A DNA stretch of 32,519 nt from Kamptonema formosum PCC 10802. Its GTDB lineage: Bacteria > Cyanobacteriota > Cyanobacteriia > Cyanobacteriales > Oscillatoriaceae. Shown here piece by piece: positions 1 through 32,519 of this stretch (position 1 is the first letter of the stretch; each line of letters begins with the position of its first letter). The stretch covers positions 79,304 to 111,822 of the forward strand of contig NZ_KB235950.1 in the NCBI RefSeq assembly GCF_000332335.1, in the 5' to 3' direction. Under the pieces are notes generated by a model that was not told where the DNA came from, ran no database searches, and worked only from the letters and a program-made list of their open reading frames with translations. A program made the translations under genes and the position numbers.

Positions 1-1044
1 CGCGGGGGGGGCCGGCGCGGGGGCACCGCCCTTACCGTCTGGGGGGGGCGCAGGCGTCTCGCCCCCTCTGCCGGTGTGAGGGGCTGACTTTTGAGTTTTT
101 TGTGCTGACTTCTGTGTTCTGACTCGCTGAGTTTTCACTGCTGGCTCAGAGGGGGGGGGAGGGGAGACGGCTGTGCTGCAGGTGTCTGGGGTGAGTTGTG
201 ACTCCTGAGTTTTGAAGGGTGCCCAGAGCAGCCCGTCGTTGGCCCAGCCGGCAAAGGCTGTTTCATCCGCCTTGCTGGCTACTACAAAATCGAAGACAAT
301 TCCTCCCCCGGGTTTGACGCGGGGCGCGGCGTGAATTAATTCCCCAATGGCTTGCAGGCGAGCGCGAACGCTGTTAACGTTAACACCGCGTTCGGCCAGG
401 GCCGGCACCGGCGCGAACTCAAAGCGCCAAGCTCGCCCGCCACTCTGGAGCGCTACACCGACCCGGTCGCTTTCTTCTGGTTTCAAGGCGATTGGGATTT
501 GTGAGAGCGCTGTTGCTGCGACGGTGCCGGTGCTGGGGGGCTCTGGGACATCCTCAGGGGGGGGCGGTTCGCCCGCCGCCCCTGCAGACGGAGGCGGGGG
601 GGAGGGCGCAGGCTCCGACAAGCTGAGATCCTCGCTTTTGACGATCGCTGCTAGCTGCTGCAGCGCAGAAGTGATATCCGGTGGGGGATTTGACGACCGG
701 CGCGTGGCAATCACCCCTTCCAACATTGTGGTGCCACCGATCAGGGCATCCATTCCTTCACCTGTGAGCACCACTTGTTGCGACCGCAAATCTCGCAGGT
801 AACTCTCCATATAGTGTGCGAGTTGCTCCGCTTCTCTCACCCCTACCATTCCCGACAGACCTTTGAGCGAATGAAAACTGCGCAAGAGTTCGTCCAGCAG
901 CGACCGCTCGATTGCTGGCTGGTTCACAAGCGGTTCTAGCGCCAGCAAATTGCGGCGCACAACCGTCATGTGTTCCTCACATTCGGCAAAATAATCGTCG
1001 AGGAATTCATCAAAAAAATGGGGTTTGCTAACGTCCGTAGACAC
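1..1044 (-). CDS. CheA-like Hpt-domain chemotaxis protein, C-terminus beyond window
   Basis: The minus frame stays open from a GTG at 1044 to the window edge (about 348 residues), so only the N-terminal part is present. Residues 8-120 form a histidine phosphotransfer (Hpt) domain with the motif HSLKG, in which His58 would be the phosphorylated residue. A long Pro/Ala/Gly-rich linker follows, then a compact region around residues 215-290, then a second Pro/Ser/Lys-rich linker at the edge. A kinase core and CheW-like domain would be expected further left but cannot be seen. The start lies 16 bp after the stop of a CheY-like gene, which supports an operon: receiver, receiver, CheA. The likely role is phosphorelay control of pilus-driven motility or taxis, as in other cyanobacterial Che-type systems. 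The GTG start is inferred from the spacing and the AGAGAG upstream. Confidence 0.78.
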   Translation of the reverse strand, partial: MSTDVSKPHFFDEFLDDYFAECEEHMTVVRRNLLALEPLVNQPAIERSLLDELLRSFHSLKGLSGMVGVREAEQLAHYMESYLRDLRSQQVVLTGEGMDALIGGTTMLEGVIATRRSSNPPPDITSALQQLAAIVKSEDLSLSEPAPSPPPPSAGAAGEPPPPEDVPEPPSTGTVAATALSQIPIALKPEESDRVGVALQSGGRAWRFEFAPVPALAERGVNVNSVRARLQAIGELIHAAPRVKPGGGIVFDFVVASKADETAFAGWANDGLLWAPFKTQESQLTPDTCSTAVSPPPPSEPAVKTQRVRTQKSAQKTQKSAPHTGRGGETPAPPPDGKGGAPAPAPPA

Positions 1045-1060
1045 GAGTATCTCTCTATTC

Positions 1061-1438
1061 CTAATTCAAAAAGCTGTTTGCTTGTGCGATAAGTGTCCGG
1101 GGCTCAAACGGTTTTGTCATGTAGGACGAAGCGCCAGCTGCCAGGGCCGCAGTTCGGGTGGTCGTGTCGCTTCTCGTCGTCAGTACAATCACAGGAATTG
1201 AGCTGTAAAAATCATAAGAGCGGACAAACTTGAGCACCTCCAAACCGTGTATGTCGGGCATGTTCAAGTCCAGGATAATCAAATCCACCGGCGCTTGCTT
1301 TAAGTGCCCGACCGCCAGTTGCTCAACGGCTTCGAGTCCGTTCCCCGCTTCTTCAAAATGTACGTTTCTCAACTCTCTCAGCGACGAAATCACCATTCGC
1401 CGCATCGTTGGCGAATCATCTACGACTAGGATTTTCAT
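1061..1438 (-). CDS. CheY-like single-domain response regulator
   Basis: This 125-residue protein is a stand-alone receiver domain. It has the acidic pair Asp7-Asp8, the phosphoacceptor Asp57 in LIILDLNMP, the conserved Thr in VLTT and the Lys in TKPF. No output domain follows, so it should act by protein-protein contact, as CheY does. It lies 16 bp upstream of the CheA-like gene and 218 bp downstream of a second, closely similar receiver gene. The two share most of their sequence (both begin with ILVVDDS and contain NGLEA and DLNMPD), so they look like a tandem duplication. CheA would be the phosphodonor (inference from context). Confidence 0.93.
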   Translation of the reverse strand: MKILVVDDSPTMRRMVISSLRELRNVHFEEAGNGLEAVEQLAVGHLKQAPVDLIILDLNMPDIHGLEVLKFVRSYDFYSSIPVIVLTTRSDTTTRTAALAAGASSYMTKPFEPRTLIAQANSFLN

Positions 1439-1656
1439 AGGTTAGTTTTTCATGGCAGTTCCCATCAGCTCACCGGCCTTTAAGACTGAGCGCCGGCAGT
1501 CCGTGTCAGACTTCCGAAGTCAGGGGGCAGCGGGCAGAAATAGGAACCCGCAGTCTGCCGTCCAACTTTGGGAAATTTCCTGTAGAGAATTCTGAACTTT
1601 AACTTCTGAATTCTTTGAAATACTTTTCTCCGGCGGCAGTCAGTTATGCTATAATT

Positions 1657-2022
1657 CTAATGCAGCAACTCGCTCACCTGTGTGGCGAGCGTTTGCGGGT
1701 CGAATGGCTTGGTCATATAGCGCGATGCGCCGGCTCCAATTGCGGTCATGTGGGTGTATTGGTCTCCTTTGGTCGTCAGCACGACTATCGGAATGTCGCT
1801 ATGGCTCAGGTGTTCGCGCACAAACTTCAGCACGTCCATCCCGTGCATGTCGGGCATGTTCAAATCGAGAATCATTAAGTCCACTGACGCTATCGCCAAC
1901 TGTTCAATCGCTTCCAGACCGTTGCTCGCTTCCTCAAACTTGACGTCAGCTAAGTTGCGCAGCGACGCCATCACCATCCGCCGCATGGTTGCTGAATCAT
2001 CCACTACCAAAATTTGTCTCAT
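1657..2022 (-). CDS. CheY-like single-domain response regulator, paralogue of the next gene
   Basis: This 121-residue receiver domain has the acidic pair Asp8-Asp9, the phosphoacceptor Asp53 in LMILDLNMP, VLTT and TKPF. The reading frame extends 18 codons further upstream, but the ATG at 2022 is preferred. It sits just after AGGAGAGACCT, a good ribosome binding site, and it starts the receiver fold exactly at MRQILVVDD. It is the first gene of the minus-strand operon that continues through the second receiver and the CheA-like protein. Having two receivers with one kinase suggests either two outputs or a phosphate sink. Confidence 0.93.
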   Translation of the reverse strand: MRQILVVDDSATMRRMVMASLRNLADVKFEEASNGLEAIEQLAIASVDLMILDLNMPDMHGMDVLKFVREHLSHSDIPIVVLTTKGDQYTHMTAIGAGASRYMTKPFDPQTLATQVSELLH

Positions 2023-2367
2023 AGGTCTCTCCTGTTGAGTGTGCCGGCAGGCCAGTTTAGCCGGAACAGTTACCATTATGGTGTTTCTCTCTCTCGCTGC
2101 GGCAAGCCTCTCACCCCCACTTTCCCTCCCCTGGTTTGAATAAAAACTCTTTTTCTCCCATCCCCCCTCTCCCGGTGTCTCCCCCAGTTCCGGAGGACAG
2201 AGCGGCTAAGGCTTAGGCTCGGTGAGGAGTAATGGTTTTTGCTTCTGAGCTGTCCCGCTAGCTGTTGGCAGCCGGCGCAAGAGTTGCTCTCTGCCGAAAA
2301 ATTGTACAGTTCAGGTACGTTCCGCCGATCGCCGTTTTTTTCCCAGGGGGTTTTTGGCCCCACTCTC

Positions 2368-2607
2368 CTACCGGCCCTGTGGGAAGTGCCTGTCCAGCAA
2401 ATCCTGGCCGCGAGCGCCCATCAACTCAAGCAACTCCTCAATCCGTTTCAAGGCCAGCGGTAATGGCTGAGTCCGTCCATTTTCCCAGCGGTTCACGCTC
2501 TGAAATGAAACCCCCAGCTGTGCGGCAAACTTCTGTTGCGACAGTCCCAGCCGTCGCCTGGTCTCCCGGACGAGCTGTGCAATTTCCTGCTGTTGCGTCA
2601 CTGGCAT
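2368..2607 (-). CDS. XRE-family helix-turn-helix regulator
   Basis: This is a 79-residue protein if started at the ATG at 2607. The frame can be extended to 2736, but the extra 43 residues look like non-coding sequence. Residues 8-65 form a Cro/C1-type helix-turn-helix: LGLSQQKFAAQLGVSFQSVN is followed by RWENGRTQP, the typical recognition helix and turn. The remaining C-terminal helix (RIEELLELMG) may mediate dimerisation. There is no obvious partner gene: the minus-strand che operon lies downstream and a gene-free repeat region upstream. A role as a local transcription regulator is likely; the target is unknown. Confidence 0.85.
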   Translation of the reverse strand: MPVTQQQEIAQLVRETRRRLGLSQQKFAAQLGVSFQSVNRWENGRTQPLPLALKRIEELLELMGARGQDLLDRHFPQGR

Positions 2608-3200
2608 GTTTCTATGCCTCTGATCTTCTGCGATCCCAGCATATAACATCTGGTATAAGTTGAGGGCAGTTTTTATTATTTTCTTAACAAAGCTGGCAGC
2701 ACCGGCGCTTCGTGGCCGATATCTCCATGCCGGCACCGGCCCGCCGGTGGCCGGCAGGCACTCTCTGCTGTCAGCTCGTACCGTTCCCCACAGAGAGGGA
2801 CCCCACCCCGCTCAAAGAAATTGCCTATAGTTCTTAAAGCCAGCAAGTGTCAAGCTGCTATACCTAATTAATCATAACATAGCGGCGGAGCGGACCGGCG
2901 GCGAGAAACCAGGGTTCTTTAAGCTACCTGGTTTCTTGAGGTTCTGTTTATTTTTGCCGGCTCCCTGAAGGGAGACTTTAAACTTGGCTTGAGGTGGCTC
3001 CGGCCTGATGACTACCGAGCCGGCACACACTTCTACCTATTTTGTCTTTTAGATTTGGAATTTTGGATTGACATCACAGCAGTAAGCATTTCTATTTATA
3101 GGAAATTTTTGCGGAATTTGAGGGCAAACTTAACGCTGATTTACAAAATAATTTCTCTCAGCCATCTATCCGGAAAATATGGCCGCAATAATTGGCAGAA

Positions 3201-3365
3201 TATAGCAGCAATCATATTGGTTCTAACAATAGAAGCTTCGGGAGCTCTGGAGCAAGGGAGGCCGGAATGTAGGTTTCCTAAATGCTTACTGCTATATAGA
3301 CGTAGGGCAGGCGTCCCGCCCCCCCCTGAAGGTCTAATGTTCTAACGTAAGTGAATACTGCTATA
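3201..3365. mobile_element. MITE-like element, copy 1 (TATAGCAG ends)
   Basis: A 165-bp unit bounded by TATAGCAG on the left and its complement CTGCTATA on the right. The inverted ends extend imperfectly to the block GTTCTAACA (left) and TGTTCTAAC (right). A second copy lies 460 bp downstream with the same internal order (AGCTTCGGGAGC, GGAGGCCGGAATGTAG, TTTCCTAAATGCTTACTGC). It encodes no protein, so it would depend on a transposase elsewhere. Confidence 0.6.
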
Positions 3366-3424
3366 GCAGTATGCACTTAGATAAAAACATTAATAGTAGA
3401 TCGGACAAAAAACAAGGCACGAGT

Positions 3425-3480
3425 CATAGCGCATGGGGCATAGCGCATGGGGCATAGCGCATGGGGCATGGCGCATGGGG
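3425..3480. repeat. Tandem 14-nt repeat, four units
   Basis: Four consecutive units of CATAGCGCATGGGG, the last with one change (CATGGCGCATGGGG). Related ATGGGGC/GCCCCAT repeats occur at 5897-6056 and 19529-19560. Confidence 0.85.
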
Positions 3481-3661
3481 AAGACTCACAGCTTTTGCCC
3501 CACTCCCGCCGCAATGCCCAATGCCCAATGCCAAATTGCATGTCCTAACCTAACTGACTATCGCTATGTTTGACTGCGATAAAATTTAAATTTAGCTGTA
3601 TTTTTCTCTTAAATACCCGCTCCTAGCAAAAACAAGTTTAAAAGCAGATTTAACCACATTA

Positions 3662-3824
3662 TATAGCAGCCGTCATATTGGTTAGAACAATAGGAGCTTC
3701 GGGAGCGAAGGAGCAAAGGAGGCCGGAATGTAGATTTCCTAAATGCTTACTGCTCTATAGACGTATGTACGGCGTCCGCCGAGCCTGAATATCTAATGTT
3801 CTAACCTAAGTGCATACTGCTATA
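3662..3824. mobile_element. MITE-like element, copy 2 (TATAGCAG ends)
   Basis: A 163-bp second copy of the element at 3201-3365. Its ends are TATAGCAG and CTGCTATA, with inner inverted blocks GGTTAGAACA (left) and TGTTCTAACC (right). Most of the interior matches copy 1, with scattered substitutions, so the two are not a recent duplication. Confidence 0.6.
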
Positions 3825-3943
3825 GCCTTTTCATAAATCAAGCGATTATCGTTGACTTCTGACAGCGTATAAACTCGGTTTATTTGAGAAACAGGGTTTC
3901 TGGCACCCACAGCTCTCACAAATCATTGAGAACTGCTATATCC
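3825..3943. repeat. Palindrome-containing spacer with TATAGC-type ends
   Basis: This stretch starts at CTATAGCC and ends at GCTATATCCC, and contains GAGAAACAGGGTTTCT. A similar arrangement (TATAG end, GAAACCGGGTTTCT core, GCTATATCC end) is found at 21214-21308. The two may belong to one small non-coding repeat family. Confidence 0.4.
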
Positions 3944-4144
3944 CCTGGCGACTGTATCCAGGGGCAGGGGCGAAGATCCCCTCACCCCTACGTCCCGTAT
4001 GGCTATTGCGGCTAGACAAACCAAGTCTTCCTGCGCGGACAAGTGTAGAAGGCGAGTGTTCTACAGATCCCGAATTCCCAACTTTGAAACTCCCCCTAAA
4101 GCCCTGATTTTACCCTAGTTACAAAGGGAAAATTGGGTGAGGTT

Positions 4145-5566
4145 CTAAATCGCATAGCTTTCCCCAATCCGGTGAACCTTAATCAGATTGGTGACGCCGG
4201 TGATGGGAAGAGGCAAACCGGCAATAATCGCAACCGTGTCTCCCTTGGCGACAAATCCATGCTCGACAACTGCCCGCTCCACTAATGCTATCATCTCATC
4301 TGTACTGGAAACCTCTTGCATTTGCAGGGACTGAACCCCCCAGTTGAGAGCCAGCCGCCGCTGCACCGACTCTGAGGGCGTTACCGCAATTACAGGGATA
4401 GGCTGGCGGTATTTGGAGAGCACGCGAGCGGTGAACCCCTTTTCTGTAAAGCAAATGATCGCCTTAGCCTTTAAGTTTTCCGCCAGCTGGCAAGCCGCAT
4501 GAGCCACGGAGTTGGAAATTTGGTGTTCTTTGACGCCATTGAGATAATGGGGAGAGCGAATCAAATCCGCCTCCACTGTTTCGGCGATGCGCGCCATTGT
4601 TTTTACCGCTTCCACCGGGTAGCGCCCGACTGCAGTTTCTCCGGAAAGCATCAGGGCGTCTGTACCGTCGAAGATGGCGTTGGCGATGTCGGAAACTTCG
4701 GCGCGGGTTGGCCTGGGATTGAGGAGCATCGACTCCAGCATTTGAGTGGCGGTGATCGCCGGCTTGAGGTGGCTGCGGCAAGTCTGGATAATCAATTTCT
4801 GGACCAGGGGAACTCGTTCCAAGGGAAGCTCAACGCCCAAGTCTCCCCGCGCCACCATAATCACATCGGCGGCGTCTACGATGGCTTCTAAGTCATCAAT
4901 GGCTTCGTGGCGCTCCACTTTGGCGATGACGTGGGCGGTTTTTTCTTTGCGCCTGATTGCCCCTTTGACTTCTTTGATATCCGAGGCTTCCCTGACAAAG
5001 GATAGTGCCACATAATCCACATCTTGGCTCAACCCGAAATCTAAGTCTTCGATGTCTTTTTGTGTCAGGGCTGGGGTGGAGATGGAGGAGTTAGAGAGGT
5101 TAATTCCCTTGTGACTTTTTAAGGGTCCGCCATGAATGACTGTTCCCTGGATTTCGGTGCCGGTGACTCTCTCAGCACGGATGCAGAGCAGTCCGTCGTC
5201 GATGAGGATGGGGTCGCCTTCTTTTACGTCTGAGAAGAGTCCTTTATAGGTGGTGCTAAATCGCTCTGCTGTGCCGGTGACTGGTTTGATGGTGATGGTG
5301 GTTTTTTGTCCTGGGCTGAGGAAGATACCTTCTTCCATATCTCCGACTCGGATTTTGGGACCTTGCAAATCGAGGAGGAGTGCCAGGGGCTTGTTCAGTT
5401 CGGAGGCGATTTGCCGGAGGGTGAGAATGTTTTTCTCGTGGGTGGAGTAGTCTCCGTGGGAAAAGTTCAGCCGGGCGACATTCATGCCGGCTTCTATCAT
5501 TGCTTTAATCGTGATGGCATCGGAACTAGCCGGCCCAATTGTGCAGATAATCTTGGTTTTGCGCAT
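4145..5566 (-). CDS. pyk: Pyruvate kinase
   Basis: This 473-residue protein converts phosphoenolpyruvate plus ADP to pyruvate plus ATP, the last step of glycolysis, in the cytoplasm. It begins with the family signature MRKTKIICTIGPAS. It has RLNFSHG near residue 33, a B domain around residues 70-165, the active-site stretch VIAKVERHEA (Lys and Glu ligands), VARGDLGVE, and the substrate/metal loop ATQMLESM followed by NPRPTRAEVSDIANA. The C-terminal domain contains CFTEKGFTARVLSKYRP-like sequence. Its length fits the standard bacterial enzyme without the extra C-terminal phosphohistidine domain found in some homologues. It appears monocistronic. The upstream minus-strand region has only a weak promoter-like TTGCCA. 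Confidence 0.97.
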   Translation of the reverse strand: MRKTKIICTIGPASSDAITIKAMIEAGMNVARLNFSHGDYSTHEKNILTLRQIASELNKPLALLLDLQGPKIRVGDMEEGIFLSPGQKTTITIKPVTGTAERFSTTYKGLFSDVKEGDPILIDDGLLCIRAERVTGTEIQGTVIHGGPLKSHKGINLSNSSISTPALTQKDIEDLDFGLSQDVDYVALSFVREASDIKEVKGAIRRKEKTAHVIAKVERHEAIDDLEAIVDAADVIMVARGDLGVELPLERVPLVQKLIIQTCRSHLKPAITATQMLESMLLNPRPTRAEVSDIANAIFDGTDALMLSGETAVGRYPVEAVKTMARIAETVEADLIRSPHYLNGVKEHQISNSVAHAACQLAENLKAKAIICFTEKGFTARVLSKYRQPIPVIAVTPSESVQRRLALNWGVQSLQMQEVSSTDEMIALVERAVVEHGFVAKGDTVAIIAGLPLPITGVTNLIKVHRIGESYAI

Positions 5567-5647
5567 AACAGCTGATTTTTAGTCTATCCGATCAATGCGG
5601 CTCATTGGCAAGCTTAGCACGCAGATTGAAATCTTGCTGTCACCCTC

Positions 5648-5676
5648 TTGACAGAACGCTGAACTGTGAATATAAT
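5648..5676 (+). promoter_or_regulatory. Consensus sigma70 promoter (TTGACA-N17-TATAAT)
   Basis: TTGACA at 5648-5653 and TATAAT at 5671-5676 are separated by exactly 17 bp, a textbook vegetative promoter on the plus strand. It points away from pyruvate kinase, and no open reading frame with a good start follows. It most likely drives the structured transcript described next. Confidence 0.75.
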
Positions 5677-5682
5677 ATTAAT

Positions 5683-5858
5683 CTATCAGGCGTTTGAGGG
5701 CGAAGCGTGAGCGTTTTTAAATTTCGGCTGGGTGGTAAAGAGAGTGGCGCTCACGCGCTCTTCCCGAGAAGAGCCGGTGAACGTGACTTGATATAACACC
5801 GGCTTTGGGCAGGGTTTGGCCCACTGTAGCCCCATCTGTACTGAACGGTTCAGTTTTT
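5683..5858 (+). ncRNA. Candidate structured small RNA (unassigned family)
   Basis: This stretch lies 7 bp downstream of a perfect TTGACA-N17-TATAAT promoter and ends in a terminator-like hairpin with five T residues. Between them are several perfect stems: GCGTGAGCG (5705-5713) with CGCTCACGC (5748-5756); GCTCTTC (5757-5763) with GAAGAGC (5768-5774); and AGCCGGTG (5772-5779) with CACCGGCT (5797-5804). The last two overlap, so they are alternatives. No convincing reading frame spans it. The length, about 175 nt, is in the range of 6S RNA, but I cannot match the sequence to 6S, RNase P RNA, tmRNA or SRP RNA. Expression is inferred. Confidence 0.5.
5840..5858 (+). terminator. Intrinsic terminator of the candidate small RNA
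   Basis: The inverted repeat ACTGAAC-G-GTTCAGT is followed directly by TTTT, giving a run of five T from the last stem base. A realistic fold is a 5-bp stem ACTGA/TCAGT with a 5-nt loop. Confidence 0.55.
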
Positions 5859-5896
5859 GAGGGCCAGCGAGTGGAGTTCTGCGCTTGTGACGCCGG

Positions 5897-6056
5897 TATG
5901 GGGCATGGGGGCATGGGGGCATTGGGCATGGGGCGCAGGGAATTGGTAGGGGCGGGTTCTAGACGTTGTTGGGACACCGTGAAGAAGATGAATAAACCCG
6001 CCCCCCCACTACGGGGGGCAATTGGGCATTGGGGCATTGGGCATTGGGGTGATGGT
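5897..6056. repeat. GGGGCAT/GGGCATT low-complexity repeats
   Basis: Two clusters of degenerate units, GGGGGCATGGGGGCAT near 5900-5932 and GGGCATTGGGGCATT near 6020-6050, are separated by a C-rich stretch. They are of the same type as the ATGCCCC repeats after the amidase gene. I see no gene in 5859-6080. Confidence 0.7.
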
Positions 6057-6083
6057 CAATTCTTACTTACCGTCTGACACCTA

Positions 6084-6112
6084 CCCCCTAACCCCTAACC
6101 CCTAACCCCTGA
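6084..6112. repeat. Heptamer tandem repeat (CCCCTAA)
   Basis: Consecutive CCCCTAA units, about four in number. This resembles the short tandemly repeated heptamers known from filamentous cyanobacteria. Confidence 0.8.
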
Positions 6113-6952
6113 CGGGCATGGGAGATGGCCAAGCCGGCAGCTAAGGCATAACTTTACATTAGAGGGTTGTTCTTTACAGAAAGTTTAAATGCGGGCCGTT
6201 GACAGGTGTCTATCCTCAGAAGTAGAGTATATATATATCAAAATAGGTGACAGAAAATTAAGGGGTTCAACGCCCTACTCACACAAGTGGAACTTCTGTC
6301 AAGGGGTTTGTGGGTGCTGGAGGTAACTGTGTGGCAGTGCCGAAAGGCCAGGAACAGAAATGTTGGCCCGTTGGCGAACGCATCGGCGATCGCCTCGGCT
6401 TGGATCGCCGGCTGCCGCGCTTTTGGCCCACAGTCCGCCGCACTGCTGGGCTGGCAGTATTGTTTGAGATTGTGCCTTAAATTGAGGCATCCATTTATAG
6501 AGCTGGCATCGTGCAGCACTGCGTGCCGGTGGCACTCATACAATTGTAATCCGCTTGCAGTATTTAGAGCCAGTGGCTCTTTTTTACCAAGAGCGGTGTT
6601 AGAGGTGTATTGAAACAAATGGCTGTCCTTGAGTAATCTCGGATAGCTAGGTTTTTGCGTGAGAAAATTTTGCTGATTTAGGGGCAAGAATAGCCAGTGT
6701 AAATGATTGCTGGACTCAACAGTCAGGGGACATAAACCTGCGGACTGCCAGACTGCTCATGTCCGAATTGAAGGGCTCAAAAAAAAATGAAATTTTCTCC
6801 TCAGGGGCATTAACATTGTGGTGAGGGGAGATTACAGTAGAGGATGTGTGTAAAAACGTACAATTTCAACAGGGTTGCTCGGAGAATGACCTGTAGTGAG
6901 GCTCGCAAAAAGCGAGTTCCGTGACGACGGGGACTGAGGAAGATGAAAATTA
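6113..6952. other. Intergenic region, no supported gene
   Basis: Open frames exist on both strands at 6238-6687, but they overlap, lack ribosome binding sites and show no recognisable domain. A HIP1 octamer GCGATCGC lies near 6387. A short hairpin CTCGC-AAAAA-GCGAG occurs at about 6903-6917, just ahead of the sigma-factor fragment. It may belong to that gene's leader. Confidence 0.5.
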
Positions 6953-7231
6953 GTGTTTCAAACACCCACTTTGTCATGCTATAGCGGTAGCATAGAATAT
7001 AGAAGATCCCATTTTTGGCAGCTGTGGGAGCGTCAGCGGGAAGAGCTTTACCGCTGCTGTCTTAAGCGGATGGGGAACAGCCCAACCTGTGCGGAGGATG
7101 GGCTCCGTCAGGCAATGCTGAAAGCGTGGAATAAAGTACAAGCCGGTGCCAGTCCTAGCGCTAACTTTAAAGCTTGGGTGAGCCGGCTGACTCGTAACCT
7201 ATGTATAGATATCTTTCGCAGTCAGCAATAA
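6953..7231 (+). pseudogene. Truncated ECF sigma factor fragment (region 2 only)
   Basis: A 92-residue frame starts at GTG 6953 and resembles residues 40-115 of the full sigma factor just downstream. Both share FWQLW near the start, then a basic Y(R/H)RC segment, AMLKA, and LTRNLCIDIF versus FTHNLCVDIH. It stops right after sigma region 2 and has no region 4 for -35 recognition. It therefore cannot work as a normal sigma factor. It is probably the remnant of a tandem duplication, although a small regulatory paralogue that competes for core polymerase cannot be excluded. It ends 46 bp before the next start. Confidence 0.6.
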
Positions 7232-7277
7232 CTAGAGAGCGCTTAACTTCCTGATTTGAACGCTAGGAACTTATTTT

Positions 7278-8114
7278 ATGCAGAGAAAAAAACCCAAGAG
7301 CAAAACTCGTTCCCTTTCTGTAAACCAGATCCGAAACCTAACCAAGTTAGAAGAGAAGCAACTATTACAGCGCCTTTCCGAAGGCGAAATGAGTGCCTTC
7401 TGGCAACTCTGGCAACAGCACCAAAAGTACCTGTATCATCGCTGTATCAGTTGGATGGGAGGCAATCATACCCATGCAGAAGAAGCGCTCAGTCTAGCAA
7501 TGCTCAAAGCGTTGCAACAACTGCCAGCCTGTGCCGAAAGAATTACCAATCTCCGCGCTTGGCTCACCCGCTTCACCCACAATCTTTGTGTGGATATCCA
7601 CCGAGAGCGCCGCAGGAAGGCAATAGGAATGGAGAGCCTTGAAGAAATAGCCGTTAAAGAAGAAGAAGCGGTTATCTCTAGCTTAGACTGTCCCGAATCA
7701 GCAATTCTACGTGATGAGTTGGGACAGGTCATTCGCGACGCTGTAGACGCTCTTCCTTCCCGACTCCGCACTCCTTTTGTCCTGCTTTACTACCATCAAG
7801 TTTCCTATCCAGATATTGCCCAACAACTCGCGCTATCCCAAGATAACGCTTACAAACGCATACAACAGGCGCGAGATATTCTGAAAAAGCGTTTGATAAG
7901 GTATTTGTCTGGGGCGGACAATTCCGTGTTAGCGTCCTCCGAAACCTCTTGCAAAAAGAGTAATTTTGTGGTGGTTAGTTCCCAATCGGACTCTCCAGTA
8001 GCGATGGATTCAGGGTGCATGATTGCAGCAATCAATTATCAGTTAACAGCGACATGCCTAGAAAAACTGTCTCATGCGTCTTATTGCTCACCCAGCCATC
8101 AGGGGTGGAGATAA
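7278..8114 (+). CDS. ECF-type RNA polymerase sigma factor
   Basis: This 278-residue protein has a sigma-70 region 2 at about residues 36-118 (GEMSAFWQLWQQHQKYLYHR, then AEEALSLAMLKAL and LRAWLTRFTHNLCVDIHRER). A linker follows, then region 4 at about residues 150-212 with the helix-turn-helix VSYPDIAQQLALSQDNAYKR. Regions 1 and 3 are missing, as in extracytoplasmic-function sigma factors. A C-terminal tail of about 65 residues, rich in Ser and with four Cys, follows region 4 and could be a regulatory extension. There is no adjacent membrane anti-sigma gene. Instead the 3' end overlaps the TPR gene, which suggests translational coupling. It may control the cluster 2 kb downstream, where a repeated upstream element carries a CGTC box (inference). 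Confidence 0.92.
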   Translation: MQRKKPKSKTRSLSVNQIRNLTKLEEKQLLQRLSEGEMSAFWQLWQQHQKYLYHRCISWMGGNHTHAEEALSLAMLKALQQLPACAERITNLRAWLTRFTHNLCVDIHRERRRKAIGMESLEEIAVKEEEAVISSLDCPESAILRDELGQVIRDAVDALPSRLRTPFVLLYYHQVSYPDIAQQLALSQDNAYKRIQQARDILKKRLIRYLSGADNSVLASSETSCKKSNFVVVSSQSDSPVAMDSGCMIAAINYQLTATCLEKLSHASYCSPSHQGWR

Positions 8115-9793
8115 ATGTTTCCCTGGTCTTAGACGAAAAGCCAGCCCGAATTAACCAGAAGATCAAAACATTAAGTCAGTATGTGCAGCAGTATCCCTCT
8201 GGATGGAAGAAACGGTTAGAATTGGCGAACCTGCTGTACGCAATGGGCCGTTGGGAGCAGGCGGTTGAGGAGTACCGGCAAGTCATCGAGCGACAGCCCC
8301 AATTAATTGAGGTGCGGTTGAAATTGGGGAAAATGTTGCAATTAATGGGACAGGAGCTGGATGCAGCAGCAGTTTATGAGAGGGCCTTGTCCTTGGTAGG
8401 CGATGAAGCGACTCGGCAGCATATCGGTGGACTAATTGCAGTTTGCAGGGGTGACACTCAGGGAGCGATTGGGGCTTTTGAGTCAGCCGCTTCCCTAGAA
8501 CCGGAAAACGCGGCTCACTGGCTGGCTGTGGGGCGGGTGCGGATGGAGACAGAGGATGCACTTGCTGCGGTGCGAGCGTTTGATGCAGTGCTGTCACTGA
8601 AGCCAGACGATATAGTGGCGCTGATTGACAGCTACGATGCGCTGATTGCCCTGGGTAATGTCAGGGAAGCGCAGCGGCGGTTGAGCAGGGTGCTGGAGTT
8701 GGCTCCCGACGACATCAGGGCACTCAAACGACAGATAGACAATCGCTGCCGGATGAGATTGGTATCGGGGGAGGAGGCGAAGCAGACTAAACAGATGATT
8801 AGCTCCGCTCAGCGACAGGCTCCCGATGCGGTGGATGCCTGCGAGTTGCTGGCATATTATCAGATTTTCCAAGGGGAGTGGGCCAAAGGAGTCGGGGTGC
8901 TGGCACAGTTTACCGAGGAACACCCGAATAATCCCAGGGGCTGGTATTCCTATGGACGGTGCTTGTTCCGCACGGGTGAATACCAGAGGGCGGCTGAGGC
9001 GATGCTGGCAGCGTATCGTCTGTACCCCAAGGATGGCGAAATTTATCAGGCGTTGTGCGAAATTTTGCCGGCGGCGGGGATGACCTCTGGCCCTACGCCG
9101 GCAGATCCCCCCCAGCCCCCCTTAAAAGGGGGGGACTCTGAGGAGGCTACGTCTGCAAAGCACACAGAGGGAACCCGTCTGAAAGTCCCCCTTTTTAAGG
9201 GGGATTTAGGGGGAGGGAACAGCAACCGGCCTGGAGAGGGGGGTGAAGTCACCCTTGCATCAATAGTAGAGGAGATGCTGGAGCGTTTTCCCCATCGCTG
9301 GAGCGTTTGGGCGACGGCGGGGCGGGTGCTGGTGGAACATTTTCAGGAAATTGAGCGGGGGTGCAGTCTCTCTGCGAAGGGGACGCAACTAATGCCGGTG
9401 TTGGCGGATGCTTGGTTTCGTCACGGGCGGGTGTTGGCGCTGGCGGGGAAACACCGGCAGGCGGTGGAGGCGTTGGCGCATGGATGGCAGCTGTTGCCAG
9501 AAGCGGGGGGCTATCTGGCATCTGTGTCGGCGGCGGTGTGGTTGGGGGAGAGCTATCAGGTGCTGGGGGATGAGGCGGCGAGCCGGCGGTGGTGGGAAGC
9601 GGCTTGTGGGCCTGGTTTGGAACTGATGGAGTTTGAGCCGGCTGTGCTTTGTTACTGGCAAGGGAGAGCTTTGGAGGGGTTGGGGGATGTGAGGGGTGCG
9701 GTGGAGGCGTATCAACGCGCTTTGAGCCAGCAGTTGCTCTATCCCGAGCGAGGGGAGGTTGAGGGGGCGCTGAAACGGCTGCAAGCTAGGTAG
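8054..9793 (+). CDS. Tetratricopeptide-repeat protein
   Basis: With the ATG at 8054 this is a 579-residue protein; an in-frame GTG at 8015 would add 13 residues. Either start overlaps the sigma factor's 3' end in another frame. From about residue 50 it consists of TPR-like helical hairpins, for example LLYAMGRWEQAVEEYRQVIE, LGKMLQLMGQELDAAAVYER and YGRCLFRTGEYQRAAEAML, in two blocks. Between the blocks a Pro/Gly/Lys-rich stretch (PPLKGG, then KVPLFKGDLGG) is encoded by an inserted DNA repeat. There is no signal peptide or membrane segment. TPRs form protein-binding scaffolds. Coupling to the sigma gene makes a regulatory partner role plausible, but the true function is unknown. The last third is markedly richer in G than the first. 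Confidence 0.85.
   Translation: MPRKTVSCVLLLTQPSGVEINVSLVLDEKPARINQKIKTLSQYVQQYPSGWKKRLELANLLYAMGRWEQAVEEYRQVIERQPQLIEVRLKLGKMLQLMGQELDAAAVYERALSLVGDEATRQHIGGLIAVCRGDTQGAIGAFESAASLEPENAAHWLAVGRVRMETEDALAAVRAFDAVLSLKPDDIVALIDSYDALIALGNVREAQRRLSRVLELAPDDIRALKRQIDNRCRMRLVSGEEAKQTKQMISSAQRQAPDAVDACELLAYYQIFQGEWAKGVGVLAQFTEEHPNNPRGWYSYGRCLFRTGEYQRAAEAMLAAYRLYPKDGEIYQALCEILPAAGMTSGPTPADPPQPPLKGGDSEEATSAKHTEGTRLKVPLFKGDLGGGNSNRPGEGGEVTLASIVEEMLERFPHRWSVWATAGRVLVEHFQEIERGCSLSAKGTQLMPVLADAWFRHGRVLALAGKHRQAVEALAHGWQLLPEAGGYLASVSAAVWLGESYQVLGDEAASRRWWEAACGPGLELMEFEPAVLCYWQGRALEGLGDVRGAVEAYQRALSQQLLYPERGEVEGALKRLQAR
9107..9216. repeat. In-frame palindromic repeat insertion inside the TPR gene
   Basis: About 110 bp are bounded by inverted C/G-rich ends: CCCCCCTTAAAAGGGGGG on the left, and CCCCCTTTTTAAGGGGG with ATTTAGGGGGAGGG on the right. 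The ends are near complements of each other. It is translated as a Pro/Gly/Lys-rich loop (PPQPPLKGG ... KVPLFKGDLGG) without breaking the TPR frame. Confidence 0.7.
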
Positions 9794-9842
9794 GGAAAGG
9801 GTTCTGGTTCTTGGGGGCCGGTTGGTGGGGGCATTGGGTTGG

Positions 9843-9900
9843 GGAAAAACCGCCTCTAAGTCGAAAAATTCAGAAATTGAGCTGGGGAATCGTCTTTAAG
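9843..9900 (+). promoter_or_regulatory. Shared upstream element, copy 1 (metallopeptidase gene)
   Basis: Contains GAAAAAC, then TCGAAAAATTCAGAAATT at 9861-9878 and GGGAATCGTCTTTAAG at 9885-9900. It ends 53 bp before the metallopeptidase start. The same blocks with the same spacing occur before the cyanovirin and PatA-like genes. CGTC at 9891 lies 22 nt after the start of TTCAGA, a spacing compatible with an ECF-type -35/-10 pair (inference). Confidence 0.65.
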
Positions 9901-9953
9901 GTGTGAAAGCCTAAAAAGGTATTCAAGTTAAAGAATTTTAATGAGAGGAAAAA

Positions 9954-10523
9954 ATGCCAGCCCCAACCTACCTAAACTGTAACGAGAGTCAGAAAAACCA
10001 AGGCCAAAAAGCCTACAATGAAGTTCGCTTCTTATTGGGCAAGGCTAATAGTGCTATAATCAGTTTGCAAAAATACAGCCCGGGACAAAACTACGAACCC
10101 AAAGATATAGAGGAGGCGGATCGTTTTTTCAAGTGGTTTGGCTCCATAAATACTGCAAATTTAGCGACTGTCCGCGATCGAGTAATTTATCCTATGGTCA
10201 GGCAGTTAGAGAATAACTCTGTAACTATTGAATGTGGAGGAGCTGATTGCGAGCGACGAGATTTTGCTTATGTCACAGCACCTGGTGCAGGATTAGGTGT
10301 TGGAATCATAATTAACTTGTGTGAGGCTTTTTTCACAGCCCCCTTATATGGTACTAACTCCCAAGTAGGTACACTGCTCCATGAAATATCACATTTAGTG
10401 GGTAACACTAACGATCATAAATACGGTCAAAGCCGATGCTTAGAATTAGCAAAAACAAACCCATTAGAAGCTATAAACAACGCTGACAATTATGAGTATT
10501 ACCTGGAATCTTTCCATTACTAG
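9954..10523 (+). CDS. M35-family (Asp-zincin) metallopeptidase domain protein
   Basis: This 189-residue protein contains LLHEISHLVG (HExxH) at about residues 142-151, followed closely by NTNDHKYG. The spacing and the Asp match the HExxH plus GTxDxxYG signature of the Asp-zincins (deuterolysin and lysine-specific metallo-endopeptidase, M35). In that family the two His and the Asp bind zinc, and Glu is the catalytic base. The C-terminal NADNYEYYLESF helix is also typical. Five Cys are present. No signal peptide or leader is visible (it starts MPAPTYLNCNESQ), which is unusual for a family that is normally secreted or part of a toxin. It shares its upstream element with the PatA-like protease and cyanovirin genes. 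Possible roles are a peptide-processing enzyme or an effector. Confidence 0.78.
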   Translation: MPAPTYLNCNESQKNQGQKAYNEVRFLLGKANSAIISLQKYSPGQNYEPKDIEEADRFFKWFGSINTANLATVRDRVIYPMVRQLENNSVTIECGGADCERRDFAYVTAPGAGLGVGIIINLCEAFFTAPLYGTNSQVGTLLHEISHLVGNTNDHKYGQSRCLELAKTNPLEAINNADNYEYYLESFHY

Positions 10524-10790
10524 GTTTGCGTAATTAGGACAGCAAAGCGAGCGTACCTCTTGTTAATTACAAGAATGCGATTGCTTGTTTAGCTTGAAAC
10601 GAAGGGGTGCGATTCTCTTTGGTATAGCCTGCTAAAGAGGGGGCGAGCGCTCCCTTTTCTGCTTTTCCTGCCTCGGTTCCTAGTGTAGATGATAGTTGTT
10701 TTCGCTCATGATGAGGTACAAGGTTTTGGGCGCAGCATCTGGGAACCCTACCCCCTCCGGTACCTCATTCGGCTGCAAACCGCTATAAGT

Positions 10791-10850
10791 TAAGAAAAAC
10801 CCGCGCTAACTCGAAAAATTCAGAAATCATCCCTGGCAGTTGTTTCTAGA
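10791..10850 (+). promoter_or_regulatory. Shared upstream element, copy 2 (orphan, diverged)
   Basis: The block CTAACTCGAAAAATTCAGAAA (in two halves: CTAACTCGAAAA and ATTCAGAAA, 10806-10826) is intact. The downstream half reads GGCAGTTGTTTCTAG, where the other copies have GGAATCGTCTTAAG, so the CGTC box is lost. No gene follows for 400 bp. Confidence 0.55.
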
Positions 10851-11121
10851 AGTGAAGCTAGTTCGCACTGTCTAGCGCACAGAATATATTTACTTAAATG
10901 AGCGCATTTTAATTACGTTCGTGCGAACGCTGCTCCTCTTTTTTATTGAAAGAGGGGGAGCGCTTTTAAATTGATGTTGAAAGGGATAAAAGCGCACTTT
11001 ATAAAGTCTGAGGATGAGGGGCGAGCGCTCTAAATCTGCGCCTAACGCACCCTACTTCGCTTTGTCGGAGGCAAAACGGTTCTTGAACTTGTGGCCGGTT
11101 TTACGGGGCAGATTGGGTTAG

Positions 11122-11178
11122 GGGAAAAAACTCTAACTCGAAAAATTCAGAAATTGGCTGCTGTAATCGTCTTAAGGG
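11122..11178 (+). promoter_or_regulatory. Shared upstream element, copy 3 (cyanovirin gene)
   Basis: GGGAAAAAACTCTAACTCG, then AAAAATTCAGAAATTGG, and GTAATCGTCTTAAGGG at 11163-11178. It ends 72 bp before the likely cyanovirin start. Confidence 0.65.
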
Positions 11179-11250
11179 TGTAGGGACGCAAGGCGGAAAG
11201 ACCAACAAATTTTGTGTGCCTATTTGCTCAAGTTTGACGGTCAACTTCCA

Positions 11251-11656
11251 ATGAAAAAGGTCATGCATTTTCTCAAAAAGAGCTGCGATTTTTTGGTAGC
11301 AATTGCTCTGTTTTTCGGTGCTGTGAGCAACAGCGCTCTAGCGGCTGGCGATTTAAGCAAAACCTGCAAAGATGCTCAACTTAAAGGCGCGGTTCTATCA
11401 GCTAGCTGTCAGAAGGCTAGTAGCTCCGGTTTTCCAAGCTCTATTGATTTAGACCGGCATATTCAAAATGCAAATGGCAACCTGTCTTGGGGGGAGAACG
11501 GCTGTCTCTAAAGCGTGCAAATCCCTCGAAATCGCTGACAATAGCACTTTCAAAGATCAATGTAAAACAGTGGACAGCGTTACGGTAAAGGCTACTTCCA
11601 TTAATTTAAATGAGCATATCGCTAACCTGGATGGAAGCTTGACATACGAACCCTAA
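11251..11656 (+). pseudogene. Secreted cyanovirin-N homology (CVNH) protein, frameshifted
   Basis: The ATG at 11251 begins a signal peptide (a basic MKKVMHFLKK start, a hydrophobic core, and cleavage near SALA-AG). The first CVNH half follows: DLSKTCKDAQLKGAVLSASC then SIDLDRHIQNANGNLSW. A stop arises after ENGCL at 11512. The second half continues in another frame: KACKSLEI, DQCK, and INLNEHIANLDGSLTYE ending at 11656. A one-base change at the GGGGGG run (11489-11494) or just after it would restore one protein with the normal spacing between Trp and the next Cys. CVNH proteins bind mannose-rich glycans. The cause may be a real frameshift, slippage or a sequencing error. The upstream element is intact. 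Confidence 0.82.
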
Positions 11657-11688
11657 AACCGGGCCTTCTATAAAAGTTAGCTGACGCA

Positions 11689-11712
11689 GCCGTTGCTTTG
11701 TTAAGCAACGGC
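11689..11712 (+). terminator. Terminator-like hairpin after the cyanovirin gene
   Basis: The perfect 10-bp stem GCCGTTGCTT / AAGCAACGGC has a 4-nt loop, 33 bp after the CVNH stop. The following sequence, TTCATGTCT, is only moderately T-rich. Confidence 0.6.
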
Positions 11713-11781
11713 TTCATGTCTGGGAAGAATGAACATATTATGGGAGCATTTATTTTTGACAAACTGACACCGCTATATAGC

Positions 11782-11838
11782 TATAAAAAAGGCTAACTCG
11801 AAAAATTCAGAAAGTGAGAGGCGGAATCGTCTTATAAG
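11782..11838 (+). promoter_or_regulatory. Shared upstream element, copy 4 (PatA-like protease operon)
   Basis: CTATAAAAAAGGCTAACTCG, then AAAAATTCAGAAAGTGAG, and GCGGAATCGTCTTATAAG at 11821-11838. It ends 96 bp before the protease start and would drive the protease and the precursor genes behind it. Confidence 0.65.
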
Positions 11839-11934
11839 CAGAAGACAGGAAAAAGAAAAACTTAATCTTGTCTCCGCCGGTTCAATACCAGCAGAAAAAT
11901 TTGGCAACCGACAAGAAAATTATGAGGTTCAAGC

Positions 11935-13944
11935 ATGGCAGTTACACAGACAAACGTCACTGATATTTCAGGATTACCCGGACTAGAAAAACTGTGGTCT
12001 GAAACAAAAGGCGACTCCCACATCTGTGTGGCCATTCTTGACGGTCCAGTAGACCAGTCTCATCCCTATTTTGACGGTGCCAACCTCACCAGAGTGCAAA
12101 CCACGATTTCAGAGACGGCTAGCACCGGGCTGATGTCGAGTCACGGAACGCACATTACCAGCGTCATCTTCGGTCAGCATAACAGTTCCGTCCCCGGTAT
12201 TGCTCCTGGCTGTCGCGGACTGATTGTGCCGGTGTTTTCCGATAATCGCAGAGGTTCGCTTTCCCAGCTAGACCTCGCACGCGCTATCAATCAAGCGGTT
12301 GAAGCCGGCGCTCATGTAATTAACATTAGCGGCGGTCAACTGGCTCAAGCGACAGAGGCTGACCCAATACTGGCAAAAGCGGTCAAATTCTGCAATGACA
12401 GTGGTGTTCTGATTGTGGCTGCTGCGGGAAATGATGGGTGTCAGTGCCTCCACGTTCCGGCTGCCTTGCCTTCAGTTCTCGCTGTGGGTGCGATGAATGC
12501 GCAGGGATTGCCCTTCGATTTCAGTAATTGGGGGGAGACATATCAAACCCAAGGCATTCTCGCTCCTGGTGAAAACATCCAGGGTGCGGAATCGGGGGGC
12601 GGTACGGTTCTGAAAAGCGGTACCAGCTTTGCGACTCCTATTGTATCTGGAATTGTGGCGCTGCTGCTGAGCGTGCAGCTGCAACGTGGTGAAAAGCCCG
12701 ACCCCCACGCTGTCCGTGAGGCGCTTCTCAAGAGCGCTTTGCCTTGCAACCCAGAAGCGGTTTCAGATTGCCGTCGCTTTTTGGTCGGAAGTCTCAATAT
12801 TCCTGGGGCTTATGCCCTGATTGCAGGACGAGGAAGGAAAGAAGTGTCTGAGGAGAAATTAGAGGAAGCGATGATTCAACCTAGTGACGCGACTAGCCTC
12901 AATCTAGAACCGTCCGCCAACCAGCTGCCAGATGTTGCCGTGCCGGTGGCAGAAGTCACAACAGCTGAATTTGTCTCAACAACTGTAAAGAATTTGGAAA
13001 ATACAATGACTGTAACGCCTAGCCAACTAGCAACACCTTCTGTCACGCCCAGCAGCGTGGTGGCTTCTGAAAACTGCGGCTGTAACGGTGCCGGTGCAAA
13101 ATCTCTAGTTTACGCCCTGGGAACAGTTAGTTACGATTTCGGCACCGAGGCTCGTCGAGATAGCTTTAAACAGCTAATGCCAATGGTTGAAGGCAATCCG
13201 CCTTTCCCGGCCAATCCATACGTAGTTAGCCAGATGGTGAATTATCTCGAGCCAAACCCCTACGAAGCAAAATCGCTGATTTGGACGTTAAACCTAGAGC
13301 TAACACCGATTTACGCAATTGAACCTGTTGGTTCTTTTGCCGAGCAAGCTTATCAGCACCTGATTTCAGCTATCAAGGGGCAAATCAAACCCGAAGACGA
13401 TCCTGAATATATTTCCAGGGTTTCAATTCCTGGTGTGTTGACAGGCAAGAACGTCAGGCTATTTTCTGGGCAAGTTGTTCCCGTGATCGCCCCAGAAGTT
13501 CGCGGGATGTACGAGTGGAACGTCAACCAATTGGTAACACTGGCGGTTAATGCAGCAAAAGCAAGCGCTACAGCAACGCAGGCTGCTCAGCAGGAGCAAG
13601 CTACGCGAGCTTCTCTGAAGGAGTTTCTCAATCGTATGTACTACGAATTTCGGAATCTGGGTCAAACATCCCAGGAGCGAGCGCTCAATTTCGCGGCGAC
13701 GAATGCGTTCCAAGCAGCACAAGCGTTTAGCGAGGCAACGAGTAAGGGGATGCAGCTTGACCGTATTGAAACAGAAAAAAGCCCGTTCTGTCGGATGGAT
13801 TCAGATTGTTGGGATGTCAAACTGAAGTTTTTCGATCCGGAAAATGACGACCGGGCGAAAAAAGTATATCGCTTCACTGTGGATGTGAGCGATACTATGC
13901 CAGTCACGATTGGCGAGGTGCGTACCTGGTCTGTCTCGGACTAA
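11935..13944 (+). CDS. patA: PatA-like cyanobactin maturation protease (subtilisin family S8)
   Basis: This 669-residue protein has an N-terminal subtilisin domain (residues 10-300) with the catalytic triad Asp36 (AILDGPVD), His70 (SSHGTH) and Ser231 (SGTSFATP). The text around it (GIAPGCRGLIVPVFSD, NDGCQCLHVPAALPSVLAVG, DFSNWGE) is diagnostic of PatA/TruA. A low-complexity linker (about 300-375) leads to CGCNGAG and the C-terminal PatA/PatG-type domain of unknown function (about 380-560), then an Ala/Gln-rich helical tail. PatA cleaves cyanobactin precursors just after the recognition sequence GVEAS/GLEAS. That sequence is present in two peptides encoded 0.4-0.7 kb downstream. There is no signal peptide, so it acts in the cytoplasm. 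No macrocyclase-type PatG is seen here. Confidence 0.9.
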   Translation: MAVTQTNVTDISGLPGLEKLWSETKGDSHICVAILDGPVDQSHPYFDGANLTRVQTTISETASTGLMSSHGTHITSVIFGQHNSSVPGIAPGCRGLIVPVFSDNRRGSLSQLDLARAINQAVEAGAHVINISGGQLAQATEADPILAKAVKFCNDSGVLIVAAAGNDGCQCLHVPAALPSVLAVGAMNAQGLPFDFSNWGETYQTQGILAPGENIQGAESGGGTVLKSGTSFATPIVSGIVALLLSVQLQRGEKPDPHAVREALLKSALPCNPEAVSDCRRFLVGSLNIPGAYALIAGRGRKEVSEEKLEEAMIQPSDATSLNLEPSANQLPDVAVPVAEVTTAEFVSTTVKNLENTMTVTPSQLATPSVTPSSVVASENCGCNGAGAKSLVYALGTVSYDFGTEARRDSFKQLMPMVEGNPPFPANPYVVSQMVNYLEPNPYEAKSLIWTLNLELTPIYAIEPVGSFAEQAYQHLISAIKGQIKPEDDPEYISRVSIPGVLTGKNVRLFSGQVVPVIAPEVRGMYEWNVNQLVTLAVNAAKASATATQAAQQEQATRASLKEFLNRMYYEFRNLGQTSQERALNFAATNAFQAAQAFSEATSKGMQLDRIETEKSPFCRMDSDCWDVKLKFFDPENDDRAKKVYRFTVDVSDTMPVTIGEVRTWSVSD

Positions 13945-14001
13945 AAAGCTGCATCAAACTTTATTTAATTTCTGCCAAAGGTTCTACAAGAAGAAACCCT
14001 C

Positions 14002-14154
14002 ATGAATAATTTGCCAAAGCAATCTCAGCCCGTGGTTCGTAATATTAACACGACATCCCCCTTATTGAATAGTTCAGGGGCCAGCATTTCCGACTACACG
14101 AGCTGTTACAACTTAAAAGGTCTGGCCAGGAATCTCTGTATGGCTGCGTATTAG
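14002..14154 (+). CDS. RiPP precursor-like peptide 1 (two-Cys type)
   Basis: A 50-residue peptide 57 bp downstream of the PatA-like gene. The leader starts MNNLPKQSQPVVR, close to the LPQQGQPVIR start of PatE-family cyanobactin precursors. The spacer NINTTSPLLNSSGASIS leads to a short C-terminal region with Cys35 and Cys46 (DYTSCYNLKGLARNLCMAAY), which could form a disulfide or thioether loop. There is no GVEAS sequence. The assignment rests on the shared leader and position. It is too short for automatic gene calling, and the start is supported by AAGAAG upstream and by alignment with its sister peptides. Confidence 0.72.
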   Translation: MNNLPKQSQPVVRNINTTSPLLNSSGASISDYTSCYNLKGLARNLCMAAY

Positions 14155-14201
14155 GAATCGGGGATTGCCGGGCAAAAATCACTCAAACAGGAGAAACCGC
14201 G

Positions 14202-14249
14202 ATGAAAGTTCCTATCCAAGCCGGACACGTACCGCGTTACCAGCGGTAA
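14202..14249 (+). pseudogene. Leader-only remnant of a precursor peptide
   Basis: The ATG at 14202 with CAGGAGAAACC upstream encodes only MKVPIQAGHVPRYQR before a stop. This matches the leader pattern M-K-(L/V)-P-I-Q-A-x-x-V-x-R of the peptide at 16205, but no core follows. It is most likely a truncated precursor gene. A translated leader peptide with a regulatory role is a less likely alternative. Confidence 0.5.
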
Positions 14250-14301
14250 TTGTTCGGAGACAACAGACAAGCAAACACTCAAGAAAAAATCAGGAAAAGT
14301 T

Positions 14302-14460
14302 ATGAACCTTCCCAAGCAAGTTGCCCCCGTGGAACGGACGCTCACTCCGGCTGCAATTTCAGGACAAAGTGGTGTTGAAGCCAGCGCCTGGTATGATACC
14401 CTGCTGGAAGTTGCAAAGAAAGTAGCTCCAATTGCCACAACCGTTCTGGGCAGTCTCTAA
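14302..14460 (+). CDS. Cyanobactin-like precursor peptide 2 (GVEAS, helical core)
   Basis: A 52-residue peptide. The leader MNLPKQVAPVERTLTPAAIS is followed by GQS and GVEAS (residues 24-28), identical to the PatA recognition sequence II of cyanobactins. The predicted released product is residues 29-52: AWYDTLLEVAKKVAPIATT then VLGSL, ending in Leu. This product has no Cys and no C-terminal macrocyclisation signal of the AYDG kind, and would fold as an amphipathic helix. It is 78% identical in its leader to peptide 3. The GGAAAAG upstream serves as ribosome binding site. A linear, possibly membrane-active peptide is my inference. Confidence 0.82.
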   Translation: MNLPKQVAPVERTLTPAAISGQSGVEASAWYDTLLEVAKKVAPIATTVLGSL

Positions 14461-14508
14461 TTTAGGCAGCTTAATCAGCCTCGCTTAAAGGCTGTAACAA
14501 AATTCCTC

Positions 14509-14536
14509 GTTCGGGGGTTGCTCAAAACTCCCGAAC
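14509..14536 (+). terminator. Intercistronic hairpin between peptides 2 and 3
   Basis: GTTCGGGGGTT pairs with AACTCCCGAAC across a short loop, 48 bp after the stop of peptide 2. It lacks a T-tract, so it is more likely a processing or stability hairpin, or a leaky terminator, than a full stop. Confidence 0.5.
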
Positions 14537-14572
14537 GACTCCTAAAAACATCAAGGATAAAGAGGCAAAATC

Positions 14573-14734
14573 ATGAACCTTCCCAAACAATCTGCACCCG
14601 TCGAACGCACCCTCGCTCCGACTGCAATTTCAGGGCAAACTGGTGTTGAAGCCAGCGCATGGTATGACACAGTTCTGGATGTTGTCAAGACCGTTGCCCC
14701 AATTGCTGCCCCAATTCTGACCTCTTTGATCTAA
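14573..14734 (+). CDS. Cyanobactin-like precursor peptide 3 (GVEAS, helical core)
   Basis: A 53-residue paralogue of peptide 2: leader MNLPKQSAPVERTLAPTAIS, then GQT and GVEAS (residues 24-28). The predicted product is residues 29-53, beginning AWYDTVLDVVKTVAPIAAP and ending TSLI. The leader and the first residues AWYD are nearly invariant compared with peptide 2, whereas the rest of the core varies, as expected for a precursor family. The ribosome binding site is AGAGGC, 9 bp before the ATG. It lies between the two intercistronic hairpins. Confidence 0.82.
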   Translation: MNLPKQSAPVERTLAPTAISGQTGVEASAWYDTVLDVVKTVAPIAAPILTSLI

Positions 14735-14788
14735 CTCTGAACCATGCTCCCTAGCCTGGGTTGCTAGCAAACAGTAGCCCGATCACTT

Positions 14789-14821
14789 GCTCGGTGGTTG
14801 CACGCCGAACAACTACCGAGC
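14789..14821 (+). terminator. Intercistronic hairpin between peptide 3 and the methyltransferase
   Basis: GCTCGGT (14789-14795) pairs with ACCGAGC (14815-14821), extended by GTT/AAC inside, for about 11 bp. No T-run follows. Like the hairpin after peptide 2 it follows a GVEAS-type gene, so it may set the stoichiometry of peptide and enzyme. Confidence 0.5.
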
Positions 14822-14893
14822 ATCTCTAAAAGGGCTGAGTAACCTTCGCTGCCAAGTCAAACTGCTAATGAACAGGCGCTAAACAACGGCACA

Positions 14894-15751
14894 ATGAATC
14901 TGACTTCTTTACCAGTTGAATCTATCTCTGATACTGCCTTCTTGACAGCTGCCTATCGCGCCTTGGAAACCCAGCGCCCAGACGCTCTCTTCCAAGATAC
15001 CCACGCCCAAATTTTAGCTGGGGAGCGGGGCAAAAAGCTCGTCGAGGCCATGCCAGGGGGAAAAGCAGGAGCATCAGGCTGTGCCGTGCGTACTTGCGTG
15101 ATGGATGAGCTGATTCTGCGGACTGTCAAAGAAGACGGGGTTGATACAGTGCTGAACTTGGGAGCTGGTCTGGATACGAGACCTTATCGGCTGCCTTTGC
15201 CGACTTCCCTGCGTTGGTGCGAGTGCGACTTGCCAGTTGTCCTAGCCTACAAAGCCAACAAACTTGCCGGCGTGCAGCCGAGGTGCGTTCTGGAATCGGT
15301 TTCGCTGGACGTTACTGATATCATTGCAAGGCAGATGTTCTTCCAGGGTGTCGGTATAGCAGCAAAACGGGTACTGGCGGTTACGGAAGGGCTGCTCATT
15401 TATATGACTGCCGAGCAAGTAGCCGCACTGGCTGCTGACCTGTACGCACAGCCCCAGTTTCGGTGGTGGCTGACGGATCTGGCCTCGCCCAGTGCGTTGC
15501 GATATTTCCAGAAAAGCATAGGTGGGTCGCTTAATTCCAGCGAAGCAACCTTGCAATTCGCCCCCGAAGAAGGAACTGAATTCTTTCGGCGATATGGTTG
15601 GATGAGCGTGGAATTTCGCTCCCTGCTGGAGGAGGGGCAGCGCTTGCAGCGGGAAGTCTTGCCCAAATCGCTGCTGGCTCAATTAGAAGCGCCGGAACAT
15701 TGGGAAATGTGGCGGAAGATGTCTGGCTTCGTTTTGCTGAACCGCCACTAA
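14894..15751 (+). CDS. SAM-dependent methyltransferase, leucine carboxyl methyltransferase family
   Basis: A 285-residue class I methyltransferase. It shows the family pattern AVRTCVMDELIL (near residue 63), the SAM-binding loop VLNLGAGLDTRPYRL (about residues 85-99), CDLPVVLAYKANKL and VTEGLLIYM. These place it with LCMT1 and the TIGR00027-type O-methyltransferases. LCMT methylates the C-terminal carboxylate of a leucine; bacterial relatives methylate varied carboxylates and hydroxyls. It sits between the GVEAS peptides and two further precursor-like genes. Peptides 2 and 3 end in Leu and Ile. A C-terminal methyl ester on the mature peptide is therefore a specific hypothesis, not a demonstrated activity. 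The start has only a weak ribosome binding site. Confidence 0.85.
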   Translation: MNLTSLPVESISDTAFLTAAYRALETQRPDALFQDTHAQILAGERGKKLVEAMPGGKAGASGCAVRTCVMDELILRTVKEDGVDTVLNLGAGLDTRPYRLPLPTSLRWCECDLPVVLAYKANKLAGVQPRCVLESVSLDVTDIIARQMFFQGVGIAAKRVLAVTEGLLIYMTAEQVAALAADLYAQPQFRWWLTDLASPSALRYFQKSIGGSLNSSEATLQFAPEEGTEFFRRYGWMSVEFRSLLEEGQRLQREVLPKSLLAQLEAPEHWEMWRKMSGFVLLNRH

Positions 15752-15864
15752 AGCTGAAGTCAGGGTTGAGGTATATTCTTCCGGAAAATACTGCCATGCT
15801 TCAGTATAACTCGCTCCATTAATCCAGCACATGAAGTTGTCTTTGTATCCCCAAAGGAGCGCTT

Positions 15865-16104
15865 ATGAAACTTCCGAACCAGTCTCTCCCCGTGAGTAGG
15901 AGATATCTCATCCAGCCGGACTTGGTATTAGTGTCTGTTAAAGACAGTAAAGGCAGGTTGAGCCGCCGGGAATATCAGTACGTGCACGGTTCAAATCCCA
16001 ATCCGAACGCTCCCATGAAATTTTCCGAGCCGGCTGACTGTGGGTGCCCTATATTTTCAGGCGTGTCAATGGCGATGTGCTTTGCCGCCTGTGGCATTTT
16101 TTGA
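15865..16104 (+). CDS. RiPP precursor-like peptide 4 (four-Cys type)
   Basis: A 79-residue peptide with leader MKLPNQSLPVSR, the LPxQxxPVxR pattern of its neighbours, behind an AAGGAGC ribosome binding site. A basic, Lys/Arg/Tyr-rich middle leads to a Cys-rich C-terminus (residues 57-79, ADCGCPIFSG then VSMAMCFAACGIF) with Cys59, 61, 72 and 76. That tail resembles a small bacteriocin-type core. No GVEAS is present, so how it would be cleaved is unclear. Confidence 0.68.
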   Translation: MKLPNQSLPVSRRYLIQPDLVLVSVKDSKGRLSRREYQYVHGSNPNPNAPMKFSEPADCGCPIFSGVSMAMCFAACGIF

Positions 16105-16204
16105 GGGAGAAATTTGGCTCAATTGGCTAACCATTTTTTAACTGCAATACAATCCTAAAACTAGGATTTAAACTGTGGGAGTCTGAAAAATAAGGAGAAA
16201 AAAC

Positions 16205-16444
16205 ATGAAACTTCCAATTCAAGCTGCAGCTGTCTCCCGACACATTAATACAACTCTACCACAAAACACGGTAGGTTGCGGAGTGAAATCTTCAGGGTTT
16301 TGCTTTTATGGAGCTGGTGATGACCCGTTGGCGTGGACGCGGGCGCAGGCGCAGTATGGATATTGCCCTGGTACAAATGCCAAGGTTTGGGTTAATAATA
16401 TAGGGGACGGACAGAATGCCTGTACGGCGGGTTTGTTTCGTTAA
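16205..16444 (+). CDS. RiPP precursor-like peptide 5 (four-Cys type)
   Basis: A 79-residue peptide with leader MKLPIQAAAVSR and an excellent AAGGAG ribosome binding site. The residues after the leader (HINTT) match those after the leader of peptide 1 (NINTT), which supports common descent. The rest carries Cys25, Cys33, Cys54 and Cys73 and many Gly/Asn/aromatic residues. No recognised domain or GVEAS is seen. It is the last gene before a strong terminator. Confidence 0.66.
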   Translation: MKLPIQAAAVSRHINTTLPQNTVGCGVKSSGFCFYGAGDDPLAWTRAQAQYGYCPGTNAKVWVNNIGDGQNACTAGLFR

Positions 16445-16570
16445 CCAATAACTCCGAAATAGGGAGCGTTACAGGATACAATCGCCCCCCTTACACCAAC
16501 TCGCACATCCGCGCAACTCTGCAATAATTAGAGATCGGCACCACCTTCTTGCAGTCCCGCCACCTAAAAA

Positions 16571-16608
16571 GCGACCGCCCCCTTTTTTGATTGAAAAAAG
16601 GCGGTCGC
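16571..16608 (+). terminator. Strong bidirectional terminator closing the peptide operon
   Basis: GCGACCGCC (16571-16579) pairs with GGCGGTCGC (16600-16608), and inside it TTTTTT pairs with AAAAAA around the loop GATTG. It is followed by ATTTACTTTAT. It lies 127 bp after peptide 5 and ends the cluster. Confidence 0.75.
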
Positions 16609-16998
16609 ATTTACTTTATCTCCCTTGCCATTATTCTAAGAGCGCGAGGGCGCCAACAAACAGCCATCAACAACTAACACTCATCCCGCCACCGCTCTTC
16701 AACATTGAGAAAAATACCTTGGTCGGTATCGCTACCCACACCCCCTTCCGGGCGAATGAGCTACCGCTCACGGCAAAGCCTATCGCGCTTGATTAGTAAT
16801 CAATAACATGTAGCATTTTTCTCCGCAAACTCTCCCTAGCGGGCGTGTCAGTCCCCCCTTTTTTTGCAGCAAATACAATTAAATATTGATGGATTAATTT
16901 AACATATTTAACTGTGCTATGATATTCGGAATAGGGGTAAAAGACCTGGCAGTAATAAGCAAGCCATTCTCTGCGGGGAGTTGCGTAAAATGCGCGTT
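16609..16998. other. Intergenic, no supported gene
   Basis: Open frames here have no ribosome binding site or protein-like pattern. A perfect hairpin GCGTAAAA ... TTTTACGC (16983-17004) overlaps the end of the decayed DUF3368 gene. Confidence 0.5.
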
Positions 16999-17487
16999 TT
17001 ACGCAGCCATTAATAATCTTTTAGGGTCTTTTTCCTCTTCCACCAGCCGTTGCAGCCAGCTCGGCGCAACCCAAAAAACAACGGCTCGCAAACGTTCAAA
17101 AGTTACTGCTAGGTCGATTACACCGGCACCCCCAGCATCCTTCAGAACGCCAAGCAATCCCATAATTCTCAACCCGCGTCAACCGCGCTCTCCGCCTTGC
17201 TGCTTTGTCATCCAACACGACTAAACCGGCACCCTGTTTCCCCGCAAAAAAATTGCCTCCCCTTCCCCTGCATCGAGCTGTTCCAAACCGGCATCAGAGG
17301 AAACACCGGCTGTCTGAATTTCCCACCACTCAGGAAGTTGCCTTATCCAATTTTGGACTGCTGCCGGCGACTCAGCCCCCAGTTCATCAAAAACAGCTTG
17401 AGGAATCTTCACCGCCCCATATAACTGCGGCAGTAAGTTAATTTGCTCAATCTGTAATAGATACCAAATCGGAAACCTATCATAAAC
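16999..17487 (-). pseudogene. Decayed DUF3368 (PIN/VapC-like) protein gene
   Basis: Three minus-strand frames join into one DUF3368-type protein. Frame one (from about 17487) reads FPIWYLLQIEQINLLPQLYG, then KIPQAVFDELGAESP, ending in LEQLDAGEGEAIFL with a stop at 17221. Frame two carries VLDDKAARRRARL. Frame three carries LRIMGLLGVLKDAGGAGVID then LAVTFERLRAVVFWVAPSWL, ending at 16999. At least two frameshifts and the loss of a start codon make it a pseudogene. Members of this family are PIN-like nucleases, often in toxin-antitoxin pairs. No antitoxin partner is visible upstream. Confidence 0.75.
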
Positions 17488-17844
17488 AGCGAGCGTGGAT
17501 TTCCCAGTTCTTCAAGTCTCTGGATGTCGCGTTCCATGTTCTGTTACCAATGCGTCCCACCGGCATGCCCCCCCGAAAAGCCAGTCCAACCCCGCCAAAC
17601 CCGAATATTAAATTGTTATAAAATTAAGAGCAACTGGGAGGATGGCATCTACCATGAAGCGGCTCATCTTCGCCCAGCATCTGCCACGCTGCTAGCAAAA
17701 GATTCATCCTTCCCAACTACTCTATACATTTTCAATCTAACTCACCGCCGAGCGTTCTGGCAGAGAAATACATGAAAGTTTTACATTTGCTAAAAAGCTT
17801 TGCGTGCCGTAACAAAAATTTGCAAAAACGGGCAAGCATCTTTT
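17488..17844. other. Intergenic, no supported gene
   Basis: The AT-rich part near 17605-17630 and a few short frames show nothing recognisable. It may include the degraded upstream part of the DUF3368 gene. Confidence 0.4.
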
Positions 17845-18013
17845 GGGACAGGCGGGACGCCGGTCCTACGTCATTGAGATGGGGGGAATAGGGACAGGCG
17901 GGACGCCGGTCCTACGTCATTGAGATGGGGGGAATAGGGACAGGCGTTCTGGCCGGTCCTACGTCAAGAGACACCGACAATGGGGACAGGCGTTCTGGCC
18001 GGTCCTGCGCCAA
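17845..18013. repeat. Four tandem 46-nt units with palindromic core
   Basis: Units begin at 17845, 17891, 17937 and 17983, each with GGGACAGGCG. The first two contain GGGACGCCGGTCCTACG and the last two TTCTGGCCGGTCCT. The tandem array sits directly upstream of the amidase gene and may contribute to its promoter region. Confidence 0.8.
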
Positions 18014-18084
18014 CCCGAACAGAGCGCAACCAATTATGCTAGTTCCTGAAAGTGAGAGAGCTCTGTCACAAAAGGAAACACCGT

Positions 18085-19446
18085 ATGAGACGAATTTTTC
18101 TTTCCGCCGGTCACGGCGGCTATGACGGGAAACCCACGGATACAGGGACAATTGCCAGCCCCACCACAGAAGCCAGAGAAATGATCCAGCTGCGCGATCT
18201 GGTAGCGGCTGAGTTGCGCTCCCGCTCCGTGGAAGTTCTTGCGGTTCCCGACGATCTGAATAGCCGGCAAACCATCGAATGGATCAACGCTCGCCAGCGC
18301 CTGGGGGACTGCGCCCTGGAACTCCACACCGGCACCTCTTCCAACCCAACTCTCCGGGGAGCCTCCGTCTTCTACATCGCCGGCAACTCCGAGCGGAAAG
18401 GGGATGCTGAACAGCTGCTGCTCGCCCTTGTGGGCCGAGTTCCCCAACTGCCAGATCGGGGAGCTAAACCAGATACCGCCACCACTTCCGGCAGTTTACC
18501 ATTCTGCCGGGGAATTGTCATCCCCTCCCTGCTGATGGAAGTTGGCTCCCTCCCCAACCCCGATGACCGCTACCTGATCCAAAATCGACGCCGCGACATA
18601 GCCGCCGGCATTGCAGACGGACTGGCGGTATGGATCGGTGCGGGGAACCCTCTCGCTCCCCAGCCGGCAGACACCTATCGCCCGTGCAATATCAACCTTA
18701 ACGGTCAACTTTATGGCGAAGAGGGCGCGATTGTCAATGGCAACGCCTGCATTCCCATCGATCTCGCAGATAGCTTGGGGGTCGATCTCTCTCAAGTTCC
18801 CCAAATCCGCCGCGTCTCCCACAGAAATATTGTTTATATCCGAGCTATCGAACTGCGGGAATTCAATATCTCTGTCCGCTGGGACGCCGCCACCGGCACA
18901 GTCGCTCTCCGCTCTATCCTAAATGTGTGCCGGCGTCAGCTCGACCGGATCGCCGGTCCGGGAAACACCACCGAATTGCAGCTCATGATGTTTCTCAAAG
19001 CCAACAATGAAGCTGCCCTGATTCAGTTTCCAGAACTTGCTAAAGATATCGCCAAGCTCTACCGAGAAGAAGGCATTATTGAAGGCATCAACTATGACCT
19101 CGCCTTCTGTCAAATGTGCCTGGAGACAAACTTTCTCAGCTTTGGCGGATCGCTCAAACCGGCACAAAACAACTTTGGCGGTTTGGGCGGCATTAGTACC
19201 GGCGCTTCAGGAGGCTCTTTTCCCAGTCCCAGAATTGGCGTAAGAGCGCACATCCAGCATCTAAAAGGCTACGCTACTAAGGAACCTTTAGTGCAGGAAG
19301 CCGTCGCTCCGAGGTTTCGCTTTCTCACCCGGGGAATAGCCCCCACGGTAGAACACCTCAGCGGGCGCTGGTCGCCAGACTTGCACTATGGCAAGAAGAT
19401 TATGGCGCTGCTCAGACGCCTCTATGAAGAGGCTGGTTTGCTGTAA
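18085..19446 (+). CDS. N-acetylmuramoyl-L-alanine amidase with glucosaminidase domain
   Basis: With the ATG at 18085 (AAAGGAAACACC upstream) this is a 453-residue protein; an upstream extension of 11 residues is less likely. Residues 1-185 form a zinc amidase of the Amidase_3 type (SAGHGG, ALELHTG, and MEVGSLPNPDD supplying zinc ligands and the catalytic Glu), which cuts the amide between muramic acid and the stem peptide. A stalk-like domain follows (about 195-295, LNGQLYGEEGAIVNGNACIP). The C-terminus is a glucosaminidase-type domain (about 310-453; CLETNFLSFGG and QNNFGGLG). It should remodel or lyse peptidoglycan. Oddly, no signal peptide precedes the amidase domain, so export must use another route or the upstream region differs. 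Confidence 0.9.
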   Translation: MRRIFLSAGHGGYDGKPTDTGTIASPTTEAREMIQLRDLVAAELRSRSVEVLAVPDDLNSRQTIEWINARQRLGDCALELHTGTSSNPTLRGASVFYIAGNSERKGDAEQLLLALVGRVPQLPDRGAKPDTATTSGSLPFCRGIVIPSLLMEVGSLPNPDDRYLIQNRRRDIAAGIADGLAVWIGAGNPLAPQPADTYRPCNINLNGQLYGEEGAIVNGNACIPIDLADSLGVDLSQVPQIRRVSHRNIVYIRAIELREFNISVRWDAATGTVALRSILNVCRRQLDRIAGPGNTTELQLMMFLKANNEAALIQFPELAKDIAKLYREEGIIEGINYDLAFCQMCLETNFLSFGGSLKPAQNNFGGLGGISTGASGGSFPSPRIGVRAHIQHLKGYATKEPLVQEAVAPRFRFLTRGIAPTVEHLSGRWSPDLHYGKKIMALLRRLYEEAGLL

Positions 19447-19528
19447 AATAATCGGGTAATGGGCATTGGGGATACCCGGATTTCGGATTGTAAATTGGGG
19501 CTTTTGGATTGGGATTGATTGTTTTTAA

Positions 19529-19560
19529 CCATGCCCAATGCCCCATGCCCCATGCCCAAT
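19529..19560. repeat. ATGCCCAATGCCCC tandem repeat
   Basis: A short run of ATGCCC/ATGCCCC units between two convergent genes. It is the complement of the GGGGCAT repeats at 3425-3480 and 5897-6056. Confidence 0.75.
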
Positions 19561-20330
19561 TATGCCTCTTTGAAAAAGCGAATGATTTCGCGAACCCGGT
19601 CGAGAAATTGGCTGTCGGCGTTCAGCTGCGCGATCGCATTCTGCGCTTCCCGCCCCAGCCGGTCGTGCTCCGCTTGATTTGCAGCTCGCAATTGCTCTAA
19701 AGACGCCGCAATTCGAGTTAAATCGTTGCGAGCGCCTTCTAATTGCCGCTGTTGCGCCGAGGTCCAAGAACTTTCACTGTTGGGGTCCAGCTGTTCTTGC
19801 AGGTTCTTGACGGCTGACTCCAAACCGGCAACCCGATTGCGCAGTTCCACAACATCTTCGCGAGGGTACTTGACTCGCTCTCCAATCATCGCCAGTCGCG
19901 CCGCCAGATATTCATAAGCTCGCACTGCCGGTGGCAGGAAGGTTAGCAGCAATGCCGCGCCAGAACTGATGTAGCCAACCGCACTGATGCCGGTGATGGC
20001 GAGAGCGTAAAATCCCGCAGCTGAAAGCAAGTGGAGTGCGATAGCTGCTAGCAGCGATCGCTTCGCCAAGACTTTGACGTATTTGATTTGCTTGGCATCA
20101 ACGGCAATTCCTTTTTCAGCTGACTGTTCCGCTTCTGCTAAAACCTCTTTGGCTTGAAAGTGAATATTCCAAGGTACAGTGACAATGATCAGCAGCCACC
20201 AAAAACTCGCCCCGCCTATTACCCAGTCGAGAAAGCTGCCGGCGGGTATGTGCAACCATTGCAGTATGCCAAATGCCAGCAGCAGCAAAATCACGAGTCC
20301 AGCTGTGAAGCCGGCGAAACTGAAATACAT
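19560..20330 (-). CDS. Membrane protein with C-terminal coiled coil, function unknown
   Basis: This is a 256-residue protein from the ATG at 20330, chosen because GAGGTGAAGGGG precedes it; a GTG three codons upstream is possible. Four hydrophobic segments lie at about residues 5-25, 34-52, 92-114 and 119-138. A soluble helical C-terminus follows (about 155-256), rich in Glu, Gln, Arg and Leu heptads (ELRNRVAGLESAVKNLQEQL), which is predicted to form a coiled coil. I do not recognise a family with a known function. It is convergent with the amidase gene and shows no operon partner. Confidence 0.8.
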   Translation of the reverse strand: MYFSFAGFTAGLVILLLLAFGILQWLHIPAGSFLDWVIGGASFWWLLIIVTVPWNIHFQAKEVLAEAEQSAEKGIAVDAKQIKYVKVLAKRSLLAAIALHLLSAAGFYALAITGISAVGYISSGAALLLTFLPPAVRAYEYLAARLAMIGERVKYPREDVVELRNRVAGLESAVKNLQEQLDPNSESSWTSAQQRQLEGARNDLTRIAASLEQLRAANQAEHDRLGREAQNAIAQLNADSQFLDRVREIIRFFKEA

Positions 20331-20471
20331 CCCCTTCACCTCTGCCTGAATGCGTTATCTCTATTCTGAATGTTTTTTGCACCGGCATCTCGATCTTTTG
20401 TGACACTTGGCGAGGTTTCACAGTCAAGCAGACGTGCCGGCGCTCAGCCGCTACCCTTTCACTAAAATTCC

Positions 20472-20504
20472 AGAAAGCCGGTTTGTTAAACAAGCCGGCT
20501 TTCT
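20472..20504. terminator. Long hairpin upstream of the membrane-protein gene
   Basis: AGAAAGCCGG ... CCGGCTTTCT with inner TTGT/ACAA makes a stem of about 14 bp around TAA. It sits between divergent genes, so it is more likely a repeat or regulatory structure than a terminator. A second, shorter hairpin, CCCGC-GAAG-GCGGG, follows near 20558-20572. Confidence 0.45.
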
Positions 20505-20689
20505 CACCCAAGTGCCGGCTATCTCATTTTTGCCCTCACATCTAGGGCTTCAAAACCCGCGAAGGCGGGTTTGGTTTGTATCGCTGCGGTTTCCAACCGC
20601 CAGAGAGCCAAGGCACGCACCCAATGCCGGCTGCTTTGGCATTCGTGTTATATTAAGCTTATCACCCCCGGCAAGTGAAGGAAACCGTT

Positions 20690-21208
20690 ATGACTCAGGA
20701 ACTAACCGACTTAAGAAATAGCATTCTGGAAGGGCGCTATGAGGACGCTTTGGCACTTGTGGATGAGCTAGAGGGAATGAGCAAACAGGCAATATTGCGG
20801 AATCTCAAATCTTTTACTGTCAGGCTGGTGGTTCACTTGATTAAAAATCAAGTCGAGCAGCGACTGACCAATTCTTGGGCTGCCTCTATCGGAGATTCTG
20901 TTCAACAAATTCAACAGCTGAATCTCAAGGATAACAAGACCTCTTACTACATCAAAGAACATGAGTGGGAGCCAGTCCTGGAAGAATGCCTCAAGGCAGC
21001 AATCCGTCCGGCTAGTGCGGAAGTGCGGGGTGGGCGATTAAGTCCGTTCCAGCTCGCACAATTACTCGACAGAGCGCAAATAATCGCTGCGGCTCAGAAG
21101 TTGCTGGCTCTCACTTATGTCTATTCAGCCGGCGATTTACCTGAGGTTATCGATGAGCATTTAGCTGAATTACCGGGTGGGGAAGATTGGAAACAAGGCG
21201 AGCAGTAG
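20690..21208 (+). CDS. DUF29 family protein
   Basis: A 172-residue protein started at the ATG at 20690, which follows GAAGGAAACCGTT; an extension to 20675 is not needed. The sequence MTQELTDLRNSILEGRYEDA, then QAILRNLKSFTVRLVVHLIK and QVEQRLTNSWAASI, is characteristic of the DUF29 family, which is abundant in cyanobacteria. It is helical and soluble, with no catalytic motif. The function is unknown, and it appears to be a single-gene unit. Confidence 0.85.
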   Translation: MTQELTDLRNSILEGRYEDALALVDELEGMSKQAILRNLKSFTVRLVVHLIKNQVEQRLTNSWAASIGDSVQQIQQLNLKDNKTSYYIKEHEWEPVLEECLKAAIRPASAEVRGGRLSPFQLAQLLDRAQIIAAAQKLLALTYVYSAGDLPEVIDEHLAELPGGEDWKQGEQ

Positions 21209-21213
21209 ACTTA

Positions 21214-21308
21214 TATAGTTTTTCATATTTGAGGTACTGAGAAACCCAGTTTCTTTAAGAAACCGGGTTTCTGGGGCGTACTCTTCATCCAACTGAAAAT
21301 TGCTATAT
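21214..21308. repeat. Palindromic repeat with TATAG ends
   Basis: TATATAG on the left and GCTATATCC on the right bracket GAGAAACCCAGTTTCTTTAA followed by GAAACCGGGTTTCT. The GAAACCSGGTTTCT palindrome recurs near 2907, 3890 and 27510. Confidence 0.55.
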
Positions 21309-21337
21309 CCCTATCTTCCCTCCTCATTCTAATATTA

Positions 21338-21556
21338 TTACACCGGCACTTCAGAACTGCTGGAAACCTCTGTGGCACTTTCACTGGCGCTCTCACAAAC
21401 AGTCACCGTTATTTTCAATCCCAAAGCGTTAAGCCACTGTCCCAAATTGTAAATTGCCTCACTGCCGCGCTGAGACAGCAACTCATCCAGTTTTTCTCGG
21501 TGCACGCTCCGTGATGATAGTTTGACCGGCTTTCTCAGCGCGAAATCTCTCGCCAC
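21338..21556 (-). CDS. Hypothetical small protein
   Basis: A 72-residue frame from a GTG. A basic N-terminus (MARDFALRKPVKLSSRSVHR) and a helical segment (KLDELLSQRGSEAIYNLGQW) are followed by a Ser/Val-rich tail. No family is recognised. It lies 71 bp downstream of the HTH gene on the same strand, so the two could be co-transcribed. The GTG start and modest ribosome binding site leave it uncertain. Confidence 0.35.
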   Translation of the reverse strand: MARDFALRKPVKLSSRSVHREKLDELLSQRGSEAIYNLGQWLNALGLKITVTVCESASESATEVSSSSEVPV

Positions 21557-21627
21557 ACTCTCACTGTCCCACCGGCTGCCCCCATGCCGGTGCCCACAGC
21601 CAAATGGCCACCTGACCGGGCCCTCAC

Positions 21628-21825
21628 CTAATCTTCTATGACCTCGAATAAGTCTTCTATCAGCACGTCAAACGCCTGCGCCAACCCGATCGGGGCAGCC
21701 AAGTCAGCCACTGTCATTCCAGGAGAGACGGCATAAGTTTTAATCGTGCGGTAGAGGACTGCTGAGCGGTCAGACATTTCCTTTAGCGTCCAGCCCTCTC
21801 TAGCGGCCAACTCCTCGCTCCGCAA
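21628..21825 (-). CDS. Small HTH-type regulator (XRE-like)
   Basis: A 65-residue frame with LAAREGWTLKEMSDRSAVLY followed by RTIKTYAVSPGM and LAQAFDVLIEDLFEVIE. This is the helix order of XRE-type helix-turn-helix proteins, in which the last segment is the usual 'A...L.V...DLFE' tail. No ATG is available; the TTG at 21825 is the first candidate, and a stop lies upstream. Residues GEWVRL just upstream are in frame, so the true start may be non-standard or the 5' end lost. It is divergent from the interrupted conserved gene at 22001. Confidence 0.55.
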   Translation of the reverse strand: MRSEELAAREGWTLKEMSDRSAVLYRTIKTYAVSPGMTVADLAAPIGLAQAFDVLIEDLFEVIED

Positions 21826-21842
21826 TCTGACCCATTCCCCTC

Positions 21843-21872
21843 TTGACAGGCCGCCGGTGCTTCAACTATACT
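21843..21872 (+). promoter_or_regulatory. Sigma70 promoter (TTGACA-N18-TATACT)
   Basis: TTGACA at 21843-21848 and TATACT at 21867-21872 are separated by 18 bp. The promoter would start transcription near 21879, about 120 nt upstream of the conserved gene at 22001. Confidence 0.6.
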
Positions 21873-21891
21873 AAGTACCATGATAAAGGCA

Positions 21892-21991
21892 GTCGCCCTC
21901 CGGACTTACCAAACTGAAGGGCGACGGCTTAGAAAAATTTCCCACTGTCGTGGGAAAATAACCCCCTATGGAGGCTAGAACCCTCTGGAGG
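21892..21991 (+). promoter_or_regulatory. Structured 5' leader of the conserved gene at 22001
   Basis: Two perfect hairpins lie between promoter and start codon: GTCGCCCT (21892-21899) with AGGGCGAC (21918-21925), and TTTCCCAC (21938-21945) with GTGGGAAA (21950-21957). Two GGAGG sequences follow at 21970 and 21987. The second is the Shine-Dalgarno, 9 bp before the ATG. CCTCC at 21897-21901 is complementary to both. Read on the minus strand, the second hairpin followed by TTTTT is terminator-like. Confidence 0.45.
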
Positions 21992-22000
21992 TCATCTCTG

Positions 22001-22558
22001 ATGGTAGCACTGATCAAGCACGAAGCAACAAATCCCCATCCAATGGCCCGCTTCGCCACGGTGGAAGCGCTGGCACTGCTCCTTAACGTCACAGTGGAGC
22101 AAATAGAAGAAATTCGCTACTGGGCCAATGCAATGCTCGTGATTGGCGAGAAGTTCAGCAAGTTTGTCAGTTAGTTTCAATCCCGTTTCCGGGATTCAGC
22201 TGGCCAAAAATCTTCTCCTCCGACCCCCTGCTGAAATCATTATCGCATCCCATGCGCAGATTTGCACAAATGGGATGCTCCCGTCAGTTATGCCGACTTG
22301 CCGCCGGTTTTGGGAGTAGATCCGCCCGACAGCGCGGATTATCTCCGGTGGCGCAAGCGCTGGAAGTCCAACAAAGACCAAGCTCCCCCCTTCTGGTTGG
22401 CCTTTTACAAGGAAAAATTTGAACTCGCCCATTCCCTTGCCGAACTATACATTTGGGGCCCATTGGTGAGCGTCTTCAAGCATGCGCTGTCCCAGGAAGG
22501 GCTGGTGTCACTTCGAGAAGCTTACCGCAATGCCCACTACTGGCTGGACACCTTCTGA
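22001..22558 (+). pseudogene. Conserved hypothetical gene interrupted by a MITE
   Basis: Starting at the ATG at 22001 (GGAGGT eight bases upstream), the frame reads MVALIKHEATNPHPMARFAT and on to EKFSKFVS, then stops at TAG. The same frame resumes after a 109-bp insertion as YADLPPVLGVDPPDSADYLR and continues to the stop at 22558. Removing the insert and one 8-bp duplicate restores one continuous protein of 146 residues (FSKFVSYADLPPV). The protein is helical and soluble, rich in Trp/Tyr; I recognise no domain. The N-terminal fragment of 57 residues may still be made. Confidence 0.75.
22174..22282. mobile_element. 109-bp MITE with 8-bp target duplication
   Basis: The insert begins GTTTCAATCCCGTTTCC and ends CAAATGGGATGCTCCC. 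It is flanked on both sides by the direct repeat GTCAGTTA (22166-22173 and 22283-22290). A second copy at 28790-28899 shares most of the interior (CTGGCCAAAAATCTTCTCCT, CCCCCTGCTGAAAT). The ends are weakly inverted (CAATCCCG against CGGGATGC). It has no coding capacity. Confidence 0.82.
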
Positions 22559-22754
22559 AAGCCACCGGCTGCGGGATGGGCCCAAGGGATTGGGCCGGCG
22601 GGCCTCCGGGAAGGCCGGCGGGACGCCGGTGGGGAGTGCGGCTTTTACACCACTGCGCACCGGCTCAGCCGGCACAGACATAAGCTAAAATTATTAAGTT
22701 ATTTAAACAGACTGCGATTCCCAGTCACATTCTGCTAGTTGTCCCTGACACCTT

Positions 22755-24545
22755 ATGTCTCTCCCCATTCGCAACGTCGCTATCATCGCCCACGTCGATC
22801 ACGGCAAAACCACCCTCGTTGACGCCTTGCTCAAACAATCCGGCATCTTCCGCGAAGGGGAAGACGTACCAGATTGCGTCATGGACTCCAACGCGATTGA
22901 GCGGGAGCGCGGGATCACCATCCTGTCCAAAAATACTGCAGTCAAATACAAAGACACCCTGATCAACATCGTGGACACCCCCGGACACGCCGACTTTGGC
23001 GGCGAAGTCGAGCGGGTGCTCGGCATGGTGGACGGCTGCTTGCTGATTGTGGACGCCAACGAAGGGCCAATGCCCCAAACCCGCTTCGTCCTCAAAAAAG
23101 CCCTGGAAAAGGGACTGCGCCCGATTGTCTTCGTCAACAAAATCGACCGTCCCCAAGCAGATCCCTACGGCGCTATTGATAAAGTGCTCGATCTGTTCCT
23201 GGAACTGGGCGCTGATGAAGATCAGTGCGAATTCCCGTACCTGTTCGGATCGGGGCTCAACGGCACGGCCAAAAAAGAGCTCGACGAAGAAGCCAAAGAC
23301 ATGCAGCCCCTGTTTGAGGCCATCCTCGACCACGTACCGCCGCCGGTGGGCGACCTCAACAAGCCGCTGCAGCTGCAAGTCACCACCCTGGACTATTCGG
23401 AATATCTGGGGCGGATCGTTATTGGGCGCATCCACAACGGCAGCATCAAAGCCGGCCAGCTAGCCGCGCTCGTAACAGAAAGCGGCGCAATTGTCAAGGC
23501 AAAAGTCACAAAATTGATGGGCTTTGAAGGGCTGAAGCGGATTGATGTTGAAGAAGCCTCAGCCGGCAATATTGTGGCGGTTGCCGGTTTTGCCGACGCC
23601 AATATTGGCGAGACGATTACCTGTCCCAACGAGCCGCAAGCTTTGCCGCTGATTAAGGTGGACGAGCCGACGTTGCAGATGACCTTCTCGGTGAACGATT
23701 CCCCGTTTGCCGGTCAGGAAGGGAAGTTTGTCACCTCCCGGCAATTGCGGGACCGCCTCTTCCGCGAACTGGAAACCAACGTCGCCCTGCGCGTGGAAGA
23801 AACCGACTCCCCCGACAAATTCCTGGTGTCCGGGCGCGGCGAGCTGCACTTGGGCATCCTGATTGAAACCATGCGCCGCGAGGACTATGAGTTCCAGGTA
23901 TCCCAGCCGCAAGTGATTTACCGGGAAGTCAGCGGTCAGCCGTGTGAGCCATTCGAGTGTCTGGTGCTGGATGTGCCGGAAGACGCTGTGGGAAGCTGCA
24001 TTGAGCGACTCGGACAGCGCAAGGGCGAAATGCAGGACATGCGCGTTGGCGGGAATGGGCGCACCCAGCTGGAATTTGCCATTCCGGCGCGGGGGCTGAT
24101 TGGTTTCCGGGGCGAGTTCATGCGCCTGACTCGCGGGGAAGGGATTATGAACCACAGCTTCCTGGACTACCGGCCTATCATCGGCGATATTGAAGCGCGG
24201 CGCAATGGCGTGCTGATTTCGTTTGAGGAAGGCGTGGCGACGTTCTATGCGATGAAGAATGCTGAAGATCGCGGGGTGTTCTTTATCACGCCGGGAACGC
24301 GGGTGTATAAGGGGATGATTGTCGGCGAGCACAACCGCCCGCAAGATTTGGATCTCAATGTCTGCAAGACGAAGCAGCTGACGAACCACCGCGCGTCTGG
24401 CGGTGAGGAACTGGTGCAGCTGCAAGCGCCGGTGGACATGAGTCTGGAGCGCGCTCTGGAGTACATCGGACCCGATGAGTTGGTGGAAGTGACGCCGAAG
24501 TCGATTCGCCTGCGGAAGCTGAGCAAGAAGTTGGTGAAGCGTTAA
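22755..24545 (+). CDS. typA: Translational GTPase TypA/BipA
   Basis: This 596-residue protein is an EF-G-like GTPase that binds the ribosome and supports growth under stress and at low temperature. The G domain has [10 protein letters not shown] (G1, residue 10 on), RERGITI (G2), [14 protein letters not shown] (G3) and NKIDRP (G4). Domain II (about 205-290) follows, then the EF-G-like domains III and V ([40 protein letters not shown]), and the BipA-specific C-terminal domain ending in [17 protein letters not shown]. Length and motif order match the family exactly. It appears to be monocistronic and is followed by a hairpin. Confidence 0.97.
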
Positions 24546-24555
24546 GATAACTGAT

Positions 24556-24576
24556 AGGGTGGGCTGCGCCCACCCT
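24556..24576 (+). terminator. Hairpin after typA
   Basis: The perfect 9-bp stem AGGGTGGGC / GCCCACCCT has a TGC loop, 10 bp after the typA stop. TTCAGTTT follows, so it is only weakly T-rich. Confidence 0.6.
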
Positions 24577-24679
24577 TCAGTTTGCCTGGGAACGAGAGAA
24601 AAATCAATAAGCAACCAGCTCTCTAGTCCCTTACCCTACAACCGGCAAACGCTCTTATGATTAGTGCGGAGTATCTCCT

Positions 24680-24982
24680 ATGACAGAAAAAGAGTTATTG
24701 CCTGCAACTCATGAAGAAGCCGAGCATCTGGCTGCCGAGATGCGTGAAATTAAGGAAGCGATGCTTGAGATTTTTGGGAAATTAAACCGGCTCGAAGCTA
24801 GGATGAAGCGTGTATTTCCCTCTGCTTTTCCCAATCTCTCGAAACCAGAAGGCTTTTCTGAGGTCTTAATTGAAGAAGAGCATATTGTGGCGATGGCAAA
24901 CGACCCACAAATTCAGGCTGAGATAGCTGCCATCAATGAAGAGTTTGCCGTGACTGATATGGATGGCTTGGAAGGCTTATGA
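24680..24982 (+). CDS. Antitoxin-like protein preceding a MazF remnant
   Basis: A 100-residue acidic, helical protein (GGAGTATCTCCT upstream of the ATG). Its N-terminus has heptad-like repeats (EEAEHLAAEMREIKEAMLEI), its middle is basic (RLEARMKRVFPSAF), and its tail is acidic. It overlaps by 4 bp (ATGA) with a MazF/PemK-type reading frame. That position identifies it as a probable cognate antitoxin, although I recognise no known antitoxin DNA-binding fold. The toxin is truncated, so this gene is probably an orphan. Confidence 0.68.
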   Translation: MTEKELLPATHEEAEHLAAEMREIKEAMLEIFGKLNRLEARMKRVFPSAFPNLSKPEGFSEVLIEEEHIVAMANDPQIQAEIAAINEEFAVTDMDGLEGL

Positions 24983-25127
24983 GCGTCCACAGAGGCCAGA
25001 TATATTTTGTAAATCTCGACCCAGTACCAGGTAGGGAGCGAGCCGGCACACGACCTGTTTTGGTACTTTCTATTGACAGAATTAATCGATACGCACACCG
25101 GCACCCTCCGCCTCCCCCTCTCCTATG
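24979..25127 (+). pseudogene. Truncated MazF/PemK-type toxin
   Basis: The 49-residue frame begins MSVHRGQIYFVNLDPVPGRE followed by RAGTRPVLVLSIDRINRY. This is the N-terminal third of a MazF/PemK endoribonuclease (GQIYxVNLDPxxGxEQxGxRPxLV). After about residue 38 it degenerates into a Pro-rich tail (HPPPPPLL) and stops; a full toxin needs about 110 residues. The catalytic Arg near the N-terminus is present, but the rest of the fold is missing, so it should be inactive. Confidence 0.8.
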
Positions 25128-25133
25128 AGCAGA

Positions 25134-25781
25134 TTAAATGTTTTTCACATACTGTTGGATCGCCGGCGACAGGGTGAAAAGGGTTTCATCCCCCTGTTCC
25201 TGTTTTTCAATCAATGAGCGCCGGCTCAAAGACTGCACCGCACTGAAGACTTCAGACGGCGATAGCTGCGTGTGTTCTAGCAATTGGGAAACAGTCACCG
25301 GCTCGCCTTGACTCGCAAGGCGGGACATCACGGCTTTCTCTAACTCCGACAGGCGATCGAAATGCCGGTGTAAGAGAGCCGCCAATTCTTCCCCTAAGAA
25401 TAGCTTATCATATTTCAGGAATTCTGCAACCCCGCCCCTAAATAATTCTTGAATCAGGGTGGCAACTAGGTTTAACCATAAGGGATTGCCCCGGTAGGTG
25501 TCAATCAGGTCTGGCCATTTCTCCTCGTCCCGCAAACCTTTTTCTCGGAGAAGTTCAGCAGATGCCGCACCTAAACCATCGAGGTATAATGTGCGGACAG
25601 GTGAGCTCTCACCTCTTAATGCAGTGATGTCTTTTGGGGGCTCCCAACTGAGCAGCACTAAGCAACTGTTATGGGGGAATTCTCCTGCAAGTCTCAAGAG
25701 TGTGCTATAATCGTTGCAGTCGGGCAGCCCAGTTGCCGGTTGGGCTAAAGCCCAACTGCGAACCTTTGGGCTAAAGCCCAA
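25134..25781 (-). pseudogene. 5'-truncated NB-ARC ATPase gene
   Basis: The frame reads the C-terminal half of an NB-ARC/AP-ATPase domain: NDYSTLLRLAGEFPHNSCLV, GNPLWLNLVATLIQELF (the GxPLxL motif) and a winged-helix-like end (LSELEKAVMSRLASQGEPVT, then SLIEKQ). The Walker A and B half is absent. The reading frame enters a 26-bp repeat array at 25737 instead, and its apparent first residues (MGFSPKVRSW) are repeat-encoded. It ends with a stop at 25134. It is therefore a remnant. Full-length relatives are signalling ATPases, often with WD40 or TPR sensor domains. Confidence 0.7.
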
Positions 25782-25919
25782 CTACGAACCTTTGGGCTAA
25801 AGCCCAACTGCGAACCTTTGGGCTAAAGCCCAACTGCGAACTTTTGGGCTAAAGCCCAACTACGAACCTTTGGGCTAAAGCCCAACTGCGAACCTTTGGG
25901 CTAAAGCCCTACTGCGAAC
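25737..25919. repeat. 26-bp repeat array with GGGCTAAAGCCC palindrome
   Basis: Seven units of TTTGGGCTAAAGCCCAACT followed by RCGAACC, nearly identical, each built on the palindrome GGGCTAAAGCCC. The array abuts the stop codon of the pilT-like gene. A related array in the opposite orientation lies at 27337-27490. Confidence 0.9.
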
Positions 25920-27140
25920 TCAGGCAAAATCGCGAGGAGAGCGAGACGAGTCATAGCCGCCGGTGCGCAACCGGCGCTCTAGATCGTTGGGCTCTGGAGA
26001 AATGCTCATCGCATCCTCGATAGTGACTCGCCCCATGAGCACTTGTTCATAAAGCGCCACATTCATGATCTGCATGCCCTCAATCGTGTCGGTTGCCATT
26101 AGCCGCTGCGCCTCATCCTCCTCACCTTTGAGCAGGTAATCCTGCATCGCCGGCGTGTTGATTAAAATGTCGTGGACTGCAGTGCGACGCCCATCCGTAG
26201 TCTTGAGCAGCAGTTGGGCAATCACCGCCACCAGAGATTCTAATATCTGGATGCGCACCGACGGCTGCTCATCGGGGTTGAACAGGTTCAGCAGCCGGTT
26301 AATGGCGTTGATGGCGTTGCGAGTGTGCAGGGTGCCCATCACCAAGTGCCCTGTTTGGGCGGCTTGCAGGGCGGTGTTAACCGTAATCCGGTCGCGCATT
26401 TCCCCAATTAGAATTACGTCCGGATCTTCCCGCAATACCGCCCGCAAAGCTTGGTGAAAGTCCACCGTGTGCAGCCCCACTTCTCGCTGGCTGATCAGGC
26501 ATTTTTGCGAGGTGTGCACGAACTCAATCGGGTCTTCAACTGTTACAATGTGTCTGGCTTCTGTCTCGTTGAGCTGGCGGATCATTGCCGCCAAAGTGGT
26601 CGATTTTCCTGAGCCGGTCGGGCCGGTTACTAGGATCAGCCCCTGATGGGAGCTGACGATTTTTTTCAGGACGGGCGGCAGCCACAAATCATCAATGGAA
26701 GGCACATGCAGGCTGATCAGCCGCAGGACCATCGCGCCGCCGGTCAGGGAGTCAAAACAATTCACCCGGCACCGCACAAAGCCTGGGTAGAAAATTGCCG
26801 TATCCAGTTCCTTGGTTTCTGCGAACTGTTTTCGCTGCACCGGCGTTAATATTTCTGCCAGGTACTGCTCTAAAATTTCTCGCGTCACCTTTAGCTGATC
26901 CGTCGCCGGCACCATTTCGCCCCGAATCCGAAATCGGGGAACTTGCCCGACTCGAATGTGAATGTCAGAGGCTTTATGAGCGTGGGCGTCTTTGACCATC
27001 TGCTGAATGGAAGTGGGGTGAGTGGCCGCTTGGGCTTGGCCTGCCCCTCTCAGCGGTGGCGGCGGTGGTGGTGGCGGCGGCGCGTTGGGGGGTCGATTAG
27101 CCGGAGATCCGGGCGCAGCAGAAGCATTCATTTTGTCCAT
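25920..27140 (-). CDS. pilT: PilT-type pilus retraction ATPase
   Basis: A 406-residue hexameric ATPase of the PilT/GspE family, which powers retraction of type IV pili and so twitching or phototactic movement. The N-terminus is a Pro/Ala-rich linker with nine consecutive prolines (residues 21-29). The PilT N-domain follows (MVKDAHAHKASDIHIRVGQV), then Walker A GPTGSGKSTT, the Asp box VEDPIEF, Walker B VILIGEMRD and the His box GHLVMGTLHT. The end EGMQIMNVALYEQVLMGRVT is typical. The ATG at 27131 has better spacing from AAGGAA than the ATG at 27140. The two differ by three residues. The polyproline tract is unusual for PilT. It could belong to one of several PilT paralogues known in cyanobacteria. 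Confidence 0.93.
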   Translation of the reverse strand: MDKMNASAAPGSPANRPPNAPPPPPPPPPLRGAGQAQAATHPTSIQQMVKDAHAHKASDIHIRVGQVPRFRIRGEMVPATDQLKVTREILEQYLAEILTPVQRKQFAETKELDTAIFYPGFVRCRVNCFDSLTGGAMVLRLISLHVPSIDDLWLPPVLKKIVSSHQGLILVTGPTGSGKSTTLAAMIRQLNETEARHIVTVEDPIEFVHTSQKCLISQREVGLHTVDFHQALRAVLREDPDVILIGEMRDRITVNTALQAAQTGHLVMGTLHTRNAINAINRLLNLFNPDEQPSVRIQILESLVAVIAQLLLKTTDGRRTAVHDILINTPAMQDYLLKGEEDEAQRLMATDTIEGMQIMNVALYEQVLMGRVTIEDAMSISPEPNDLERRLRTGGYDSSRSPRDFA

Positions 27141-27336
27141 TTCCTTTTCTTTCTAAGGCGGGGTATCGCTGTTACGGATGACAGAGGTTGTGAGATGAAT
27201 AGATGCTCTTTTCCTGAAGTGATATAATAAAAATTGGCTCTAAAATCATCCGCGCTGGTACTTATAATTATAAAAAATCCACCGGCAGTGCGTCGAGTTC
27301 AGCCCGCCTCCGGGGATGGCTCTCCGGGCCGCAGCG

Positions 27337-27490
27337 TTTGTAGTTGGGCTTTAGCCCCAAAGTTTGTAGTTGGGCTTTAGCCCCAAAGTTTGTAGTTGGG
27401 CTTTAGCCCCAAAGTTTGTAGTTGGGCTTTAGCCCCAAAGTTTGTAGTTGGGCTTTAGCCCCAAAGTTTGTAGTTGGGCTTTAGCCCCAC
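27337..27490. repeat. 26-bp repeat array with GGGCTTTAGCCC palindrome
   Basis: Six units of TTTGTAGTTGGGCTTTAG then CCCCAAAG. Read on the opposite strand it is similar to the 25737-25919 array, so the pilT-like gene and its upstream region are bracketed by inverted arrays. A GAAACCCGGTTTCT palindrome follows near 27510. Confidence 0.9.
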
Positions 27491-27589
27491 GAAACCTCTC
27501 TTCCAGGGCAGAAACCCGGTTTCTAGGCTTTCACAACTCAAATACAAACGTTATAGTGTGCGAATCTACCCAGGCAAAAGGGACGTTTT

Positions 27590-28774
27590 ATGAACATCAC
27601 TGAGCGAATTGCCGGACGGGTGCGCCGGCGCGTCGCAGACTGGCTGGAAAGCCACTGGGCGAGCCCCGCTTACGCCGGCTGGCTGCTGGGAGGGCTGGCC
27701 ATTTTCTTCTTTGCAGCGGCGACGAATACAATGGCGGGGTGGCTTTACGCGATCAGCGGTGTCAGTTTGGCGCTGCTGGCAATTGCAGCGGTTTTGCCGG
27801 TGCGAGCCCTGCGCCAGATAACGGTCCGCCGGCGTCCCGTGGAGCCGGTGAGTGTTGGCGACCAGCTGACGGTTGAAATCGAAATCGAAAATCCAACTCC
27901 CCAACCGAAGACTCTGCTGCAAGTCCGGGACGTTCTCCCCTACGTTTTGGGGCAGCCGCCGGCCAGCACCATCGAAAGCATCCCCCCCCAAGGGGTTTAT
28001 CTGTGGGTATACTATCAGGAGGCCAGCAGAAGGGGGATCTACCGCTGGGATGAGATACAGCTGCGCACAGGAACGCCCCTGGGACTGTTTTGGTGCCGGC
28101 GCAGCCAGTACGCCAAAGCCACTGCCTTTGTCTACCCTGCGGTTTTACCCATAAAGAGCTGCCCCCTAATCGATGAAATTGGCCAGCAAAACAGCCCCTT
28201 GCCCCACAGCGATCGCCGGTCTCAAATGGCAACCGAAGGCATCACCCGCACACTGCGCCCCTACCGGTTTGGCGACCCGACCCGCCTGATCCACTGGCGC
28301 AGCAGCGCCCGGTATGGCGAATTGCGGGTGCGCGAGTTAGAGGTTTCCACCGGCGGGAAAGAAATTATCATCGCCTTGGACAGCGCCTGGATGTGGCGTC
28401 CGGAGGACTTTGAGCAAGCCGTTACAGCGGCTGTTTCGCTGTACTTCTACGCCAGCCGGACTCAGCTTTCTGCGCAACTGTGGACAGCGGGCACCGGCTT
28501 GGTTCACGGGCACAAAGTCGTTTTGGAAACCCTCGCCGGCACCGGCTTTGGTGAGGATGCCCGATCTGGGGCTCTGCCAGAGTTGCCCTCGATCTGGCTG
28601 ACTCAAAATCCTGTGAGCCTGAATTCCCTGCCACCAGGGAGCCGGTGGGTGCTGTGGGCACCGGCGGCTCCCGTTGAGGACGGGGAAAAAATGCCGGTGA
28701 ACCGGGACAAACCGGGCATTGAGATCCAGCCTGACAAACCCCTGCAACTGCAGCTGCAGTCCCCGCTGAGGTAA
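27590..28774 (+). CDS. DUF58 domain-containing protein
   Basis: This 394-residue protein has two hydrophobic segments near the N-terminus (about residues 29-45 and 50-70), then a beta-rich region. The DUF58 signature follows near residues 222-250: RPYRFGDPTRLIHWRSSARY, then GELRVRELE. DUF58 proteins resemble a von Willebrand A-like fold and usually accompany MoxR ATPases. None is visible beside it here. It is expected to be membrane-anchored with a cytoplasmic domain. It is divergent from pilT across a repeat array and has no close operon partner. The exact role is unknown. Confidence 0.9.
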   Translation: MNITERIAGRVRRRVADWLESHWASPAYAGWLLGGLAIFFFAAATNTMAGWLYAISGVSLALLAIAAVLPVRALRQITVRRRPVEPVSVGDQLTVEIEIENPTPQPKTLLQVRDVLPYVLGQPPASTIESIPPQGVYLWVYYQEASRRGIYRWDEIQLRTGTPLGLFWCRRSQYAKATAFVYPAVLPIKSCPLIDEIGQQNSPLPHSDRRSQMATEGITRTLRPYRFGDPTRLIHWRSSARYGELRVRELEVSTGGKEIIIALDSAWMWRPEDFEQAVTAAVSLYFYASRTQLSAQLWTAGTGLVHGHKVVLETLAGTGFGEDARSGALPELPSIWLTQNPVSLNSLPPGSRWVLWAPAAPVEDGEKMPVNRDKPGIEIQPDKPLQLQLQSPLR

Positions 28775-28789
28775 AGGGGGAACGAGAGT

Positions 28790-28899
28790 GTTTCAATCCC
28801 GTTTCCTTTGATTCGCTGGCCAAAAATCTTCTCCTCCTGCCCCCTGCTGAAATTAGCGTCGCATTCATTTGGGCTTGTTTGCACAACCGGGATGCTCCC
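28790..28899. mobile_element. Second copy of the 109-bp MITE
   Basis: Matches 22174-22282 over its whole length: GTTTCAATCCCGTTTCC start, CTGGCCAAAAATCTTCTCCT, CCCCCTGCTGAAAT, and end GGGATGCTCCC. The flanks (ACGAGAGT and CCGGTGGG) are not duplicated, so the original target duplication is lost or this copy is older. It sits 15 bp after the DUF58 stop. Confidence 0.78.
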
Positions 28900-29027
28900 C
28901 CGGTGGGCAACTCGCTCAAAAGCGGCAAGCTGAGCTTTGGCTGGTGCGACTCATTGCTGAAGGCGGACGGTTGAGCACTGCGGTAAAATGCAAAGGAAGA
29001 CTTCGATCGCCCTTGAGATCTGCTTTC

Positions 29028-29393
29028 ATGAACAAAACAGAAACCCCAATCCAAGACAGGGATAAAACCCTGGAGGCAATGCGGCACTTCTCGGAAACCT
29101 ACGCCAAGCGCACCGGCACCTACTTCTGCGTTGACCCCTCGGTGACCGCTGTGGTGATCGAAGGGCTGGCCAGACATAAAGACGAACTCGGCTCGCCCCT
29201 GTGTCCCTGCCGGCACTACGAAGACAAGGAAGCCGAAGTGAAAGCAGCTTTCTGGAATTGCCCGTGCGTCCCCATGCGCGAGCGCAAAGAGTGCCACTGC
29301 ATGCTGTTTCTCACCCCAGAGAACGACTTTGCCGGTGACCAGCAAGAAATTTCGCTCGAAGAAATCAAAACTCACACCCAAAATATTGGTTAA
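29028..29393 (+). CDS. ftrC: Ferredoxin-thioredoxin reductase, catalytic chain
   Basis: With the ATG at 29028 this is a 121-residue protein; the frame extends upstream into non-coding sequence. It contains the catalytic-chain cysteine pattern: FCVDPS, SPLCPCRHYEDK, FWNCPCVPMRERKECHCMLF. In the family these provide the ligands of a 4Fe-4S cluster plus the active-site disulfide that reduces thioredoxin with electrons from ferredoxin. This enzyme couples photosynthetic electron flow to redox regulation in cyanobacteria. No ferredoxin or variable chain is visible beside it. Confidence 0.96.
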   Translation: MNKTETPIQDRDKTLEAMRHFSETYAKRTGTYFCVDPSVTAVVIEGLARHKDELGSPLCPCRHYEDKEAEVKAAFWNCPCVPMRERKECHCMLFLTPENDFAGDQQEISLEEIKTHTQNIG

Positions 29394-29402
29394 ATCAGCG
29401 GC

Positions 29403-29423
29403 AAGCCTCTTTCTGGGCGGCTT
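29403..29423 (+). terminator. Weak terminator after ftrC
   Basis: AAGCC pairs with GGCTT across a 10-nt loop and is followed by TTGA, ten bases after the ftrC stop. Confidence 0.4.
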
Positions 29424-29501
29424 TTGAGCTAAAGGAGCCAAATTTAGGCAGCGAGAAAATGTAGCGGTAGTGCGGGATGTCGGAGGAACCCCACCCCCCA
29501 A

Positions 29502-29527
29502 CCCCCTCCCCGCATGCGGGGAGGGGG
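29502..29527. repeat. Perfect 26-bp C/G palindrome
   Basis: CCCCCTCCCCGC, then ATGCGGGGAGGGGG: a perfect inverted repeat around GCATGC. It sits between two similar stretches (29454-29486 and 29590-29621) upstream of the DUF309 gene. Confidence 0.8.
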
Positions 29528-29611
29528 AGTAAGAAAGGGGAGGGATAATAGCCGAAAATTTTTCAATCCCCCTGATAATGTGCGAGGCAAAAAATGGAGC
29601 GGTAGAGGGGA

Positions 29612-29989
29612 ATGTCCGAAGCAATACCAGATGAGTTTTGGCAAGGCGTAGAGCAGTTCAACCGGCAAGAGTTCTACGCCTGTCACGATACCTTAGAAGC
29701 TTTGTGGATGGAGGCGTCAGAACCAGAACGCACTTTTTATCAGGGCGTGCTGCAAATTTCCGTCGCCCTCTATCACCTCGGCAACGGCAACTGGCGCGGT
29801 GCCGCAATCTTGCTGGGAGAAGGAATCAGCCGGCTGCGCTCCTATCAGCCAGCATATTTTGGCATTGATGTCAAGGAATTAGTGGCGCAAAGTGCGGAAC
29901 TTTTAGGGAATTTGCAACAGGCAGGGCCAGAAAAAGTGGCTGATTTTGCTGTGGGCTCGTTTGGTATTGCAGTTGCCAAAAGTAGCTAG
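29612..29989 (+). CDS. DUF309 domain protein
   Basis: A 125-residue helical protein with the DUF309 pattern: FNRQEFYACHDTLEALWMEA (FxxxxFxxxHxxLExxW), followed by FYQGVLQISVALYHLGNGN and a C-terminal helix. The GAGGGG just before the ATG supports the start. The function is unknown. A diverged partial duplicate of its start region lies upstream at 29454-29486. Confidence 0.88.
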   Translation: MSEAIPDEFWQGVEQFNRQEFYACHDTLEALWMEASEPERTFYQGVLQISVALYHLGNGNWRGAAILLGEGISRLRSYQPAYFGIDVKELVAQSAELLGNLQQAGPEKVADFAVGSFGIAVAKSS

Positions 29990-30033
29990 ACTGTCTGGTG
30001 AACCGCCCCTGTGAAGGATCGCCAAGAAAAGTA

Positions 30034-30062
30034 GGGTGGGTTCCCTCTTAGGTAACCCACCC
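30034..30062. terminator. Hairpin between convergent genes
   Basis: The perfect stem GGGTGGGTT / AACCCACCC has an 11-nt loop and lies between the DUF309 and RTX stops. It could serve both strands, although no T-run follows on either side. Confidence 0.5.
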
Positions 30063-30119
30063 CAACCGCCTATTTAAAAAAGTGGGACGCTCCCGAATAA
30101 CAAGGTATGCCGCCCTGTT

Positions 30120-32519
30120 TTAGATGAGGGTGAAATCCTCAACCCCGATGAGATTGCTTTGCACTCCCTGAAGGGATGCCAAGACTTCACCGCTGCTGGC
30201 AATACTGATTAAAGTGGCACCGCTGCTTTGGGTAATTGCGAGCTGACTGAACGTCAAACCGGCGGCTAATCCGAGCAAATCTTCCCCATTTTGGAAGTCT
30301 AATATTATATCACTTCCGTAGCCTTCTGTCAAGACAAACGTGTCGAGATTGCCACCGCCAATAAGGGTGTCGTTGCCGAAATCCCCGCGCAGCCAGTCAT
30401 CGCCAGTGTCACCCGTGAGGATGTCATTATCCTTGCCGCCATTGAGGGTGTCATTGCCGTCACCGCCATTGAGGGTGTCAGCGCCTTGGTTGCCGGCGAG
30501 ATAATCATCGCCGGCGTCACCATCGAGGAGATCGCTGCCGGTGTTGCCGAGTACGGTATCGCTGTCTTGGCCGGCATTGATGGTGTCATTGCCGGCACAC
30601 CCATCTATCAAATCAGCGCCAACATTGCCGAACAAAGCATCCTCGCCGTCACCGCCACAGATGGTGTCATCCCCAATGTCGCCCAGGACAGTATCATTGT
30701 CGGCACCGCCTTTGAGAATGTCGCTGTCCATGCCCCCATAAATCGTATCGCTGCCAAGGCTTCCGCCGATAAAATCAGCGCCGGCGCTGCCGAACAAAAG
30801 GTCATCGCCGCTGCGCCCGATTAGGGTATCGTTACCCAAATCGCCCAGAAGGATATCATTGCCGGCTCCACCTAATAAAGCGTCATTATCCTGGCCACCA
30901 TAAATAGTATCGTCCCCCAGGCTTCCGCCGATGAAATCGTCACCCGTATTGCCAAACAAAAGATCGTTGCCATCCCCGCCATAGAGGGTGTCTGCCCCGA
31001 TGTCGCCCAGGAGGATATCACTGCCATCGCCGCCTAATAAAGCGTCACCATCCTTGCCCCCATATATGGTATCATTGCCTATATCGCCATTGGCGAAGTC
31101 AGCGCCCTGATTGCCATAGAGCAAGTCATTGCCACTGCCTCCGTCTAAGTTATCATTGCCATCACTGGCAGCGAGGGTGTCATTGCCACCCAAACCATTG
31201 ATAGCTTCGCCGACTTCTGTGCCGTTGAGGGAATCGTCTCCCTCTGTGCCATTGAGGGTTTGCGCAACGGAGTTGGGAGTCGCGCTGCCGGTGCCGAAAT
31301 CTGGCGTGGGGAATAGATCGCAAATGCAAGATTCGTCAGAAGTTGGCGCAGGCGCAGTGACTGTGAAGTTAAAAATATCGCTGGCGCTGGCACCGGCACT
31401 ATCGGTAGCTGTCACCTGCACGGAGATTGTGCCAACATCGCCCTGAGTGGGAGTGCCGGTGAAGGTGCCGGCAGTCGCATCAAATGTCAGCCACGAAGGT
31501 AAGGGAGTGCCGCCGGCTAATGTGGCTGAATAGGTTAAAATGTCACCGGCATCCACATCCGAAAAGGTAGACACAGGCAACAGGTAAGTAAAGGCGGTAT
31601 CTTGCGCGGCAAATCTGTCAGGGATTGGAGTGACGAGTGCCGGCGCATCGTTAGTGTTGGCGACTGTCAAATTAAAGGTATCGCTGACAGAAGCACCGGC
31701 ACTATCGGTAGCTGTCACCTGCACGGAGATTGTGCCAACATCGCCCTGAGTGGGAGTGCCGGTGAAGGTGCCGGCAGTCGCATCAAATGTCAGCCACGAA
31801 GGTAAGGGAGTGCCGCCGGCTAATGTGGCTGAATAGGTTAAAATGTCACCGGCATCAATATCCGAGAAGGTAGAAGCGGGAATTTGGAAGTTGAAGGCGG
31901 TATCTTCCGCTGCCGGTGTGTCAGGAATCGAGGTGACGACAGTTGGCGCATTGTTAGTGTTGGCGACTGTCAAATTAAAGGTATCGCTGACAGAAGCACC
32001 GGCACTATCGGTAGCTGTCACTTGCACGGAGATTGTGCCAACATCGCTGTTAGTAGGTGTGCCGGTGAAGGTGCGAGTCGCCGCATTAAATGTCAGCCAG
32101 GAAGGTAGGGGAGTGCCGCCGGCCAATGTGGCGGAATATGTTAAAATGTCACCGGCATCAATATCCGAGAAGGTAGAAGCGGGAATTTGGAAGTTGAAGG
32201 CGGTATCTTCCGCTGCCGGTGTGTCAGGAATCGAGGTGACGACAGTTGGCGCATTGTTAGTGTTGGCGACTGTCAAATTAAAGGTATCGCTGACAGAAGC
32301 ACCGGCACTATCGGTAGCTGTCACTTGCACGGAGATTGTGCCAACATCGCTGTTAGTAGGTGTGCCGGTGAAGGTGCGAGTCGCCGCATTAAATGTCAGC
32401 CAGGAAGGTAGGGGAGTGCCGCCGGCTAATGTGGCTGAATAGGTTAAAATGTCACCGGCATCAATATCCGAGAAGGTAGAAGCGGGAATTTGGAAGTTGA
32501 AGGCGGTATCTTCCGCTGC
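30120..32519 (-). CDS. Secreted RTX protein with Ig-like repeats, N-terminus beyond window
   Basis: The frame is open from the right edge to a TAA at 30120, giving 799 residues of the C-terminal part. An apparent GTG at 32330 is inside a repeat and is not the start. About four tandem domains of ~101 residues come first, with the putative-Ig pattern [38 protein letters not shown] and [18 protein letters not shown] short Cys-containing linker ([13 protein letters not shown]) follows. Then come about two dozen RTX calcium-binding nonapeptides (GGxGNDxLxG type), and a C-terminal segment ([20 protein letters not shown]) typical of a type I secretion signal region. The protein should be exported by an ABC-type system and folded by calcium outside. 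The repeats suggest an adhesin or S-layer-like surface role. Confidence 0.92.
31380..32519. repeat. Tandem 303-bp repeats inside the RTX gene
   Basis: Period 303 bp, matching the 101-residue Ig-like domains. The units at about 31954-32256 and 32257-32519 are virtually identical, the one at 31651-31953 differs at a modest number of sites, and the leftmost is most diverged. The array continues past the window edge. Low divergence means recent expansion, or a risk of assembly collapse. Confidence 0.88.

What the first reader, a model, noticed from the sequence alone, without database searches (positions are those of the whole stretch)
11935..16608. Reduced or divergent cyanobactin-like RiPP cluster with a PatA protease but no cyclase
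A PatA-type protease is followed by five small genes and one leader remnant that share LPxQxxxVxR, close to the start of PatE-family precursors. Two of them carry GVEAS, the PatA recognition site. A methyltransferase lies inside the set and a strong terminator closes it. The usual YcaO heterocyclase, PatG macrocyclase, PatF and PatB/PatC are missing within at least 7 kb on both sides. This is not the standard cyanobactin arrangement and may be a new class with linear or disulfide-bearing products.
Basis: partly seen in the sequence, partly recalled or inferred. Interest (0 to 1): 0.9.

Follow-up and report, generated by a model that had tools for sequence, protein, structure and literature searches.

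The report
Lone-PatA peptide maturation gene cluster
A cyanobacterial gene cluster, with relatives in several other bacterial phyla, appears to make small linear or disulfide-bridged peptides using only the leader-cutting protease of the cyanobactin pathway, without the enzymes that normally form rings.

Summary
A catalytically complete PatA-type protease (11935-13944) is followed by five small genes with an LPxQxxxVxR start, a 15-codon ORF and an LCM-family methyltransferase. Corrections: the 'leader remnant' is a conserved ORF, and peptide 4 is a diverged PatB relative. The cluster is not decayed: four other cyanobacterial genomes keep the gene order, and every gene that could be tested is under purifying selection. 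Two of those genomes have one PatA-family gene and no YcaO at all, so trans-acting PatD/PatG is not needed there. The protease falls in a group of 35 single-protease rows (99% local support full length; weak, 68/88, on the protease domain alone). Two of these loci do have a YcaO-like gene nearby. Precursors of the group keep the leader and often G[VILM]x[AP]S (32 of 71; shuffled mean 0.6), but lack the heterocyclase site (0 of 71; 18 of 20 at YcaO loci) and the macrocyclase tail (0 of 71). Cores are amphipathic helices or carry even cysteine numbers (55 of 57). Most likely PatA cuts after GVEAS and releases linear helical and disulfide-bridged peptides. Cleavage, disulfides, methylation and bioactivity are inferred. 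Eight searches of one open-access library found no description.

The parts
7278..8114 (+). ECF-type sigma-70 family factor (possible cluster regulator)
   Evidence: TIGR02937 74.9 bits over cut-off 42.9; homologue near the protease in 5 of 35 lone-PatA loci (window, L069, L080, L089, L158; in L080 on the opposite strand) and 0 of 32 canonical loci; in L089 the sigma, TPR and protease ORFs overlap
8015..9793 (+). TPR protein (possible partner of the sigma factor); true start probably a little downstream of this longest ORF
   Evidence: TPR hits; homologue between sigma factor and protease in L089 and L158
11935..13944 (+). Lone PatA-type leader protease: S8 domain with Asp/His/Ser plus C-terminal domain of unknown function (PatG_D, PatG_C)
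   Evidence: TIGR03895 852 bits; the S8 part is closest to solved PatA proteases 4h6w, 4h6v, 3zxx (395-371 bits) rather than the PatG macrocyclase (211-206 bits), the C-terminal part to the PatG domain 4uvq (284 bits); D-H spacing PatA-like; dN/dS 0.14-0.22 in pairs with the window
14002..14154 (+). Precursor 1, 50 aa, two Cys near the C-terminus (CYNLKGLARNLCMAAY)
   Evidence: leader motif; homologues in L158, L080, L136, L069 with the tail G[LM]AR..CMAAY kept
14202..14249 (+). Leader-only 15-codon ORF (MKVPIQAGHVPRYQR)
   Evidence: same length and place in L080, L136, L158; 35 residues in L069; purine-rich upstream sequence kept; dN/dS 0.10-0.40 on very few sites
14302..14460 (+). Precursor 2: leader, GVEAS site, predicted core AWYDTLLEVAKKVAPIATTVLGSL
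   Evidence: homologues in all four syntenic relatives, and site plus core 60% identical over 35 aa in Duganella L122; amphipathic helix p 0.002
14573..14734 (+). Precursor 3: leader, GVEAS site, predicted core AWYDTVLDVVKTVAPIAAPILTSLI
   Evidence: homologues in L158, L080, L136, L069; amphipathic helix p 0.002
14894..15751 (+). LCM/TIGR00027-family SAM methyltransferase, candidate tailoring enzyme
   Evidence: PF04072 101 bits, TIGR00027 115 bits; kept at this place in all five loci of the window set; dN/dS 0.14-0.20 in pairs with the window
15865..16104 (+). Precursor-like protein 4: PatB-related leader and middle, tail with four Cys (CGCPIFSGVSMAMCFAACGIF)
   Evidence: profile match to PatB columns 1-54; the four Cys invariant in 5 of 5 homologues
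16205..16444 (+). Precursor 5, 79 aa, four Cys; no homologue found in the other four syntenic loci
   Evidence: leader motif; tblastn of the loci held finds only a leader-region match in L036, E 0.028; selection not testable
16571..16608 (.). Strong hairpin after the set (scored as a terminator on the minus strand)
   Evidence: 15 pairs, 8 of them G-C

Best explanation
A lone-PatA peptide pathway. [quoted passage not shown] It cuts after a G[VI]x[AP]S site (GVEAS in precursors 2 and 3) and releases the rest of the chain to its natural C-terminus, with no second cut and no ring closure. Precursors 2 and 3 give 24-25-residue amphipathic helices. Precursors 1, 4 and 5 give peptides whose paired cysteines probably form disulfides. 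The LCM-type methyltransferase probably methylates one or more products, possibly at a carboxyl group. The upstream ECF sigma factor and TPR protein may control expression. Shown: gene content, conservation, intact catalytic residues, absence of the macrocyclase insert, absence of ring and heterocycle recognition sites, and absence of YcaO and of a second PatA/PatG gene from the genomes of two syntenic relatives. Inferred: cleavage, disulfides, methylation, regulation, and a biological role (antimicrobial or signal).
For: The protease is PatA-like: solved relatives; full catalytic triad in 35 of 35 group members; D-H spacing 28-35, median 34, against a median of 71 (range 34-178) in 29 measured PatG-type copies. 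Four syntenic relatives (L158/G437, L069/G319, Okeania L080 and L136) with dN/dS below 0.5 in every comparison that could be computed (precursor 5 not testable). G437 and G319 have one PatA-family gene and no YcaO; 14 of 28 lone-PatA genomes have neither YcaO nor a second PatA/PatG gene (completeness is not told for 17 of the 28). 35 single-protease rows group together, local support 99. Precursors: G[VILM]x[AP]S in residues 14-45 in 32 of 71, in 17 of 29 loci, shuffled mean 0.63, maximum 4; heterocyclase element 0 of 71 against 18 of 20 at YcaO loci; macrocyclase tail 0 of 71 against 39 of 64 other leader-motif peptides. Cysteines: 55 of 57 precursors with two or more have an even number; none in the first 13 residues of the 71; tailed, ring-type precursors with two or more are 12 even, 7 odd. 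PatA is known to cut after G(L/V)E(A/P)S (PMC10885120, passages).
Against: No expression, cleavage or product data. GVEAS-like sites are absent from window precursors 1, 4 and 5, and 12 of 29 loci have no peptide with the strict site. Two loci of the group do have a YcaO-like gene nearby: L159 (a full TOMM cyclodehydratase 7.2 kb downstream, opposite strand) and L153 (a distant one, 23-26% identical, 3.3 kb downstream); in G116 one lies 15 kb away on the same contig. The window genome has two YcaO genes and a second PatA/PatG cluster. The protease shows no obvious secretion signal by eye (no tool run), so cleavage may be cytoplasmic, where disulfides form poorly. I recognised no exporter, but ran no search for one. 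On the protease domain alone the grouping is weak (68/88, 69% of bootstraps; 60 rows, seven of the 35 left out). The nearest solved relatives of the methyltransferase are uncharacterised mycobacterial proteins; LCMT1 is not a significant match (E 0.35). In canonical clusters the PatG domain of unknown function did not bind PatE by NMR (PMC4259220, passages), so how the leader is recognised is open.
Confidence: 0.7

Rival explanations
1. A cyanobactin pathway that borrows PatD and PatG from elsewhere in the genome and makes cyclic or heterocyclised products.
For: The window genome carries a second PatA/PatG-type cluster on contig C3 and two YcaO genes, one of them beside unclassified small ORFs. 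Okeania genomes G615 and G616 also have other PatA-family and YcaO genes. L159 and L153 have YcaO-like genes within 8 kb.
Against: The precursors lack both the heterocyclase and the macrocyclase recognition elements (0 of 71 each). Syntenic relatives G437 and G319 have no YcaO and no second PatA/PatG gene.
Confidence: 0.09
2. A decayed cyanobactin cluster whose small ORFs are leftovers.
For: No ring-forming genes; one very short ORF that looks like a leader only.
Against: Gene order kept in four other genomes, dN/dS about 0.1-0.45 in every small gene that could be tested including the short ORF, catalytic residues intact in 35 of 35.
Confidence: 0.04
3. The even-cysteine peptides are metal-binding peptides rather than disulfide-bridged ones; PatA only trims them.
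For: Paired cysteines also fit metal ligands; the protease may be cytoplasmic, where thiols stay reduced; CxC and CC motifs occur in several precursors.
Against: The helical, cysteine-free precursors of the same loci cannot bind metal this way; cysteine spacing differs widely between loci; no metal-related family was apparent by eye among the recurrent neighbours.
Confidence: 0.12
4. The helical peptides are signals or internal effectors (for example acting with the sigma factor and TPR protein) rather than antimicrobials.
For: ECF sigma factor plus TPR protein beside the cluster in L089, L158 and the window; cores 2 and 3 are conserved rather than hypervariable.
Against: Amphipathic, hydrophobic helices of 22-35 residues in tandem pairs resemble membrane-active peptides (resemblance recalled).
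Confidence: 0.3

Closest known systems
Cyanobactins with YcaO (patellamide, trunkamide and microcyclamide type)
   Same: PatA-family N-terminal protease with the same C-terminal domain; LPxQxxPVxR start and a GV[DE]AS-type site in the precursor (e.g. L093, L102)
   Different: No heterocyclase and no macrocyclase in the locus, no LAELSEE-type element and no AYDG/SYDG-type tail; the whole C-terminal part is the core
Cyanobactins without YcaO (anacyclamide, piricyclamide type)
   Same: PatA and leader motif without a heterocyclase (PMC4663559, passages); the window genome holds a cluster with such precursors on contig C3
   Different: Those keep PatG and a FAGDDAE-like tail and make rings; here neither is present
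Linear cyanobactins (aeruginosamide, viridisamide)
   Same: Linear product and a methyltransferase (PMC4663559, passages)
   Different: Those are 3-5 residues, prenylated, thiazole-bearing, and use a fused methyltransferase-prenyltransferase; here the methyltransferase is an LCM-family protein and predicted cores run to about 20-70 residues
PatB/AcyB/McaB family (TIGR04220)
   Same: Peptide 4 matches PatB over residues 1-54, including the leader
   Different: Below the curated cut-off; four-Cys tail not seen in the ten PatB sequences aligned
Unmodified or disulfide-bridged bacteriocins with a leader
   Same: Linear helical or Cys-paired cores released by a protease (recalled from general knowledge, no call)
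   Different: Here the protease and leader are of cyanobactin type, not the double-glycine/ABC-transporter kind (comparison recalled)

Membership tests
Cyanobactin pathway | PatA-type N-terminal protease with the cyanobactin C-terminal domain | tested here: met
   TIGR03895 852 bits, PF18047, PF18065; catalytic triad
Cyanobactin pathway | Precursor with LPxQxxPVxR leader and G(L/V)E(A/P)S cleavage site | tested here: met
   Leader in all five small genes and, with V for L, in the 15-codon ORF; GVEAS in two of them only; matches to curated precursor families all below cut-off
Cyanobactin pathway | C-terminal recognition sequence (AYDG/SYDG or FAGDD type) for the second protease | tested here: not met
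   0 of 71 precursors of the lone-PatA group, window included
Cyanobactin pathway | PatG-type second protease/macrocyclase | tested here: not met
   None in the locus; none in the genomes of syntenic relatives G437 and G319; the window genome has further family members only in a separate cluster
Cyanobactin pathway | N-to-C macrocyclic product (or short capped linear product) | not testable with these tools
   No product data
YcaO-dependent azole peptides (TOMMs) | YcaO cyclodehydratase acting on the precursor | tested here: not met
   No YcaO in the window; none in G437 or G319; heterocyclase element 0 of 71. Exceptions among relatives: L159 and L153 have a YcaO-like gene nearby
PatB/AcyB/McaB family (peptide 4) | Score over the curated TIGR04220 cut-off of 55 bits | tested here: not met
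   19.8 bits, though profile-profile homology over residues 1-54 is clear
Leucine carboxyl methyltransferase family (methyltransferase) | LCM domain over the curated cut-off | tested here: met
   PF04072 101 bits against 22.3
Leucine carboxyl methyltransferase family (methyltransferase) | Methylates a C-terminal carboxylate | not testable with these tools
   No substrate data; structure model failed (mean pLDDT 34)
RiPPs in general | Ribosomal precursor modified beyond proteolysis | tested here: inconclusive
   The methyltransferase is conserved in the five loci of the window set; no product data

The most novel reading that the evidence does not exclude
A class of ribosomal peptides found in several phyla, sister to the cyanobactins, in which one PatA protease and its C-terminal domain of unknown function are the whole core machinery. 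The LPxQxxxVxR segment would be the docking signal read by that enzyme, and the products are unringed disulfide-rich or helical peptides. In this reading PatB, whose role in canonical clusters is unknown, is itself a leader-bearing precursor relative. Membership is best supported for Cyanobacteriota, Pseudomonadota, Planctomycetota, Actinomycetota and Acidobacteriota (both trees); single long-branch loci from Bacteroidota and Bacillota rest on the first tree only.
Probability: 0.43. Interest if true: 0.82.

Novelty: new variant of a known kind. Interest (0 to 1): 0.72.

Why it matters
It separates the parts of the cyanobactin system. The ring and heterocycle recognition elements are absent together, while PatA, its unexplained domain and the LPxQxxxVxR segment stay together across phyla. 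That makes the unknown domain and the unexplained first half of the leader directly testable in a system with one enzyme and one peptide. It also points to a set of disulfide-rich and helical peptides that a search keyed on YcaO or PatG would mostly miss; 8 of the 22 genomes with a PatA-family match, out of 291 of the class sampled, have a lone-PatA protease by tree position.

Tried and rejected
PatD/PatG acting in trans: tested by whole-genome searches, not needed in G437 and G319; not excluded by gene content in the window genome or in Okeania. Decayed cluster: rejected by synteny and selection. The 15-codon ORF as a remnant: rejected by conservation. The domain of unknown function as leader-binding module: kept only as a novel reading. 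It is also fused to methyltransferases in this genome, but the PatG domain did not bind PatE by NMR (PMC4259220, passages read), and a wider look at PF18065 (37 of 386 genomes) was not followed into architectures. Methyltransferase structure prediction failed (mean pLDDT 34), so no fold search was run. A PatF search was uninformative because no control rang. A first quick tree on the protease domain was spoilt by a bad row and rebuilt.

Literature: eight searches of one open-access library; I saw no description of lone-PatA clusters in the listings or passages; two searches returned nothing. Passages only were read in PMC10885120, PMC4663559, PMC4603692, PMC4259220, PMC12710340 and PMC7794033. 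Most subscription papers are not held, so novelty in print is not proven.

Counts and what was dropped: the 71-peptide set comes from 89 distinct scan hits of 30 residues or more in the 35 loci. The 18 removed include mostly GTG/TTG frames, one masked sequence, a plausible L157 peptide with one cysteine in its leader, and one real-looking L062 peptide with five cysteines. Under a wider filter that takes the L062 one back (72 peptides) the even count is 55 of 57; the other odd case, from L140, may not be a gene. L112 is a copy of L063 and was counted once. The L153 and L157 peptides were seen by eye only. In L113, L130 and L139 I found none. The locus tally printed (32 of 35) included spurious frames; the filtered one is 29 loci, plus the copy L112. 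L138's genome was not held and so not searched. The figure for other leader-motif peptides (39 of 64 with a macrocyclase tail) is a lower bound: the remaining 25 include PatB proteins, variant tails, L057, L145 and three lone-PatA hits removed by the filter. 24 of 37 lone-PatA stretches (the 35 rows plus L160 and L036) hold at least 5 kb on both sides of the protease, so absence of neighbours is partial for the rest. One search left L159 unflagged; its nearby YcaO came out. The tree left out seven of the 35 (L112, L122, L128, L151, L153, L154, L157); one search had flagged L122, L128, L131 and L154 as long branches that meet. Parity and site counts come from related sequences, so shuffle and binomial figures overstate independence. 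On checking, the best explanation was lowered from 0.72 to 0.70, the novel reading from 0.45 to 0.43, and the first rival raised from 0.07 to 0.09, because of L159, L153 and the second YcaO gene of the window genome.

Full report
What is there. The window holds a PatA/PatG-family protease at 11935-13944 (TIGR03895 852 bits, cut-off 421; S8, PatG_D and PatG_C domains). It is followed by five small genes and a 15-codon ORF that start with [LV]PxQxxxVxR, and by an LCM-family methyltransferase at 14894-15751. Two of the small genes hold GVEAS. The same ATG-start motif scan gives no hit in four other 19-kb stretches of the genome, two of them the flanks of this cluster.

The protease. Its S8 part is closest to solved PatA proteases (395 to 368 bits) rather than to the PatG macrocyclase (211 to 206 bits); its C-terminal part matches the PatG domain of unknown function 4uvq (284 bits). 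In an alignment of 118 family members, all 35 lone-PatA proteases have the Asp, His and Ser of the triad. Their Asp-His spacing is 28-35, as in canonical PatA (33-35). The 29 PatG-type copies that could be measured have a median of 71 (range 34-178), the extra length being where the macrocyclase insert lies (the role of that insert is recalled).

Relatives of this cluster. A peptide search found two copies in G319 (2 of 60 genomes, the window's own included), and a profile search found G437 (6 of 386 genomes matched in all). A protease search of named genomes found Okeania sp. SIO2C9 and SIO3B5 at 84-85% identity. In all four the order is protease, precursor 1, short ORF, precursors 2 and 3, methyltransferase, PatB-like peptide 4. 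The short ORF is MKVPIQAGHVPRYQR here and keeps its 15 codons in L080, L136 and L158; in L069 it runs to 35 residues. It is therefore not a remnant. Pairwise dN/dS is about 0.1-0.45 for every gene where it could be computed; the short ORF has too few sites for a firm value. Precursor 5 was found only here, so its selection could not be tested.

Peptide 4 and PatB. Peptide 4 gives a sub-threshold PatB match (19.8 bits, cut-off 55) and a clear profile-profile match over residues 1-54 (probability 95, E 3.7e-8). The ten canonical PatB proteins aligned also begin with a leader of this kind (consensus MRLPKLSPPVKR). PatB is reported as non-essential and of unknown role (PMC4663559 and PMC4259220, passages). 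In the window set the tail carries four invariant cysteines.

A wider group. In a tree of 118 proteases, 35 rows (34 distinct, as L112 copies L063) form one group with 99% local support. Each locus holds a single PatA-family gene in the stretch held. Thirty-three of the 35 show no YcaO there. The two exceptions are L159, with a full TOMM cyclodehydratase 7.2 kb downstream on the other strand, and L153, with a distant YcaO-like ORF 3.3 kb downstream. In G116 a YcaO gene lies 15 kb away, outside the stretch. The rows come from Cyanobacteriota, Pseudomonadota, Planctomycetota, Acidobacteriota, Actinomycetota, Bacteroidota and Bacillota, but the last two are single long-branch rows. On the protease domain alone with 60 rows (28 of the 35), the group is still one side of a branch but weakly (68/88; 69% of bootstrap trees), and covers the first five phyla. 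Of 22 genomes with a PatA-family match among 291 of the class, 8 have a lone-PatA protease by tree position; one further genome (G003) had only a fragment and was not placed.

Genome-wide absence of ring enzymes. Of 28 lone-PatA genomes searched (29 handles asked, one not held), 21 have a single PatA-family gene, counting split hits in one frame as one gene. 14 have no YcaO, and these 14 all have a single PatA-family gene. They include G437 and G319, both 99% complete. Completeness is not told for the 17 genomes reached through named contigs. The window genome itself has other PatA-family genes on contig C3 and two YcaO genes. One YcaO gene sits beside NHLP-leader precursors; the other sits beside two small ORFs that matched no NCBIfam family. 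The C3 cluster has precursors with FAGDDAE tails.

The precursors. From the 35 loci 71 precursors passed the filter, in 29 loci. The site G[VILM]x[AP]S lies in residues 14-45 of 32 of them, in 17 loci (shuffled mean 0.63, maximum 4 in 1000). The heterocyclase element AEL[SADI] is in 0 of 71, against 18 of 20 precursors at YcaO loci. A macrocyclase-type tail is in 0 of 71, against 39 of 64 other peptides with the leader motif. No cysteine lies in the first 13 residues of the 71. Of 57 precursors with two or more cysteines under the wider filter, 55 have an even number; tailed, ring-type precursors show 12 even and 7 odd. Cysteine-free cores with a G[VI][ED][AP]S site are amphipathic beyond shuffles in 10 of 12 cases (p 0.009 or less); the two exceptions are one L062 peptide and the Mycolicibacterium one. 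In Duganella L122, site plus core (GIEAS, GWWDTLKSVASTVAPYAAKVAGALL) is 60% identical to precursor 2 over 35 residues, so this kind of core is shared across phyla.

Neighbours. Comparing 35 lone-PatA with 32 canonical loci, the families of note seen in three or more lone loci are a patatin-like phospholipase (7 against 0), an ECF sigma factor (5 against 0), the LCM methyltransferase (5 against 1) and a TPR gene (3 against 0). A broad response-regulator group was seen in both sets (11 against 6), and some small unassigned families were not followed. Several of these loci are close relatives, so the counts are not independent. In L089 the sigma, TPR and protease ORFs overlap, which suggests one transcript.

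How it most likely works. PatA cuts each precursor after its G[VI]x[AP]S site. This is the known preference of PatA, G(L/V)E(A/P)S (PMC10885120, passages). With no second recognition site and no macrocyclase, the remainder is released as a linear chain: helical for precursors 2 and 3, and probably disulfide-bridged for those with paired cysteines. The methyltransferase may cap a carboxyl group; only its family is shown. Cut points for precursors 1, 4 and 5 are unknown, and so are export and bioactivity.

Membership. The cluster works like the first step of cyanobactin maturation, but fails two defining features of the family, the second recognition site and PatG. I do not file it as a cyanobactin; I call it a lone-PatA variant of that kind. 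Whether it is a RiPP in the strict sense depends on the methyltransferase.

Limits. No expression or chemistry data. Novelty rests on eight searches of one open-access library. Statistics are on related sequences.

Noticed in passing
same genome, contig C3:5997985-6012069 (L009, L010): A second PatA-family cluster with FAGDDAE-tailed precursors, two methyltransferases fused to the PatG domain of unknown function, and a TP_methylase of the kind used in borosins (borosin link recalled). Its PatA is very close to that of Oscillatoria princeps L105.
   Followed up: partly
L129, L148, L155 (Microtetraspora, Actinoallomurus), second S8 protease: The catalytic Ser reads as Cys (KGTCVAV) in these actinobacterial second proteases; natural candidates for subtiligase-like peptide joining (subtiligase comparison recalled).
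   Followed up: partly
window 7278-9793; L089 8218-12109: ECF sigma factor and TPR gene pair upstream of the protease; in L089 the ORFs overlap end to end.
   Followed up: partly
window 11212-11656: A cyanovirin-N-like (CVNH) gene lies in two different frames; the first piece passes the PF08881 cut-off, the second falls just below it.
   Followed up: no
window 9954-10523: Lysine-specific M35 metallopeptidase between the TPR gene and the protease; not checked in the relatives.
   Followed up: no
L064, L069, L080, L136, L158, L159, L160: A patatin-like phospholipase gene near seven lone-PatA loci and none of 32 canonical ones.
   Followed up: partly
L159:16546-18843 (G544); L153:15521-17161: YcaO-like genes near two lone-PatA loci; the L159 one is 66% identical to a YcaO of L106 and 44-49% to the other references tried.
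   Followed up: partly
L057 (G162): A second single-protease lineage on the canonical side of the tree, with PatB and six precursor-like peptides that by eye have four cysteines each and no ring tail.
   Followed up: partly
L122:12133-12240 (Duganella sp. BJB480): GIEAS-type helical core close to window precursor 2 in a betaproteobacterium.
   Followed up: yes
window contig C5 (472,727 bases): The cluster is on a 473-kb contig separate from the 6.9-Mb one; it may be a plasmid, not tested.
   Followed up: no
window 30120-32330, minus strand: Large repeat protein with near-identical repeats followed by GD-rich, calcium-binding-like repeats (by eye).
   Followed up: no
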